Shown here in pieces: positions 1-64,000 of a stretch of DNA of 64,000 nt; position 1 is the first letter of the stretch; every line of letters starts with the position of its first letter. Source of the stretch: Mesorhizobium sp. ZC-5 (GTDB lineage: Bacteria > Pseudomonadota > Alphaproteobacteria > Rhizobiales > Rhizobiaceae). The position numbers were made by a program, and so were the translations under genes. Under the pieces are notes generated by a model. That model saw only the letters and a list, made by a program, of their open reading frames with translations. It was not told where the DNA came from and ran no database searches. The stretch is from NCBI RefSeq assembly GCF_025753855.1, contig NZ_JAOWPT010000020.1, forward strand, positions 1-64,000, written 5' to 3'.

Positions 1-119
1 GTGGCCGATTCCTCGAAGTGGACGAGGCGGCAGCGATGGTCGCATGGCTGGTCAGCCGCGAGAACAGCTTCACAACTGCGTCGGTCTTTGACCTTTCAGG
101 TGGCCGCTGCACCTATTGA
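1..119 (+). CDS. SDR-family oxidoreductase, C-terminal fragment
   Basis: Frame 3 is open from the window edge and ends at TGA 117-119. The 38 visible residues end in FDLSGGRCTY. The DLSGGR-type ending after a helix such as AAAMVAWLVS is typical of the C-terminus of short-chain dehydrogenases, where the last strand packs against the cofactor domain. The active site lies outside the window, so substrate and cofactor cannot be judged. Assignment rests on the tail alone. Confidence 0.6.
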   Translation, partial: GRFLEVDEAAAMVAWLVSRENSFTTASVFDLSGGRCTY

Positions 120-159
120 TGGGGCCAAGCGCGGTTTCAATGATTTCAAGGCGGTAGAC

Positions 160-234
<75 letters not shown>

Positions 235-387
235 AAAAGTGAATGCGGCGCCTTCTGCCATATCAATCCTGCCTGCGCAAGCGATGTGTGCATATTGTTG
301 AAATCTTGCAGCAGTGGCCATGGGACAGCCACAATGCGGTATAGTTTCGTCGGCAACGGCAATTATCTCGCGGGGGACCGCCTGTCG

Positions 388-564
388 ATGGCCAAGGACA
401 TTGCTGATAAGGACAAACAGCAGGACATGCGCAAGACCCGGCTCGCCGAGGAACTGCGTGCCAATCTGCAGAAACGGAAGGCGCAGTCGCGGTCGCGGCG
501 GACCGGTAACGCCGATTCCAGGCCCGAGGGGATCGCGGCAAGCAAGACGAATTCGAATGACTGA
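388..564 (+). CDS. small basic hypothetical protein upstream of murA
   Basis: A 58-residue ORF starts at ATG 388 (MAKDIADKDKQQDMRKTRL). It is highly charged, with a Lys/Arg/Gln-rich helix around residues 8-35 (RLAEELRANLQKRKAQ) and a disordered Ser/Arg tail. No membrane segment or known domain is visible. It lies about 140 bp upstream of murA in the same direction, and small basic ORFs of this sort are common at this position in related alphaproteobacteria. Function unknown. Confidence 0.6.
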   Translation: MAKDIADKDKQQDMRKTRLAEELRANLQKRKAQSRSRRTGNADSRPEGIAASKTNSND

Positions 565-705
565 TTGGCCGGCGGCATCCACCAGAGAAGGTGGGCGGCA
601 GGCGCAAAAACACAATTCCTTGAACCACACGGCCCGATAGTCTAGACGAGCCGGCAAACCTCAACCGATTGAAACCAGGCATCCGCCTGGAGAAATGCTC
701 CCCAC

Positions 706-1998
706 ATGGATCGCATCCGCATCGTCGGCGGCAATGAACTGACCGGCAGTATACCGATTTCGGGCGCCAAGAATGCCGCCCTGCCCCTGATGATCGCGTC
801 GCTTTTGACCGACGATACGCTGACGCTCGAAAACGTGCCGCATCTGGCGGACGTGGAGCAGCTCATTCGCATTCTCGGCAATCACGGCGTCGACTATTCG
901 GTGAACGGCCGCCGCGAGAAGCAGCAGGAGGGTTATGCCCGCACCATCAATTTCACGGCGCGCAGCATCGTCGACACCACCGCGCCCTATGAACTGGTGT
1001 CCAAGATGCGTGCCAGCTTCTGGGTCATCGGACCGCTGCTGGCCCGCATGGGCGAGGCCCGCGTGTCGCTGCCCGGCGGTTGCGCCATCGGTACGCGGCC
1101 GGTCGACCTGTTCATCGAAGGACTGCAGAAGCTCGGCGCCGAGATCGACATCGACAGCGGCTACATCAACGCCAGGGCGCCGAACGGCCGTCTGACCGGC
1201 AACCGCTACGTCTTCCCGAAAGTCTCGGTCGGCGCCACTCATGTGCTGATGATGGCGGCGAGCCTTGCCAAGGGCGAGACGGTGCTGGAAAACGCGGCGC
1301 GCGAGCCGGAAATCGTCAACCTCGCCGACTGCCTCAACGCAATGGGCGCCAAAATCCATGGCGCAGGCACCGAAACCATCACCATAGACGGCGTCGATTC
1401 GCTTTCGGGCGCCCGCCATGCGGTCATTCCCGACCGCATCGAGACTGGAACCTACGCCATGGCGGTCGCCATGACAGGCGGCGACGTGACGCTGGAAAAC
1501 GCCCGGCCCGACCTTTTGCAAGGTGCCCTCGACGTGATCGCACAGACCGGCGCGGAGATCATCCCGGTCAATTCGGGTATCCGGGTGAAGCGCAACGGCG
1601 CCGGCATCTCGCCGGTCGATATCACGACCGAACCTTTTCCGGGTTTCCCGACCGACCTGCAGGCGCAGTTCATGGGCCTGATGACCATGGCCGAGGGCAA
1701 GTCGCGTATCACCGAGACGATTTTCGAGAACCGTTTCATGCATGTGCAGGAACTCGCGCGCCTCGGCGCCCACATCACGCTTGCCGGACAGACGGCAATC
1801 GTCGAGGGCGTCTCGAAGCTCAAGGGCGCACCGGTGATGGCGACCGATCTTCGCGCCTCGGTCTCGCTGGTGATCGCGGGCCTGGCCGCCGAGGGTGAGA
1901 CCACCGTCAACCGCGTCTACCATCTCGACCGCGGCTTCGAGCGGCTCGAGGAAAAACTGTCGGGTTGCGGGGCGACGATCGAGCGCATCTCCGCCTGA
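706..1998 (+). CDS. murA: UDP-N-acetylglucosamine 1-carboxyvinyltransferase
   Basis: 430 residues, the normal MurA length. It transfers enolpyruvate from PEP to UDP-GlcNAc, the first committed cytoplasmic step of peptidoglycan synthesis. Visible features are the N-terminal [25 protein letters not shown] segment region with the conserved Lys of SGAKNA, and the PEP-binding/fosfomycin-target loop [11 protein letters not shown] with the catalytic Cys at residue 126, so there is no Cys-to-Asp resistance change. The internally repeated EPT-synthase fold covers the whole protein. ATG 706 gives the canonical N-terminus. A GC-rich hairpin follows 6 nt after the stop. Confidence 0.97.
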
Positions 1999-2003
1999 CC
2001 ACA

Positions 2004-2031
2004 GGCGCCTCGCATCCCGGTGCGGGGCGCC
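2004..2031 (+). terminator. 11-bp GC-rich hairpin after murA
   Basis: GGCGCCTCGCA (2004-2014) pairs fully with TGCGGGGCGCC (2021-2031), including one G-T pair, around a 6-nt loop. It begins 6 nt after the murA stop. No T-run follows, so it may be a processing or Rho-related hairpin rather than a strict intrinsic terminator. Confidence 0.4.
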
Positions 2032-2107
2032 GCTATCGGTTGCACCGCACCCGAAGACCGCCTAACAAGGCCGGAAACATGCAGTTCCGGACAAGGCGCC
2101 GATATCC

Positions 2108-2542
2108 ATGGACCAGCTCAAGCTTGTCGCCCTCGACGAACAGGACCTGAACATCATCTCGGCGCATGTCCAGGACGCCGTGATGAAGATCGGCGACCTG
2201 GAATTCCTGCCCAACAGCAAGCGTTTCGTCATCGCCATGAACCGCTTTGCGTGGGAGACGGTGTCCGGGGTGCTTCGCAAGCGCGCAGAAAGGCGGCAAA
2301 GCGTCCTGCATTTCGACCGGGTGCTTGCGGTGAAGCTGGTGGGAATAGACCGCAACAAGCCCGCCGACGTGCTCTCCCTGCTGGCGATCCGTTTCGCAGG
2401 CGCCGAGGCGCCGGCCGGCACCATCCAGCTCGACTTTTCGGGAGGCGGCACGATCAGGCTGAGCGTGGAATGCATCGAGGCGCGCCTCGCCGACCTCGGC
2501 AGCGCCTGGGAAGCTTCCTCGCTGCCAAGCCACCGAGCCTGA
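2108..2542 (+). CDS. DUF2948 family protein
   Basis: 144 residues. The N-terminus MDQLKLVALDEQDLNIISAHVQDA and the following FLPNSKRFVIAMNRFAWE match the alphaproteobacterial DUF2948 family, which is found almost invariably between murA and hisD. It is soluble, with no signal peptide or membrane helix. The C-terminal region contains a short acidic/hydrophobic motif, IRLSVECIEARLADLG. Biochemical role unknown; the conserved neighbourhood suggests co-expression with envelope and histidine genes rather than a shared pathway. Confidence 0.9.
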   Translation: MDQLKLVALDEQDLNIISAHVQDAVMKIGDLEFLPNSKRFVIAMNRFAWETVSGVLRKRAERRQSVLHFDRVLAVKLVGIDRNKPADVLSLLAIRFAGAEAPAGTIQLDFSGGGTIRLSVECIEARLADLGSAWEASSLPSHRA

Positions 2543-2558
2543 CACGGGCAGCACCACC

Positions 2559-3851
2559 ATGGCGATCACTCTCAACCAGGCCGACAACGATTTCGAGGCG
2601 CGCTTCGCGACGTTCCTGACCACCAAGCGCGAGGTTTCCGCCGACGTGGACCTGGCCGTGCGCCAGATCATCGATACGGTGCGCGCCGACGGCGACGATG
2701 CACTGCGGGCCTATTCGCTGAAATTCGACCGTGCCGACCTTGCTGAGCTTGGCATCGCGGTGTCACGTGAAGATATTGAGCGCGCCTACGAAGCAGCCGA
2801 TGCCGAGACGGTCGAGGCGCTGAAGTTCGCCCGCGACCGCATCCATGCGCATCACCGGCGCCAGCGTCCTCAGGACGACCGCTACACCGACCCGATCGGC
2901 GTCGAACTCGGCTCGCGCTGGACGGCGATCGAATCGGTGGGCCTGTACGTGCCGGGAGGCACCGCAAGCTATCCGAGCTCGGTGCTGATGAACGCGGTCC
3001 CGGCGAAGGTCGCCGGCGTCGACCGCATCGTGATCTGCGTGCCGGCTCCCGCCGGCGTCATCAACCCACTGGTGCTGGTGGCGGCCGATCTCGCCGGCGT
3101 CTCCGAAATCTACCGCGTCGGCGGCGCCCATGCCGTGGCGGCACTTGCCTATGGCACGGCAACAATCAAGCCGGTGGTGAAGATCGTCGGACCCGGCAAC
3201 GCCTATGTCGCGGCCGCGAAACGCCAGGTCTTCGGAACCGTCGGCATCGACATGATCGCCGGGCCTTCGGAAGTGCTGATCGTCGCGGATGGAGCCAACG
3301 ATCCGGACTGGATCGCGGCGGATCTTCTGGCGCAGGCCGAGCACGATACCGCCGCGCAATCCATCCTGATCACCGACGATGCCGGTTTCGCGCGCGCCGT
3401 CGAGGCAGCCGTCGAGCGCCAGTTGCAGCTTCTGCCGCGCGCCGAAACCGCAGCCGCGAGCTGGCGCGATTTCGGCGCGGTAATCCTGGTCGAGCGGATC
3501 GCCGATGCCCCACCGCTGGTCGATCGCATCGCCGCGGAACATCTCGAACTGGCGATCGACGACGCCGAAGCCTTCCTGGGGCGCATCCGCAATGCCGGCG
3601 CGGTATTTCTCGGCCGCCACACGCCGGAAGTCATCGGCGACTATGTCGGCGGCTCCAACCACGTGCTGCCGACGGCACGGTCGGCACGCTTTTCGTCCGG
3701 CCTTTCGGTGCTCGATTTCATGAAGCGGACATCGGTCCTCAAGCTCGGCCCCGAACAGTTGCGCCAGCTCGCGCCGGCGGCGATCGCGCTCGCCAAGGCC
3801 GAGGGGCTGGAGGCTCATGGCCGCTCCGTCGCCATCCGGTTGAACATGTAG
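2559..3851 (+). CDS. hisD: histidinol dehydrogenase
   Basis: 430 residues, full length for HisD. It catalyses the last two NAD-dependent oxidations of L-histidinol to L-histidine in the cytoplasm. Visible signatures are the loop VGLYVPGGTASYPSS, GPGNAYVAAAKRQVFG, the IAGPSEVLIVAD signature, the zinc-ligand region LLAQAEHDTAAQ (Gln and His), the catalytic EHLEL segment, and GGSNHVLPT near the C-terminus. It starts 17 bp after DUF2948 and is followed 7 bp later by the UPF0262 gene, consistent with one transcript. Confidence 0.97.
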   Translation: MAITLNQADNDFEARFATFLTTKREVSADVDLAVRQIIDTVRADGDDALRAYSLKFDRADLAELGIAVSREDIERAYEAADAETVEALKFARDRIHAHHRRQRPQDDRYTDPIGVELGSRWTAIESVGLYVPGGTASYPSSVLMNAVPAKVAGVDRIVICVPAPAGVINPLVLVAADLAGVSEIYRVGGAHAVAALAYGTATIKPVVKIVGPGNAYVAAAKRQVFGTVGIDMIAGPSEVLIVADGANDPDWIAADLLAQAEHDTAAQSILITDDAGFARAVEAAVERQLQLLPRAETAAASWRDFGAVILVERIADAPPLVDRIAAEHLELAIDDAEAFLGRIRNAGAVFLGRHTPEVIGDYVGGSNHVLPTARSARFSSGLSVLDFMKRTSVLKLGPEQLRQLAPAAIALAKAEGLEAHGRSVAIRLNM

Positions 3852-3857
3852 GCGGCA

Positions 3858-4343
3858 ATGGCGGCGAGCGGCACCGACAAGGCAAGGCTGGTCGACATCG
3901 AACTCGACGAATCGATCGGCCGGTCGACGCCCGACGTCGAGCATGAGCGCGCCGTCGCCATTTTCGACCTGATCGAAGAGAACAGCTTTTGCCCGGTCAG
4001 CGACCAGGGTGCCGGACCTTATAGACTTAGGCTCTCGCTGATGGAGGCCCGGCTGGTGTTCGCAATCTCGCGCGAGAACGGCGAGGACGTGGTCACGCAC
4101 ATCCTTTCGCTGACGCCATTCCGGCGCATCGTGAAGGACTATTTCCTGATCTGCGAGAGCTACTACGACGCAATCCGCTCGTCGACGCCGAGCCATATCG
4201 AGGCGATCGACATGGGCCGACGCGGCCTGCACAACGAGGGGTCACAGACCCTGATGGACCGGCTCTCCGGCAAGATCGACATCGACTTCAACACCGCGCG
4301 GCGCCTTTTCACGCTCGTCTGCGTCCTGCATTGGCGCGGCTGA
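3858..4343 (+). CDS. UPF0262 family protein
   Basis: 161 residues. The sequence [35 protein letters not shown] and the [11 protein letters not shown] segment match UPF0262, a family restricted to alphaproteobacteria and normally placed directly after hisD. Soluble, no catalytic motif recognised. It starts 7 bp after hisD and precedes the phosphatase gene by 5 bp, so the three are probably cotranscribed. Function unknown. Confidence 0.9.
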
Positions 4344-4348
4344 TCCGG

Positions 4349-4822
4349 ATGGCATCCGGCCCGGAGCAGAACCTGGCGGACATGCCAAGGTCGGTGCTGT
4401 TCATGTGCGGCATGAATGCGGTGCGTTCACCGATCGCCGAGGCTCTGGCGCGGCAGTCGCTTCCGGCCACCGTCTTCGTCGCCTCGGCCGGCGTTCACGC
4501 CGGGGCGCGCGACCCGTTTGTCGACGCCGTGCTTGCCGAAGACGGGCTGTCGCTGGACAACCGGCAGCCGCGGACGATCGATGACCTGGAAGACGACTAT
4601 TTCGACCTGATCGTGACGCTTGCGCCGGAAGCCCATCACGCCGCGCTCGAACTGACGCGCTCGATGGCGGTCGAGGTGGAATACTGGCCGACCGCCGATC
4701 CGACCACGGCCACTGGAACACGCGAGCAGATCATGGCGGCGTACCGTGATGTGCGCGAGCGGCTCAAGGCGCGGATCGCCGGACGGTTCGGCCTGCGGGC
4801 GCCGGGGAATGCAGAAGAATAA
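4349..4822 (+). CDS. low molecular weight phosphatase family protein
   Basis: About 157 residues from ATG 4349. The P-loop VLFMCGMNAVRSP carries the CX5R catalytic signature (Cys20, Arg26) of low-molecular-weight protein-tyrosine phosphatases and the related arsenate reductases. A C-terminal acidic WPTADPT segment fits the general-acid Asp loop. The frame opens 18 bp earlier inside the UPF0262 stop region, and an internal ATG at 4382 would begin just before the P-loop; neither start has a strong ribosome site. Whether it acts on phosphotyrosine or arsenate cannot be decided. Confidence 0.85.
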   Translation: MASGPEQNLADMPRSVLFMCGMNAVRSPIAEALARQSLPATVFVASAGVHAGARDPFVDAVLAEDGLSLDNRQPRTIDDLEDDYFDLIVTLAPEAHHAALELTRSMAVEVEYWPTADPTTATGTREQIMAAYRDVRERLKARIAGRFGLRAPGNAEE

Positions 4823-4910
4823 GCGTGTTCACAAAGAACCCATAATCATATAGGTTCCGCGCCAATTCCGGCCCGCGTGCCGGGGAAAACCATCCAAACA
4901 AAGGTATCGA

Positions 4911-5129
4911 ATGCCGAAGGAAGAAGTCCTCGAGTTTCCGGGTGTTGTGACGGAACTGCTGCCCAACGCCATGTTCCGGGTCAAACTCGAAAATGAACAC
5001 GAAATCATCGCCCACACCGCAGGCCGCATGCGCAAGAACCGTATCCGGGTTCTCACCGGCGACAAGGTTCTCGTCGAGATGACGCCCTACGACCTGACCA
5101 AGGGCCGTATCACCTACCGCTTCAAGTAG
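4911..5129 (+). CDS. infA: translation initiation factor IF-1
   Basis: 72 residues, exactly the family length. The single S1/OB-fold domain begins [20 protein letters not shown] and includes the conserved [19 protein letters not shown] and the C-terminal GRITYRFK. It binds the 30S A-site during initiation and supports IF-2/IF-3 action. It sits between the phosphatase and maf genes, the standard position in this order of bacteria. Confidence 0.98.
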
Positions 5130-5179
5130 GCGGTGGCGCGCTTGCCGCGCAGCTTCAGCCGACAGGATCACTGACCACG

Positions 5180-5809
5180 ATGAGCGTCCTCCAGAAGCTG
5201 GTGCTTGCCTCAGGGTCGCCCCGCCGGATCGAGCTTTTGCAGCAGGCCGGCATCGAGCCCAGCCGGCTGTTCCCCGCCGACATCGACGAGACGCCGCTGC
5301 GGGCCGAACATCCGCGTTCGCTCGCCAAGCGTCTTTCGCGCGGCAAGGCGGAAAGGGCATTCGAAGGATTGAAGGCCGATCCGGAGGCCGCCGGGTCCTT
5401 CATCCTTGCCGCCGATACGGTCGTCGCGGTGGGCCGCCGCATCCTGCCCAAGGCCGAACTCATCGACGAAGCGTCGAACTGCCTGCGGCTGTTGTCGGGG
5501 CGTTCGCATCGCGTCTATTCCGGGATCTGCCTGATCACGCCAGCCGGCAAGGTACGCCAGAAGCTGATCGAGACCCGGGTACGCTTCAAGCGGCTGTCGC
5601 GCGAGGAACTGGAGAGCTATCTCGCGTCTGGCGAATGGCGCGGCAAAGCGGGTGGATACGCGATCCAGGGGCTGGCCGGCACATTCATCGTGAAGCTGGT
5701 CGGCTCCTACACCAATGTCGTCGGGCTTCCGCTCTACGAAACCGTGGGTCTTTTGACCGGGGAAGGCTTTCCGGTGCATTTCAACTGGCTGTCCGGCACG
5801 AAAACCTGA
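5180..5809 (+). CDS. maf: Maf family nucleoside triphosphate pyrophosphatase
   Basis: 209 residues. The N-terminal [18 protein letters not shown] is the Maf signature (SxSPRR), followed by DIDETPL, the KAERAF helix, and the [18 protein letters not shown] catalytic segment. Maf proteins hydrolyse non-canonical or modified NTPs to NMPs and affect septum formation. The C-terminal [28 protein letters not shown] segment is also conserved. ATG 5180 lies 50 bp after infA. Confidence 0.95.
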
Positions 5810-5882
5810 CCTATCTTTCTCCGACGATCAGCCCCTTCAGAAACCGGGTCCGGGCTTCCAGACAACGTTGCAAGTTCCGCGC

Positions 5883-6098
5883 ATGGCACAATCCGCAAAA
5901 ATCACGCCGCTTCGCCCCAAGCACCCCTGTCCGATATGCCGCAAGGCCTCGGTGCGGGAATTTTATCCGTTCTGCTCAACCCGCTGCAAGGACATCGACC
6001 TCAATCGCTGGCTCTCCGGCGGCTATGCGATACCGGTGCGCGACGACGAGGAAGAACCCGGCGGCGAGGGCTCCGGCGGGCCGCAAACGCCGGCTTGA
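5883..6098 (+). CDS. yacG: DNA gyrase inhibitor YacG
   Basis: 71 residues from ATG 5883; an upstream TTG at 5868 would add five residues. The four-cysteine zinc site is visible as CPICRK and [11 protein letters not shown], followed by the conserved [10 protein letters not shown] helix that contacts GyrB. In E. coli YacG binds GyrB and blocks DNA binding. An acidic disordered tail follows. It comes after maf in the usual order. Confidence 0.93.
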
Positions 6099-6140
6099 TC
6101 CGGAGAACGGAATTCGGCCTGCAAATCGTTTGCCGGTGGC

Positions 6141-6168
6141 TGGACAGTCCGGATTCTCATGCTATAAC
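6141..6168 (+). promoter_or_regulatory. probable promoter of tRNA-Phe
   Basis: TGGACA (6141-6146) and TATAAC (6163-6168) are separated by 16 bp and resemble -35/-10 hexamers of a housekeeping sigma factor. The tRNA begins about 72 bp downstream, leaving room for a 5' leader removed by RNase P. Confidence 0.5.
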
Positions 6169-6240
6169 CCACGCGCTTTCGGGCGGTGGCGCAAGGCTGC
6201 CGCGGATCGGGATACCAAACCCGATTGTCGACGAAGGCAG

Positions 6241-6316
<76 letters not shown>

Positions 6317-6574
6317 TTACCTCTTCTCTCGACATTCCCTTCCGCCGAGCCTCGAACGTTGCCGCCTCCATACGGGCTGAAGATCATCGCTTTCGACGAT
6401 CTCATCGCACTTTGGCGCATCTGGTGGCAGGCGACCTCCCCGGAAGCGGTGGCTTCGGCGGCCGACACTTTCCCAAACGGATTTTAAGTTGGCGGCGACG
6501 CGAAGGACACTTCGAGCCACCTCGCTCGATTCAGCACGCCGCCGCAATCCCGGACCGCATATCAAGTCCCGGGA

Positions 6575-9500
6575 TCAAACCTCCAAGGCGTTATCAATTC
6601 CGATTGGCGCTTCGCGCTGATTTACGTCGCCGGGCTCCTGGATTCGAAACCAGGCGAGGTATAGGGCAGGCAGGAAAAGCAGCGTCAGCAAGGTGGCGCC
6701 GGCAAGGCCGCCGACCACCGCATAGGCCATCGGACCCCAGAATACGTCGCCCATGATCGGGATCATGCCGAGAATCGCAGCCGAAGCCGTCAGCAATATC
6801 GGACGGAAGCGGTGCAGGGCCGCCTCCGTCACTGCGTGCCAGGGGTGAATTCCGGCATTGCGGTTGTGCTCGATCTGGTCGATCAGGATCACCGAATTGC
6901 GGATGATCATGCCCGCCAGCGCGATGATGCCGAGCGTGGCGACGAAACCCATCGGCGTACTTGTGGTCAGCATCGCGACAACGACGCCGATCAGGCCGAG
7001 AGGCGCTACGCTGATCACCAGGAAAAGGCGCTGGAAGCTCTGCAATTGTATCATCAGCACAATCAGCATCAGCGCAATCATTATGGGAAGCTGAGCTATC
7101 AGAGCAGCATTGCTCTGGGCGCTCTTTTCCACCGTGCCGCCCTCTACCACGCGCGCTCCCGCCGGAAGCGTCTTCACAATCTCCTGGATTGCCGGACGCA
7201 GGCGGCTGTAGACTGTCGGTGCCTCGAAGCCGTCGGGCATGTCCGCCTGTACGGTGATTGTCGGCAGCCGGTCGCGACGCCATAGATAGCCCTCATCAAG
7301 GGTGTAATCGAGCGTTGCGATCTCATTAAGCGGCACCGACTGACCGTTTGGCAGGCTCACCTGCAGATTGCGCAGCGCATCGAGCGAGCCACGTTCGGCA
7401 TCCGTGGCCCGGGCCGTCAGATCGATCAGGTATATCGAATCCCTGATCTGCGTAACGACCTGCCCGTCGAGTATCATGTTGAGCGATTGCGACAGGCTCT
7501 GGGAACTGAGCCCCACCTGGCGCGCTTTGTCCTGATTGATGACGAGGCGCAGCGTTTTGCTTTTTTCGTTCCAGTCGAAGTTCACCAGCTTGGTAACGCC
7601 TGATTGGCGCAGGGCGTTGGCGACGTCCTCCGCAAGGCGCCGGGCCTCTTCCGGCGTGTTGCCGCTGACGCGATACTGTACAGGCCAGCCGACGGGCGGA
7701 CCGAGCTCGAGCCGGGAGACCCTGACGGTAACGTCGTCGAAGCCCTGCTCGAATGCCCTGTCCAGTTTTACCTTCAGGCGATCACGGGCATCCAGATCCT
7801 TGGCCACCACGACCAACTGGGCAATGAAATCATTGTCGAGTTGCACGTCGAGGGGCAGGTAGAAGCGGATGGCGCCGCCTCCGATATAGGCCGAATAGTG
7901 GTCGACATCCTCGTCTCCTTCGAGGAGCTTCTCCACCTCATCGACCTTCGCCTGCGTGGCAAAGATCGAAGAATTCGTCGACAGATCCATGGTGACCACC
8001 AGTTCCGGCCGATCAGAAGACGGGAAGAACTGCCGCTGCACGAAATTCTGGCCGTAAATCGAAAGCACGAACAGGCCGATGGTCGCGATAATGGTGACAT
8101 AGCGGAAACGCATGCAAAATGTCAGCACGCCGTGGAAGGCACGCATGAAAGGGCCTGGCCCAGTATCCGCGCCGTGCTTGGGCACATGCGCCGGAAGCAC
8201 CGTCACGCCAATGACGGGCGAGAACACGACCGCCACGAACCACGAGCTGATCAAGGCGATCGCGATCACCGCAAACAGCGAGAAACAGTATTGCCCCGTA
8301 TTGCTCTCGGCGAATCCGATCGGCCAGAAGCCGAAGATCGTGACAAGAGTGCCGGTGAGCATCGGAAACGCGGTTGACGTATAGGCGAAGGTCGCGGCCT
8401 TGATCTTCTCGAAGCCTTCCTCGATCTTCGAAACCATCATCTCGACCGTGATCATGGCATCGTCGACCAGGAGACCGAGCGCAATGATCAGAGCGCCCAG
8501 CGAGATGCGTTGCAGGCTGATCTGCATATACTCCATGCCTATGAATACGATGGAGAGCACAAGCGGAATGGAAAGCGCCACGACAAGGCCTGCGCGTATC
8601 CCGAGGCTGAGAAAACTCACCACCAGCACGATGGCGACGGCCTCGCCCAGCGCTTTGGTGAATCCTCCAATCGCCTCCTTCACGACGTCGGGCTGATTGG
8701 AAACCAGGTTGACGTCAATGCCGACCGGAAACTGCTGTTTGAGTTGCCGGGCGACCGCGTCGAGGCCCTTCCCGAACTCCAGGTTGTTGCCGCCGGAACG
8801 CATCGAGACGCCGATGCCGATCGCCGGCTTGCCGTTGACCCGAAACATCTTGGTCGGAGGATCGACATATCCATCTTCGATCGTGGCGATATCTGCCAGC
8901 CGATAGAAGCGATTGTTGATGAAGAGGTCGATCTTCGAGACGCTGGCAGCATCGACCAGCGCCCCCGAGACCTGGACAAGGATATCCTCATTCTCGGTAT
9001 TGATGACGCCGGCGGGAACCACCGCATTCTGTTCGGCAACGGCTGTGAGGACTTCGTTGAAATTCAGACCGAGCGCGGCCAGCTTGGCGGGTGAAAAGGA
9101 AAGATAGATCTTCTCCTGCTGGTCGCCGAATATCTCGACCTTGTCGACGTCTGGCGCCCGTTGGAAGGCAGCCTTGGCGATCTCGGCGAAGTCGCGCGTC
9201 TCGCGTAGCGAAAACCCGTCATAGGTAAGGCCGTAGATGATGCCGAAGACATCGCCGAATTCGTCGTTGAAGTACGGTCCCTGAATGCCCGGAGGCAAGG
9301 TATATTTGATGTCGGCGACCTTCTTGCGGACCTCGTACCAGGTCCAGGGAATGTCGGCCGGATCCATCGACTGTAGTAGATTGACGTAGACGACCGATAC
9401 GCCGGGCTTGGTATAGCTCTTCACGTAGTCCAGGTTCGGCGTTTCCTGGAGCTTCTTCTCGATCGCGTCTGTAACCTGCAGCATGGTGTCGGCGGTTGTC

Positions 9501-9670
9501 GCGCCTGGCCACACCGTCTGCACGATCATCGTCTGGACCGCGAATTCCGGATCCTCCTCGCGTCCAAGCCGCGTATACGACATTACGCCGGCAGCCAGGC
9601 ATAAGAGCATGAAGAAAAGGACGAGGATCCGGTGGCGGACCGCCCATTCCGACAGATTAAAACTGTTCAT
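6575..9670 (-). CDS. RND-family efflux transporter, inner-membrane pump
   Basis: 1031 residues from ATG 9670 (MNSFNLSEWAVRHRILVLFFML), typical AcrB/MexB-like length. TM1 is near residues 12-30, two large periplasmic loops follow, and the TM clusters show the RND proton-relay region ALIIALGLLVDDAMITVEMM, where DD is the conserved TM4 acidic pair. GIIALAGMIIRNSVILIDQIEHN is typical of TM10-11. The ATG overlaps the stop of the upstream adaptor gene (ATGA at 9667-9670). It should export hydrophobic compounds using the proton gradient. No outer-membrane channel gene is adjacent, so a distant TolC-like partner is inferred. Confidence 0.93.
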   Translation of the reverse strand: MNSFNLSEWAVRHRILVLFFMLLCLAAGVMSYTRLGREEDPEFAVQTMIVQTVWPGATTADTMLQVTDAIEKKLQETPNLDYVKSYTKPGVSVVYVNLLQSMDPADIPWTWYEVRKKVADIKYTLPPGIQGPYFNDEFGDVFGIIYGLTYDGFSLRETRDFAEIAKAAFQRAPDVDKVEIFGDQQEKIYLSFSPAKLAALGLNFNEVLTAVAEQNAVVPAGVINTENEDILVQVSGALVDAASVSKIDLFINNRFYRLADIATIEDGYVDPPTKMFRVNGKPAIGIGVSMRSGGNNLEFGKGLDAVARQLKQQFPVGIDVNLVSNQPDVVKEAIGGFTKALGEAVAIVLVVSFLSLGIRAGLVVALSIPLVLSIVFIGMEYMQISLQRISLGALIIALGLLVDDAMITVEMMVSKIEEGFEKIKAATFAYTSTAFPMLTGTLVTIFGFWPIGFAESNTGQYCFSLFAVIAIALISSWFVAVVFSPVIGVTVLPAHVPKHGADTGPGPFMRAFHGVLTFCMRFRYVTIIATIGLFVLSIYGQNFVQRQFFPSSDRPELVVTMDLSTNSSIFATQAKVDEVEKLLEGDEDVDHYSAYIGGGAIRFYLPLDVQLDNDFIAQLVVVAKDLDARDRLKVKLDRAFEQGFDDVTVRVSRLELGPPVGWPVQYRVSGNTPEEARRLAEDVANALRQSGVTKLVNFDWNEKSKTLRLVINQDKARQVGLSSQSLSQSLNMILDGQVVTQIRDSIYLIDLTARATDAERGSLDALRNLQVSLPNGQSVPLNEIATLDYTLDEGYLWRRDRLPTITVQADMPDGFEAPTVYSRLRPAIQEIVKTLPAGARVVEGGTVEKSAQSNAALIAQLPIMIALMLIVLMIQLQSFQRLFLVISVAPLGLIGVVVAMLTTSTPMGFVATLGIIALAGMIIRNSVILIDQIEHNRNAGIHPWHAVTEAALHRFRPILLTASAAILGMIPIMGDVFWGPMAYAVVGGLAGATLLTLLFLPALYLAWFRIQEPGDVNQREAPIGIDNALEV

Positions 9671-10758
9671 GGACCGGCCACCTTCTGCAGGGTGACCTGC
9701 TGACCTTCGGCCAGGGAGTTGACGCCCGCCACCACCACGAGATCGCCTTTGACCAAGCCCTTGGAAACGGTGACGGCGTCGGTGTCGTAGCGAACCACGG
9801 TCACGGGTGTTTTCTTGACGGTGTTGTCGGGCTGCGCGACGACCCAGACCTGCGGCTGCTCCCCGGTCTGCAGCAGGGCGGTCGCCGGGACGCGGGTCAT
9901 GACCCCGCCCTCGACCTCCGCCCGTCCGGTCACAATGGTCCCAAGCCGCAAGGACGCCGGCGCGTTCGGCAGCGAAATCTTGACGGTATAGGTTCCAGTT
10001 ACCGGATCGGCGTTCGGAGCGATCTCGCGTATCGACCCGGCAATCTTTGCGTCCGGCGTATCCTGTGGCCAAACTTGCGCCGACATGCCGGGGTGCGCGA
10101 AAGCGATCCGCTGGGGAGAGACGGAAAATACCGCCTCGCGCTCGTCAAGCCGGGCGATCTGAACCACCATTTGGCCAGCCTGGAGAACTTGCCCGTTATC
10201 AGCGCCCGTCTGGGTCACGACGCCTTCGGTGGGCGCCAGCAACTGCGTATATTTGAGCTGATCTTCCGCGAGCCGGAGGTTCGCCTGCGCGGCTTTGAGG
10301 TTCGCCTGCGCGTTTTGAAGGGCACGCAGCGCGACGTCGTAGTCGGCCTGGGTCGTAAATCCCTGGCTGAGCAGTTTGCGGTATCGGACCTCCTGCGGCG
10401 CGGCCTGGTCGACATCCGCCTGCGCGGCGCTCAGTTGCGCCTGCGAAGCCTCGACCTTGTTGCGGAAGTCCGTGGGATCAATCTGGGCGAGCATGTCGCC
10501 GACGGCGACCATGGCACCAACGTCGACATTCCTCGAGATCAATCTCCCGGACACCAGGAAACCAACACTGCTGGTATAGCGGGCTTCGATCTGGCCGCTC
10601 GCCTGCGCCGACAGCAGCATCTCCTGCGGATTTGCCTCCATAACCCGCACGGTTCGAGGCGGCGGAGCCTCTACTTTCTCTTCGCTGCATCCGTAGAGAA
10701 ACAACGTGAACGCAACAGCCGCAAGCTGGTATGTGACGCCAATCCGAAATGTCAGCAT
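9667..10758 (-). CDS. RND efflux periplasmic adaptor lipoprotein
   Basis: 363 residues from ATG 10758 (MLTFRIGVTYQLAAVAFTLF), with a GAGGG ribosome site just upstream; the frame is also open 12 codons further. The signal peptide ends in a lipobox, LYGC, giving lipidated Cys24. The mature protein has a biotinyl-lipoyl-like segment (SGRLISRNVDVGAMVAVGDMLAQID), a long coiled-coil hairpin rich in Ala/Gln (SQAQLSAAQADVDQA to AQANLRLAEDQL), a second lipoyl half (PTEGVVTQTGADNGQVLQAGQ) and beta-barrel domains. This is the membrane-fusion protein linking the pump to an outer-membrane channel. Translationally coupled to the pump. Confidence 0.93.
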   Translation of the reverse strand: MLTFRIGVTYQLAAVAFTLFLYGCSEEKVEAPPPRTVRVMEANPQEMLLSAQASGQIEARYTSSVGFLVSGRLISRNVDVGAMVAVGDMLAQIDPTDFRNKVEASQAQLSAAQADVDQAAPQEVRYRKLLSQGFTTQADYDVALRALQNAQANLKAAQANLRLAEDQLKYTQLLAPTEGVVTQTGADNGQVLQAGQMVVQIARLDEREAVFSVSPQRIAFAHPGMSAQVWPQDTPDAKIAGSIREIAPNADPVTGTYTVKISLPNAPASLRLGTIVTGRAEVEGGVMTRVPATALLQTGEQPQVWVVAQPDNTVKKTPVTVVRYDTDAVTVSKGLVKGDLVVVAGVNSLAEGQQVTLQKVAGP

Positions 10759-10797
10759 TCCGCTGCCCTCACCCCTTGACCTTATCCGGATCAATCA

Positions 10798-10944
10798 TTG
10801 CTGTAACTCGCCGAGCGAACAGAATGCCGCGGCGGCAAGCTGTTCAATATTGGCGTTTGCCCGCCATCAGGTCCTGGCGGCAGGCGCCATCGTAATCAAG
10901 GTGGCGGACGACAGACCGGTCCATAATTTTCTGGCCGTCTTCAT
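10798..10944 (-). pseudogene. arylsulfatase relic (signal peptide plus deleted remnant)
   Basis: ATG 10944 opens a 25-residue reading frame beginning MKTARKLWTGLSSATLI and ending at TGA 10867. It closely matches the signal peptide of the intact sulfatase at 24941-26551 (MKMARKLWVSLSAATFM). The DNA beyond the stop still matches a later part of that gene: GATGGCGGGCAAACGCCAAT here against GATGGCGGGCAAGACACCAA there, which encodes MAGKTPNIDRLAAEG. An internal piece has therefore been deleted, the frame shifted and the rest lost. The ribosome site GAGGAA and upstream element are preserved. The relic ends about 40 bp before the RND adaptor gene. Confidence 0.75.
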
Positions 10945-11006
10945 AGTGGATTCCTCGTCTTTCGTACACTGTCCGGAGGACACTCACATTTTGGCGATTT
11001 CGAATG

Positions 11007-11023
11007 GAGTACGTTACCGTTAC
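11007..11023 (-). promoter_or_regulatory. shared 17-bp promoter element, copy 1 (core inverted)
   Basis: The minus strand reads GTAACGGTAACGTACTC, 63 bp upstream of the sulfatase relic ATG. Compared with the other three copies the 11-bp core is reverse-complemented while the GTACTC arm keeps its place. The flanking CCATTCGAAATCGC is shared with the intact sulfatase promoter. Confidence 0.65.
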
Positions 11024-11137
11024 AGGCGCTTATATCGAACATCGTTCTGCGTGAAGGCGAGGCATTCACTTTCGCGGCGCATTCTGTTTGCCGGCTCGCT
11101 CATCCTCGAAGGCATCGTTGCCGGACTGGCCGACAAT

Positions 11138-11153
11138 TTACCGTTACGTACTC
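11138..11153 (+). promoter_or_regulatory. shared promoter element, copy 2, upstream of mscS-like gene
   Basis: TTACCGTTACGTACTC on the plus strand, 91 bp before the MscS-like ATG at 11244. It is identical to copies 3 and 4 over 16 bases and has the same orientation relative to its gene. The element is not part of any coding sequence. Confidence 0.65.
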
Positions 11154-11243
11154 ACCCCAGCGATCAGGAAGCCGCAAAATCCGGTTCGACTACAGGCTGG
11201 CCGGCCCATTGGTGCGCAGCTCGTCAACGTATGGGAGGTCGGC

Positions 11244-13397
11244 ATGATTTCGAACCGCGCCAGCAGGATGAAGCCGTCTTGGTCCGCGCTGTGCTGGATA
11301 GCGCTGGTGTCACTGGTTTGCCTGACGGCGCTGGCCGGCGCGTCGGCCGCGCAAACGGAGCAGCCAACCGCAGGTTCGGCGAGCGAGGGGGCGGCTTCCA
11401 ACCCGAAGATTCAGGAATTGATCCGGCTACTGGACGATCCCGAAGTCCGCGCGGCACTCAAGGCAGCCGAACCGACTGCAACCGAACCGGAACTGCCGGT
11501 GGCAACGCAGATCGCCACATGGGAGAACGGCATCCGTGGGCATCTCGACAAGCTCGTCAATGCGTTTCCGCGCATCCCAGGCGAGGCGGTGAACGCCGTC
11601 CAGGTTGTGCAGACACAGATCAACAATCGTGGATTCGGAACAGTCCTCATATTGTTCGCCGGTCTGCTCGTACTCGGGTTCGGCGCCGAATGGCTATTCC
11701 GGCTTACAGTGCTGAGGACGGGGAACGACAGCGACCAGGCCGTTTCCCCCCGCTCGGACCTCGCCGCCGTTCTGCTTTCGGAACTGGCCCCGCTCATCGT
11801 CTTCGCCCTGGTCAGCGCAGGAATCTTCCTCTCATTCTCGTGGCCGCCGCTGCTGCGCCTCGTGGTCATGACCTATCTGGTCGCCTTCATCGTCGTGCGC
11901 TTGGTTCTGGCGATCGGCAGGATCCTGCTTGCCCCCCACATCGACACAAGCCAGGCGGCGGCCGCCGGCAAGCCCTCCCGGCTTGTTTCCATTACCGACA
12001 CGGAGGCACGCTTCTGGTACCGAAGACTGATCATCTTCACCGGCTATTTCATGGCCGCCTGGGCTTCAATCAGTCTCCTCGCGGCGCTGGGCTTCTCACC
12101 TGATGTGAGAAGTCTCCTCTCCTATCTGGCGGGGATCTTGCTGGTGCTGCTGACGCTCGAAATGCTTTGGAAGCGTCCGAACACGCTTGAGACCGGACAG
12201 TCATCGCGCACACGAAATTGGCTGCTCAGCATCTATCTCGTCATACTTTGGGGCCTTTGGGTGGCTGGGCTCAATGGCGTTCTGTGGCTCGGCATTTACG
12301 CGCTGCTCTTGCCGCGCCTGTTGGCGATCGCCGGCCAGGTTGCCGCCGCGATTGCCGGAGATCGAGGGAACCCTGCTTCGGCGCATTCGTTCCGGGCCGT
12401 GATAATCGTACGCGGAGTCCGGGCGTTGGTGGTCCTGCTCGCCGTCATGTGGCTTGCCGCTATCTGGCGCCTGAACCCCAACGCCTTGACCGAGGACGGC
12501 ACTACGGCTGGCGGGATCATGCGCGGCCTGCTTCAGGGCATCATAATCCTGCTCGTCGCCGACCTGCTGTGGCATCTGGCGAAAGCCTATATCGGCCAGA
12601 AGCTCGAAATGGCGACGGCAGACGGGTCCGTCAGCCCCGCTGAGGCTGCTCGCAGAGGCCGGTTGCGGACATTGCTGCCGATTTTCCGCAACATGCTTGG
12701 TGTCTTCATTGCTACCGTAGCGGTCCTCATCGTTCTTTCCGGTCTCGGCGTACAAATAGCCCCTCTGATCGCCGGCGCCGGCATATTCGGCGTGGCTATC
12801 GGTTTCGGTTCGCAGACACTGGTCAAGGATGTGATCAGCGGCGTGTTCTATATGCTGGACGATGCCTTCCGCGTCGGCGAGTACATCCAGAGCGGCAGCT
12901 ACAAGGGAACCGTCGAATCTTTCAGCCTTCGCTCGGTGAAGTTGCGACACCATCGCGGTCCGGTGTTCACGGTGCCATTCGGCGATCTCGGCGCGGTACA
13001 AAACATGAGTCGCGACTGGGTGATCGACAAGTTCGTGATCCGCGTGCCGTTCGACACCGATATTCCGAAGGTGAAGAAGCTGGCGAAGAGCGTCGGCGCC
13101 GAACTGAAAGCCGATCCGGAACTCGCCCAAGAAATACTGGAAACGGTGAAGATGAAGGGCGTCGAGCAGTTCAGCGACTTCGGCATCGAGATTAGCTTCG
13201 CCTTCAGGGTCAGACCCGGGCATCAGTCGGTGGTGCGGCGTCGCGCCTACACGATGATCAGGCAGGCTTTCATGGACAATGGCATCGAATTCGCCCAGCC
13301 GACGGTCCAGGTGGGAGGCGATAACAAGACGGCAGGAGCTGCCGCGGCGACCTCCGCGATGATGCGCAAGAAAGCCACCGAGATTGCGGGAGGTTAG
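11244..13397 (+). CDS. MscS-family mechanosensitive ion channel
   Basis: 717 residues from ATG 11244, preceded by GGGAGGTC. Residues 1-36 form a signal peptide or first TM, followed by an acidic periplasmic N-terminal region. At least eight to ten hydrophobic segments lead to the pore helix and beta domain, with IAPLIAGAGIFGVAIGFGSQTLVKDVISGVFYMLDD matching the MscS core (in pieces: GFGSQ, LVKD, ISG). The cytoplasmic C-terminal half contains VPFGDLGAVQNMSRDWV and the alpha/beta vestibule. It resembles the large YbiO/YnaI-type channels that release solutes on hypo-osmotic shock. It carries the shared promoter element also found before the sulfatase. Confidence 0.92.
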   Translation: MISNRASRMKPSWSALCWIALVSLVCLTALAGASAAQTEQPTAGSASEGAASNPKIQELIRLLDDPEVRAALKAAEPTATEPELPVATQIATWENGIRGHLDKLVNAFPRIPGEAVNAVQVVQTQINNRGFGTVLILFAGLLVLGFGAEWLFRLTVLRTGNDSDQAVSPRSDLAAVLLSELAPLIVFALVSAGIFLSFSWPPLLRLVVMTYLVAFIVVRLVLAIGRILLAPHIDTSQAAAAGKPSRLVSITDTEARFWYRRLIIFTGYFMAAWASISLLAALGFSPDVRSLLSYLAGILLVLLTLEMLWKRPNTLETGQSSRTRNWLLSIYLVILWGLWVAGLNGVLWLGIYALLLPRLLAIAGQVAAAIAGDRGNPASAHSFRAVIIVRGVRALVVLLAVMWLAAIWRLNPNALTEDGTTAGGIMRGLLQGIIILLVADLLWHLAKAYIGQKLEMATADGSVSPAEAARRGRLRTLLPIFRNMLGVFIATVAVLIVLSGLGVQIAPLIAGAGIFGVAIGFGSQTLVKDVISGVFYMLDDAFRVGEYIQSGSYKGTVESFSLRSVKLRHHRGPVFTVPFGDLGAVQNMSRDWVIDKFVIRVPFDTDIPKVKKLAKSVGAELKADPELAQEILETVKMKGVEQFSDFGIEISFAFRVRPGHQSVVRRRAYTMIRQAFMDNGIEFAQPTVQVGGDNKTAGAAAATSAMMRKKATEIAGG

Positions 13398-13448
13398 GCC
13401 GCCGCAGCAGCCTTACAGAAGACGGCCATCGTGCGGGTGGTTTCGGGC

Positions 13449-15194
13449 TTATTGAACGTACAGACCAGCCTTCGAAAGGCCCGTCTCAAGCGAGGAGACG
13501 AATTCGGCTTCGAAACGGCGCGCCGCCATATCGTTTCGAAAATATCCCTCAAATCCCACACGTGAATTTCGAAGCGCTTCCGCCGCCGCTTCAGCCTCCT
13601 GCTTTCTGCCAAGCTGTCCGAGAGCTGCCGTGCGCAGAACCTCGACGTCGCAGCAAGGTGCATCCTGCCGTTGCCATAGACGGGTCAATGTATCTTCGAA
13701 CGCGCCGCGGCGATAAGCGTCCATCGCCAGCGCGATATCCACATCGCGATAGGAGGTCTTGTCGATCCGATCGGCCTTCAACACGAGAGAGATACCTTCT
13801 TCCCATTTGCCGGTTATGCAGAGTATTCGACCAAGCCTTGCCAAGGCCCTGGCGTCGTTCGGATTGAGAGAAACGGCTCGACGCCCAGCGAGGATGGCCG
13901 CCTCGATTTGCCCCGACCGGTACAGCGCCGACATCTGCGCGAAGGCACTCGACGCCGAATGGGGCGCCAATGCCACCGATCTGTTGGCGAGTTCGAGGGC
14001 GCGAGCAGACAGCCCGCTCGTCGCCTCGGGTGGGCTGGCCAGAAGCACGGTGGAAAGAGCGGCGTGCGCGTCCGCGTCGCCCGGCCGGCGCTTCAGAGTC
14101 TGCTCCAGGCAAACCCTGGCCTGCGCCAAGGCTTCGGATTCGTGCGATCGGATGGCATGATACGAACGCAGCACACATCCGTTCCCGAGTGACGAGCCTG
14201 CGAAGTCGCGGCGCGCTTCACTGTTGTTGATAACACCTTCGACACCGGCGATCTGGTTCGCCAGCAGGCCGACTAGTGTCCCGGCAGGCTGTTCGCTATC
14301 CGGCGCGGTTTCGCTTCGCGAGATCAGCGCTTCGCCGCTGTGCAAGTCGATGACCTGCCACCAGACCGATCGCGCCGGTTCGCCCGGAAGATATTTCATC
14401 ACGACTTGATAGTGGCCTTGCGGCGACGTGATTGTCGAAGACGTGCGCAACTGGGTATCGACCGACAAATCGTTACCGGTGGGAAGCACAAGCACCTTGA
14501 GCGTCTGGAATTGCGACAGCGCCACCATGAGCGCGTCCCGCATCTTCTGGGCGTCGCCATCGAAGCTTTCACCGGCCGACCTCATGTCGATCGTGACGCT
14601 GGGCTTTTCAGTAAATGTCACGCTCGGCTGCTGGCCGAATATCTGGAACAGAACGTAGGAACCCAGCAAAAATCCGCCAACGGCACCGATCGAAATGGTC
14701 GCCCGGATCAATCTGGCGGAAGGTTTCAGCCGAGAGAATTGGAAACCTCGGTCTATACCCGAGGCCCGGGCGAATTGGCCGCCTGGCGGAGATATCCGGC
14801 TTTCAGCGCGATCGCCTGCGGGAATTCGGCTGACGGCAGGGATATAGCGTCCTCTTGGGAGATCAATTCGAAGGCCACCGTCCTGTCCATGAAGTTCATA
14901 ATACTGCGTAAGGGATGCGCGCAGCCGCGTCGCTTCAATACGCACGATAGGATCGATCGCCGGATCAAAGTTCTCCGGACGGCCGAAAACGTCTATCGCG
15001 ATAGAATAAGCCTTGACCTTGTTCTCCCCGCCCTGGAGCATCTGTTCGGTGACATAGCGGAGAAAATTCTTGTTTCGCTCCGTCGAGCGAAACTCGGGGT
15101 CGGAGAGAACCCTCTCCAGTTCAGCCATGGTCTCCCGCTCTGTGATCGCCGGCTCGTCCGGCGCGATATCACAGCGCAATGTGTTGACTTGCAT
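13449..15194 (-). CDS. membrane-anchored TPR protein with N-terminal adenylate-cyclase-associated domain
   Basis: 581 residues from ATG 15194, with GAGGGG five bases upstream; a GTG at 15206 is possible. Residues about 20-105 (FRSTERNKNFLRYVTEQ, VKAYSIAIDVFGR, FDPAIDPIVRIEATRLR, LPRGRYIPAV) form a domain familiar at the N-terminus of rhizobial TPR and cyclase-like signalling proteins. One TM segment follows near residues 165-185 (ISIGAVGGFLLGSYVLF), then a periplasmic-looking region and several TPR-like helical pairs (residues 360-530, for example AVSLNPNDARALARLGRI). No catalytic motif is visible. It converges with mscS and diverges from the autotransporter block. Probably a sensor or scaffold; function unproven. 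Confidence 0.75.
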   Translation of the reverse strand: MQVNTLRCDIAPDEPAITERETMAELERVLSDPEFRSTERNKNFLRYVTEQMLQGGENKVKAYSIAIDVFGRPENFDPAIDPIVRIEATRLRASLTQYYELHGQDGGLRIDLPRGRYIPAVSRIPAGDRAESRISPPGGQFARASGIDRGFQFSRLKPSARLIRATISIGAVGGFLLGSYVLFQIFGQQPSVTFTEKPSVTIDMRSAGESFDGDAQKMRDALMVALSQFQTLKVLVLPTGNDLSVDTQLRTSSTITSPQGHYQVVMKYLPGEPARSVWWQVIDLHSGEALISRSETAPDSEQPAGTLVGLLANQIAGVEGVINNSEARRDFAGSSLGNGCVLRSYHAIRSHESEALAQARVCLEQTLKRRPGDADAHAALSTVLLASPPEATSGLSARALELANRSVALAPHSASSAFAQMSALYRSGQIEAAILAGRRAVSLNPNDARALARLGRILCITGKWEEGISLVLKADRIDKTSYRDVDIALAMDAYRRGAFEDTLTRLWQRQDAPCCDVEVLRTAALGQLGRKQEAEAAAEALRNSRVGFEGYFRNDMAARRFEAEFVSSLETGLSKAGLYVQ

Positions 15195-15219
15195 GGCACC
15201 CCTCACTTCCGCTTGCCAT

Positions 15220-15260
15220 CCTAGTTCGACGAACAGGTCGATCTAGTCGGCGAAGCGACC
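15220..15260. repeat. direct repeat flanking the autotransporter gene, copy 1
   Basis: This copy holds GAACAGGTCGATCTAGTCGG (15231-15250) followed by a one-base variant and GAAGCGACC. It matches 22363-22402 over about 40 bp with few differences, in the same orientation. Weaker similarity continues rightwards: ATGGTCGTCATTTGCCGAAT here against ATGGTCGTCGTTGCCGATCC at the kinase start. Confidence 0.8.
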
Positions 15261-15383
15261 ATTCGGGATGGCGACGCCAAGCTCGAATGGTCGTCATTTG
15301 CCGAATCCGCTTCATCCACAAATGCCAGCAACTGCCTTGTTCATCGAGCGGCTGGATGAATTCGATGGACTGCAAGGCTTCCT

Positions 15384-18300
15384 TTAGAACTTGTAGCTCA
15401 ATCGGAGCGAGCCGCCGTGACTGGTGTAGGTATCGGAGAACGCGCCCGAATATTGCGCGCGTACGCTGAAGCCGTTGTCGTTGGCCAGATCGACGCCGGC
15501 GGTCAGCCGGCCCACCACATCCGCCAGCGGCACTTCGCTGTCGAAGCCGCCGATCCCGGCCGGCGCCTGGGCCAGACGCGCCGAGGTATCCCAGCTGTCG
15601 ACAGTGCTGAAGCTCACTCCGGCCGCCGCATACGCCCGCATCACCGTCGTCTCGCTCAGTTCCACCCGCGTGCCGATCTCCACAGCCGGCGTCGCGTGGA
15701 AACTCCACTGGCCGGCGCCGTCGACCAAAAGATCGAGTGCACCGGTTCCCGACTCGCGATAGCCGTCGGCATGCGTGTAGATCAGGTCGAGATCCACCAA
15801 CGGCCGCACATAATACGGGTCCTGCGTAAAGGTGTAGGCCGCGCGCACCCGGGCACTGAGATTGTAGATATCCGGATCGCCTTCGGCCTGGCCGGCAAAG
15901 CCCGGAATGCGGATCGTGCGCGTGTTGTCGTACCAGCCATAGCTGCCGGCAAGGGCGCCGGACAATAGCCACGGGCCGTTCTGGTGCTTCAGCGAGACGC
16001 CGGCATAGAGGATATCGCCGTCGGCGTTGACCCGGTCATCGTCGCCGCGAATGGAACTGCGGTCGTAGCCGCCGGCGAGACCAACGAACCAGTCCGGCGA
16101 CACCTCGAACTGGGCACCCGCCTGCATCGAGTAGGTCGTGGTGTCGAAGCCCGATATGCCACCCGAAGCCTTCTGGTCGAGCACCTGGCCGCCAGCCTGG
16201 GCCCAGCCGCATTCGGTCTCAGTCAGGACCGAGGTTCCCGCGGCAAACATCGGGCAGCTCAGCAGCAGGTCCAGATGCTGCTGCGTGGTGGCGATGCTGC
16301 CGGCCGCGGCCGCGCCGGAAACACCGGGCGACATGTCGGACAGGGCCGATCCATAGCTGCCTACGTCGTCGTCGGCGAGATTTCCGAGCGTGCCGAACAG
16401 CGTGCCGAAAGAGCCGCCGCCGACATCCCAGATCTCCTGCAGGTGACCGGCAACGTTGTTCTGATCGTCGTTCAGATCGGCGCCGGGCTCGGCAAAGTGA
16501 GCCGAGGTTGCCGAAACCGACAGTTCGTTTCCTGCCCGGGTGACAGCATAGTCGAAGAGTGCCGACTGGGCGCTCAGCGAATGGTCCAGGGTGCCTCCGA
16601 CGGTAAGGAACGGCAGGCTGATGTCGGGCAGGACGCTGATGGCGTTCACCGCGAACTTGCCTTCCAGCGTAGCGTCGCCCTCGACGGTCAGACGGTCCAT
16701 GCGGGAGCCTGCGAAGTCGGCCGTAATCGCCAGTATGCCACCCGTGTCCTGCGTGAGGTCGCCGGTGATTCTGGTGGTGTCGATGCCGCCGGAATGGCCG
16801 ATCGTCAGTCGGCCATGATTGACCACGTCAGCTTCGTAGATCTTGGCATCCGTCAGCAGGCCGCCCGTCTGGTTGATAACGGAGATGGGCATGTCGTGGC
16901 CGAAGCGGGCCGCCACCGGGATGGTGTCGTCGGTGGATATCTTGCTGGTCGGCGCGTTGCCGTCGACGCTCGTCTCGAAGACGCTGCCGCTGATCGTGCC
17001 GGAGTTATGCACATTCAGTGTGCCGGACTGCGTTCTGCCATTGGTATATTGGATGGCACGGCCCGAGGCGGCCGAGACAGAGCCTCCGGCACTGACGGTC
17101 ATCACATTGTTCTTCCCGCCCGAAACCCACACACCGGTGCCATTGTCGCCCGAGCCGCCGGTGACGGAACCACTGACGTTGACGCTGACCGTACCGTTGT
17201 TCTCCGTCCCCGCATCGCTCTGCGCGAAGATGCCGATCGCGTCCTTGCCGGTCGCCAGGATAGCCCCGCCGGCATTGAGGGCGACCGTCACGTTGCCGCT
17301 TTTGCCGGACGTCGAGAGACTTCCGTTGGAGCCGATGAAAGCGCCGCTGGCATTGCCGCCGAAACCGCCGCCGCCGCCGATCGACTGGGCCAGGATGCCG
17401 TAGGCATAGTCGCCCGACGTGAAGATGTTTCCGTTGGCCGTGACGGTGACATCGTGGCCGTCCCCGGTGCCGGCGGAACTCATGCCCTTCAACGAGAGCG
17501 GCGCACCCGAGGCGGTGCCGCCGATGCCGCCGCCGCCGCCAATCGACTGGGCAACAAGGCCATGGGCGGCAATGCCCAGCGTTTTGATCTGGCCATTCGT
17601 CAGGTCGACCGTGACGACGCCGCCGTTTGTTGTTCCACTGCCGCCGGAGCCTCCAACCACGATCGAGGCGATGCTGTCGGCCTCGCCGGCGCCGCCGATG
17701 CCGCCACCGCCGCCGATCGACTGCGCCACGAGGCCATGGGCCCGGTCGCCATAAGTGGTCAGGAAGCCGCCGTAGTTCAGGTCGACTTCGCCGCCGCTGC
17801 CGCCGACACCACCGCTGCCGCCGACGGTGAGATCGATCGAGTGGCTGTCGTCGTCTTCGGCCGCCGTGCTGCTGCCGGCGCCGCCGACGCCGCCGCCGCC
17901 GCCGATCGACTGTGCAACGAGGCCGTGCGCGTCGTCGCCAGTGGTCTGCAGGGAGAGCCAGCTTCCCACATCGGTCGTAACTTTGCCGCCATTGCCGCCA
18001 ACGCCGCCGCTGCCGCCGATGCCGCCGCCGACGGTGATCTTGCCGGCCGCCTGGTCGGAACCATCGCCGCCCTGCCCGCCGCCGCCGCCGATCGACTGCA
18101 GCAGCACGCCATAAGCGCTATAACCAGTGGTATTGACAACGGGGGTGCCGTGGTCAGCGTCGAAGGTGATAGCGACCGTGCCGCCATCGCCACCGGCACC
18201 GCCGCCGCCGCCGACGCCCACATCGATGTTGGCCGTCGCCTGGCTGCCGGATATGGTCGATGAGCCGGCTGTGCCGCCGCCACCGCCGATCGATTGTGCG

Positions 18301-21300
18301 ACAATGCCGTCGGCCCAGTCGCCCGTGGTGGCGATGTTGCCGGCATGCGTCAGTGTGACCGATCCGCCATGGGCGGCCGTGCCGCCTGCGCCGCCTACAC
18401 CCACTGAGAAGTCATATTTGCTGTCTTCGTCATCGGGCTTGTCCGAATCGTCGGATGTGGCCGACGCGATCGAGCCGCCGAGACCGCCGCCGCCGCCAAT
18501 GGACTGAGCCAGCACCCCGTCGGCGTCGCCGCCTGATGTGACGATGCTCCCCGCCGTTTTGACGTTGATGGTGCCCCCGTCGCCGCCACCACCGCCAGTG
18601 CGACCGACGGAAACCGTGACCCCGGCGGAAATCTCGCCGAGGTCGTCGTCGTCGGTGTCCTCCGCGGCAGCTTCCTCCTCGCCGCTGCCGGGCAGGCTGG
18701 CGCTGCCCGACAGGCCGACGCTTACGCCTTGCGATGTTCCGCCACCGCCGCCGATGGACTGGACAAGCAGGCCGCGCGCGCCCGAACCGTTGGTCTGCAC
18801 CTTGGTGCCGTTCTCGAACTGCACATTCGCTTCCCCGCCGGCGCCGCCGCCACCGCCCGAACCGCCGACTCCGACCGTTGCCGTCAGGTTGAAGCCGCTG
18901 CCGTACTGCTTGCTGTTGACGCTGCCGACGCCGCCATTGCCGCCGCCGCCGCCGATCGACTGCACCACGACCGCATTGGCATAGTCGTCGGCCGTCGCCA
19001 CCCAGGCGGTGTCGTTGAGATCGACCGTGACGGTACCGCCGGCGCCGCCGCCACTGCCCGAGCCTCCGACCGAGACACCGATATCGGCGCTGATCGTGTC
19101 GACCGTGCCGGCCGTCGAAGCCATCGACGACGCACTGCCGCCGTTGCCGCCGCCGCCGCCGATCGATTGCGCCACGAGGCCATGCGACGAAACGCCTTTC
19201 GTGGAGACCCCGGTGTTACCGTCCAGGGTCAGCGACACGCCGCCGCCGGTATGGGACGATCCACCGCTGCCGCCAACGGCCGTGGCCACGCTCATCGCCA
19301 GGGAGACGTCTTCGCCGGTCGGCACCGCCACGGTGAGAGCGTCGGCGACCGAGGAGCCGCCGCTGCCGCCGCCGCCGCTGATCGACTGGGCGAGCACGCC
19401 GATGGCGTCAGTGACGTCGCCGCCGTCCTGGCCGGTCTTGATGGCACTGTTGGTCAGGTGCACGGTAACCGTATCACTGGTGCCGCCGGAACCGCCGGTG
19501 CCACCGACAGCCACCGACGCCGTGAAGCCGAGACCTGCGGAATAGGAGCTGGCGGAACCACCGGTGCCGCCGCCACCGCCGATCGACTGTGCCACGATGC
19601 CTGCGGCGTGGGACCCTTGGGTCGTCAGATTCAGGCCCTGGAAGGCGACGTTCACGGTATTTGCGTAGCCGCCGCCGCCGCCGCCACCGCCAACCTGGAA
19701 GCTGCCGAACCCGGCATCGCCGCCGGTGGCGTTGCCGCCATTGCCGCCGCCGCCGCCGATCGACTGAGCGATTATGCCGACCGCACCGGAGCCCGCCGTC
19801 GCGACGGTGACGGCCTGCGGCGCTCCAAAGACTGTAGGACAATCGCCGCCGGAATTTTCATTGGTGACGCAGACCCATCCGCCGCTACCGCCGCCCGAGG
19901 CGGTGCCACCGACGCCCACCGCCGGAACCCCGACCGACAGGTCGATCACATTGCCGCCATTGCCGCCGCCGCCGCCGACCGATTGCGCCATGATCGCATG
20001 CGACATCTCACCCTGCGTGGTGACCGAGCCGCCAGTCAGCAATACGTTTGCATGGCTGCCGGAGCCACCAGCCCCGCCCGAACCTCCGACGGTCGCGATG
20101 CCCTTCGCACCGCCGCCCGAACCACCGCCGCCGCCGATCGACTGCGCCATGATGCCGATCGCCGCGTCGCCGGCCGTGCTGATGGCGCCCGAACTCTGGA
20201 CCTCGGCAGTGCCGGCATAGTTTGCGGCGCCGCCGGTACCGCCGATCGACAGCACGCCGCCAGCCGTGCCGGCAGCACCGCCGCCGCCGCTGATCGACTG
20301 CGCCAGGATGCCATGCGCCGAATAGCCGGAGGTGGTGATCGCGCCTGTATTCTGGACACTGGCCGTCCCGGCAGCGCCGCCGTCGGCGCCATCGCCACCC
20401 AGCTCAAGCGTCAGCCCGTTGGCGATGCCGCCTGTGCCGCCGCCGCCGCCGATCGACTGCACCAGAACGCCGTAGGAATGGTCGCCAAGAGTGATGATCG
20501 TCCCACCAACGCTGGTGGAGGTGGCGGCGTTGATGAAGGTGGCCGTTTCGCCATTGCCGCCGTTGCCGCCATTGCCGGCGCCGCCGCCGAGCACGTCGGT
20601 GAAGTCGCCGCCCGTGCCGCCGCCGCCGCCGACCGAATGCAGGGTCACCGCGGCCGAGAAATCCCCGGTCGTCATGATACTGGAACCACTTCTCATATGG
20701 CCGTTCACGCCGCCGGCATCGCCGCCGTAGCCGCCGCCGCCGGCCTGGCCGGCGATGGCCGTGTCGTCGCCGCCATTGCCGCCCTGGCCGCCGATGCTCT
20801 CACCCAACAGGCCGTAGGCATAGTTGCCGTCCGTCTCGATCGTGCCGTAGTTGTTCATCCGGATCGCGCCTCCCGTGCCGCCGTCGCCGCCGGAGCTATC
20901 CTCCTCCCCCCCGTCGCCGGCGCCGCCGTCGCCGCCCTGGCTCATAGCGATCATGCCGGCGAGGTAATCGCCTTGGGTCGAAATCGTAGCGCCCGATTGG
21001 ACGGTTAGGAACGTCTCAGCGTAGGAGCCGTCGCCACCTCGACCCCCGGTCGATGAACTCCAGCCACCGCCGCCGTCGCCGCCCCGAGTGACAGCGCTGA
21101 TGCCACCCATCAGCTCGGGGATGGTGCCAGTGCCAACGACGGTGATATCGGCGTAAGTGCTGATGACTATCTGCGCGCCAGCCGCCCCGTCGCCGCCATT
21201 ATCGGACGAATCCTGGGATGCTATGCCGATACCGCCCATACTGCCCGCGGAGATGCCGCCGCTGGCCTGCGCATCCGCGTAGACGCTGATCGCGCCGATC

Positions 21301-22217
21301 GAAGGGTCTTCCTGGGAACCGTTAGTGATGGTGATGGGGCCGCCATCGCCGCCCGCGCCATTCTGGTTGCCACCGACGTTGCCTAAGGAAAAAGCATTGA
21401 TGCCAAAGACCCCGCCATCATCGCCTATCCCCTCCAGCGGGCTGGCCGCGCTGCCGAGATTCATTTGCCCGGTGTTGGTGATGATGATGATCCCGCCATC
21501 CCCGCCGCCACCGCCGCTCTGGTCGCCCGTACCGCTATTTTGGTTGCCGCCCATGCCTCCTATGCTCGAGGCAAAGATGCCATCCACCCCCAAACCTGGC
21601 TTGAGCGATTCTATAGACAACGCGCCGGTGTTGGTGATCTCCACCACGTTGCCGCCGCCGCCGCTGCCGCCGCTCGTGTCGTTGTTACCGTTATCGTAAG
21701 CTCCGTCGCCACCCTGGGACTGCCCCGAAATCAGGCCGACGAGTAGACTATCACCTGGATCTGTGTCGGACGTCAGGTTCACACTGGCAGCATTGGTGAT
21801 GCTCACACTACCACCACCGCCGGCGAAATTATTGTCGTAGCCATCACCGCCACGCGAGAATCCGTGTATGACACCACCGCCCTCAGCCCATGACGGTACA
21901 GTGTAAGGGAGGTCGCTACCGGCGGTGTACGTGCCAGCTGTCGTAAGGTTTACCTTGTCTCCGTCTACGGCGTCGTTATCTTTAGAGCCGTCAGCGCCCT
22001 GGCAATTAGCCCAAGTGTATCCAAAACTGCCGCCTGTAAAGCTTTGGGTCGACGGCGCATCGCACGCCTGTGCATCGCCGATCATGGCCAGACTGAACAT
22101 GCCCAGGGCCGATGCCATCAGCAGACGCGATCTGTTCTGATCCAATATGGATACGGAGATCTTCGGGCGGCCCGATGATTTTTGCCGGGCTTTCCCGGTG
22201 CTGGCAGCGTGCTTCAT
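15384..22217 (-). CDS. giant glycine-rich autotransporter with C-terminal beta-barrel
   Basis: 2277 residues from ATG 22217 (MKHAASTGKARQ), with a GGGGAAG ribosome site. An extended signal peptide is followed by LLMASALGMFSLAMIGDAQA. The passenger (about 70-1900) is built of some 25 copies of a 50-70-residue unit whose core is (H/Y/D)G(I/L)(L/V)AQSIGGGGGxGG; at least 14 copies have QSIGGGGG exactly. Each unit starts with alternating beta strands of the type V.TTG(D/S)..A, as expected of a beta-helix. The last roughly 280 residues are an autotransporter beta-domain ending in LRLSYKF, with the terminal Phe needed for BAM recognition. Probably a surface-exposed adhesin or matrix protein. No protease or catalytic motif is seen. 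Confidence 0.92.
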   Translation of the reverse strand: MKHAASTGKARQKSSGRPKISVSILDQNRSRLLMASALGMFSLAMIGDAQACDAPSTQSFTGGSFGYTWANCQGADGSKDNDAVDGDKVNLTTAGTYTAGSDLPYTVPSWAEGGGVIHGFSRGGDGYDNNFAGGGGSVSITNAASVNLTSDTDPGDSLLVGLISGQSQGGDGAYDNGNNDTSGGSGGGGNVVEITNTGALSIESLKPGLGVDGIFASSIGGMGGNQNSGTGDQSGGGGGDGGIIIITNTGQMNLGSAASPLEGIGDDGGVFGINAFSLGNVGGNQNGAGGDGGPITITNGSQEDPSIGAISVYADAQASGGISAGSMGGIGIASQDSSDNGGDGAAGAQIVISTYADITVVGTGTIPELMGGISAVTRGGDGGGGWSSSTGGRGGDGSYAETFLTVQSGATISTQGDYLAGMIAMSQGGDGGAGDGGEEDSSGGDGGTGGAIRMNNYGTIETDGNYAYGLLGESIGGQGGNGGDDTAIAGQAGGGGYGGDAGGVNGHMRSGSSIMTTGDFSAAVTLHSVGGGGGTGGDFTDVLGGGAGNGGNGGNGETATFINAATSTSVGGTIITLGDHSYGVLVQSIGGGGGTGGIANGLTLELGGDGADGGAAGTASVQNTGAITTSGYSAHGILAQSISGGGGAAGTAGGVLSIGGTGGAANYAGTAEVQSSGAISTAGDAAIGIMAQSIGGGGGSGGGAKGIATVGGSGGAGGSGSHANVLLTGGSVTTQGEMSHAIMAQSVGGGGGNGGNVIDLSVGVPAVGVGGTASGGGSGGWVCVTNENSGGDCPTVFGAPQAVTVATAGSGAVGIIAQSIGGGGGNGGNATGGDAGFGSFQVGGGGGGGGYANTVNVAFQGLNLTTQGSHAAGIVAQSIGGGGGTGGSASSYSAGLGFTASVAVGGTGGSGGTSDTVTVHLTNSAIKTGQDGGDVTDAIGVLAQSISGGGGSGGSSVADALTVAVPTGEDVSLAMSVATAVGGSGGSSHTGGGVSLTLDGNTGVSTKGVSSHGLVAQSIGGGGGNGGSASSMASTAGTVDTISADIGVSVGGSGSGGGAGGTVTVDLNDTAWVATADDYANAVVVQSIGGGGGNGGVGSVNSKQYGSGFNLTATVGVGGSGGGGGAGGEANVQFENGTKVQTNGSGARGLLVQSIGGGGGTSQGVSVGLSGSASLPGSGEEEAAAEDTDDDDLGEISAGVTVSVGRTGGGGGDGGTINVKTAGSIVTSGGDADGVLAQSIGGGGGLGGSIASATSDDSDKPDDEDSKYDFSVGVGGAGGTAAHGGSVTLTHAGNIATTGDWADGIVAQSIGGGGGTAGSSTISGSQATANIDVGVGGGGGAGGDGGTVAITFDADHGTPVVNTTGYSAYGVLLQSIGGGGGQGGDGSDQAAGKITVGGGIGGSGGVGGNGGKVTTDVGSWLSLQTTGDDAHGLVAQSIGGGGGVGGAGSSTAAEDDDSHSIDLTVGGSGGVGGSGGEVDLNYGGFLTTYGDRAHGLVAQSIGGGGGIGGAGEADSIASIVVGGSGGSGTTNGGVVTVDLTNGQIKTLGIAAHGLVAQSIGGGGGIGGTASGAPLSLKGMSSAGTGDGHDVTVTANGNIFTSGDYAYGILAQSIGGGGGFGGNASGAFIGSNGSLSTSGKSGNVTVALNAGGAILATGKDAIGIFAQSDAGTENNGTVSVNVSGSVTGGSGDNGTGVWVSGGKNNVMTVSAGGSVSAASGRAIQYTNGRTQSGTLNVHNSGTISGSVFETSVDGNAPTSKISTDDTIPVAARFGHDMPISVINQTGGLLTDAKIYEADVVNHGRLTIGHSGGIDTTRITGDLTQDTGGILAITADFAGSRMDRLTVEGDATLEGKFAVNAISVLPDISLPFLTVGGTLDHSLSAQSALFDYAVTRAGNELSVSATSAHFAEPGADLNDDQNNVAGHLQEIWDVGGGSFGTLFGTLGNLADDDVGSYGSALSDMSPGVSGAAAAGSIATTQQHLDLLLSCPMFAAGTSVLTETECGWAQAGGQVLDQKASGGISGFDTTTYSMQAGAQFEVSPDWFVGLAGGYDRSSIRGDDDRVNADGDILYAGVSLKHQNGPWLLSGALAGSYGWYDNTRTIRIPGFAGQAEGDPDIYNLSARVRAAYTFTQDPYYVRPLVDLDLIYTHADGYRESGTGALDLLVDGAGQWSFHATPAVEIGTRVELSETTVMRAYAAAGVSFSTVDSWDTSARLAQAPAGIGGFDSEVPLADVVGRLTAGVDLANDNGFSVRAQYSGAFSDTYTSHGGSLRLSYKF

Positions 22218-22362
22218 CCGATGCTTCCCCCAAATCGTTAAGCGTGCACAAGCAGGAATGGCGGCACGCCTTGCGCCACCTATCTCAACCTGCAATGGTA
22301 GGAATCGCGAGTACGAGACACCTACATCCAAATCATTGACGCGTTACCGCACAGAGACACGT

Positions 22363-22402
22363 CCTATTCGATGAACAGGTCGATCTAGTCGGTGAAGCGA
22401 CC
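22363..22402. repeat. direct repeat flanking the autotransporter gene, copy 2
   Basis: Contains GAACAGGTCGATCTAGTCGG (22373-22392), identical to 15231-15250. It lies in the divergent gap between the autotransporter start and the kinase start. The two copies are about 7.1 kb apart with the autotransporter gene between them. Confidence 0.8.
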
Positions 22403-22446
22403 CAATTCAGGGCCTGGCGGGGGCAACATTGGGAAGGGCAGTATCG

Positions 22447-23592
22447 ATGGTCGTCGTTGCCGATCCCGATCATCGTGGCGAATTGAATGGAGTCGCGGAC
22501 GCTGGCAACCGGCGCCACCGCGCCCTGTGGTCACTCGACGGCTCGAACGTCGAGCTGGTACGGTCGCTCGGCTCGTTCTGGCGGGCGCAAACCGCCGGCT
22601 GGCTCTTCAGCGCCCTGTTTGGCATCGTCAGCCGCGTCCTTGCTTTCGAGGACATCGTTTTCGCACTGACGCTGACCGCCATTCTCGAGCCGCTGGGCTT
22701 CGCACTCACCACCCTCGCCCACCGCGTGTTCCGCGACCGGACGGTCAGCATCACGCTGACAGTCGTCCTGGTCGCGCTGATGCTCTCGATTGCCGGCGGG
22801 CTGCTGCAGATGTACGTCTCCAACACGATCAAGGGGATCCTGCTGCCGGGTGGAGATCCCGGCAATGTCGCCGCCGGCGTGGCGATACCGCTGGTCTACT
22901 ATACGCTGGTCTTCCTGGGATGGTCTCTTGCCTATCTCTGGATCAAGGCGGATGCCGACGGTCGCGCGCAGCGAATCCAGCGCCACCAGGCTCGGGAGGA
23001 AGCGCTGCGGTCCGAGTTGCATCAGCTCCGTCTGCAGCTCGATTCTCACTTCCTGTTCAACGTGCTGAACACGGTTGCGATGGAGATCCCGGATGAGCCG
23101 GACACCGCGCTCGAGATGATACATCGCATCACGGCCTATCTGCGCTATCTGCTTGAAAATCAATCGCGACGCATTTGCTCCCTGTCCGACGAGATCGAGG
23201 CCATGCGTGCCTATGTCCGGATCCAGGAACTGCGGTTCGAGGGTCGTCTCGACTGCGTGGTCAAGGTGGAATCGGCTGCCCGGCCAATTGCCGTGCCGCA
23301 TCTCATCCTGCAGCCATTGGTCGAGAATGCCGTAAAGCACGGACTGCCGTCGCCAGTTGGACGTTTCACGGTAGGCATCACCGTTGAATGCCAGGGCGAT
23401 GACATCATGATCGAAGTCAGCAATCCGGGCAGGTTGGCAACGCACGAGCGCGACCGCCCGGCCGTGGGGCTGGCCAATATCCGCCGGCGGCTGGAATTGC
23501 ACTATCCGTCTGGCCACGCGCTGTCGCTGATCCAGATGGGCGACACGGTCGTCGCGCGCCTAGCATTGAAGGGACCGGCATGCTTCGCCTGA
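22447..23592 (+). CDS. LytS/YehU-type sensor histidine kinase
   Basis: 381 residues from ATG 22447 with GGAAGGG upstream; a TTG at 22429 is also in frame. Four hydrophobic segments lie in residues 45-175. The His_kinase domain follows (LRSELHQLRLQLDSHFLFNVLNTV), with the phospho-acceptor His in SHFLFN, then a HATPase with the N-box LVENAVKHGL and G-box VGLANIRRRLE. This fold is characteristic of the LytS/YehU family. The stop overlaps the start of the LytTR regulator gene by 13 bp, so the pair is translationally coupled. The signal sensed is unknown; no GAF or PAS domain is apparent. Confidence 0.9.
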   Translation: MVVVADPDHRGELNGVADAGNRRHRALWSLDGSNVELVRSLGSFWRAQTAGWLFSALFGIVSRVLAFEDIVFALTLTAILEPLGFALTTLAHRVFRDRTVSITLTVVLVALMLSIAGGLLQMYVSNTIKGILLPGGDPGNVAAGVAIPLVYYTLVFLGWSLAYLWIKADADGRAQRIQRHQAREEALRSELHQLRLQLDSHFLFNVLNTVAMEIPDEPDTALEMIHRITAYLRYLLENQSRRICSLSDEIEAMRAYVRIQELRFEGRLDCVVKVESAARPIAVPHLILQPLVENAVKHGLPSPVGRFTVGITVECQGDDIMIEVSNPGRLATHERDRPAVGLANIRRRLELHYPSGHALSLIQMGDTVVARLALKGPACFA

Positions 23593-24377
23593 TGGTTGTC
23601 GACGACGAGCCGCCGGCCCGGCGCGGGCTGAAGCGGCTCATGCAGGCACACGAAGACGTAGACGTCGTCGGCGAAGCCGGCTCGCTGGACGAGGCTCACG
23701 CGCTGACGCATACCCTGCGGCCCGATGCGATCTTCCTCGACATAAACCTCGGTAGCGATCATGGCTTCAGCCTGATTGAGCGGCTCGATCCGGTGCCGGC
23801 TATCGTCTTCGTGACGGCGTACAGCACCTACGCGCCGCAAGCTTTCGATGTCGCGGCGCTCGACTTCCTGCTCAAGCCAGTCGAACAGGAACGACTGGCG
23901 CTGACGCTCGAGCGACTACGCAATTATCAGCGCTCGCTCGAGCATGCGGGAGCCCAGATTCTCGACAACGAGACAGCCCCGACCACTATGCCGGCCAAGC
24001 GCCGTCTCCATATCAAGATGGCAGGGCAGTCGATCGTCGTGCCGACCGACGGGATCGCCACGCTAACCGCCGAGGCGGACTTCACGCGTATAATGATGGC
24101 GGACGGCCGCAACCATCTGGTTTGCCGGCTGCTCGGTCAATTCGAAGCGGAATTGCCAAAGCCACCGTTCTTCCGTGTCAGCCGTTCCCTGGTCATCAAT
24201 CTGGATCGAATCGAGCACGCCAGATCATACGATGGCGGGCGCATGCTCGTATCGCTTGGACCGTCCATCGAGCCGATGATGCTCGGCCGCACGGGCAGCA
24301 GGCGATTGCGGCGTCATCTATATGCCCCGGCCGATATCAAAGCCGCGGACGACGACGTGAAATTGTCCGCCGGCTGA
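23580..24377 (+). CDS. LytTR-family response regulator
   Basis: 265 residues. The receiver domain (1-120) has the acidic pair DDE (8-10), phospho-acceptor Asp54 in IFLDINLG, the Thr of FVTAYS and Lys of LLKPV. After a linker, residues 150-250 form a LytTR DNA-binding domain (IVVPTDGIATLTAEADFTRI, FFRVSRSLVINLDRIEH). LytTR proteins usually bind paired direct repeats about a helical turn apart. The gene overlaps the kinase gene. Candidate targets are the autotransporter promoter and the four copies of the GTTACCGTTAC element nearby, which is inference. Confidence 0.92.
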   Translation: MLRLMVVDDEPPARRGLKRLMQAHEDVDVVGEAGSLDEAHALTHTLRPDAIFLDINLGSDHGFSLIERLDPVPAIVFVTAYSTYAPQAFDVAALDFLLKPVEQERLALTLERLRNYQRSLEHAGAQILDNETAPTTMPAKRRLHIKMAGQSIVVPTDGIATLTAEADFTRIMMADGRNHLVCRLLGQFEAELPKPPFFRVSRSLVINLDRIEHARSYDGGRMLVSLGPSIEPMMLGRTGSRRLRRHLYAPADIKAADDDVKLSAG

Positions 24378-24398
24378 TCGCGTGGTTGCCCGGTATCG

Positions 24399-24845
24399 CT
24401 AGTGCCGGAGCCCAACTTTTCCGACAGTATCCCGGGACCATGAAAATGGCCGACCTTCCTCGCTGACAAAATACACGATCATGTATGCAACGATCAGGGC
24501 ATCGACCATGACCAGAACCAGGTAGCCCATCACCCAGGGCTGACCAAGGTTGCTGAGGAAGAGATAGGCCAGAAAGGCCTTTTCCGTGGCAGCCAGCAAC
24601 ATGGTCTCGAATCGCAACCACGGACGGAAACCGGCGGCCACCATCAGCGCACCGATCCCAAAGATCGTAAAGCCCCAGTGCCGCAAGGCGGGTACACTGG
24701 AAGACGTATAATCGACCAGTCCGCCGAGCATCAGCGTGAAGAAATTGATATCGATTGCGAATACCAACGTCGCGCATGTGAGCAGGCCGGATACGATGAG
24801 AAACCATCGGATGGTCTTGGCGATGAAGCGGTTAACGATGGACAT
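24399..24845 (-). CDS. small four-helix integral membrane protein
   Basis: 148 residues from ATG 24845. Hydrophobic segments lie at about 12-32 (WFLIVSGLLTCATLVFAI), 55-75 (HWGFTIFGIGALMVAAGF), 80-97 and 103-125 (GYLVLVMVDALIVAYMIVYF). The C-terminus is charged. No family is recognised with confidence; it has the look of DUF-type small inner-membrane proteins. It converges with the LytTR regulator (21 bp between stops) and lies downstream of the sulfatase on the same strand, 96 bp after its stop, so it could be read from the sulfatase promoter. Confidence 0.7.
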   Translation of the reverse strand: MSIVNRFIAKTIRWFLIVSGLLTCATLVFAIDINFFTLMLGGLVDYTSSSVPALRHWGFTIFGIGALMVAAGFRPWLRFETMLLAATEKAFLAYLFLSNLGQPWVMGYLVLVMVDALIVAYMIVYFVSEEGRPFSWSRDTVGKVGLRH

Positions 24846-24899
24846 TGATCGGCTTCCGGCGATGAAGAGACTGCGAACTGATCATCCAGTTGTTCGAGA

Positions 24900-24922
24900 G
24901 CGGGCAGTCACAAGCTGCCCGC
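24900..24922 (-). terminator. hairpin after the sulfatase gene
   Basis: GCGGGCAG (24900-24907) and CTGCCCGC (24915-24922) form a perfect 8-bp stem around a 7-nt loop, about 20 nt after the sulfatase stop on the minus strand. No U-run follows, so partial termination or transcript stabilisation is as likely as full termination. Confidence 0.4.
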
Positions 24923-24940
24923 GCTCACGGCCGTCCATTT

Positions 24941-26551
24941 TTACTTGGCCATTGCTCCTTGCGCCGCAGCGATTTTGGCCTTTACCGATTCGAGATTGAA
25001 GCTCGCGCCCTGCTGCATCGGCGGGAATTCGATCGCCGACTTCGCCAGTCTGGCCACCTCCTCCTGCACGAACACGAAGCGCCAGAACTCGTACTTGAAC
25101 CAGTCGAAATATTGCAGGGAGCCTTCCTTGGTCCCGCTGTCGGGCCAACCGGCGCGTTCGAACGGGTCCAGGCGGAGATTGGTCAGGTATGGTGCGGACA
25201 CCGTGATCCTGCCGCCCAGCCAACCCTCGGGCTGGTCGATGAAACGATACTTGTAGTCGCCGATACGCAGCGCACCAAGCTGGCTTTCGGCGAAATACCA
25301 AAGCTCCCGCCGAGTTGAGGGACCCTTGCCGGTAATCAGGTCCATCTGATTGTAGCCGTCGAGATGTACCTTGAAAGTCGTATCCCCGATCTGCTTGCCC
25401 TGCTTGAGTTCATCAATGATGTTCGGATTTCCAGCGGCGGCCAGGAATGTCGGGAACCAGTCGAGACCCGACATGATACCGTTCTCGACTTTGTCCTCCG
25501 GCACCTTGCCCGGCCAGCGGACGATCGCCGGTACGCGGAAGCCACCCTCCATGACCGTCCCCTTGTTTTGGGCGAAAGGGGTCATTCCACCGTCAGGCCA
25601 GGTAAAGAGTTCCGTGCCGTTGTCGGTCGTGAAGACGACGATCGTGTTGTCGTCCTCGCCTATCGCCTCCAACTTCTCCATTACGGAGCCGACCGTATCA
25701 TCGAGTTGCGCCATCCCGGCTTCCTGGATGGACCAGCCGTTCTGCGAATTTCGCATCGCATCGTATTTGGGGGACAGATGCGTGACGATGTGCATGCGCG
25801 TAGGGTTCAGCCATACAAAGAACGGCTTGTCGTCGGCTTCTGCCTTGTCGATGAACTTGAGCGTGTGGTCGAGGATTTCATCGTCGACGGTTTCCATGCG
25901 CTCGGGACACAACTCGCCAGCGTCTTCGATCTTTTGCTTTCCGACCTTGCCCCAGCGTGGGTCCACAGTTGCGTCGTCGACATCGCTCGCCCAGGCGTGG
26001 ATCATGTTGCGAGGGCCGACTTGCGATCTCATTTCCTGCGGATAGGTAGGCTGGCAGGGGTCTTCCATCGCATCGAGGTGATAGAGATAGCCATAGAACT
26101 CATCGAAGCCGTGTACGGTCGGCAGAAACTCGTTCTTGTCGCCAAGATGGTTCTTGCCGAACTGGCCCGTAGTGTAGCCGATATCCTTGAGTGCGGCGGC
26201 AATCGTCACCGCCTGCGCGGGAAGGCCAACAGGCGCGCCGGCTTGCCCGACGGTTGTCATGCCGGTACGGACCGGCAGTTCCCCGGTAATGAATGCCGAG
26301 CGCCCCGCTGTGCAACTCGCCTCACCGTAATAATCGGTAAACAGCATGCCCTCCGCGGCAAGCCGATCGATGTTTGGTGTCTTGCCCGCCATCATGCCCC
26401 GATGGTAGGCGCCGATATTCCACATACCGATGTCGTCACCCATGATAACGACGATATTGGGCCGATCTCCCTGCTGTGCGACCGCCGGCGCGCTCACCAT
26501 CATAAAGGTGGCGGCCGACAGACTGACCCAAAGCTTCCTGGCCATTTTCAT
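24941..26551 (-). CDS. periplasmic type I sulfatase (arylsulfatase)
   Basis: 536 residues from ATG 26551. The start is supported by GAGGAA eight bases upstream and by the same arrangement in the relic at 10944; two further in-frame starts upstream are less likely. The signal peptide MKMARKLWVSLSAATFMMVS ends at about AVAQ. The N-terminal alkaline-phosphatase-like fold has NIVVIMGDDIG with metal-binding Asp39/Asp40, and the formylglycine motif CTAGR at 80-84, a C-x-A-x-R variant. GELPVRTGM, HLGDKNE and TTDNGTELFTWPDGG supply further active-site elements. It hydrolyses sulfate esters; the substrate is unknown. The activating enzyme must be encoded elsewhere. Confidence 0.93.
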   Translation of the reverse strand: MKMARKLWVSLSAATFMMVSAPAVAQQGDRPNIVVIMGDDIGMWNIGAYHRGMMAGKTPNIDRLAAEGMLFTDYYGEASCTAGRSAFITGELPVRTGMTTVGQAGAPVGLPAQAVTIAAALKDIGYTTGQFGKNHLGDKNEFLPTVHGFDEFYGYLYHLDAMEDPCQPTYPQEMRSQVGPRNMIHAWASDVDDATVDPRWGKVGKQKIEDAGELCPERMETVDDEILDHTLKFIDKAEADDKPFFVWLNPTRMHIVTHLSPKYDAMRNSQNGWSIQEAGMAQLDDTVGSVMEKLEAIGEDDNTIVVFTTDNGTELFTWPDGGMTPFAQNKGTVMEGGFRVPAIVRWPGKVPEDKVENGIMSGLDWFPTFLAAAGNPNIIDELKQGKQIGDTTFKVHLDGYNQMDLITGKGPSTRRELWYFAESQLGALRIGDYKYRFIDQPEGWLGGRITVSAPYLTNLRLDPFERAGWPDSGTKEGSLQYFDWFKYEFWRFVFVQEEVARLAKSAIEFPPMQQGASFNLESVKAKIAAAQGAMAK

Positions 26552-26612
26552 AGTGCGCATTCCTCGTGTTCGAACTGCCGGAGGCAGGCTCACATCTTTG
26601 CGATTTCGGATG

Positions 26613-26629
26613 GAGTACGTAACGGTAAC
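26613..26629 (-). promoter_or_regulatory. shared 17-bp promoter element, copy 3, upstream of sulfatase
   Basis: The minus strand reads GTTACCGTTACGTACTC, ending 62 bp before the sulfatase ATG. The following CCATCCGAAATCGC is also present after copy 1, showing that the whole promoter was duplicated. Confidence 0.65.
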
Positions 26630-26713
26630 AGGCTGTGCATCGAGGCTGGCGATCGCATTGGACGACCACCAGCGGGAGGGAGCATCAGCTGGTCACGAAT
26701 TGAGTGCGGCGGC

Positions 26714-26980
26714 TCAATTGGGGCCCTTACCGCCGCCGATGCAAATCTTGATGATATCCTGTTCGATTTCGGCGCATATATTCTCATATTCTAATATTAT
26801 GAGGCGGTGCCGCTCCGGATCACTTAGACGCAGACGCTCCAAAGTGTCGGTGGCATCGTCGAACGCGCCGCACAGACCAAGTATGCCCTCGTCTCTCGCA
26901 CTGAGAACCTGAAGCTGCCCCCGCAACGCAGGCATTTTGAGCATCAGCTTCAACAAGCCCCTTCGATCTGCTGCCGACAT
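26714..26980 (-). CDS. 88-residue protein of unknown function
   Basis: ATG 26980 is preceded by GAGGGCAGG. The protein (MSAADRRGLLKLMLKMPALR) is predicted to be all-helical, with hydrophobic Leu-rich turns (GILGLCGAFDDATDTLERL) and a C-terminal helix containing two Cys and many Glu (EYENICAEIEQDIIKIC). No signal peptide or TM segment. I do not recognise the family. It is downstream of element copy 4 and lies 162 bp before the sulfatase start on the same strand, so it is probably part of the same regulon and possibly cotranscribed. Confidence 0.65.
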   Translation of the reverse strand: MSAADRRGLLKLMLKMPALRGQLQVLSARDEGILGLCGAFDDATDTLERLRLSDPERHRLIILEYENICAEIEQDIIKICIGGGKGPN

Positions 26981-27056
26981 TGTCCTGCCCTCGCAAGTGT
27001 CATCGACAAGTGCCGTCTGAAAATTCAGTCACTGTCGCAGCCGGCGCACCAAAAGC

Positions 27057-27073
27057 GAGTACGTAACGGTAAC
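27057..27073 (-). promoter_or_regulatory. shared 17-bp promoter element, copy 4, upstream of the 88-aa gene
   Basis: The minus strand reads GTTACCGTTACGTACTC, 76 bp before ATG 26980. It is identical over 17 bases to copy 3, although the flanks differ, so conservation is confined to the element. Confidence 0.65.
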
Positions 27074-27218
27074 TTGACGGCAAGAAGCCGAACGCCAAAG
27101 ACATGCTATCGTCGGCGATCTCCGCTCCTTGAGCTGGCACCAATACGAGCGAGCGCGGCTGCGCCGACACAGACAGTTCGGGCGGTCATCAGTTAGTGAT
27201 ATTGGTCAACGCCCGAAA

Positions 27219-27989
27219 TCAGGAAGGCAGGATTCGGAAGTCGGCTCCTTCCGGCAAGAGTTGTCCGCCATCGACCACGATTGTCGTGCCGGTGATGTAG
27301 CTTGCATCATCCGAGGCGAGGAACAGGAACGCATTTGCGACGTCGCGGGGGGTGCCGAGCCGCCCGAGCGGGATCGCGTTTTCCATGTTCTGGATGAAGG
27401 CCGCGCCGCGTTGCTCCTGCATGCCCTCGGTCAGAATGTTGCCCGGCTCGACGCCGTTCACTGTGATGCCATAACCGGAGAACTCCAGCGCGGCGGAACG
27501 AATGAATCCGTTGATCCCGGCCTTCGTCGCCGAGTAGTGGCCGTGTCCCGGGCTGGTCACATGCGGCCCTGTGATCGAAGACGTGAAGAGCATCCGGCCC
27601 GACCCCTGGGCCTTCATCGGCACGAGCGCGGCACGCGCGGCATTGAAGGAGCCGCGCAGGTTTACGGCCATGACGCGATCCCAGTCGTCCGGGCTTGTGT
27701 TCTCGATCAGCTGCCAAGGGTAGATGCCGGCGTTCTGGACGACGATGTCGAGCCTGCCGAAGGTCGCGAGTGCCAGGGCGACGGCTGCTTCCGCATCCTC
27801 CATTTTCGAGATGTCGATGTGGATGAAGGGCACTCCCAGTTCGTCGGCAGTCGCTTGTCCGTAGGCGGCGTCGCTGTCAGCGAGCACCAGGCTGGCGCCT
27901 TCCTTCATGAACCGCAGCGCGATGCCCTTGCCGATGCCACGCGCCGCACCGACGATGACGGCCACCTTGCCTTCCACGCGACCTGTCAT
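27219..27989 (-). CDS. SDR-family NAD(P)-dependent dehydrogenase
   Basis: 256 residues. The Rossmann motif VAVIVGAARGIGKGIAL, the acidic residue after strand 2 (LVLADSD, suggesting NAD preference), NNAG-type QNAGIYPW, the catalytic Ser in FTSSITGPH, YSATKAG (Tyr and Lys) and the terminal ITGTTIVVDGGQLLP all fit a classical SDR. The ATG overlaps the permease stop by four bases, so it belongs to the sugar operon. It probably oxidises an imported sugar, polyol or derivative, at C1 or a secondary alcohol; substrate not determinable. Confidence 0.9.
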   Translation of the reverse strand: MTGRVEGKVAVIVGAARGIGKGIALRFMKEGASLVLADSDAAYGQATADELGVPFIHIDISKMEDAEAAVALALATFGRLDIVVQNAGIYPWQLIENTSPDDWDRVMAVNLRGSFNAARAALVPMKAQGSGRMLFTSSITGPHVTSPGHGHYSATKAGINGFIRSAALEFSGYGITVNGVEPGNILTEGMQEQRGAAFIQNMENAIPLGRLGTPRDVANAFLFLASDDASYITGTTIVVDGGQLLPEGADFRILPS

Positions 27990-28981
27990 GCTAGCCTCTG
28001 GCGCAACGTCTGCTTGAATGTGTCGAGGAGAACCGCGGCAAGCACCAGGAATCCATGGATGACCTGGGTGAAATTGGCGGGCAGGCCCATCAAATTGATT
28101 GCCGTATTGATCGAGGAAAGCAGCAGCACGCCTGCGTAGACGCCCGGCAGCGACCCGACGCCACCCTTGAGGCTGACGCCTCCGATCACGACGGCAGCGA
28201 AAGCGTTGAACAGCAGTCCGACGCCGAGATTGGCCGTTGCGCCAGAGGTGCGGATGGCGAGCAGCCAGCCGGCGAGCCCGGCAATGGCGCCAGCCAGCAC
28301 GAAAGCGATGATGAGATTGCGCTTGACGCGGATGCCGGCGCGGAACGTGGCCGTCTCATTGCCGCCGATCATCGTCAGGTGGCGGCCGAACGGCGTCTTG
28401 GCCATGACCAGCGAGAAGCCAACGAAACAGAGGATTGCGATCCACGCCGTGAGAGGGAGGCCGGCGATCCGCTGGATGCCGAACCAGCGGATCGCCGGCG
28501 CGAGATCCTGCGCGGAACGTCCTCCGGAAACCGCAACCACCAGCCCGCGCACCCAGATGTAGGACGCAAGCGTGATGATGAAGGCGTTCATGCCGACCTT
28601 GACGACCAGGAAGCCGTTGAGCACGCCGACCAACCCGCCGACGGCAAGTGCCACCAGCAGCGATACCGGCACCATCAGCCATTCCGGGCTCAAGGTAACG
28701 CCCATGCCGATGCCGGCCGAGCAGAACAGAATGCCGACCGCCATGGCACCCAGCGCCGCGACGGACTCGACGGAGAGATCCATGTGTCCGGTAATGATCA
28801 CCAGCGCCAGTCCGATCGACATGACGCCGAGCACGCTCGATGCTTCGATGATGTTGGCGAAAATACCGAGCTGAAAATAGTTGGGCACGAAGGCCGAAAA
28901 GATCGCCAGCACGAAAAGCAGCATGAACCAGACGAGGTTGTCCAGGACAAACTCGATAATGCTTCGCGTCCGTGCGTTCAT
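27986..28981 (-). CDS. sugar ABC transporter permease (RbsC/FrcC type)
   Basis: 331 residues. Multiple membrane segments (VLDNLVWFMLLFVLAIFSAF near the N-terminus, then about eight to nine more) and the BPD_transp_2 pattern are visible. The region TIIGGNETATFRAGIRVKRN-like (MIGGNETATFRAGI) and GGVSLKGGVGSLPGVYAGVLLL are typical of RbsC/FrcC permeases. It moves carbohydrate across the inner membrane together with the upstream ATPase and binding protein. A 69-bp gap with a strong stem-loop separates it from the binding-protein gene. Confidence 0.93.
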   Translation of the reverse strand: MNARTRSIIEFVLDNLVWFMLLFVLAIFSAFVPNYFQLGIFANIIEASSVLGVMSIGLALVIITGHMDLSVESVAALGAMAVGILFCSAGIGMGVTLSPEWLMVPVSLLVALAVGGLVGVLNGFLVVKVGMNAFIITLASYIWVRGLVVAVSGGRSAQDLAPAIRWFGIQRIAGLPLTAWIAILCFVGFSLVMAKTPFGRHLTMIGGNETATFRAGIRVKRNLIIAFVLAGAIAGLAGWLLAIRTSGATANLGVGLLFNAFAAVVIGGVSLKGGVGSLPGVYAGVLLLSSINTAINLMGLPANFTQVIHGFLVLAAVLLDTFKQTLRQRLA

Positions 28982-29001
28982 GAGGCTTTCCGGCTGGAAT
29001 G

Positions 29002-29040
29002 GTCCGCCCTCGTGCTGAACGTGTCAGTGCGAGAGCGGAC
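29002..29040 (-). promoter_or_regulatory. intercistronic stem-loop between binding protein and permease
   Basis: GTCCGCCCTCG (29002-29012) pairs with CGAGAGCGGAC (29030-29040), leaving one mismatch and a 17-nt loop. Such hairpins after binding-protein genes often protect the upstream mRNA or reduce transcription into the permease, raising binding-protein abundance. Confidence 0.5.
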
Positions 29041-29050
29041 AGGGTTGGAT

Positions 29051-30091
29051 TTACTCGACCGGCTTCACTGTGTCCGATGGCGGCTTGAGGTTGCCCCAGA
29101 AGGCAGGATTATCGACGTTGGACTTGTCGATCGCCGCGCCCGGGATCTTGATATTCGGGCCCCACGCCTCCTCGGTCACGGTCGATTTCAGGCCAAGCAC
29201 GTCGTATTCGCCAGCCTTGATCTCCTGCTTGCCGACGATCTTGTCCATGAACATCGCGACAGCCGCGGCTTGGGCATAGAGCGGCTGCTCGACCTCGACG
29301 TTGAGCCAGCCCTTGCGGATCAGATCGAGACCGACCGGCGCGCCGTTCGAACTCATCATCATCACGTCGCCCGGCTTCTTGCCCGCCGCTTCAAGCGACG
29401 CGACGGCTGCCACGGACAAGTGCGCCGCGTGGCTGAAGATCAGGTCGATGTCCGGGTTCGACACGATGTTGTCGGCAACGATGGTACCGGCATTGCTGGC
29501 TTCCCACTGCATCGCGGGAACAGAAATGATCTGCACATCCGGAAACGCCTTCATCTTTTCCTCGAACCCCTTCTGGATATCGAGCGTGTAGGGGTCGCCG
29601 GGGTCGCCGAGCACCTGAAGGACTTTCCCCTTTACGGAGCCGTGCTTGGCGGACAGCAGCTTTTCAGCCTGTTCCGCAGCGACGTAGCCAATTTCAATCG
29701 TTCCGGCGACGGACGTGAAGGCAGACTTGGTCGAGGTGACCTGGCGGTCGAACTCGACGACCGGGATACCCGCAGCCATTGCCGCCTCGATCGAGGGCTT
29801 CAGCGCGTTGAAGTCGACGGCCGCGAGGATCACGGCTGCAGGTTTGAGCGTGATGACATCGTTCATCTGGCTCTGCTGGGTGTCCGTCTTGTTGTCGGCG
29901 TTGAGCGTCTTCATCTCGTAGCCGACCTGCTTCAGAAACATTTCGAGCGCGCTGACCGAGCCGGTCTGGAATTCGTCGAGCAGCGTCGGCACGAGATAAT
30001 ACACAACGCCCTTCGACTGCGCGAAGGCCGGCGTGAGCATGGCCAACGCCAATGCCAGAACGCCGAAGGCAGACAGAACTATTCGCTTCAT
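29051..30091 (-). CDS. sugar ABC transporter substrate-binding protein (part of an open 614-codon frame)
   Basis: 346 residues from ATG 30091, with its own AGAGGAGA ribosome site. The signal peptide [18 protein letters not shown] ends at about AFAQ. The mature protein is a periplasmic-binding-protein-like fold of the RbsB class ([29 protein letters not shown] region, [29 protein letters not shown]). The domain duplication with two Rossmann-like lobes is evident. The reading frame is continuous with the ATPase gene upstream, but the ribosome site, start codon and cleavable signal peptide argue that the protein is also, or mainly, made separately. The ligand is probably a monosaccharide. Confidence 0.9.
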
Positions 30092-30895
30092 GTTCGTTCT
30101 CCTCTTTTGCCGGACCTCTTGATTATGCCCGTCCGCCTGCCGGTCCGGTCCCGGCAAGGGTTCCCCGGTGATCATCTTGACCACCGCGTCGGGACTTGTA
30201 TTCGACCGCGGCACATCGCCCGCCACGACGCCCTGGCGGATCACCACGATCCGGTCGGCAACCTGGAAGGCCTGCTGCATGATGTGCGTGATGATGATGA
30301 CGCCGATCCCCTGCGACGCGACCTGGCGGATCATGTCGAGGCCCCGCCGCGTCTGTTCCACGCCGAGGGCAGCGAATGGCTCGTCGAGCAGCACCAGCTT
30401 GCCGCCCCAATGGACGAAGCGGTTCAACTCGATCGCCTGCCGCTGGCCGCCCGAAAGATGTTCGACATTCGTGCGCAGCGACGGAATGCGCGTCCCCGCA
30501 TTGGCCAGCGCCGTCGCCACTTCGCTCTCCATGGCGCGTTCGTCGAGAATGGGAATGCCGAGGAACTTGCGGGTGATTTCCCGCCCCATGAAGAAGTTGG
30601 CGACGACATCCACATTCGTGCAGAGCGACAGGTCCTGATAGACGGTCTCGATGCCGGCTGCCTTGGCGGCCGCGGGAGAGCTGGCCAGAAACTCCTTGCC
30701 CTCGAAAAGCATCCGGCCCGATGTCGGCTCCAGGCCGCCGGAGATGATCTTCACCAGCGTCGACTTGCCCGCACCGTTGTCGCCGAGCAACGCAACCACC
30801 TCGCCCCGACCGATGGAAAAACTGATACCCCTGAGCGCTTCGATCGCGCCGAAGTTCTTGCGGATGTCGTCCAGCACAAGCAGCGGCTCTGTCAT
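29051..30895 (-). CDS. sugar ABC transporter ATP-binding protein, frame open through the binding-protein gene
   Basis: ATG 30895 opens a 614-codon frame without an internal stop. Residues 1-240 are a single ABC domain: Walker [11 protein letters not shown]-loop YQDLSL, signature [11 protein letters not shown], Walker [12 protein letters not shown] and H-loop IITHIM. Single-domain sugar ATPases of about 260 residues resemble FrcA, unlike two-domain RbsA. Instead of stopping after about 260 residues (DRQADGHNQ), the frame runs through the intergenic ribosome site into the binding protein. The ATPase may end by readthrough or be a genuine fusion; the sequence cannot settle which. The ATG overlaps the ROK stop by four bases. 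Confidence 0.85.
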
Positions 30896-32061
30896 GCTGC
30901 GATTTCCTTGCCGTCGAGAATGTCGCGCTCGCGTTCGCCCGTGAACATCCGGCCGAAGCGGGGCGACAGGACGCCTGACACTGCGAGCGCCGCGGCGCCT
31001 CGCAGCACGGAGTGCTCGCCGCCATGCGCGACGACCACACGCGGCGCTTCACGACCACGACGCGCAGAAATCGAGTTCGGCAGATCCGTGGCCTCCCTTG
31101 CCATGCGATCAAGCAGACTGGCCGATGCCAGGCCACCAAGCACGACGGTTTCCGGGTCGAACAGGTTTTCGATCGTCGTGATGGCGTTGCGGAAGATCGG
31201 CGCCACGGATTTGAACCAGTCGGCCTCGCTCGCTTTCGCGCGGCGAAGCGCATCGAGCGAAAAGTATCTCTCCAGACAGCCGCGATTGCCGCATGGACAC
31301 GCCTCGCCGCCCGGCACGACCGGAATGTGGCCGATTTCGCCGGCGTTGCCCCACGCACCGCGCATCACCCGGCCTTCGTGCACCATGGCGCCACCAAGTC
31401 CGACGCCGAAGTAGAGATAGTAATATTCGGAGAACCGCTTGCCGAGGCCATAGAGCTGCTCGCCGAGGGCCGCGGCAGCCATATCCGTTTCCAGGAATGC
31501 CGGCAGGCCGGTGAGTTCGGCCAGGCGCTCCCTGATGGCGACGTTCTCCCAGCCGGTCATCGTGGTGGGGCCGACGAAACTCATGGACTCGACACCAAAC
31601 GGTCCGGGCAATGCCATGCCGACACCAAGCATGCGACCCTCCGGCTTGCGCTTGATCAGCTCTGGCACCATCTCGCCAATGATTTCGAAGGCAGCCGCGG
31701 GCGATGCATTCGCGATCGTGTGATGCAGGCTGCCGACGACGTCTCCGCTCAGATCGATCAGCGCCGCATTGACTCCGATCGGTGTGACATGAACGCCGAC
31801 CGCAAACCCGCCATCCGGATTGATCCGGAGCGTCGAGGGCGGCAGGCCGCGTCCCTTCGGCTCCTCGCGAAGGGACACGAGATACTTCTGCTCTTCGAGT
31901 TCGCGGACAATCGTCGATACGGTCTGGACCGTCAGTCCCACACGCTCGGCAATTTCGCCACGCGTTGTTGGACCATGCAGGCGGACCGACTCGAGCACGA
32001 TCCGTCGGTTGTACGGCCGGCCAAACTCTTGGTTGGTCCCTCTGAGCGCCACGCGCAACAT
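30892..32061 (-). CDS. ROK-family transcriptional regulator
   Basis: 389 residues. An N-terminal winged helix-turn-helix ([35 protein letters not shown]) precedes the ROK sugar-kinase-like domain ([39 protein letters not shown]) and the zinc motif [15 protein letters not shown] repressors such as FrcR, Mlc and NagC bind a sugar or its phosphate and control adjacent transport genes. It is the first gene of the ABC operon and overlaps the ATPase gene by four bases, which suggests autoregulation. Its own kinase activity, if any, is not inferred. Confidence 0.92.
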
Positions 32062-32223
32062 CTCCAGAATGGCGACGTTACACCGCGCTGTTATTTAGTC
32101 AAATGGATTTCATAATTGATGTTTCGAATGCAAGAGCTGGACGAAAAGCCGTTGGTCGCGGCGAACGCGCTGGGATTTCGACCAGCGCGGCATTCGTTGG
32201 CCATGAAAACTCTTGCAAGGATG

Positions 32224-32838
32224 TCAGGAGCCCTGGCAGCCAGACAAACCAGTTGCAAAACTCCAGTTCGCGAACGGTATCACCCTGCCTGGAACCGACA
32301 CGGGCAACTTGCTTGTTGTCCCGTCTTCATTGGTTTTGCCGCTCTCGCCCTTCCCGGTCAAAACGTTCAAATCGCAGCCGGCTTTGGTGTTTTCCTTGAG
32401 ATAGTCCTCGGAGTCGTACGAAAAGCCGGCGACCACGAATGCACCGTCACGATATGCGATCGTCAGCGTCTGGTTGGTGCGCTGGCTTCCAACCGGCATC
32501 GCCGGCAGGAACAGTCTGATCGAATTGTTAGGCAGCGCGGTCAATTCAGGCTCGGTATCGGAGTTCTCGTAGCCGGGCCGGTCGTATCCGTTCCATTCTC
32601 CGAGAATCTGATCGCGCACGACCTCCACGGGTTTCAGATAATTATGCTCGATATCCCTGAGGAAAAAATGCATGTCCATGGGTTCGGTGGGTTCCGTCTG
32701 CACGATCAGCGCGAGATCGGTTCCTCCATCGCCATTCCAGTCGCCGGTCAGTGCCGTTATTATTTTCTGCGTTTCGATCGGTTCCGACAAAGCGACCGTC
32801 GGGACAAAGAACATCAAGCACGTTGCAATCAACCGCAT
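32224..32838 (-). CDS. secreted protein of unknown function
   Basis: 204 residues from ATG 32838 (GGGGGAAA upstream); an ATG at 32877 with AGGAAAG is an equally possible start. The signal peptide MRLIATCLMFFVPTVALS is followed by a segment ITALTGDWNGDGGTDLALIV that resembles one FG-GAP/VCBS calcium-loop repeat (DWNGDGGTD). The remainder is a beta-rich periplasmic domain containing two Cys. No enzyme signature. It lies between the ROK operon and the rhamnose mutarotase on the same strand but is separated by gaps of about 160-190 bp. Confidence 0.75.
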   Translation of the reverse strand: MRLIATCLMFFVPTVALSEPIETQKIITALTGDWNGDGGTDLALIVQTEPTEPMDMHFFLRDIEHNYLKPVEVVRDQILGEWNGYDRPGYENSDTEPELTALPNNSIRLFLPAMPVGSQRTNQTLTIAYRDGAFVVAGFSYDSEDYLKENTKAGCDLNVLTGKGESGKTNEDGTTSKLPVSVPGRVIPFANWSFATGLSGCQGS

Positions 32839-33025
32839 GGCGGCATTTCCCCCGATTGGCTTGGACTCCAGTGGCATTCTTTCCTAATGCATCCACGCTC
32901 GCACCGGCTTTCCACAAGCCGTCTCTATGCGAAACGATGCCGTACCACTCATGCCTCTAATGAGGAAGCTGCGGACATATGCGACGTACGGCCGGTATGT
33001 CCCGGAAAGTTCATCCTGCTGATGC

Positions 33026-33343
33026 TCAAGTCATATGGAAGACGTTTTGCAACGGTATGACCAGTGGCTCGTTACGGTCCGTGTACTGCATGATATCGGC
33101 CATGAAATCCCACCAGCGGCGATTGATTTCGGTCTGTGGCAGCCTGTCCATCGTATGGTCGTCGGCGCGGATGAGCGTGGCGAAGAGATGGTTCGTCTCG
33201 GGGTCCAGCCAGATCGAATAATCCGATACGCCGGCATCGCGCAGCGCCTGGCTCAGTTCGGGCCAGATCTCATCATGGCGTTTCTTATATTCGGTCGCCT
33301 GCCCAGGATTGAGGTTCATGCGGAAGGCGATGCGCTCGGGCAT
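33026..33343 (-). CDS. rhaM: L-rhamnose mutarotase
   Basis: 105 residues, the normal RhaM/RhaU length. The sequence [27 protein letters not shown] contains the catalytic His of [11 protein letters not shown], and [18 protein letters not shown] and the WWDFMADIM segment are conserved. It interconverts alpha- and beta-L-rhamnose. ATG 33343 has AGGGAG upstream. No other rhamnose gene (isomerase, kinase, aldolase, dehydratase) is visible nearby, so it is an orphan here or serves the neighbouring sugar ABC operon. Confidence 0.93.
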
Positions 33344-33517
33344 GATTTTTCTCCCTTCTAAATTGATAGTGCCGCCACCTCGCCAGGAACAAGGCGTGGC
33401 TTCGCATAATATTTTTGAGGCGTTCTCCAGCTACCTTGTTTAGCTTGTTTAGGAGAAAGCGCTTTCTTCGCGTGTGTCCATCTTGCCGATGATTCTCCTT
33501 TGCTCGCATTCTGCGTC

Positions 33518-33910
33518 ATGCGCGGACGCGAACTCGAATCGATTCTCATAGACTTGGCGGTTTCGGACGCCGACTTGCTCAGGACGAGCTTCGCTTCGCT
33601 GGTCGCGGAAGCGGCAACGCGCACCGAGGGAAACGTCTTGTTCGACATCCGGGTCGACGGTGACCCGAGCGTGCAGCGGATTGCCGCCATTGCCTTCGTG
33701 GACGCTGGCGTGGCGTTTGTTTTGCTGGCCAATGACGGCACTCATTTCAGCGTGGTCTTTCCGGAGGAGGACCTGTCGGATTTCACGGATCCGCTGTCGC
33801 GGTGGTTTGCACTGTCTCTGCACGAACGGGCGACAACGCCTTTTCGAGGATCGGCAATCCTGTTGCTGGGTGCCCTTCGCCGATGCGGCTATCTCGATGC
33901 CACCGCATAG
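33518..33910 (+). CDS. hypothetical protein, about 130 residues
   Basis: From ATG 33518 (MRGRELESILIDLAVSDADLL) the frame has strong third-position GC and a sensible residue mix, unlike the overlapping minus-strand frames. It contains FVDAGVAFVLLANDGTHFSVVFPEEDLSDF, which looks like a soluble alpha/beta domain. No ribosome site is clear; a TTG at 33500 adds six residues. No family recognised. It converges with the GST gene, 15 bp between stops. Confidence 0.5.
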   Translation: MRGRELESILIDLAVSDADLLRTSFASLVAEAATRTEGNVLFDIRVDGDPSVQRIAAIAFVDAGVAFVLLANDGTHFSVVFPEEDLSDFTDPLSRWFALSLHERATTPFRGSAILLLGALRRCGYLDATA

Positions 33911-33925
33911 GACGGTCCGGTGCTG

Positions 33926-34594
33926 CTATCCTGTGCGCAAATTCAGCGCCGGCTCGCCACTGCCCTGCTCGACGCCCGCCCGCTCCTGTGCAGCCAGCGC
34001 AGCAAGGAAAGCTGGCCGCGTCGACAGGCGTTTCCAATAACCGCGCAGGGCCTCCGAGAAATCGTCGTCGAGGCCGAGCGCGTTGGCGAAAAGCAGCGCG
34101 TAGCCGATCGAGATGTCGGCCATGGTGAAGCGGCCGGCGCAATAGTAGTCCTGGCTGCCGACGATCGCATCGACGGCGCGCAGGCGGGCCAGGAACCAGC
34201 GCGCATAGTCGATTGCGGCTTGCGGCAGCCGGCGCTCCTCCGGCTCCAGCCGGCTGTAACGAAGCACGATCGTCTGCGGGAAGGTCAGTGTCGCTTCGCC
34301 GAAGAAAAGCCCGTTGAGATAAGCGCCGTACGCCGGCTCATCCGCCGCCACCTTCATTGCTGCCGCGCCGTAACGCTCCACCAGATAGAGGCAAATGGCG
34401 GACGACTCGGTCATCCGGGTCTCGCCATCGACCAGATAGGGAATGGTGCCGAGCGGATTGATGTCCAGGTACTCCCGCGCCAGGAATCGCGGCGGAAACG
34501 GCAGCATCTTCAACTCGTAGTCGAGGCCGATCTCCTCCAGCGCCCACAGGGCACGGAACGACCTCGCATTGGCGCAGTGGTAGAGCGTGATCAT
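33926..34594 (-). CDS. glutathione S-transferase family protein
   Basis: 222 residues from ATG 34594, which overlaps the AtuA stop. The thioredoxin-like N-terminal domain (MITLYHCANARSFRALWALEE, NPLGTIPYLVDGETRMTESSAIC) carries the conserved cis-Pro of IPYL and the glutathione-contacting ESSAI. The helical C-terminal domain (GRFTMADISIGYALLFANALGL) has the N-capping motif. As the last gene of the carboxylase operon it may detoxify or isomerise a CoA-pathway intermediate; the precise activity is unknown. Confidence 0.9.
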   Translation of the reverse strand: MITLYHCANARSFRALWALEEIGLDYELKMLPFPPRFLAREYLDINPLGTIPYLVDGETRMTESSAICLYLVERYGAAAMKVAADEPAYGAYLNGLFFGEATLTFPQTIVLRYSRLEPEERRLPQAAIDYARWFLARLRAVDAIVGSQDYYCAGRFTMADISIGYALLFANALGLDDDFSEALRGYWKRLSTRPAFLAALAAQERAGVEQGSGEPALNLRTG

Positions 34595-36387
34595 CACGGC
34601 TCCAACTCGCGGGCAAGCGCGGCCGGCACATCGATTTCCATGTCGAGCAACATCTGGGCCATGCCCTTGCCAAGCGGGTCGAGCCGCATCGATGCGGGGC
34701 CGCCACCGTTGAGCGCTTCGTGAAGGAGGAAATTCATGGCGCCGATGCCGGGCAGCAGGAAGCGCTCGACCTTGCCCTCGACCAGATGCGCGAAATAGTC
34801 TTTCACGCGTTCTGGCGTCAGGCGCTCAAGCAGGACCGGCAGAAAATCGGGCCGGCGCGCAATGACGCCGATGTTGGAGACGTTGCCCTTGTCGCCACTG
34901 CGGGCGGAGGCAAGTTTTATCAGCGGCATGGCTACGACATCGCTCGGACTTGCCGGCGGCAACGCCGGCTCCGGCGCAGCCGTTTCCGGCACATAGCCGC
35001 CGTCGACCGGCATCGCGACGGGCAAACTCCTGCCGCCAACCGTCAGGGTGACCGGCACTTTGTGCTTGGGCAGCGTGAACGCCACCTGCTTGATGAGCGG
35101 CGATGCCTGCGGGCGGGCACCCGCCGGTCCAGTGGTGCCGGGCGACCAGGAGGTGCCCGCAGGCGCGATCTCGCGGGCGAAAATCTCCAGCGCCTTGCGG
35201 TCGGGATGATTGACGGTGACGCGCAGCATGACCTCGCGGCTTTGTGCACCACGCGCATGCGGGCCGTAGAGCGTTTCCGCACCGATCACTTCGATATTGG
35301 TCGCGGTGTAGTCAACGATGTTCAGCGTGCGGAAGATGGTGCGGGTGCGCGCCAGAATAGCCTCGCCGGTGCGGCGCGCCTTGGCAACCGCATCGATGCC
35401 GACGATGACCAACGTGCCGGAGGAACGGTAGCCGTCGGCATAGGTGGCGGAAACCTTGTAGGTGTCGGTCGAAGGCAGGCCCTTGGCGCCGCTGACCATG
35501 ACGCGGTCCCCCGCCTCGCGTTCGATGCGGACATGGCGAAAATCACACACCACGTCGGGCAGTATGTAGGCCGCCGGATCGCCGATCTCGTAAAGCAACT
35601 GTTCGGCGACCGCAGCCGGGTCAATCAATCCACCCGTGCCCGGGGGCTTGGTGACGGCGAAGCGGCCGTCGGGAAAACATTCGACAATAGGATAGCCGAT
35701 ATTCGCCCAGTCCTCGACGCGCTGCCAGTCGGTGAACAGTCCGCCGGTGGCCTGGCAGCCGCATTCGATGATGTGCCCGGCAAGGCTGCCGGCGGCGAGC
35801 AGGTCGTAGTCGTTGGCCTGCCAGCCGAATTCATGGATCAGCGGCCCGAGCGTTACCGCGCTGTCGACGCAGCGGCCAGTGATGACGATGTCGGCCCCCT
35901 CCCCCAGCGCCCTGGCAACCGGCAGCGCGCCGAGATAGGCGTTGGCGCTGAGCACCTTCTCCGGCAGCGGTGCGCCGGAGAACATGTCGCACTGGCCGGC
36001 GGCGCGCAATTCCGGCAGCAAAGAAGTGACATCGTCCCCCTCCACGACGGCGATCCTGATATCGACCTCCAATTCCCGCGCCAGCGTTTCGAGGGCGGCC
36101 GCGCAGCCCTGCGGATTGATGCCGCCGGCATTGCTGACCACCTTGATGCCCTTGGCAGCGATATCGCGCAGCGTCGCCCGCATCGCGATGTCGACGAAGT
36201 CGGTAGCATAGCCAAGCTCTGGATTCTTGGCACGCATGGCGGCGAGGATCGCCATCGTCGTCTCGGCAAGATAGTCGAAAACCAGGTAGTCGATATCGCC
36301 CTTGCCGACGAGTTGCGGTGCGGCGACCGAGCTGTCGCCCCAGAAACCCGAGGCGCCGCCTATGCGGATTTTGGGCTTCCGCGTCAT
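34594..36387 (-). CDS. AtuA-family protein (DUF1446), acyclic terpene/branched acyl-CoA utilisation
   Basis: 597 residues from ATG 36387. The N-terminal DUF1446 part (KIRIGGASGFWGDS, GGINPQGCAAALE, DVVITGRCVDSAVTLGP-type ADIVITGRCVDSAV) spans about 450 residues. It is followed by the AtuA-like ferredoxin-fold domain (PLIKLASARSGDKGNVSNIGVIAR). Proteins of this architecture are encoded with geranyl-CoA or methylcrotonyl-CoA carboxylases in citronellol/leucine-type pathways, but their chemistry is not established. It starts 5 bp after the hydratase stop and shares a base with the GST start. Confidence 0.92.
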   Translation of the reverse strand: MTRKPKIRIGGASGFWGDSSVAAPQLVGKGDIDYLVFDYLAETTMAILAAMRAKNPELGYATDFVDIAMRATLRDIAAKGIKVVSNAGGINPQGCAAALETLARELEVDIRIAVVEGDDVTSLLPELRAAGQCDMFSGAPLPEKVLSANAYLGALPVARALGEGADIVITGRCVDSAVTLGPLIHEFGWQANDYDLLAAGSLAGHIIECGCQATGGLFTDWQRVEDWANIGYPIVECFPDGRFAVTKPPGTGGLIDPAAVAEQLLYEIGDPAAYILPDVVCDFRHVRIEREAGDRVMVSGAKGLPSTDTYKVSATYADGYRSSGTLVIVGIDAVAKARRTGEAILARTRTIFRTLNIVDYTATNIEVIGAETLYGPHARGAQSREVMLRVTVNHPDRKALEIFAREIAPAGTSWSPGTTGPAGARPQASPLIKQVAFTLPKHKVPVTLTVGGRSLPVAMPVDGGYVPETAAPEPALPPASPSDVVAMPLIKLASARSGDKGNVSNIGVIARRPDFLPVLLERLTPERVKDYFAHLVEGKVERFLLPGIGAMNFLLHEALNGGGPASMRLDPLGKGMAQMLLDMEIDVPAALARELEP

Positions 36388-36392
36388 CCGTC

Positions 36393-37166
36393 TCAGCGCC
36401 CGGTCCACACCGGCTTGCGCTTCTCATTGAAGGCGGCAAGGCCTTCCTTCGCGTCCTCGGTCCCGGCGAGCAGCGCAAGCTGGCCCTCGGTGAAGGCGAC
36501 GCCTTGTTCGAACGACATCGAGGCCAGAGCGCGCAACGCATACTTGCCGCGGCGGATCGCGGTCGGCGATTTACCGGTCACGCGATCTACCAGCCAGTCG
36601 GTTGTTTCATCGAGCTTATCGGCGGAAACAACGTAGTTGAGCAGGCCGGCAGCCAAGGCGACATCGGCACTGAAAGGTTCCCCGGTCAGGCACCATTCAC
36701 GCAAGATGCGCGGGTGTACGAGGTTCTGCAGCACCGCCAGCACCTGCATCGGAAACACCCCGACCTTGACCTCGGGCAGGCCGAATTGCGCGGTGTCGCT
36801 CGCCACCGCCATGTCAGCCATGGCGAGCAATCCCATGCCGCCGGCCATGCAGGCACCGTTGACGCGGGCTATCACCGGCAGGTCGGCATTCCATCCTTGC
36901 CGCAGCATATCGGCGTAAGGCGTCGTAGGACTGGCGTGATCGAAGACAAAACCCTTTCCGGGCTGAAGGTCGCCGCCGGCACAGAATGCCTGGTCGCCCG
37001 CGCCGGTGATGATAATGGCGCGCGCCTCCGGATCGGCATGAGCCAACCGGTAGCCTTCGGCAATGCCGTCAACAACGCTTCGATCGATGGCGTTGCGCTT
37101 GTCCGGGCGGTTCAGCGTGATCCAGAAGGCAGCGCCGCGCTTGTCGTGCAGGACCGGGTTGCTCAT
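36393..37166 (-). CDS. enoyl-CoA hydratase/isomerase family protein
   Basis: 257 residues, typical crotonase length. The oxyanion-hole segments ITGAGDQAFCAGGDL and RVNGACMAGGMGLLAMADMAVAS are present, with GLPEVKVGVFPMQV completing the CoA-binding region. In Atu/Liu clusters the equivalent enzyme (AtuE or LiuC) hydrates the glutaconyl-CoA product of the carboxylase. Overlaps the biotin-carboxylase stop by four bases. Confidence 0.93.
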   Translation of the reverse strand: MSNPVLHDKRGAAFWITLNRPDKRNAIDRSVVDGIAEGYRLAHADPEARAIIITGAGDQAFCAGGDLQPGKGFVFDHASPTTPYADMLRQGWNADLPVIARVNGACMAGGMGLLAMADMAVASDTAQFGLPEVKVGVFPMQVLAVLQNLVHPRILREWCLTGEPFSADVALAAGLLNYVVSADKLDETTDWLVDRVTGKSPTAIRRGKYALRALASMSFEQGVAFTEGQLALLAGTEDAKEGLAAFNEKRKPVWTGR

Positions 37167-39139
37167 GGCTCCACCTTCTCGATTTCGGCAAGCAGTCGTC
37201 CGGCGGAAACCTGATCGCCAGGCGATGCCGGCAGCGATTTTACCCGTCCGCCGATCGGCGCGGTGTGGACATGCTCCATCTTCATGGCTTCCAGGGTGAT
37301 CACCGGCTGGCCGGCCTGCACCAGATCGCCCAGCGACGCTTGCAAGCCGACGATGCGGCCGTTCATCGAGGCCCTGATGATGCCGTCCGACGCGCCCCCG
37401 CCATAAACCGCGATTGCCGTGAAAGTCCTGTCGGCGACATGGAAAACAGCTCCGTGGCAGCCAATCAGCAGCAGATTCCCGTCGCGAAAATAGGAGGCGC
37501 GGCCGATCACGCTGTCGATTTCGAAGGTGATGGCATCACCGCCGAGATCGAGCACGCGGACCGAACGAGCCGCGCCGCCGATTGCCACCTCGAAACCTTC
37601 ATCGCCCCGGTAAACGACTGCCGCATCGATCAACCGGCCATCGAGGTCGAAGCGGAACGGGATCGGCAGGCGATGGGCAAGGCTGGAGACCCCCGCCCTC
37701 GCATCGCCGGAAGTGCGATAGAGCAGCACGCCGGCAAGGCTGGCGATGCGTTCGACATCGTCATCGCCTGCCTTCAGCAGCGCATCGCCGTGATTGCCCA
37801 CAAAGGTTGTCGTCGCCTCACCGTCGACAAAAACCTCGTGCGTCAGGCAGCCGATGAGAAAATTCTGGTTGGTGCGCGGTCCGAGCGCCACCAGATCGTT
37901 CAGCCCGGAAACCAGCTTGCGGCGGGCCTCCTCGCGGGTACCGCCGAAGCTCACCAGCTTGGCGATCATGGAATCGTAATAGGGAGAAATCCCGGTTCCG
38001 GATTGCAGCGCATTCTCGACGCGCAGTCCTTCCGGCGCCCGCCACAGCGCCATGCGGCCACTCTGCGGCATGAACCCCTGCGTCGCGTCTTCGGCGCAGA
38101 GCCGTGCTTCGATGGCATGTCCGCGAAAAACCACATCGGCCTGCGCCAGTGGCAGTTCTTCACCGGCGGCGGCCCGCAATTGCAGTTCGACAAGATCGAG
38201 ACCGGTGATTGCCTCCGTCACCGGGTGCTCGACCTGCAGCCGCGTGTTCATCTCCATGAAGTAGAAATTTCCGTCGCGGTCGAGCAGAAATTCCAGCGTT
38301 CCGGCGCCCTCGTAATCGATCGCCCTGGCGGCCGCGACCGCGGTTGCGCCCATCTCGTCGCGCAGTTGCGCCGACACCGCCGGCGACGGCGCTTCCTCGA
38401 TGATCTTCTGGTGGCGGCGCTGGATCGAGCAATCGCGTTCGCCAAGGTGGATGACGTTGCCGTAGCGGTCGCCGAAAACCTGGATCTCGATATGGCGCGG
38501 ATCGATAACCGCTTTTTCCAGGATGACGTCCGCGCTGCCGAAAGCGCCCAGCGCCTCCGATTGCGCGCCTGCGAGAGCCGCATCGAACTGGCCGGCGCTT
38601 TCCACCAGCCGCATGCCCCGCCCGCCCCCGCCTGCGGCAGCCTTGATCATCACGGGAAAGCCGATTTTTTTCGCCTCGGCCTTCAATATCCCCGGAGACT
38701 GGTCGTCGCCTTGGTAGCCGGGGATGCAGGGCACGCCTGCCTCGATCATCAGCCGCTTTGCACCAGCCTTGTTGCCCATCGCCGCGATGGCCTCCGGCGA
38801 CGGACCTATGAAGATCAGGCCGGCGTCGCGGCAGGCAGCGGCAAATGCCGCGTTCTCGGCAAGGAAACCGTAGCCGGGGTGGACCGCGTCGGCGCTGCTG
38901 GCTTTTGCCGCCGCGATGATGTTTTCGATGTTGAGGTAGGATTGCGCCGGCGGCGCGCCTCCGATGGCGAGAGCCTCGTCTGCGGCCTGCACATGCAAGG
39001 CTTCGCGATCGGCCTCGGAAAACACCGCTACCGTGCGAAACCCCATCGCACCCGCGGTGCGCATGATGCGCAGCGCGATCTCACCGCGGTTGGCGACCAG
39101 GATCTTCCGGAACGGCGTCAGCTTCAATTTCGCCGTCAT
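37163..39139 (-). CDS. biotin-dependent acyl-CoA carboxylase, alpha subunit
   Basis: 658 residues. The biotin-carboxylase half begins FRKILVANRGEIALRI and includes GYGFLAENAAFA, the ATP-grasp loop KAAAGGGGRGMR and EMNTRLQVEHPVTE. The C-terminal carrier domain ends with EAMKMEHVHTAP, whose Lys receives biotin. It carboxylates biotin with ATP and bicarbonate. With the beta subunit it forms a methylcrotonyl- or geranyl-CoA-type carboxylase; which acyl-CoA is not decided by the alpha subunit. The ATG overlaps the beta-subunit stop by four bases. Confidence 0.95.
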   Translation of the reverse strand: MTAKLKLTPFRKILVANRGEIALRIMRTAGAMGFRTVAVFSEADREALHVQAADEALAIGGAPPAQSYLNIENIIAAAKASSADAVHPGYGFLAENAAFAAACRDAGLIFIGPSPEAIAAMGNKAGAKRLMIEAGVPCIPGYQGDDQSPGILKAEAKKIGFPVMIKAAAGGGGRGMRLVESAGQFDAALAGAQSEALGAFGSADVILEKAVIDPRHIEIQVFGDRYGNVIHLGERDCSIQRRHQKIIEEAPSPAVSAQLRDEMGATAVAAARAIDYEGAGTLEFLLDRDGNFYFMEMNTRLQVEHPVTEAITGLDLVELQLRAAAGEELPLAQADVVFRGHAIEARLCAEDATQGFMPQSGRMALWRAPEGLRVENALQSGTGISPYYDSMIAKLVSFGGTREEARRKLVSGLNDLVALGPRTNQNFLIGCLTHEVFVDGEATTTFVGNHGDALLKAGDDDVERIASLAGVLLYRTSGDARAGVSSLAHRLPIPFRFDLDGRLIDAAVVYRGDEGFEVAIGGAARSVRVLDLGGDAITFEIDSVIGRASYFRDGNLLLIGCHGAVFHVADRTFTAIAVYGGGASDGIIRASMNGRIVGLQASLGDLVQAGQPVITLEAMKMEHVHTAPIGGRVKSLPASPGDQVSAGRLLAEIEKVEP

Positions 39140-40758
39140 GGCCGCGCCACTGAAAACTGTATTTTCTGCGGCTCACGCCGATTGGCTTCCAAACAAACCG
39201 ACAGCGCAAAGGCGAGCACGGCGCGTGTGTCGCGCGGGTCGATGACGCCGTCGTCCAGCACATGCGCGCTGGTGGTGAAGACATCCATCTGGCTGTCGAA
39301 GTTCTGCACGATGCGCTGGCTGAGTTTCGCCAGTTGCGCCTGGTCGACGTCGCCGCCTTTGCGCTTCATCGCCGCCTCGGTGACATTGACCATAGTCTGT
39401 GCGGCCTGCTCGCCGCCCATCACCGCCGTTTTGGCGTTCGGCCAGGAGAAGCAGAAGCGCGGATGAAAGCCGCGGCCACACATGCCGTAGTTACCGGCGC
39501 CGAATGAGGCGCCGCAATAAAGCGTGAGTTGCGGCACCGTGGCGTTGGTCACCGCCTGGATCATCTTGGAGCCGTGCTTGATCATGCCGGCTTCTTCGTA
39601 GTCGCGACCGACCATGAAGCCGGTGGTGTTGTTCAAATAGAGGATCGGCGTCCGCGCCTGGCAGCAGGCCTGGATGAAATGCGTCGCCTTGTTGGCGCCG
39701 GCCACGTCGATCGGGCCATTGTTGGTGATGATGCCGACTGCGATCCCTTCAATGCGGGCGTTACCGCATACCGTGGCTCCGCCATAACGTTCGCCGAACT
39801 CGAGGAACTCGGAGCCGTCGACGATGCGGGCGATCACCTCCTTCATATCGACCGGACGCTTATGATCCATCGGCATGATGCCGAGCAATTCCTCGGCGTC
39901 GTAAAGCGGCGGCTTCGCATTGCACACCGGCTCCGGCGGGCGGGAGCGGTGCCAGTCTATGCCGGCGACGATGTCGCGGGCGATGCGGATCGCGTCGCGG
40001 TCGTCATCGGCGAGGTAATCGCCAAGCCCGGAAATCGACGTGTGCATTTCGGCGCCGCCGAGTTCCTCCTCGGTGGCGATCTCGCCGGTGGCGGCTTTCA
40101 GCAGCGGCGGCCCGGCGAGGAAAGCGCGCGAACGGCCACGCACCATGACGATATAGTCGGAAAGGCCGGTCTGGTAGGCGCCGCCGGCCGTGGACGAACC
40201 ATGCGTCACCGTTATCACCGGCAGGCCGGCGGCGGAAAGCCGCGCCAGATTGCGGAAGATCTGGCCGCCGCGAATGAAATCCTCGACCCGGTAGGTCATC
40301 AGGTTGGCGCCGGCGCTCTCGACAAGTTGCAGGTAGGGCAGCTTGTTTTCCAGCGCCAGTTCCTGCACCCGCAACTGCTTGTCGAGACCCTTGGGCTGCA
40401 AGGCACCGGCGTCGATGCCGGAATCCGACGCCGTCACCATGACGCGGGTGCCGGAAACGATGCCGATGCCGGCGATCACCCCTCCGCCGGGTACGCTTTT
40501 TTCCGGATCCGGATTGTCCATCAGATAGCCGGTCAGCGTCGACAGTTCGAGAAACGGCGTGCCGGGATCGAGCAGCAGCGCCAACCGCTCGCGCGGCAGC
40601 AGTTGCTGGCGTTTTTCGAAGCGCTCCCTGGCGGCTGCGGAAGCGCGACGGGTGCGCTCTTCAAGCTCGCGGACACGTTGCAACAGTTCCAGCATGCCAG
40701 CGCGGTTGGCCTGGAAGTCCTGACTGCCGGTCGAGATGCTGGTTTCGATCTGTGGCAT
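39136..40758 (-). CDS. acyl-CoA carboxylase beta subunit (carboxyltransferase, AtuC/LiuB-like)
   Basis: 540 residues. Carboxyltransferase N- and C-domains are visible: LLPRERLALLLDPGTPFLELS, VHGSSTAGGAYQ-like THGSSTAGGAYQTGLSDY, GGAEMHTSISGLGDYLADDDRDAI, then TGFMVGRDYEEAGMIKHGSKMIQAV and GASFGAGNYGMCGRGF. These GSSTAGG and GAGNYGM loops build the oxyanion holes for acyl-CoA and biotin. The overall sequence is closest in feel to methylcrotonyl-/geranyl-CoA carboxylases rather than propionyl-CoA carboxylase. First gene of the five-gene operon. Confidence 0.93.
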   Translation of the reverse strand: MPQIETSISTGSQDFQANRAGMLELLQRVRELEERTRRASAAARERFEKRQQLLPRERLALLLDPGTPFLELSTLTGYLMDNPDPEKSVPGGGVIAGIGIVSGTRVMVTASDSGIDAGALQPKGLDKQLRVQELALENKLPYLQLVESAGANLMTYRVEDFIRGGQIFRNLARLSAAGLPVITVTHGSSTAGGAYQTGLSDYIVMVRGRSRAFLAGPPLLKAATGEIATEEELGGAEMHTSISGLGDYLADDDRDAIRIARDIVAGIDWHRSRPPEPVCNAKPPLYDAEELLGIMPMDHKRPVDMKEVIARIVDGSEFLEFGERYGGATVCGNARIEGIAVGIITNNGPIDVAGANKATHFIQACCQARTPILYLNNTTGFMVGRDYEEAGMIKHGSKMIQAVTNATVPQLTLYCGASFGAGNYGMCGRGFHPRFCFSWPNAKTAVMGGEQAAQTMVNVTEAAMKRKGGDVDQAQLAKLSQRIVQNFDSQMDVFTTSAHVLDDGVIDPRDTRAVLAFALSVCLEANRREPQKIQFSVARP

Positions 40759-40981
40759 CCGCTCTCACGTCAGCTTCGCGAATCCACGAACCTTTGCCGT
40801 GTCGCAGGCCGGATGCTAGCGGCCACGCTTGAGCACCGCCAGAGCCTTTTTCGAGCTTGGGTAAATTGCGATCCGCAGGATTTCCGGACAGGAAAGGCCG
40901 GCGTCCGGGAGGAAACAGGATGCCGGCCCAGGACCGTCTGCCAGTCCGAACGAACATACAGACGTTCCGTTCGCAGGTGAG

Positions 40982-41437
40982 CTACGCGGCGTTGAACGCT
41001 GCTTGGACCTGTTCCTTCCTGGGCAGGCTCCCATCGGGCGTAAGCTTGTCGACGAGACCGGGCAGCGCGGCGGAGAGCTGTTTCAACAATTCCTCCTCAC
41101 TGATGCCCGCCTTGGCGGCGATATCCTTCAGGGTCTGCGAGCCGATCGCCTTGCCGAGTTCGTCGGGCTGGATAGGTTTGTTCTCGCCGGTGCCGACCCA
41201 GGAATCGGCCTTTTCGGCATGCCCTGCCGTCTTCAGCTTCTCAAGCAGGCCGTCGAGCCCACCGAGAAGGCCGCCATCCTGGGCTTCCGGTTGGGTGCCG
41301 GGTGTTCCCGTCTGCTGGGGATCGGCGTTGGCCTGGCTCTTTCCGCCAAGCCATTTGCTGACCAAAAGGGCTCCCAGCGCGATCATCAGGGGTTTGCCGA
41401 TTTTGCCGCCGGGTACCGCGTCGTCGAAAATTCCCAT
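40982..41437 (-). CDS. YidB family protein (DUF937)
   Basis: 151 residues. It begins MGIFDDAVPGGKIGKPLMIALGALLVSKWLGG, with one short hydrophobic stretch, then a Gly/Gln-rich linker. The C-terminal helical domain (GTGENKPIQPDELGKAIGSQTLKDIAAKAGISEEELLKQLSAALPGLVDKLTPDG in successive parts) is the DUF937/YidB signature. Function unknown in any organism with certainty. It diverges from the GlsB-like gene. Confidence 0.88.
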   Translation of the reverse strand: MGIFDDAVPGGKIGKPLMIALGALLVSKWLGGKSQANADPQQTGTPGTQPEAQDGGLLGGLDGLLEKLKTAGHAEKADSWVGTGENKPIQPDELGKAIGSQTLKDIAAKAGISEEELLKQLSAALPGLVDKLTPDGSLPRKEQVQAAFNAA

Positions 41438-41586
41438 GTGGGCCTCCTGCTCTTAACAGTGCGGCCCCCCACAGCACATACTTGTCCCTGCAATGCCGAT
41501 TTTCAAGGTCAGGTCGCGGTCTTGAGTTTGCTCCGAGGCTGTGTGAGCATCGTCACAGGCACGGTGGGCGATGAAAGGAAGACTTC

Positions 41587-41844
41587 ATGTCGGTCATCGG
41601 ATGGATTGTGCTTGGCCTGGTTGCCGGTTTTATCGGCAGCAAGATCGTCAACAGCAGCGGGCAAGGCCTGCTGATGGATATCGTGCTCGGCGTCGTCGGC
41701 GCCGTCGTCGGCGGCCTGATCTTCAGTTTCTTCGGCGCCTCCGGTATCACCGGATTCAATATCTGGAGCCTGATCGTCGCCGTTATCGGTTCGATCGTGG
41801 TGCTCTGGCTCTATCATCGCATAACAGGCAGCCGCACGCTGTAG
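41587..41844 (+). CDS. GlsB/YeaQ/YmgE family stress-response membrane protein
   Basis: 85 residues from ATG 41587, preceded by AAAGGAAG. Three hydrophobic glycine-rich helices (IGWIVLGLVAGFIGSKIV, MDIVLGVVGAVVGGLIFSFF, NIWSLIVAVIGSIVVLWLY) match the transglycosylase-associated protein family. These small inner-membrane proteins are often induced by stress or stationary phase; the molecular role is unknown. Confidence 0.93.
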   Translation: MSVIGWIVLGLVAGFIGSKIVNSSGQGLLMDIVLGVVGAVVGGLIFSFFGASGITGFNIWSLIVAVIGSIVVLWLYHRITGSRTL

Positions 41845-41882
41845 CCGGCAGCCAACTATTTGCGCCGGCAGCCGGCCGGCAG

Positions 41883-42941
41883 TCAGGATTTGGTGCGAAC
41901 GCGCTTTACCGGCAGGGCCAGCCGGTTGTCCGGTTCGGGCGTCTGGATGCCGTGTGCCACATTCTTGCGGGCGAGCAGCCTCTCCCAATTGAGCGCGTCG
42001 GCGACGATGCGGTCGAGGTCGTCGTAATTCGGTCTCCAGCCAAGCTCTTGGCGGGCGAGGTCGGAATTGGCGATCACCGCCGGCGCATCACCGGGACGGC
42101 GGCCGGCGATGCGGACATCGAAATCCGCGCCATGCACGCGGTGTACGCTGTCGATCACTTCGAGCACCGAATAGCCGTGGCTGTAGCCGCAATTGGCGGT
42201 CAGGCTGTCGCCACCGGCGCGCAGCCGGGCCAGCGCCAGCCGATGCGCCGCGACAAGATCGCTGACATGGATGTAGTCGCGAATGCAGGTGCCGTCCGGC
42301 GTCGGATAGTCGGTACCGTAGACCTGCATCCACGGCCGCTTGCCGGTCGCGGTTTCGCAGGCGACCTTGATGAGATGGGTGGCACCCGGCGTCGACTGGC
42401 CGGTGCGGCCGCGCGGATCGGCGCCGGAAACGTTGAAATAGCGCAGCGCCGTATAGCGCAGGCCATGTGCGGCGGCAGTGTCGCGCAACATCCATTCCGT
42501 CATCAGCTTGGACACGCCGTAGGGCGATTCCGGCTTCAGCGGAGCGTCTTCGCGAACCGGCTCCAGCCCGGCGCCACCATAGACGGCAGCGGTCGAGGAG
42601 AAGATGAAATGCGGCACGTTTTCCCGCACCACCGCTTCGAGCAGCGAGCGGGTCTTCGACGTGTTGTTCTCGTAGTAGCCGAGCGGGTCGGTGACCGATT
42701 CCGGCACCACGATCGAGCCGGCGAAGTGGATGACCGCGTCGACCTTGTGCTTGCGCACGATCGAGGAGACCAGCCCGATGTCGCCGACATCGCCGACGAC
42801 CAGCTTCGCCTCGGGCGCGACCGCCCATTCGAAGCCCGTCGACAGCCGGTCGAGCACGACGACATCCTCGCCGGCATCCAGCAATTCCCATACCATATGG
42901 CTGCCGATATAACCGGCACCACCCGTCACAAGAACGGTCAT
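41883..42941 (-). CDS. galE: UDP-glucose 4-epimerase
   Basis: 352 residues from ATG 42941 with GGAGAG upstream; a TTG six bases earlier is in frame. The NAD-binding motif VTGGAGYIGSHM, the catalytic YGVSKLMTE (Tyr, Lys) and FSSTAAVYG Ser/Thr are present, and RYFNVSGADPRGRTGQ is the sugar-binding segment. It interconverts UDP-glucose and UDP-galactose for polysaccharide synthesis. It converges with the GlsB-like gene. Confidence 0.95.
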   Translation of the reverse strand: MTVLVTGGAGYIGSHMVWELLDAGEDVVVLDRLSTGFEWAVAPEAKLVVGDVGDIGLVSSIVRKHKVDAVIHFAGSIVVPESVTDPLGYYENNTSKTRSLLEAVVRENVPHFIFSSTAAVYGGAGLEPVREDAPLKPESPYGVSKLMTEWMLRDTAAAHGLRYTALRYFNVSGADPRGRTGQSTPGATHLIKVACETATGKRPWMQVYGTDYPTPDGTCIRDYIHVSDLVAAHRLALARLRAGGDSLTANCGYSHGYSVLEVIDSVHRVHGADFDVRIAGRRPGDAPAVIANSDLARQELGWRPNYDDLDRIVADALNWERLLARKNVAHGIQTPEPDNRLALPVKRVRTKS

Positions 42942-43197
42942 GTTCAACGCTCTCCAACGCCCGTTTTCCGGGTCTGTCTGCGGAGAACCTAGCCAAAAAG
43001 CCTTAAAATTCCGTGCGGCGCGGCGGTCGGATTGTCTTCACTGGATTTGAAACAGTCATAGCGATCGGCCCCGTACCGTGAGGAATAATCGTGCGGCATG
43101 ATCGTTCACACTTTGGGCGTGGCATTTTGACCCCATTGGTACAATGGACTGCAAAAAGGGCAGCAATTATGATCCTGCCGTCAACTGGGAAGGCGTC

Positions 43198-44475
43198 ATG
43201 AACTATCAACGGTTCTTCGAAGAAGCGATCGACCAGATACACGCCGAGCGCCGCTACCGTGTGTTTGCCGATCTCGAGCGTATCGCCGGCGAATTTCCGC
43301 GCGCCATCTGGCGTTCGAACGGCCACGCCGAAGAAATCACCGTCTGGTGCTCCAACGACTACCTCGGCATGGGCCAGCATCCCGACGTTATCGCGGCGAT
43401 GCAGAACGCCGCCGGCCGCATGGGCTCGGGCGCCGGCGGAACCCGCAACATCTCCGGCACCAACCACCCGCTGGTCGAGCTCGAGCACGAACTCGCCGAT
43501 CTGCACGGCAAGGAATCCGCCCTCGTCTTCACCTCGGGCTTCGTTTCAAACGAGGCGGCGATCTCGACGATCGCGCGGCTTTTGCCCAACTGCCTGATCA
43601 TTTCCGATGAGCTCAACCACGCCTCGATGATCGAGGGGGTGCGGCGGTCGGGCGCCGAGAAGAAGATTTTCCGCCACAACGACGTGGCGCATCTCGAAAG
43701 CCTGCTGCAGGCCGCAGGCCGCGAACGCGCCAAGCTGGTGGTCTTCGAATCCGTCTATTCGATGGACGGCGATATCGCGCCGATCGAGAAGATAGTCGCC
43801 CTAGCCGAGAAATACAACGCGATGACCTATGTCGACGAAGTCCATGCCGTCGGCATGTACGGGCCACGCGGCGGCGGCATCACCGAGCAGGAAGGCCTCG
43901 CCGACCGCATCGATATCATCGAAGGCACGCTCGCCAAGGCGTTCGGTACGCTCGGCGGCTATATCACCGGCACCCGCACCGTGGTCGACGCGGTGCGCTC
44001 CTACGCGCCGGGGTTCATCTTCACGACGGCGCTGCCGCCGTCCATCGCCGCTGCGGCGACGACGGCCATTCGCCACCTCAAGACATCGCAGGAAGAGCGC
44101 GACGGCCAGCAACGGCAGGCGCAGCGGACCAAGGACGTGCTTTCAGCCGCCGGCCTTCCCGTGATGGCGTCGCCAACCCATATTGTGCCGATTCTGGTCG
44201 GCGATCCCGAACTCTGCAAGATGGCCAGCGACCGGCTGCTCGGCCTGCACGGCATCTACATCCAACCGATCAACTATCCGACGGTGCCGCGCGGCACCGA
44301 ACGCCTGCGCATCACGCCGACGCCGTTCCATTCCGATGCGCTTATAAACGCATTGCAGGATGCGCTGGTCGAGACCTGGGACGCGCTTGGCATTCCCTAC
44401 GGCGAGACAGGCCGGCCAGCGGTGGCGAAATCCGACCGCATCATCCCGCTGCTGGTGCCGAAGTCCGGCGGCTGA
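43198..44475 (+). CDS. hemA: 5-aminolevulinate synthase
   Basis: 425 residues from ATG 43198 with GGGAAGG upstream; the frame is open a further 18 codons without conservation. It condenses glycine with succinyl-CoA to 5-aminolevulinate, the first step of haem synthesis in alphaproteobacteria. Visible motifs are [48 protein letters not shown] and the PLP-binding Lys in [14 protein letters not shown]. It marks the Shemin pathway and an alphaproteobacterial host. The 256-bp upstream gap shows no FNR/FixK-type palindrome that I can recognise. Confidence 0.97.
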
Positions 44476-44478
44476 GCG

Positions 44479-44958
44479 TTATCCGTTTGCGAGCGCAACA
44501 AGAGCTTCGTTGTCGAAGCCATAGACGATGACTTTTGGTATTCTCGACGCACCCAGCCGGTCATAGAACCGCTGCGCGCCGAGATTGTCTTGGCCGGTGG
44601 TAAACGCCAACCGTGTCCCGCCACGAGCGACGATCGATTTGGCGGCCGCGCGGATGAGCCTTTCGCCGACTTTGCCACCGCGTGACCTATCGGAAACGAA
44701 AAGATCCTTCAGGTGCCATTGCGACCTTAGGTCGGGACCGGGGAAGATCTCGCAAACTATTGCGAAACCAACCATTTCAGGCATGAACGCACCGAAGAAC
44801 AAGTTCTCGCCCTTGCGTGCGAGTGCCTTGGCGACGCGGGCACGCGCCGTCTCCTCATCAACCGCTTTATCGCCTTCGTAGTGCCGCTCCATTTCCAGGA
44901 AAAGCGGCAATACAAGTTCGATATCTTCAACTCCGAATTCCCTGATCGTCAGCGACAT
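44479..44958 (-). CDS. GNAT family N-acetyltransferase
   Basis: 159 residues. The acetyl-CoA-binding segment LKDLFVSDRSRGGKVGERLIRAAAKSI contains the R/Q-x-x-G-x-G/A-type loop (RSRGGKVG), and GQDNLGAQRFYDRLG is the motif-B region. Substrate unknown. It converges with hemA (3 bp between stops). Confidence 0.9.
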   Translation of the reverse strand: MSLTIREFGVEDIELVLPLFLEMERHYEGDKAVDEETARARVAKALARKGENLFFGAFMPEMVGFAIVCEIFPGPDLRSQWHLKDLFVSDRSRGGKVGERLIRAAAKSIVARGGTRLAFTTGQDNLGAQRFYDRLGASRIPKVIVYGFDNEALVALANG

Positions 44959-44974
44959 GGCTATGCTCCGAAGA

Positions 44975-46144
44975 TCAACTGCGCCTTTCGATCCACCGCG
45001 CCAGCCTTGTCGCAGCCTCCTCGACCTGTTCGAGATTGCGGTGGAAGCAGAGCCGGAAGAAGCCGGCGCCGTCCGGGCCGAATGCTGTGCCCGGCGCCAG
45101 CCCTATGTTCGCGCCGTCGACGATATCGAAGGCGGCCTGGCGCGAATCCGTGATGCCGTCGATCGAGAAGAACAGATAGAAGGCGCCTTGCGGCACGCTG
45201 AACTGCGCCCGGCCCGTCTTGCCCAGGATATCGCAGACAAGATCGCGGGCCTTGCCGGCGCGCTCGATCTGGCTGGCGAGGAAGGCATCGCCCTCGTCGA
45301 GTGCTGCGATGGCACCGCGTTGCATGAACTGCGCCACGCCCGACGTCGAATATTGCACCAGGTTCTCGAACACCTGCTGCAGCGACGGGTGAATGCGCAG
45401 CCAGCCGATGCGCCAGCCGGTCATTGCCCAATTCTTGGAAAACGTGTTGACGAAAAGGATGCGGTCCTCGTCGTCCATGATGTCCATGAAGGACGCCGCG
45501 CGCTGCCCGCCATAGTGGAACAGCGCGTAAATTTCGTCGGCGACGATCCAGAGGTTCTTGCGGCGCGCCAGATCGAGGATCGCCTGCAGGGTCACGGTGT
45601 CCGCCGTCCAGCCGGTCGGGTTGGACGGCGAATTGACGAAGATCGCCGTGGTGCGCGGCGTGACCGCGGCCTCCAGCTTTTCGATATCGCATGTCCAGCC
45701 ATTGTCGGACCGGTCGAGCGGAACGGCGATAGGTTCAGCACCCGCGACGCCGGCGGCGCCCGGAAAGTTCGGCCATGCCGGACCGAGGTACAGCACCTCG
45801 TCGCCCTTGCCGGCGACTGCCTGCAGGGCAAGCTGGATCGCCTGCATGCCGCCGCCGGTTACGATGAATTCCTCCGAGGGAAACTGCCGGCCGAAATGGC
45901 GTGTGTGATAACGTGCCAGCGCCTGCCGCAGATCAGGGATGCCGCGCTGCCAGGTGTAGAACGTCTCGCCGCCCTGAAGCGCGCGGTTGGCGGCATCGGC
46001 AATGAAGCCGGGCGTCGGTAGATCGCCCTCGCCCGCCCAGAGCGGGATCAGCCCCTCGCGACCGCGGCCGTAATTTGCAACCGCGACGATGCCGCTTTCG
46101 GGCGCGAGCCGGGCTTCGGCCCGCAGATTGTCGATCAGGCTCAT
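44975..46144 (-). CDS. PLP-dependent class I/II aminotransferase
   Basis: 389 residues, fold-type I. Features are the N-terminal LWAGEGDLPTPGFIADAA, the YTWQRGIPDLRQAL helix, the NSPSNPTGWT loop, DEIYALFHYGG, and the PLP Lys in TFSKNWAMTGWRIGW. R(F)-CH... near the C-terminus (FFRLCFHRN) supplies the carboxylate-binding Arg. It resembles aspartate/aromatic aminotransferases of broad specificity; the substrate cannot be assigned. Confidence 0.93.
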   Translation of the reverse strand: MSLIDNLRAEARLAPESGIVAVANYGRGREGLIPLWAGEGDLPTPGFIADAANRALQGGETFYTWQRGIPDLRQALARYHTRHFGRQFPSEEFIVTGGGMQAIQLALQAVAGKGDEVLYLGPAWPNFPGAAGVAGAEPIAVPLDRSDNGWTCDIEKLEAAVTPRTTAIFVNSPSNPTGWTADTVTLQAILDLARRKNLWIVADEIYALFHYGGQRAASFMDIMDDEDRILFVNTFSKNWAMTGWRIGWLRIHPSLQQVFENLVQYSTSGVAQFMQRGAIAALDEGDAFLASQIERAGKARDLVCDILGKTGRAQFSVPQGAFYLFFSIDGITDSRQAAFDIVDGANIGLAPGTAFGPDGAGFFRLCFHRNLEQVEEAATRLARWIERRS

Positions 46145-46205
46145 CGCAAATCCATGATTGAGGTCAGGATGTACGCCTAGCCTGTTTCATGGCTCGCGAA
46201 AATGG

Positions 46206-46235
46206 AAAACCCCGGCCGAAAACGGCCGGGGTTTT
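46206..46235 (-). terminator. intrinsic terminator of mscL
   Basis: CCCCGGCCG (46210-46218) pairs with CGGCCGGGG (46223-46231) around a 4-nt loop, flanked by AAAA and TTTT. On the minus strand the T-run follows the hairpin, 22 nt after the mscL stop. The symmetric A/T flanks would allow bidirectional use. Confidence 0.85.
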
Positions 46236-46257
46236 GGTCCAGAGCCGTTGCGGCAGA

Positions 46258-46674
46258 TTACTTCTTGGCGAGCAGGTCACGGATTTCGGTGAGCAACGCC
46301 ACATCGGCTGGCGGCGCTGCCGGTGTGGCGGGCTTCTCTTTCTCAAGCCGCCGCCGCATGTTGTTTACGGCCTTGACCATCAGGAAAATGATGAAGGCCA
46401 GGATCAGGAAGTTGATGACCACCGTGATGAAGTTGCCGTAGGCGAACACCGGCCCCTGTTTCTTGGCTTCTTCCAGTGAAGTGGCGGTAACCGCGTCGGA
46501 CAGCGGAGCGAAATAGTTGGAGAAATCGGCATTCCCCGCCATGCCGACGATAGGCATGATGATGTCGCCCACCAGGGAATTGACGATGAGGCCGAAAGCG
46601 CCACCGATGATCACGCCAACGGCGAGATCCATGACATTGCCCTTGGCGATGAATTCCTGGAATTCTTTCAGCAT
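46258..46674 (-). CDS. mscL: large-conductance mechanosensitive channel
   Basis: 138 residues, standard MscL length. The N-terminal amphipathic helix [22 protein letters not shown]1 with [23 protein letters not shown], and TM2 ([24 protein letters not shown]) are followed by the charged C-terminal helix. It opens under high membrane tension to release solutes. With the MscS-like gene at 11.2 kb the window encodes two different tension-gated channels. Confidence 0.97.
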
Positions 46675-46926
46675 TGCATCTCTCCTTGGCTGAACCGGCT
46701 GCGCGCAAAACGTTTCCTGGTCCCCTTTTTATCGCCAGCCGTGCAGCACCATAACAAAATGCGTGGTCGGCAAAACCCGTAAAATGCAGTGTTATATCTT
46801 GGCGACGGCGCCGCATCCGGCGGGTAATCCGCAACGAAATGTCTAGGCCTGCGGCAATGGACATGCCGGGCAAGCTGTGATTGCCTTCTTGCGGTGGCGG
46901 TGCCACGCTGGGAGGAGCTTTCCGAA

Positions 46927-49900
46927 GTGCAGGGCTGGATCGTCGTCATCATCGCGATCGCCTATGTGACGCTGTTGTTTGCCATTGCCAGCCTGGGCGA
47001 TCGGTGGGCGACAACACGAGGGCCTGGCCGCCCACGCCCCTATATCTACTCGCTCAGCCTGGCGATCTACTGCACGTCGTGGACGTTTTTCGGGTCTGTC
47101 GGACTGGCGTCCGAACGTGGGCTCGAATTCATAGCCATCTACATTGGACCGGTGCTGGTCTTCGTATTCGGATTTCCATTGTTGCGCCGCATCGTGCGCC
47201 TCGCGAAGACCGAGAAGATCACCTCGATCGCCGACTTTCTCGGTGCACGCTACGGAAAGAGCTTCGCAGTCGGCCTGATCGCCACACTGATCGCCATCGT
47301 CGGGGCAATTCCCTACATCGCCCTGCAACTGAAGGCGATTTCGGGTTCGGTCAGCCTGATGGTCGAACACTACAACGGTTCGCCGCCTTCGTTCGACCCG
47401 TTCGTCAGCGATATCTCGCTGATCGTGGCGATGCTGCTCGCCCTCTTCGCCGTGTTGTTCGGCACCAGGCATGCCGATGCAACCGAACACCAGGATGGGC
47501 TGGTGCTGGCAGTCGCCGTCGAATCCGTGGTCAAGCTCGCCGCTTTCATAGCCGTCGGGCTGTTGGTGACGTTCTTCCTGCTCGGCGGGTCCGGAAACCT
47601 CATCACGACACTTGCATCCAACCAGAATGTGCAGGATGCCCTGGCCTACCGAACATCGATCGGCACCTGGCTGGTGATGACCGGGCTGAGCGGCTTTGCC
47701 ATCATCATGCTGCCGCGGCAGTTCTACGTGATGATCGTCGAGAACCGCAACGAGAGCGAGTTGCGCAAGGCGACCTGGGTATTCCCGCTCTATCTCGTGC
47801 TGATCAACCTGTTCGTCCTGCCGATCGCGCTGGCCGGCGCGGCGGTGGTGGGAACCCGGACGAGCGCCGATCTCTACGTGCTGTCGGTGCCGCTGCTTGC
47901 CGGCCACGACCTTCTGGCGATGGCGGCATTCATCGGTGGACTGTCAGCCGCGACCGCGATGGTCATCGTGGCCAGCGTCGCGCTTTCGATCATGATTTCC
48001 AATGACCTGGTCATCCCACTGTTCGTTCGCCGTCTGCTCAAGAACGAGAGCGCTGAAAACGAGGATTGGTCCGCCCTCATCCTCAATATCCGCCGCGCCG
48101 CGATCTTCGCCATCCTGTTCGTGGCTTTCCTCTACTATCGCGAGAGCACCAACAATGCCCGGCTGGCATCGATCGGCCTGATGTCATTTGCCGCGATCGC
48201 CCAGTTCGCGCCGGCCTTCTTCGGCGGGCTGGTATGGCGCGGGGCCAATGCACGGGGTGCCGCGCTCGGCATGGCCGCAGGGATCATCGTCTGGGCCTAC
48301 ACCCTGCTTTTCCCGTCGCTGGCCGCCCCCGATACGGGCATCCTGGTGCACGGCCTGTTCGGGCTGGAATCACTGCGGCCTGGGGCGCTGTTCGGGACGG
48401 TGGCCGAGCCGCTCAACCATGGCGTCATGTGGAGCCTCTCCATCAACACCGTGTTTTTCGTGCTTGGCTCGCTGTCACGGGCATCCGTGCCGCTCGAACG
48501 CATCCAGGCATCGATCTTCGTTCCACGCGATGCCAATCCGATGCCCAGCCTGCGTCGGTTCCGGACCGCGGTTACCGTCAACGACCTGAAAGACACGATT
48601 TCGCGCTACCTCGGCGTCGAACGCACCGAACGCTCGTTCCAGTCCTTCGAGATCGGCGAAGGCAGCATCCTGAACGGCGGCGATCCGGCAAGCATGGCAG
48701 TAATCCGCTTTTCCGAGCAGCTTCTGGCGAGTGCAGTCGGCTCGTCCTCCGCCCGCCTTATCCTGTCGCTGCTGTTCCAGCGCAATGACAGCGCCTCGAA
48801 GGATGCTTTCCGGCTTCTCGACGACGCCACCGAGGCGCTGCAGCACAACCGCGACCTGCTGCAGATCGCCCTCGACCAGATGGAGCAAGGCATCACCGTC
48901 TTCGACAAGGATTTCCGGCTGACCTGCTGGAACCGGCAGTATCGTGCGCTGTTCGACCTGCCCGACGAAATGGGCCAGGTCGGCGTCTCGCTCGATCGCG
49001 TCCTGCGCTATCTTGCCGAGCGCGGCGACATTCCGCCAGAATCACGGGTCACGACCCTCAACCGGCTGACCGACTTCGGCAACCCATGGCAAATCGAGCT
49101 CCGAAAGAGCGGCCGGATCATCGAATTGCGCTCCAATCCGATGCCCGACGGCGGCATCGTCGCCACCTATGCCGACATCACCCAGCGCGTCGAGGCCGAT
49201 CATGCGCTGAAGAGGGCCAACGAGACGCTGGAGCAACGCGTCAAGAACCGTACCGCCGAGCTTACGCGCGTCAACGAGGAACTGGCGCAGGCGCAGATGC
49301 TCGCCGAAGAAGCCAATCTCGGCAAGACGCGCTTCCTTGCCGCTGCCGGCCACGACATCCTGCAGCCGCTGAATGCGGCGCGGCTCTACTGTTCGTCACT
49401 GATCGAGAAGGCCGGCAAGGGGAGCGCCGGCGAGGCGGCCACCAACATCGAATCCTCGCTGGAATCGGTGGAGACCATTCTCGGCGCCGTGCTCGACATC
49501 TCGCGGCTGGATGCCGGTGCCATGAAGCCGGCGGATACGGTGTTCAGGCTCGACGGGTTGCTGCGCCAGATCGGCACCGATTTCCTGCCGATGGCGGCCG
49601 CCAAGGACCTCGAGCTGACCATCGTGCCGTCATCGCTGACAGTGAACACTGACCGCAACCTGCTGCGCCGGCTGATACAGAACCTTGTTTCCAACGCCAT
49701 CAAGTACACCCGCACGGGCAAGGTCCTGGTCGGGGTGCGCCGTCGTGGCGAGCTTGTCGAGCTACAGGTAATCGACACGGGCATAGGGATAGCAAAGGAC
49801 AAGCTGAACACGGTTTTCCGCGAATTCACGCGACTTGACGAAGGCGCCCGCGAAGCCCAGGGCCTCGGTCTCGGCCTTTCCATCGTCGACCGCATCGCCA

Positions 49901-50415
49901 GGGTGCTCAGGCTCGAAATCCAGATCGGCTCGCGCAAGGGCAAGGGCACGCGGTTTTCGGTGGTGCTGCCGGTCACGCAGGCGACGGAACCGCCCCTGCA
50001 GCCGGACAAGCGCACGCCGCTGCCGGCGGCGGCGGCGCTGAACGGGCTGCTCGTCCTCTGTATCGACAACGATCCGCGTATTCTCGACGGCATGCAACTG
50101 CTGCTGGAAGGATGGGGATGCGAAGTTCGTTCCGCGACGGGCTCCGGCGACTTCAGGCGGGCTGACCATGTCCAGCCGGACATCGTACTTGCCGACTATC
50201 ATCTCGATGGCGAGAACGGCCTCGATGCGATCCGCAAGCTGAGAGCCGCCTATCGCGCGGAGATTCCGGCGATACTCCTCACTGCGGACCGCTCGAACGA
50301 AGTCCGCGCCGCGGCTGACGCGATCGACGTCCCGGTGCTCAACAAGCCGGTGAAGCCGGCGGCGCTGCGGTCGATGATCACGCGTTTCCGCCGCATAGCG
50401 GCAGCCGCCGAATAA
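46927..50415 (+). CDS. transporter-linked hybrid sensor histidine kinase/response regulator (NahK/ErcS type)
   Basis: 1162 residues from GTG 46927, with GGAGGAG nine bases upstream; a GTG at 46894 adds 11 residues. Residues 1-480 resemble a sodium/solute symporter with 12-13 TM segments. A PAS-7-type domain (about 655-770: LLQIALDQMEQGITVFDKDFRLTCWNRQYRALFDLPDE in parts) follows, with a coiled coil, then HisKA with phospho-His in FLAAAGHDILQPLNAARL, HATPase (NLVSNAIKYTRTG, GLGLSIVDRIA) and a C-terminal receiver with Asp in VLADYHLDGENG. Proteins of this layout couple a putative transport module to signalling and are tied to carbon-source or redox regulation in proteobacteria. Confidence 0.93.
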   Translation: MQGWIVVIIAIAYVTLLFAIASLGDRWATTRGPGRPRPYIYSLSLAIYCTSWTFFGSVGLASERGLEFIAIYIGPVLVFVFGFPLLRRIVRLAKTEKITSIADFLGARYGKSFAVGLIATLIAIVGAIPYIALQLKAISGSVSLMVEHYNGSPPSFDPFVSDISLIVAMLLALFAVLFGTRHADATEHQDGLVLAVAVESVVKLAAFIAVGLLVTFFLLGGSGNLITTLASNQNVQDALAYRTSIGTWLVMTGLSGFAIIMLPRQFYVMIVENRNESELRKATWVFPLYLVLINLFVLPIALAGAAVVGTRTSADLYVLSVPLLAGHDLLAMAAFIGGLSAATAMVIVASVALSIMISNDLVIPLFVRRLLKNESAENEDWSALILNIRRAAIFAILFVAFLYYRESTNNARLASIGLMSFAAIAQFAPAFFGGLVWRGANARGAALGMAAGIIVWAYTLLFPSLAAPDTGILVHGLFGLESLRPGALFGTVAEPLNHGVMWSLSINTVFFVLGSLSRASVPLERIQASIFVPRDANPMPSLRRFRTAVTVNDLKDTISRYLGVERTERSFQSFEIGEGSILNGGDPASMAVIRFSEQLLASAVGSSSARLILSLLFQRNDSASKDAFRLLDDATEALQHNRDLLQIALDQMEQGITVFDKDFRLTCWNRQYRALFDLPDEMGQVGVSLDRVLRYLAERGDIPPESRVTTLNRLTDFGNPWQIELRKSGRIIELRSNPMPDGGIVATYADITQRVEADHALKRANETLEQRVKNRTAELTRVNEELAQAQMLAEEANLGKTRFLAAAGHDILQPLNAARLYCSSLIEKAGKGSAGEAATNIESSLESVETILGAVLDISRLDAGAMKPADTVFRLDGLLRQIGTDFLPMAAAKDLELTIVPSSLTVNTDRNLLRRLIQNLVSNAIKYTRTGKVLVGVRRRGELVELQVIDTGIGIAKDKLNTVFREFTRLDEGAREAQGLGLGLSIVDRIARVLRLEIQIGSRKGKGTRFSVVLPVTQATEPPLQPDKRTPLPAAAALNGLLVLCIDNDPRILDGMQLLLEGWGCEVRSATGSGDFRRADHVQPDIVLADYHLDGENGLDAIRKLRAAYRAEIPAILLTADRSNEVRAAADAIDVPVLNKPVKPAALRSMITRFRRIAAAAE

Positions 50416-50416
50416 T

Positions 50417-51076
50417 CTAGCCGACCGCCTGCAGCGGATCGCTTCCGATCTTCGACAAAAGGATGACCGCCTGCGTACGGCTGTCGACCCCAAGCTTCTG
50501 CAGAACCGCCGAGACATGCGCCTTTATGGTGGCTTCGGAGACGTCGAGCTCGTAGGCGATCTGCTTGTTGAGCAGCCCTTCGGCCAGCATGCTCAGCACC
50601 CGCGTCTGCTGCGGGGTAAGCGATTGAAGCCGTTTGATGAGATCGGAGATTTCCGGATCCCGCTCGACCCCGAGTTCGATGCCGACAGGCGCCGAAATGC
50701 CCCCGGCGAGCACAGTTTCGACGCCGCTGCGTATTTCCTCCATGCTGGCGGACTTGGAGATGAAACCGGACGCGCCAAGCTCCAGCGCCCTTCTTATCGT
50801 CTCCGGGTCGTCATGCGCCGACACCACCACCATCGGCACGGCAGGATGGACACCGCGCAGCGATACGAGCCCGGAAAGCCCGCTGGCGCCCGGCATCGAC
50901 AGATCGAGAAGCACCAGGTCGACGTCGTCGTTGGCGACGATCAGCGCCTTGGCGCTGTCGAAGTCGCCGGCTTCGAGAATGCCGGTGGTTTCGGCGAAAC
51001 TCGCAAGTGCCTGTTTGAGCGCACCGCGAAACAGCGGATGGTCGTCCGCGATCACGAACTTGTAGCTCGATGGCAC
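50417..51076 (-). CDS. NarL/FixJ-type response regulator
   Basis: 219 residues. The receiver domain has DDH (residues 11-13), phospho-acceptor Asp in LVLLDLSMPGASG, the Ser/Lys pair of VVSAHD and SKSAS. The C-terminal LuxR-type HTH is LTPQQTRVLSMLAEGLLNKQIAYELDVSEATIKAHVSAVLQKL. Its stop lies 1 bp beyond the stop of the hybrid kinase on the other strand, so the two face each other tail-to-tail. It is the probable output partner of that kinase, as in Erb/Nah-type systems (inference from adjacency). Confidence 0.93.
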   Translation of the reverse strand: MPSSYKFVIADDHPLFRGALKQALASFAETTGILEAGDFDSAKALIVANDDVDLVLLDLSMPGASGLSGLVSLRGVHPAVPMVVVSAHDDPETIRRALELGASGFISKSASMEEIRSGVETVLAGGISAPVGIELGVERDPEISDLIKRLQSLTPQQTRVLSMLAEGLLNKQIAYELDVSEATIKAHVSAVLQKLGVDSRTQAVILLSKIGSDPLQAVG

Positions 51077-51224
51077 CCTGTCCCTCCCGTTTCTCCCTGG
51101 CCGACTCTTTTTGTTATGGTTTGGGATAATGAGCCAATTAAGCGGTGAAGGTGCTCGTTTTCAAGCAACAATTCCGCTGACGGCCGGTCCGCCCGAAATA
51201 ACGGCCGCGTCGATCTCCCGGATT

Positions 51225-51662
51225 CTAGGTCTTCTGCGGCATGGGGTCGGGTTCGCCCTTGCGCCAGTCCTGGTCCAGGTCCCTGACGATATCCATGAAG
51301 CGGCGGAAGAAACGCTCCATGTAACCCAGCGATTTCTCGAAGCTCTCTTCGTCGGGCAGCAACGCATTAGGATTCAGCCGGGACGCGGTTTCGATCTCGG
51401 CGACACGTTTCTCGAGGCCGGACAGGCGATCCTGCAGGCGATCGACCTCGTCCTGGAAGGCGGAGCGCTCATCGGCCGCCAGCTTGCAGACCAGTTGCCC
51501 AGACCGCTCCTCGCAGATCGACATCTCGCCGGTCTTGCGGTCCATGCGGACATAGCCGTTGTCCGATTTTTCCATCGTGTAGCGGTCGGTGTCCTGGGCC
51601 ATCGCCGGGAAGGACAGTGCGGAGGCGAGGAAAGCCGAAGCGACGATACTCTTAAGCTGCAT
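51225..51662 (-). CDS. secreted coiled-coil protein of unknown function
   Basis: 145 residues from ATG 51662. The signal peptide MQLKSIVASAFLASALSF ends at about AMAQ. A short beta-like segment with two Cys (MSICEERSGQLVCKL) may form a disulfide in the periplasm. Residues 65-95 (AFQDEVDRLQDRLSGLEKRVAEIETA) form a coiled coil, and the tail is acidic. Family not recognised, though such proteins are common in rhizobial genomes. Confidence 0.8.
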   Translation of the reverse strand: MQLKSIVASAFLASALSFPAMAQDTDRYTMEKSDNGYVRMDRKTGEMSICEERSGQLVCKLAADERSAFQDEVDRLQDRLSGLEKRVAEIETASRLNPNALLPDEESFEKSLGYMERFFRRFMDIVRDLDQDWRKGEPDPMPQKT

Positions 51663-51782
51663 GATTTTCCTCCGTTCGATCCAGCGAATACTGACAGCGA
51701 TTTACGCCTGAAATAGGGACGCAGTCATGACAATCAACAGGCTGCTCTTTCGCGACAGCCGCTTTCCGACTATAGGGCGGCC

Positions 51783-52130
51783 ATGCACGAAACCATCTAC
51801 AAGATCGCAACCGAAGCCGCTTGGCGCGAGGCCGAAAAGGCCGGCGTTTTCAAAGGCGCCGCCATCGACCTCAGTGACGGCTACATCCATTTCTCGACAG
51901 CCGGGCAGGTGGAGGAAACCGCCGCCAGGCATTTCGCCGGCCAGGCGGATCTGGTGCTGGTGGCGATCGATGCGGACAAGCTCGGTGAAGCGCTGAAATA
52001 CGAGGCTTCGCGGGGCGGAGCGTTGTTTCCGCATCTCTATGCGCCGCTCGACCCAACCGCGGCCCGCTGGGTGAAGCCGTTGCCGCTCGATGCGGATGGC
52101 ACACACCGGTTTCCCGTGCTGGAGCCCTGA
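51783..52130 (+). CDS. DUF952 family protein
   Basis: 115 residues. The sequence IYKIATEAAWREAEKAGVFKGAAIDLSDGYIHFSTAGQVEETAARHFAG contains the conserved W..A and DGYIHFSTA...T motifs of DUF952, a family of small proteins with a glutathione-transferase-inhibitor-like or ADP-ribosyl-fold annotation but no proven activity. Its stop shares a base with the pyrD start (TGATG), a usual arrangement in this order. Confidence 0.93.
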   Translation: MHETIYKIATEAAWREAEKAGVFKGAAIDLSDGYIHFSTAGQVEETAARHFAGQADLVLVAIDADKLGEALKYEASRGGALFPHLYAPLDPTAARWVKPLPLDADGTHRFPVLEP

Positions 52131-53221
52131 TGAACCCGCTCGAATGGTTTGGCAGGCAGGCGCTTTTCGCCTTCGACCCGGAAACGGCGCACGGCCTGTC
52201 GATCGCCGCATTGAGGTCCGGCTTGCCAATGTGCGGCAACGCGCCGTCGAGCGAACGCCTGAAGGTCAAGCTGCGCGGCCTCGAATTCGCAAATCCGCTC
52301 GGCATGGCCGCCGGCTACGACAAGAACGGCGAGGTTCCTGACGCCCTGCTCGGGCTGGGTTTCGGCTTTGCCGAGATCGGAACCGTCACGCCGCTTGCCC
52401 AATCCGGCAATCCGAAGCCGCGAATTTTCCGGCTGACTGCCGACGAGGCGGTCATCAACCGGCTCGGCTTCAACAATGAAGGCCATGAGCGCTGCGTCGA
52501 AAGGCTCAAGGCGCGCGCCGGCAGGCCGGGCATTGTCGGCGTCAACGTCGGCGCCAACAAGGACAGCGCCAACCGGTTCGCAGATTACGAACTGGGCGTT
52601 CGGCGATTTGCCTCCCTTGCCGGCTACCTCACCATCAACATTTCGTCGCCCAACACGCCGGGCCTTAGGAATATGCAGGCCCGTGAAAGCCTCGGCGAAT
52701 TGCTGACCCGGGTGACGAGTGCGCGCGCTGAAGTGACGCCAACAGGTGGCCGGCCGGTGCCGGTGTTCCTGAAGATCGCCCCCGACCTCGACGAGGCCGA
52801 ACTGGCGGACATCGCGGCGGAGGTGTCGAAAAAGGCTATCGACGGCATCATCGTTTCCAATACGACGCTGGCGCGCGGCGGGTTGAAGAGCACGGCACAT
52901 GCCGGCGAAACCGGTGGCCTGTCGGGAAAACCGCTCTTCGAACGGTCGACCGCCGTGCTGGCCAGAATGCGGCGGCTGCTCGGGCCGGAAATGGCGATCA
53001 TCGGCGTCGGCGGCGTCAGTTCGGCCGAGACTGCGCTGGAGAAGATCCGCGCCGGAGCCGACCTCGTGCAACTCTACACAAGCATGATCTACGCCGGCCC
53101 TTCCTTGCCGGGCCGCATCGTCCGCGGCATGGCGCGCTTTGCCGAAGCCCAGGGAGTTGCCAGCCTGCGGGACATCCGCGACACGCGTCTCGCACACTGG
53201 GCGGACCGGCCGATCGGCTGA
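52130..53221 (+). CDS. pyrD: dihydroorotate dehydrogenase (quinone)
   Basis: 363 residues, the class 2 length. The extended N-terminus LEWFGRQALFAFDPETAHGLSI anchors the enzyme at the membrane. Motifs are NPLGMAAGYDKNG, GFGFAEIGTVTPL, the catalytic Ser and Asn in INISSPNTPGLR, and FMN-phosphate-binding IIGVGGVSSAE. It oxidises dihydroorotate to orotate with quinone in pyrimidine synthesis. Coupled to the DUF952 gene. Confidence 0.97.
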   Translation: MNPLEWFGRQALFAFDPETAHGLSIAALRSGLPMCGNAPSSERLKVKLRGLEFANPLGMAAGYDKNGEVPDALLGLGFGFAEIGTVTPLAQSGNPKPRIFRLTADEAVINRLGFNNEGHERCVERLKARAGRPGIVGVNVGANKDSANRFADYELGVRRFASLAGYLTINISSPNTPGLRNMQARESLGELLTRVTSARAEVTPTGGRPVPVFLKIAPDLDEAELADIAAEVSKKAIDGIIVSNTTLARGGLKSTAHAGETGGLSGKPLFERSTAVLARMRRLLGPEMAIIGVGGVSSAETALEKIRAGADLVQLYTSMIYAGPSLPGRIVRGMARFAEAQGVASLRDIRDTRLAHWADRPIG

Positions 53222-53225
53222 TCGA

Positions 53226-54569
53226 TCAGGCGAAGGCCGCCTTCTGCCGACTGCGTACCATCGACAGCAGGCTGACGCCGCGCACGATCAGGAAAATATG
53301 CAGCGCCGCCCACAGGCCGTGATTGCCGAAATACCAGCCGAGCCCGAACAATGCCGCGACAAATACCGCGAACGACAAAAGCATCATGTTGCGCATGTCG
53401 CGCGACCATGTTGCGCCGATGAAGACGCCATCCATCTGGAACGCCAGCACGCCGCTGATGGCCGTGAGCGCTGCCCATGGCAGGTAACTAGCTGCTTCGG
53501 CCTGGACATCGGTGGCGGTCGTCATGAGCGCCACCAGTTGCTCGCCGAACAGAAGCCCCGCGAGGCTTGCGAACCCCGCCAGGGCAAAGCCCCAGATGGA
53601 GGTGAGGCGCACCGCCCGCGAAAACGCGGGCTCGTAGCGGGCGCCGATCGCCCGGCCTGCCAGTTGTTCGGCGGCGTTGGCGAAGCCGTCGAGGAAGTAG
53701 CCGGCAACGAGGAAGAAATGCATTAGAACGGCGTTGGCTGCGAGCGTCAGCGTGCCAAGCTGCGCGCCCTGGCGGGTGAGCAGCGAAAACGCCCCGACCA
53801 GCACGAAGGAGCGGATCATGATATCGCCGTTCAGGTGCAGCATGCGCCGAAGCGCGGCGGCATCGAAAACCTGCTGCAGCGACATTTTCGGCATCATCCG
53901 GAAGCGCCAGAGGATGATCGAGACGCCAGCCATCAGGGCGATGGTTTCGCCGGCCACCGAGGCCCAGGCGACGCCGGCAACACCCCAGCCGAGATGCAGC
54001 CCGAGCCATAGGCACAGGGCGATGTTGACGCCGTTCAGCAGGAACTGCAGCAAAAGGCCGGTTGTCGCTTCGCCGCGGCCAAGGAAATAGCCGAGAACGG
54101 CATAGTTGAGCAGCGCGGCCGGCGCCGAAAGCAGCCGGATGCCGATGTAGGTCTCCATCGCCTGCGTGACGCGCGGCTCGGCGCCCATGAACCAGTCGCC
54201 GACGGAGGCAATCAGCGGCGAAAGCAGCACCAGGCCGAGGCCGATGGCCACGGCAATGGTGAAGGCGCGCCAGAAGATCGCGCGCTCTTCCAGCAGATCG
54301 CCGCGGCCGAGCGCCTGAGCCACCAGCCCGGAGGTCCCGGAGCGGAGGAAATTGAAGGTCGCGAACACCACGTCGAAAACGACGGCGCCGGCGGCCAGTC
54401 CGCCAAGCAGCGCGGCATCGCCGAACTGGCCGACCACGGCGGTGCCGACCAGTCCAAGCAGCGGCGTCGTCAGGTAGGCAAGCGTCATGGGAATGGCAAT
54501 CGCCAGCACCAGCCGGTTGGTCACCTCGAAAGGCCGTGAGCCGACGATGGTCGATGTGCTGTGTTCCAA
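53226..54569 (-). CDS. MATE-family transporter (DinF-like), TM1 Asp replaced by Gly
   Basis: 447 residues from TTG 54569; the frame stays open 30 codons further and a GTG lies at residue 16, so the start is uncertain. Twelve TM segments are predicted. SRPFEVTNRLVLAIAIPMTLAYLTTPLLGLVGTAVVGQFGDA (in pieces) aligns with the DinF-type consensus LLGLVDTAVVGQ, except that the usually invariant Asp is Gly (codon GGC, 54444-54446). That Asp is implicated in proton coupling in DinF-type MATE proteins. The rest, for example NFLRSGTSGLVAQALGRGD, is normal. It converges with pyrD, 4 bp between stops. Confidence 0.88.
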   Translation of the reverse strand: MEHSTSTIVGSRPFEVTNRLVLAIAIPMTLAYLTTPLLGLVGTAVVGQFGDAALLGGLAAGAVVFDVVFATFNFLRSGTSGLVAQALGRGDLLEERAIFWRAFTIAVAIGLGLVLLSPLIASVGDWFMGAEPRVTQAMETYIGIRLLSAPAALLNYAVLGYFLGRGEATTGLLLQFLLNGVNIALCLWLGLHLGWGVAGVAWASVAGETIALMAGVSIILWRFRMMPKMSLQQVFDAAALRRMLHLNGDIMIRSFVLVGAFSLLTRQGAQLGTLTLAANAVLMHFFLVAGYFLDGFANAAEQLAGRAIGARYEPAFSRAVRLTSIWGFALAGFASLAGLLFGEQLVALMTTATDVQAEAASYLPWAALTAISGVLAFQMDGVFIGATWSRDMRNMMLLSFAVFVAALFGLGWYFGNHGLWAALHIFLIVRGVSLLSMVRSRQKAAFA

Positions 54570-54714
54570 GAATTCCGGTCCCGGTTTGCGGACGGCACGA
54601 CTTGCACCAGTTCGACTTGTGCATGCAAGGCGCAGGTGCAGGAACAAATCAATCCACACGCGCTTTCGATGGACCGGCTTCCCAAACAGGGGCTTCGCAC
54701 TGCAAAGTGCTGCG

Positions 54715-55623
54715 ATGACATTGCCGATCGTGCATCACCCCGGCTACGACGCCAAGCTTCCGCCGACCCATCGGTTTCCGATGAGCAAGTACAGCCTGCT
54801 GATGGAAAGCCTGGCTGTGCGCGGCATGCTGGGCGGCGCGATCGAGGTTCCCTCCCCGGCGGCGGCGGAATGGCTGAACCGCGCGCATGATTCCGGCTAT
54901 GTCGAGCAGGTTCTGAGTTGCACGGTGCCCCACAGGATCGAACGCGAGATCGGCTTTCCCGTCGATGAACGCGTGTCCCGCCGCGCCCAGCTTGCATCGG
55001 CCGGCACCGTGCTTGCCGCGCGACTGGCATTACAGCAGGGCATTGCCTGCAACGCAGCCGGCGGCAGCCACCATGCCCGCCGCAGCCAGGGCGCCGGTTT
55101 CTGCACCCTCAACGATGTTGGTGTCGCCGCCGCGCTGCTGCTTACGGAAGGTCTGGCGGAACGCATCCTGGTGGTCGACCTGGATGTGCACCAGGGCGAC
55201 GGCACCGCCGACATATTTGCCGAAGAGCCTCGCGTTTTCACCTTTTCAATGCATGGCGAGCGCAACTATCCAGTGCGCAAGATCGCCTCCGACCTCGACA
55301 TCGGCCTGCCCGACGGCATCGAGGACGCGGCCTATCTCGAGACCCTACGTGCCACGCTGCCAACCGTCACTGCCCGCTCGGCGCCGGATATCGTCTTCTA
55401 CAATGCCGGCGTCGATCCGCATTTCGCCGACCGGCTGGGCCGCATGAAACTGACGGACGACGGCCTGCGCGAGCGCGACACAACGGTCATCGGCCATTTC
55501 CGCGACCGCGATATCCCGGTCTGCGGGGTCATCGGCGGCGGTTATTCGACCGACGTCGCATCCCTTGCCGAACGCCACGCCATCCTGTTCGAGGTCGCCG
55601 CAGAATTTAGCGCAGGCGACTGA
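54715..55623 (+). CDS. histone deacetylase-family amidohydrolase
   Basis: 302 residues from ATG 54715. The arginase/deacetylase fold is shown by the His pair in AGGSHHARRSQGAGFC, zinc ligands Asp and His in VVDLDVHQGDGT, and the third Asp in NAGVDPHFADRLG, with IGGGYSTD near the end. Bacterial members deacetylate acetylpolyamines, acetoin-pathway targets or other small acyl amides; the substrate is open. It diverges from the MATE gene. Confidence 0.93.
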   Translation: MTLPIVHHPGYDAKLPPTHRFPMSKYSLLMESLAVRGMLGGAIEVPSPAAAEWLNRAHDSGYVEQVLSCTVPHRIEREIGFPVDERVSRRAQLASAGTVLAARLALQQGIACNAAGGSHHARRSQGAGFCTLNDVGVAAALLLTEGLAERILVVDLDVHQGDGTADIFAEEPRVFTFSMHGERNYPVRKIASDLDIGLPDGIEDAAYLETLRATLPTVTARSAPDIVFYNAGVDPHFADRLGRMKLTDDGLRERDTTVIGHFRDRDIPVCGVIGGGYSTDVASLAERHAILFEVAAEFSAGD

Positions 55624-55641
55624 TTTCGAGCCGGGCGGTTT

Positions 55642-55905
55642 CTAGCGCCGGTAGCTGAAGAGCCTGAGGACCAGGAACGCCGGGATGACGATCGCGGCAC
55701 CCAGCAGGAAATAGCCCAGGAAGCGGTCGATCGCCCGGAAACCCATGCGCCAGAGATCGACGAAAAAGTCGCGAACGCCGTAAAGCACGTCGAATGGCGA
55801 CCAGCCGAAGGCGCTCATGACGATGCCGACGAGGAACGACACCACGATGAGCTTCAAGAGCACCCGCAGAGGGCTGTCTCCCAGAAATCGAGTCAATCCC
55901 GACAT
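55642..55905 (-). CDS. small membrane protein (DUF6460-like)
   Basis: 87 residues from ATG 55905. An N-terminal TM (RVLLKLIVVSFLVGIVMSAFGW), a short amphipathic loop (DVLYGVRDFFVDLWRMGFRA) and a second TM (FLGYFLLGAAIVIPAFLVLRLF) match a small conserved alphaproteobacterial membrane family annotated as DUF6460. Function unknown. Confidence 0.8.
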   Translation of the reverse strand: MSGLTRFLGDSPLRVLLKLIVVSFLVGIVMSAFGWSPFDVLYGVRDFFVDLWRMGFRAIDRFLGYFLLGAAIVIPAFLVLRLFSYRR

Positions 55906-56032
55906 TGGCTGTTCCTTCCATCCACCGGCGACCGCAAATACGCATTTGGCGCGACGGCTTCAACCCATTTCACCAAGGCAGTACGGTTTGCGATTGCGAA
56001 GAGCCGCGAGGCCATGATAACCAAAGAACAGC

Positions 56033-56106
56033 GCGGGTATGATGTAATGGTAGCTTGTCAGCTTCCCAAGCTGATCGCGCGGGTTCGATTCCCGCTACCC
56101 GCTCCA
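56033..56106 (+). tRNA. tRNA-Gly (anticodon CCC)
   Basis: 74-nt cloverleaf with acceptor GCGGGTA/TACCCGC, D-arm TGATGTAATGGTAGC, anticodon stem TCAGC/GCTGA around TTCCCAA (CCC), T-arm CGGGTTCGATTCCCG and encoded CCA. It directly precedes a tyrosine integrase gene on the opposite strand, suggesting its 3' end is an attachment site. Confidence 0.96.
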
Positions 56107-56185
56107 GCATGCCTTACAAGGATTTGTGCCTGATTTTGGCGATCGACGCATAGCCGGGTTTTACAGATAGTTTTACAGCACCTGT

Positions 56186-57217
56186 TCACGTTCTGGCTTC
56201 ATTGAGCTTCCGGATGCGCTCCTTGATAGCTGCGGTGCGGCTTACATAGCGGCGGATGATGCGCTCGACATGCTCTTCCTCCCAGGCCATGATCTCGGCG
56301 ATCTCGCGCACAGACAGGCCGGCGAGATAAAACTTGGTCGCAGCCGTGCCGCGGAGGTCGTGGAAGTGAAGGTCTACGCCCTCAGGCCACGCCTCCTCCT
56401 TCAGTTCGGCAACGCGGCTGCTCAAGCCATCCTTAGACCATGGCCGCTTCAGGCTGTTCGTAAGAATCACTGGTGACCGGCGCGGAATCCTTTCCAAAAG
56501 CTCGCGCAGCTCGTCATAGAGCGGAATCACTGCCTCGCGCTGAACCTTGGCTTTCCCGGAGCGCTTTCCAGTGCGAATCATGATGGCGTCGTCGCCAACA
56601 TGAGACCACGACAGCTTCGCCAAGTCGCTGAGCCGCAAGCCGGTATGGGAAGCAAGGTCAATTGCGAAGGCGATCTCGGTCGAGCAGACCTGTTTGAAGC
56701 GGTCGATGTCGGCATCCGTCCAGATAATCTCCGAGCGGTCGGCACTGTAGAGATGCTTGATGCCTTCGCAGGGGTTGGATGCAAGCTTGCCGACCGGGTC
56801 GACTGCATATGAACAGACCCTCGAGAGCACCTGCATGCCATAGTCGGCAGCGCGCGGTGTCTCTGCATAAGCGGCGCGCCAGCGACGAATGATCGGCCGA
56901 ATCCTCTCCGGGCGGTCGAACTGGGCCGTGCGGAGTTCGCCGAAATGATCTGCGATGCGATCCAGCCACGGTCCCCAGTTCTTCTTCGTCGAAGCAGCGA
57001 GCTTCTGGTAGTCGGTGCTCGCCCTGTAGAGCGAGATCACTGACAGGAATCTGCCAGTGTCTGAGGATCGGCGATTGGCAATTGCTTCATTGTAGGAACC
57101 CAGGAATTCAGGTGTCCCGGGTTCACCGGCGAGGCGTGGCCCGCCACGCCAAGCATACCAATAGATTCTGCCCTTAGCCTTGACCTTATGCAGCCCTTTG
57201 AGTTCAAGCGTAACCAT
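56186..57217 (-). CDS. tyrosine recombinase/phage-type integrase
   Basis: 343 residues from ATG 57217. The N-terminal arm and SAM-like core-binding domain (YQKLAASTKKNWGPWLDRIADHFG) precede the catalytic domain with the first Arg in HTGLRLSDLAKLSWSHV, His-x-x-Arg in HFHDLRGTAATKF and nucleophile Tyr in IIRRYVSR. Its stop lies 80 bp beyond the 3' end of tRNA-Gly, a typical integrase placement. Its start overlaps the HTH gene by 14 bp. It looks intact. Confidence 0.93.
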   Translation of the reverse strand: MVTLELKGLHKVKAKGRIYWYAWRGGPRLAGEPGTPEFLGSYNEAIANRRSSDTGRFLSVISLYRASTDYQKLAASTKKNWGPWLDRIADHFGELRTAQFDRPERIRPIIRRWRAAYAETPRAADYGMQVLSRVCSYAVDPVGKLASNPCEGIKHLYSADRSEIIWTDADIDRFKQVCSTEIAFAIDLASHTGLRLSDLAKLSWSHVGDDAIMIRTGKRSGKAKVQREAVIPLYDELRELLERIPRRSPVILTNSLKRPWSKDGLSSRVAELKEEAWPEGVDLHFHDLRGTAATKFYLAGLSVREIAEIMAWEEEHVERIIRRYVSRTAAIKERIRKLNEART

Positions 57218-57509
57218 GCTTCGCCTCGAATTCGGCAAGCTCACGATCGAGATCGTCGTTGTCGGCGACCGGAGTGTGAGCAGTAACTGAGCCTGCGCCC
57301 GACATGGCGTCAAGGACGCGATCGAGCGCCCGCACGTCCCAGACGTTGCGGCCGAGGAGCAGATTTGGCGCCGGCATGATGCCCTGGCGCACGAGCTTGT
57401 CGAAATGTGTCGGGCTGACGCCAACGTAGCTGGCGGCCTCCTTGCGGTCGAAGCCGCGGCGAGAATGAGCTGGAAGGGCGTGGATGAGACCTATCGTGGT
57501 TGCGGGCAT
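57204..57509 (-). CDS. HTH protein, probable excisionase partner of the integrase
   Basis: 101 residues. The segment FDRKEAASYVGVSPTHFDKLVRQGIMPAPNLLLGRNVWDVRALD is a MerR/AlpA-type winged helix with the sequence pattern of small excisionase/regulator proteins. ATG 57509 has AAAGGAG upstream. It is transcribed together with, and overlaps, the integrase gene. A near-palindrome sits at the promoter. It may control excision or integrase expression. Confidence 0.82.
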   Translation of the reverse strand: MPATTIGLIHALPAHSRRGFDRKEAASYVGVSPTHFDKLVRQGIMPAPNLLLGRNVWDVRALDRVLDAMSGAGSVTAHTPVADNDDLDRELAEFEAKHGYA

Positions 57510-57844
57510 GCGAGCTCCTTTTCTACTCGCGTGAGTTATAGCAACCCGGCCGCCAAGTGACTGAAGATTCCCAAAAAGGGGAGTGACATTGCCTCACAGG
57601 CGTTGAGCCGATTTTCCGTTCCCTTGGCACGGATAGTCAGAACCATGCGAGCCGTTGAGGAGCATCACCGCTCCGTTCATCCTGGTGACATCGCTGGTAG
57701 ATATTTTCTGGGTGTCGTCACTGGACCTTGGGGAGGATGGGCGACCACGAACACCCGTGAATTGTTGACGTGACCTTTTAGCTGCGGCCATTTCGTTGCC
57801 CGCTATGTGATACCGACGTGGATGGAAATGGATGGGCGGAGATC
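57510..57844. other. 335-bp gap without convincing gene
   Basis: Apart from the operator-like site at 57525-57536 I see no gene here. One 65-codon minus-strand frame (57594-57791) has no ribosome site and an unlikely composition. No copy of the tRNA-Gly 3' end is present. Confidence 0.6.
57525..57536 (-). promoter_or_regulatory. near-palindromic operator and -10 region of the excisionase gene
   Basis: The minus strand reads TATAACTCACGCGAGTAG, combining a TATAAC -10 hexamer with the near-palindrome ACTCACGCGAGT (plus: ACTCGCGTGAGT, 57525-57536), followed by AAAGGAG and the ATG at 57509. The placement suggests autoregulation by the HTH protein. Confidence 0.45.
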
Positions 57845-59530
57845 TTATGCCAAGCTATCGGCAATTTTCTCCGCCAACATGAGTGTTGGAAGATTGGTGT
57901 TGGCTCGAGGAACACATGGCATTATCGACGCATCGATGACGAACAACCCTTCAATTCCATGAACCGCGCCATCTCGCGGGCTGACTACGGCGCCCGCGTC
58001 ATCCCTGGCACCCATGCAGCAAGTTCCCGAAGGATGATAGCCGCCTATAGTGTGCTTCTTGATGAGGTCAGCCAAGGCGTCATCATCTTCAAGCGCAGTG
58101 ATGATGTCGTCACCGCTGGCAAAAAGGCGGTCAATGAGAATGCGTCGCAGGGTGGCAGGCCCCTCGGTCAGAAGGGCCGGTCCCAGTGTCACCAGCCAAT
58201 TTCGCCAGTTTACCGCCCCTACAAGTTTTGCCATGGCGCCATGAGTTGCCGCAAATGGGTCCGAACAAGCCCGGGACAGAGCATCGGTGGCGTAGAGCGA
58301 CCACATGCGCCGCACCGCCAGCTTCATTCGCTCCATGTCGCGCGAATCGGACAGCATCTGAAACGCAATCTCCGGTGGCGCATCCGGGTTTGACGGATCA
58401 AGCCGAAGATAGCCGGTGGAATATGTCTTGTTGATCCAACTGAAAAGCGATCCAATGCGCTGGCCGATCGGATGCCAGGCGGATTTGGCCACGACAACCA
58501 TGAACATGTCGCCGGAGCCACAGCCTTCCATCCCCGATGAATAGCGCCATGCGGCTTGGACATGGCGGCGCGGCGAGTTACCCATGCGGTAGCCCGGCCT
58601 GATCCAGGAAGACATCGCGATGGAGGGATGCTCGTTCAGGTTCTGGCCGACGCCGGGCAGATGACCAAGCACCTCTATCCCCGCTTCGCGCAATTGCCCG
58701 GCATCGCCGATTCCGGCACGCAAAAGCATGGCCGGGCTCTGCAGCGCGCCGGCCGCGAGGATGACGCGCTTGGCAAGAATGCGCTCGGCGCCGGCCTGAA
58801 CACCAATGGCGCGGCGCCCCTCCATCAACAACCGGTCAACCGTTACCCCGGTCCGGATCGTCAGGTTGCCGCGCGCGCGGGTCGGTGCATCCAGATAGCC
58901 CATCGCGGCCGAGCAACGCGACTTGCGGTTCGTCGTCAGGGACATCGGGAACCAGCCATCTTCAAAAACGGCGTTCTGATCCCCGATGTTGCGGTATCCC
59001 TGGCTTGTCAGGGCGGCGGCAACAGCCCGCGTGAAGCCCGGCCATTCCTCCGGCATGACGCGGCTGATCGATATAGGGCCAGTCTGCCCATGCATGGGAC
59101 CGTCGAAGTCCATGTCGGTTTCAAGTTTGCGGAAATAGGGCAGGACATTTTCCCAACCCCAGCCTTCGGCTCCGCGCTCGGCCCATTCATCGTAGTCGAC
59201 CGGCAGGCCGCGATTGCCGATCTCGCCGTTCATGCTCGATCCGCCGCCGATCACCTTGGGCTGGATATAGGGCTTCGGCAGCGACCGGTCCGGATCGTTG
59301 TGCGGCACCGGCATCAGCCAGGCATTCAGATCGCGCCATTGATAGGCGGGATTGAAGGCCGCACGGTAAGGATAGACGTCGCGGATCTCCTCGGGCTCCA
59401 GACCCGGAGGATGGTCGACACCTGCCTCCAGCAACAGCACCCTGGTCGCGCTTATCGCAGAAAGGCGGTTGGCGAGCACGCAGCCGGCGGAACCGCCGCC
59501 GACGATGACGTAATCGTAGCCTATACTCAT
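57845..59530 (-). CDS. GMC-family FAD-dependent oxidoreductase
   Basis: 561 residues. The FAD-binding DYVIVGGGSAGCVLANRLS, GGGSSMNGEIGNRG (GMC signature 1 region), LAAGALQSPAMLLRAGIG (signature 2), catalytic His in GGYHPSGTCCMG and Asn in RANTNLPTLMLAEKIAD are all visible. Such enzymes oxidise alcohols, sugars or polyols. The ATG overlaps the stop of the upstream enolase-superfamily gene, so the two enzymes are coexpressed and probably act in sequence on the substrate imported by the divergent ABC system. Confidence 0.93.
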   Translation of the reverse strand: MSIGYDYVIVGGGSAGCVLANRLSAISATRVLLLEAGVDHPPGLEPEEIRDVYPYRAAFNPAYQWRDLNAWLMPVPHNDPDRSLPKPYIQPKVIGGGSSMNGEIGNRGLPVDYDEWAERGAEGWGWENVLPYFRKLETDMDFDGPMHGQTGPISISRVMPEEWPGFTRAVAAALTSQGYRNIGDQNAVFEDGWFPMSLTTNRKSRCSAAMGYLDAPTRARGNLTIRTGVTVDRLLMEGRRAIGVQAGAERILAKRVILAAGALQSPAMLLRAGIGDAGQLREAGIEVLGHLPGVGQNLNEHPSIAMSSWIRPGYRMGNSPRRHVQAAWRYSSGMEGCGSGDMFMVVVAKSAWHPIGQRIGSLFSWINKTYSTGYLRLDPSNPDAPPEIAFQMLSDSRDMERMKLAVRRMWSLYATDALSRACSDPFAATHGAMAKLVGAVNWRNWLVTLGPALLTEGPATLRRILIDRLFASGDDIITALEDDDALADLIKKHTIGGYHPSGTCCMGARDDAGAVVSPRDGAVHGIEGLFVIDASIMPCVPRANTNLPTLMLAEKIADSLA

Positions 59531-60750
59531 CGTCCAGAAACCGTATCCGAACCCTTGAGGCCGAACTCCTGATAGGCGGTGCGGTTGGCCACGATGTAAT
59601 CCCAGTCATACTCCACTCCCAGCCCCGCACCGTCCGGCACCGGCATGCAGCCGTCCGGGCCGATGTCTTCGAGTGCATCGCTGTAGCCCGATCCGAACAC
59701 CGGCGGGACGGGATTGGCGACCCCAGGTGCGACGAGTGACAGTTCATACCAGCTGGAATTGCGCATCGCGGCCATGCAGTGACGCTGTGCGGGGCCGGCG
59801 GCATGGATTTCGCAATCCAAGCCGAAGGCCTCGGCCAGATGGGCAACCTTCATCGTGCCGGTAATTCCCATGTCGTAGTCGGGATCGACACGAAGGTAGT
59901 CCGTGGCTCGGTCGTGAATCCAGGCAGCCTTGCTTTCCAGTCCGCGCACATGCTCGGTCAGCATGAGCGGCGTCCTGACGCTCTCCTTCAGTTGGCGCGC
60001 CGCATGGGGGGACCAGCCCGCATCCATGAACGGATCTTCATACCAGACATAGCCGCCGTCATCGCAGGCCTTGCCGACGTAGATCGCATCGGCCAGCGTG
60101 CGCAGTTCGCTCGCGGCGTCATACATCAGGGCCATGCGGCCACCGACACGCTTGGCGCAATGCAGAAGATTGGCGGCCTCCTCCTGCGGGTCGCCTTCGC
60201 CCCATCCATGGATCTTATAGCCCTTGTAACCCAGCGCCAGACATTCCTCCGCGAAATCGGCATAGGCCTCGATGCTGTCGAGAATCCCGTGCCGCCCGCC
60301 GTTGAGGGTGCTGGCATAGGTCGGGAGCCGCTGCCGGTAACCGCCAAGCAGACGCCAGACAGGACGATCCACGGCTTTCCCCGCAAGGTCCCACAGAGCA
60401 TTGTCCAGCGCGGAATGACCGATCGCCATGTAATGACGATGCGCGCGCTTCAGCTTGTTGTAGATCGCCTCGCGCTCTTCTGCGTCCTCGCCCAGGAGAT
60501 GGCCTGCCGCCGCTTTGACCTGCCCGACCATGGCGCCGTTCTTGCCGCTGTGAACGCTACAATACTCTCCCCGTTGACCGTCCTGCGTGTCGATTCTGAC
60601 GGCGAAGGCTGAGAGACGGCTGCTCGCGCCCTTCATGACGCAGCGATTGCCGCTGATGTCCAATCCCAACCCATCGACCGTATAGCCGAATTCATGCACT
60701 TCGATCCGTGCGATGCGAGCACCCGGCCGCGATCCTATCGTCCTGTTCAT
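59527..60750 (-). CDS. mandelate racemase/muconate lactonizing-type enolase-superfamily enzyme
   Basis: 407 residues from ATG 60750 with GGGAACGAG upstream; the frame is open nine more codons. The capping domain is followed by the TIM barrel: second-strand KGYKIHGWGEGD (K-x-H rather than K-x-K), metal ligands Asp in ALMYDAAS, Glu in YVWYEDPF and Glu in LMLTEHV, the Asp of RVDPDYDMG and the His of CEIHAAG as a probable Asp/His dyad. This pattern fits acid-sugar dehydratases. Which sugar acid cannot be told. Confidence 0.9.
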   Translation of the reverse strand: MNRTIGSRPGARIARIEVHEFGYTVDGLGLDISGNRCVMKGASSRLSAFAVRIDTQDGQRGEYCSVHSGKNGAMVGQVKAAAGHLLGEDAEEREAIYNKLKRAHRHYMAIGHSALDNALWDLAGKAVDRPVWRLLGGYRQRLPTYASTLNGGRHGILDSIEAYADFAEECLALGYKGYKIHGWGEGDPQEEAANLLHCAKRVGGRMALMYDAASELRTLADAIYVGKACDDGGYVWYEDPFMDAGWSPHAARQLKESVRTPLMLTEHVRGLESKAAWIHDRATDYLRVDPDYDMGITGTMKVAHLAEAFGLDCEIHAAGPAQRHCMAAMRNSSWYELSLVAPGVANPVPPVFGSGYSDALEDIGPDGCMPVPDGAGLGVEYDWDYIVANRTAYQEFGLKGSDTVSGR

Positions 60751-60850
60751 CTCGTTCCCTGAATTTTCCACTTGCAATGCACAAAGCTGTCCTACAGAAT
60801 TAATGTAATCAGACAGATTTCAAATCGTCAACGAGTTTTGGTTTCCGAAA

Positions 60851-61528
60851 ATGAGCGACGGCGAGAGCAGATCGGACAGCGCCTACCGGCAACTGCGCGG
60901 CTATATCGATGGCGTGGCGACGGGGGAGCGCCTGCCCTCGGAAACGGATTTCGTGCAGATGTTCGGCATGTCGCGGGCCAGCATTCGTGAAGGGCTGACC
61001 CGGCTACGCACGGAGGGGGTGGTGCGCTCCCGCAAGGGCTCCGGCAGCTATGCCGTGCGGGACCAAGCCCCGCAGATGGTCCGGCTCTCGGCGATTTCCT
61101 CGACCAGGGATCTTGCCGAATGGCACGAGGTGCGGCTTGCGCTGGAAAGCGAAGTCGCGGCCCTGGCCGCGGACCGGCGAACCGAGGACGATCTCGCCCG
61201 CCTGGTCCGGGCACAGGAAACGCTGATGGTCCGGCTGATCGTGGATCGGGCCGAGCGCGAGGATGTCGCCTTCCACGCCGCGCTGGCGGTCTGCGCCCAT
61301 AATTCCAAGCTGAGCGACGCACTGGGCCGGCTTACCTCGCACATCTTCAGTTGGGGCAACCTGTCGGCCCAGCGATCAGTGCTGACGGCCGCCGAGCGGC
61401 GCGAGCTGATCGCGCTGGAGCACGGCGCCATTGTCGACGCGGTGGCGGCCCGCGACAGCGACCGCGCCCGGGCGGAATTGCGGCGGCATCTGCTGAACGG
61501 CCGCACGCGGGTGCTCAGCAATCTCTAG
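60851..61528 (+). CDS. GntR-family regulator with FCD domain
   Basis: 225 residues. The winged HTH (LRGYIDGVATGERLPSETDFVQMFGMSRASIREGLTRLRTEGVV) is followed by an FCD domain with conserved Asp/His metal-site region (LEVRLALESEVAALAADRR, DVAFHAALAVCAHNSKL, EHGAIVDAVAARD). FadR/FCD regulators often respond to organic acids. It lies between the divergent enzyme pair and the ABC genes and probably represses both. Confidence 0.93.
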   Translation: MSDGESRSDSAYRQLRGYIDGVATGERLPSETDFVQMFGMSRASIREGLTRLRTEGVVRSRKGSGSYAVRDQAPQMVRLSAISSTRDLAEWHEVRLALESEVAALAADRRTEDDLARLVRAQETLMVRLIVDRAEREDVAFHAALAVCAHNSKLSDALGRLTSHIFSWGNLSAQRSVLTAAERRELIALEHGAIVDAVAARDSDRARAELRRHLLNGRTRVLSNL

Positions 61529-61570
61529 ATTCCGGCGTAACAAAAAACCAATAGTAGGAGGAGTTTGGCC

Positions 61571-62866
61571 ATGAGTTTCGTTCATTTCAACCGGCGTTCC
61601 GTCATCAAGATGACAGCAGCCAGCATAGCCCTGGCAGCCTTGCCGCGGGCGGCGCGGGCGCAGCAGCTTTCGGGAACGGTCCGTATCTGGACCTTCCTCA
61701 GTTCGGAGGGGCAGTCGCCTCGCGAAGTCGTGCTGCGCAATATCATCGGCCGGTTCACGGCAGCACATCCTGATGTGAAGATCGTCGTGGAACCGCAGCC
61801 GTTCCAGGAGCTGGAAACCAAATTCGTGGCTGCCTCGGCGCAAAAGCGCGCCCCCGACATCATCTGGATGCGCGATACCTTTCTCGACCTCGTAAACCAG
61901 CGCCACGTGCTGGCCAATCTGGATGAGGTTTTCTCCGACGAGTTTAAAACCAAGGTGGTGCCCGATCTCTTTCCGGTTTTCGCGGAGAAATCGGTCTTCG
62001 ACGGACAGCGTATTTCGTTGCCGCTCTGGCCCTCGCCGGCGCAGGTCATTTTCTATCGCAAGGATGCGCTGGCCGAGATCGGGATCGAGGCGCCACCGCT
62101 GCGTTGGGACGAGTTCATTGCGGCAGCTGGCAAGCTGACCAAAGGGGAGCGGCTTGGCTTCGGCCTGCCCACCAATGATAACAGCGTATCGTCCTTCATC
62201 AACGTCCTGTCCGGCTTCGGGCCTTCGATCTTCGATCCTTCCACCGGCCAATTCGACATCACCGGCAAGGAGGCGCAGGAAACGGCAAAAATTGTCAGAC
62301 AGCTTGTGCAGAACGGCTCACTTTCGCCGACGCTGCTGAACGCCATGGGCGACGACATCCAGGATCAGTTCGCCGCCGGCCGTTTTGCCATGGTGCAGGC
62401 CTTTGCGCCTCGTTTCCAGCAATACAGGGACATCGCCGCCGCCTATGACGGCAAGCAGTTGGCAGTCTCGGCATGGCCCGCCTTCGGCGACCTGCCGCCA
62501 TCGGTCCTGCTCGGACCCTATTGGACGGTAGGCCTGTCTGCCTCATCGCAGAACATTCCCGCCGCAGCCGCTTTCCTTGAAAGCCTCTACACAACGGAGG
62601 CGTCGCTGGAATGGGGTAAGGTCGCGGGACTGGTGCCCGACCGCCGCTCGACGCTGGACGACCCGTTCTTTTCCTCACCGGAAGCGGCAAATATCCGCAC
62701 GTTCACCGAATTGCTCAGCGCCCCGGGCGCGCTGACCTTTCCACAGCGCCTTCCGGACATCACCAAGGTCTTTCCGGTGATGAACACCGCGTTGCAGGAA
62801 CTGATAGGCACGGATGAGAGCGTAGATGCGGTCCTGTCGCGGGCAAAATCGACGCTGGGCTGGTGA
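61571..62866 (+). CDS. extracellular solute-binding protein of a sugar ABC transporter (Tat signal)
   Basis: 431 residues from ATG 61571, with AGGAGGAG eight bases upstream. The N-terminus carries a twin-arginine signal, NRRSVIKMTAASIALAALP, so export in folded form is likely. The mature protein is a cluster B/type 1 binding protein (SGTVRIWTFL, FAAGRFAMVQAFAPRFQQY) of the MalE-like carbohydrate family. First gene of a plus-strand transport operon; the two permease genes follow, and the ATPase must be beyond the window. Confidence 0.92.
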   Translation: MSFVHFNRRSVIKMTAASIALAALPRAARAQQLSGTVRIWTFLSSEGQSPREVVLRNIIGRFTAAHPDVKIVVEPQPFQELETKFVAASAQKRAPDIIWMRDTFLDLVNQRHVLANLDEVFSDEFKTKVVPDLFPVFAEKSVFDGQRISLPLWPSPAQVIFYRKDALAEIGIEAPPLRWDEFIAAAGKLTKGERLGFGLPTNDNSVSSFINVLSGFGPSIFDPSTGQFDITGKEAQETAKIVRQLVQNGSLSPTLLNAMGDDIQDQFAAGRFAMVQAFAPRFQQYRDIAAAYDGKQLAVSAWPAFGDLPPSVLLGPYWTVGLSASSQNIPAAAAFLESLYTTEASLEWGKVAGLVPDRRSTLDDPFFSSPEAANIRTFTELLSAPGALTFPQRLPDITKVFPVMNTALQELIGTDESVDAVLSRAKSTLGW

Positions 62867-62873
62867 GCGAAAT

Positions 62874-63803
62874 ATGAGCGTTTCCTCCTCCGGAGTCAGG
62901 CTGCATCCGGAACGCGCCCTGACGTCGGCGGCGCGTCAGGCAAAACTGGTGGGGTCGGCGCTGGTCGGCCCCGCGCTGATTCTGGTCATCGCGATCAACA
63001 TCCTGCCGGCCTTCTACGGCTTCTATCTCAGCCTGCACAAAGTCTTCTTCTTCGCCAATGAGGGCTATGTCGGCCTTGCGAACTACGCTGCCCTGTTCTC
63101 GGACCCGTTCGCCTGGCAGGCCATCGGCCGTTCGCTCCTGTTCACTTTCTGCTCCCTGGCCATCGCGGTGCCGCTGGCGCTGCTCGCCGCGATGGGCATC
63201 CGGCGACTCGGCCGCTGGGGAAGCCTGCTTCTGACCGTCCTGCTCGTCCCATGGGCGATGAGCCCGATCGTAGTTGCGCTGCTGTGGAAATGGATCCTCG
63301 TGCCCTCCCCCGGGGGGCTGGTCGGAGCACTGTTTGCAGCATTTGGCCGGCCTCCCCAGGATCTGCTGACCGATCCGATGCTGGCAATGCCGACGCTGAT
63401 TGCCGTCGGAGTCTGGAGAAACTTCGCGTTCGCTACGATCATCCTGATAGGCGGCCTGGGGCAGATACCCAAGGATCTCTACAAAGCGGCCGCCGTCGAC
63501 GGGCTCGGCGCACTCGAAAGCTTTTACAAGATCACGCTGCCCTTGCTGGCGCCTTCGCTGCTGATCGTCATCTCGATGCTGACTATCAGCTACTTCAACG
63601 AAGTGCAGCTTATCATCGGCCTGACCGGAGGCGGTCCGATTCGGCAGACGAATACTCTGGCCTACCTGCTCTACAATACCGGCTTCGTCGAACTCGACCA
63701 GGGCCGCGGCAATGCCATCGCGATCGTGATGTTCATGATCAACATGGCGCTGATCGCGATCTACATCCGCATTCTCGGCAAGCAGCCCGGAGCCGCAGCA
63801 TGA
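62874..63803 (+). CDS. sugar ABC transporter permease (MalF/UgpA type)
   Basis: 309 residues from ATG 62874, seven bases after the binding-protein stop. Six TM segments, with the EAA loop YKAAAVDGLGALESFYKITLPLL marking the ATPase contact. The stop overlaps the next permease start by four bases. Confidence 0.94.
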   Translation: MSVSSSGVRLHPERALTSAARQAKLVGSALVGPALILVIAINILPAFYGFYLSLHKVFFFANEGYVGLANYAALFSDPFAWQAIGRSLLFTFCSLAIAVPLALLAAMGIRRLGRWGSLLLTVLLVPWAMSPIVVALLWKWILVPSPGGLVGALFAAFGRPPQDLLTDPMLAMPTLIAVGVWRNFAFATIILIGGLGQIPKDLYKAAAVDGLGALESFYKITLPLLAPSLLIVISMLTISYFNEVQLIIGLTGGGPIRQTNTLAYLLYNTGFVELDQGRGNAIAIVMFMINMALIAIYIRILGKQPGAAA

Positions 63804-64000
63804 AATTCGCCGCCCGCCTCGTCTTGTCCCTAGCCTGCTTGATCGCCGCCATCGTCGCCCTGGGGCCAATATTCTGGGCGATATCCACCTCGTTCAAACC
63901 GACCAACCGCATCTTCGCCGTGCCGCCGGAAATCATACCGCTAAGCCCCACCTTCGCCCACTATTCCCGATTGATCGCCGAAGGGGTGCAATGGGCCTTC
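63800..64000 (+). CDS. second sugar ABC transporter permease (MalG type), partial
   Basis: ATG 63800 overlaps the previous stop (ATGA). The 67 visible residues contain TM1 (FAARLVLSLACLIAAIVALGPIFWAI) and STSFKPTNRIFAVPPEIIPLSPTF, the MalG-type start of the periplasmic loop. The gene runs off the window edge. Confidence 0.9.
   Translation, partial: MKFAARLVLSLACLIAAIVALGPIFWAISTSFKPTNRIFAVPPEIIPLSPTFAHYSRLIAEGVQWAF

Follow-up and report, generated by a model that had tools for sequence, protein, structure and literature searches.

A conserved 17-bp box before sulfatase, DUF1254 and envelope genes of Rhizobiales and its candidate membrane-anchored regulator

The 64,000-nucleotide stretch of Mesorhizobium sp. 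ZC-5 analysed here (the window) carries similar 17-bp elements in front of a sulfatase gene, a gene for an 88-aa protein and a gene for a mechanosensitive channel (Table 1). This raises the question of whether the copies are operators of one regulator and, if so, which protein reads them.

Copies of the element in the window and the source genome

A search of the window with GTTACCGTTACGTACTC returned four copies where a preliminary description had placed them, two of them exact (copies 3 and 4), one with a single mismatch (copy 2, 16/17) and one with three (copy 1, 14/17). In shuffled windows the number of matches averaged 0.02, and no shuffle held four. Spacings from element to likely ATG are 61 or 67 bp for the sulfatase, 62 bp for the sulfatase relic, 76 bp for the 88-aa protein and 90 bp for the MscS gene (ATG at 11244), so that the earlier statement that all copies lie 55–91 bp before a start codon in the same orientation holds, with a range of 61–90 bp.

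All four copies exist, as had been claimed, and they count as three independent occurrences because copies 1 and 3 lie within a 144-bp duplication (10884-11027 is homologous to 26490-26633 by alignment) comprising the element, the leader and the first ~22 sulfatase codons. Copy 1 had been described as a variant with an inverted core. The variant is present; its three base differences from copy 3 all fall on the W, S and W of the symmetrical GTWACSGTWAC, and it is better read as changes at these self-complementary degenerate positions. The truncated duplicate precedes an efflux operon.

Across the whole genome (6.34 Mb), GTWACSGTWACGTACTC with at most two mismatches occurs in six places, compared with one for the reversed control: the four in the window, an exact site on contig C9 (20814-20830) and a two-mismatch site on contig C7. 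The C9 site precedes a secreted SH3 protein gene (L015 8986-11472; Pfam), so the regulon is not strictly local, as it had first appeared. The element is far from chance and genuine.

Table 1. Features of the window discussed in the text
Feature	Position	Strand	Remarks
Duplicated sulfatase promoter and first ~22 codons (relic)	10884..11027	-	aligns with 26490-26633
Copy 1, GTAACGGTAACGTACTC	11007..11023	-	5' of sulfatase relic; paralogous to copy 3
Copy 2, TTTACCGTTACGTACTC	11137..11153	+	5' of MscS gene
MscS-type mechanosensitive channel gene, 717 aa	11244..13397	+	Pfam PF00924, PF21082
Candidate regulator, 585 aa	13449..15206	-	homologues in 28/29 strong 88-aa genomes
Histidine kinase (PF06580) and LytTR response regulator (PF04397) pair	22429..24377	+	cluster neighbour
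Hydrophobic protein, 148 aa, downstream of sulfatase	24399..24845	-	no Pfam family
Sulfatase, PF00884	24941..26593	-	likely start ATG 26551 or 26545
Copy 3	26613..26629	-	5' of sulfatase gene
88-aa protein, marker gene of regulon	26714..26980	-	four predicted helices
Copy 4	27057..27073	-	5' of 88-aa gene

The box and its genes across Rhizobiales

Among 397 genomes of the order, the strict pattern, which requires G at the first position and S at the sixth, was found in the source genome only. With the pattern relaxed to K at position 1 and N at position 6, KTWACNGTWACGTRCTY occurs in 34 of 395 same-family genomes. The 88-aa protein, which has no Pfam or NCBIfam family and whose model gave no useful Foldseek match (best E 3.6), finds a match in 46 of these 395, with E ≤ 1e-20 in 29 (the strong genomes); a search of 289 genomes of the class with a two-sequence query, among few close relatives, returned the source genome only. 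The two co-occur: KTWACNGTWACGTRCTY is present in 27 of the 29 strong genomes (203 sites), compared with two of the 17 weak-match genomes and five of the 349 matchless ones, with one site in each (27/29 versus 7/366; Fisher p 4e-33, ignoring phylogeny). Since the reversed control gave 18 matches over the 395 genomes and none in the strong ones, the isolated single sites do not exceed chance expectation.

The strong genomes that lack KTWACNGTWACGTRCTY are G887, the Mesorhizobium MAG whose locus (L023, below) has diverged sites, and G340, in which the regulator homologue is found at a different locus beside a weak 88-aa-like gene. Of the 29 strong loci, 28 have a box on the same strand as the 88-aa gene and upstream of it (20 exact, seven with one mismatch and one with three). 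Neither outcome that the preliminary description had named as speaking against it, an element common at random genome positions or one absent from orthologous promoters, was found.

Scanning genome contigs by 88-aa alignment yielded five loci (Ochrobactrum sp. CM-21-5, a Rhizobiaceae MAG, Pseudaminobacter manganicus, a Mesorhizobium MAG and a Rhizobiales isolate), four of which have at least three sites. In the Mesorhizobium MAG (L023), a core scan detected two diverged sites, 9852 and 9902, in the same promoter region, and a de novo 16-mer comparison showed no shared box. The 88-aa protein is also matched in 62 plasmid records, out of which 12 loci were compared: GTWACSGTWACGTRCTY precedes the gene with at most one mismatch in eight, with two mismatches in two and with three in one, and the twelfth (L062) has GTTACAGTAACAATCTC there. 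In L053 and L062, both from R. leguminosarum, the box is shifted and has A as its twelfth base.

Within Rhizobiales, KTWACNGTWACGTRCTY recurs before the same kinds of gene, namely genes for the 88-aa protein, sulfatases, a sulfatase-activating or -modifying enzyme, MscS, SH3, DUF202, DUF900, DUF2092 and outer-membrane proteins, and also, outside the main cluster, before DUF1254/1214 genes. Genome G035, of the same family and another genus, has six sites within about 8 kb. They precede a Phenol_MetA_deg-family outer-membrane protein, another outer-membrane-like protein, an SH3 protein (66% identical to the C9 SH3 protein, with MscS downstream), a DUF900 hydrolase, the 88-aa homologue (55% identity) and a DUF202 gene followed by sulfatases and DUF1254. 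The link originally proposed between sulfatase, 88-aa protein and channel is supported and wider than described; SH3, MscS-operon and sulfatase-type genes are boxed in other genera. These genes may stand under one regulator.

The window sulfatase is 45% identical to a cluster sulfatase of G035. It has CTAGR at the cysteine motif, as does that of L014 14711-16264; other box-associated sulfatases have CSPTR (L014 10889-13210) or CTPGR (L127). Going by the sulfatase motif rules, the co-regulated FGE-like enzyme may suit the CTAGR variant. Elsewhere in the window, the minus strand has a 2315-aa open frame (15384-22331) that resembles, by eye, a glycine-rich autotransporter adhesin.

From the 69 places in four genomes, 20 sites outside the main cluster were examined, 17 of them from two genomes of one genus, so that some are orthologous pairs. 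Picking the downstream gene mechanically gave DUF1254/DUF1214 six times, sulfatase five times, alkyl sulfatase once, DUF308 twice, HlyD, DUF992, epoxide hydrolase and glyoxalase once each, one familyless protein and one site without an open frame; sulfatases and DUF1254 proteins thus account for 12 of the 20. Among 101 relatives, and leaving aside G000 and G035, near-matches were found in G046, G052 and G065, one in each. No cluster was seen at the G052 near-match (L016), and that of G065 (L017) lies about 350 bp before a regulator-family gene.

The box is oriented as well as rare. On the tail side, 54 of the 58 sites have a gene start between -300 and 400 bp, compared with 29 on the opposite side; the four sites without a tail-side start comprise one relic and three 88-aa genes skipped by the ORF caller. 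A further question is whether the repeats could be non-regulatory debris of a mobile element or of duplication. Copies 1 and 3 do sit in a duplicated stretch, yet flanks are less than 60% alike in 56 of 57 compared sites while the same gene kinds are boxed in several genera. Conservation of the box at orthologous promoters with unrelated flanks contradicts the debris reading, which we regard as hardly credible. A rare, mostly oriented and conserved box thus precedes a coherent gene set and, to judge from its sequence context, marks a shared control circuit in the rhizobial order.

Box anatomy and the candidate regulator

Across 56 sites (one of 57 having been dropped as redundant), T2, A4, C5, G7, T8, C11, G12, T13, C15 and T16 are invariant, as the search pattern demands, and T occupies position 1 in 23. 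Outside the pattern, A at +40 (33/56) and T at +44 (34/56) stand out and occur together in 30 of 57 sites; the full TAnnnT is found at this place in only three of 56, which makes for a weak -10 match. We take these to be perhaps the best-kept two bases of a -10 box. If they are its A and last T, the box centre would lie near -42, a position typical of activators that contact RNA polymerase. Further half-sites lie upstream: over 73 sites, redundant ones included, the 60 bp upstream contain 18 GTWACR (shuffle mean 2.8, maximum 10) and the downstream side one, GTWACR being the top by count of eight patterns tried. TWACGT half-sites did not stand out (3 versus a mean of 1.4).

Preferred orientation and a fixed spacing to a downstream motif, albeit one short of the full TAnnnT, would also suit a promoter of an alternative, ECF-type sigma factor. 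We consider this improbable: a 17-bp box with a symmetrical core and extra half-sites enriched further upstream fits such a promoter poorly, and inspection of the annotated or ORF-called clusters revealed no ECF sigma gene.

The candidate regulator is the product of 13449-15206. A homologue is found in 28 of the 29 strong genomes, and in 21 of 29 loci its gene follows the boxed 88-aa gene on the same strand, which suggests positive autoregulation. Its N-terminal domain, about residues 23-127, is tentatively predicted to form an OmpR/PhoB-like winged helix and matches no Pfam family; the receiver domain PF00072 is unmatched in the 585-aa protein, and its C-terminal part consists of TPR repeats. 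A probable membrane span covers residues 169-191 (simple hydropathy mean 1.73, cut-off 1.6); among 17 homologues, at least one such stretch occurs in 16, with two in L055 and none in L024. A helix-site test gave a Mann-Whitney p of 6e-6, in which the T1 group is one clade, so that the value is not evidence of many events; it counted 35 of 36 loci, as L069 gave no site under its pattern, and the tree left out the near-duplicates L078 and L086.

We propose, at a probability of about 70%, that a conserved activator uses the element as its operator and that this activator is the candidate, a membrane-anchored one-component regulator. The winged helix would be cytoplasmic and the TPR domain periplasmic, joined by one span (inferred topology). 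The regulator would sense an envelope or periplasmic signal, bind the GTWAC-N-GTWAC core and assist RNA polymerase, making up for the lack of a good -35 box, much as PhoB does at pho boxes. Its own gene would be positively autoregulated, and the 88-aa protein may be its cytoplasmic partner. Our confidence is lowered because paralogues occur in genomes without the box and because the -10 match is weak.

Several observations would fit a genuine regulon whose box is read by another regulator, of AraC, LuxR-type response regulator, TetR or similar type, with the TPR protein as a regulated neighbour. No homologue of the candidate regulator was found in G769, which has box sites and a strong 88-aa match; the core GTWACSGTWAC is symmetrical, which would be in keeping with a dimeric repressor; and some clusters contain genes of AraC type (L041, L056), LuxR type (L051) or LysR type (L053, L054). 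We nevertheless judge this unlikely, as none of these recurs like the TPR protein in clusters inspected by annotation or eye (the profile search covered LytTR only), and the GTRCTY tail is asymmetric and mostly directed towards the gene, an arrangement more in keeping with activation than with repression. In G769, a reverse transcriptase gene (PF00078; L112 13572-14909) adjoins the box-bearing cluster.

The LytTR response regulator at 23580-24377 is another conceivable reader: it adjoins the sulfatase in the window and is found in the L020 and L022 clusters (57% identity), and the core ACCGTTACG resembles LytTR-type sites. PF04397 is present in only four of 12 site-bearing genomes and absent from the other eight, including G035 with its six sites. 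We rejected the LytTR pair as general box reader and hold that this protein reads the box to be very improbable. Proteins resembling the 148-aa protein by eye adjoin the LytTR gene in L020 and L022, each with an upstream box.

Paralogues of the candidate regulator point to related circuits. In G340, a same-family regulator (L117 7371-9593) and a weak 88-aa-like gene are divergently oriented, the box there being GTTACGGTAACATACTC, and DUF900-like and MscS-like genes adjoin them (by eye). At L043 7063-11359, a paralogous regulator lies beside DUF1254-like and outer-membrane-like proteins (by eye); this locus has only one match to the box, with three mismatches, and is perhaps a sister regulon with another operator. 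A broader proposal joins these elements: an undescribed family of membrane-anchored activators, with a Pfam-less DNA-binding domain and a periplasmic TPR sensor, would act directly through the 17-bp box on a Rhizobiales-wide regulon of sulfatase, DUF1254 and envelope genes, with the 88-aa protein as cytoplasmic partner and paralogues (for example in G340, L117) running parallel circuits with the shifted box GTTACGGTAACATACTC. Taken as a whole, this stays tentative, its chances falling just short of even.

Under the activator reading, DUF1254/1214, DUF900, DUF2092, DUF202, the 88-aa protein and many sulfatases would be parts of a single circuit, for which an operator is named and a regulator proposed. 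A further suggestion is that some 'hypothetical' alphaproteobacterial TPR proteins are transmembrane transcription factors with a Pfam-less DNA-binding domain. That sulfatases are coupled to a mechanosensitive channel and to proteins of the cell envelope points to a response concerned with the envelope or with sulfate esters. Papers elsewhere (for example PMC6710368) are said to put the term DUF1254 beside other regulons; neither this regulon nor this family of regulators was found described in the open-access literature (titles and abstract starts), subscription journals lying mostly outside the search.

Comparison with known regulators

The candidate regulator shares its predicted DNA-binding fold with PhoB and other OmpR-family response regulators acting at class II promoters, whose receiver domain has no match in it. 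The box presumably sits where the -35 region would be, as in PhoB promoter logic. Repeat spacing differs, at 6 bp here (GTWAC-N-GTWAC) compared with 11 bp in pho boxes.

With HilA/EilA-type regulators, the candidate has in common the combination of a winged helix (here predicted) and TPR repeats. Those proteins are soluble, whereas the candidate has a predicted membrane span; NCBIfam gives it a weak match in the TPR region only (E 0.049), leaving the DNA-binding part uncovered.

The remaining comparison is with transmembrane regulators of the ToxR/CadC type. A term search of a survey of transmembrane regulators (PMC10269533) gave no occurrence of TPR or tetratrico. Although the candidate differs from the ToxR/CadC type in its Pfam-less DNA-binding domain, its TPR-array outer domain and its targets, it resembles this type in predicted layout, with a putative N-terminal OmpR-like winged helix, a membrane span and a C-terminal outer domain, and it probably shares with it the ability to act without a kinase.
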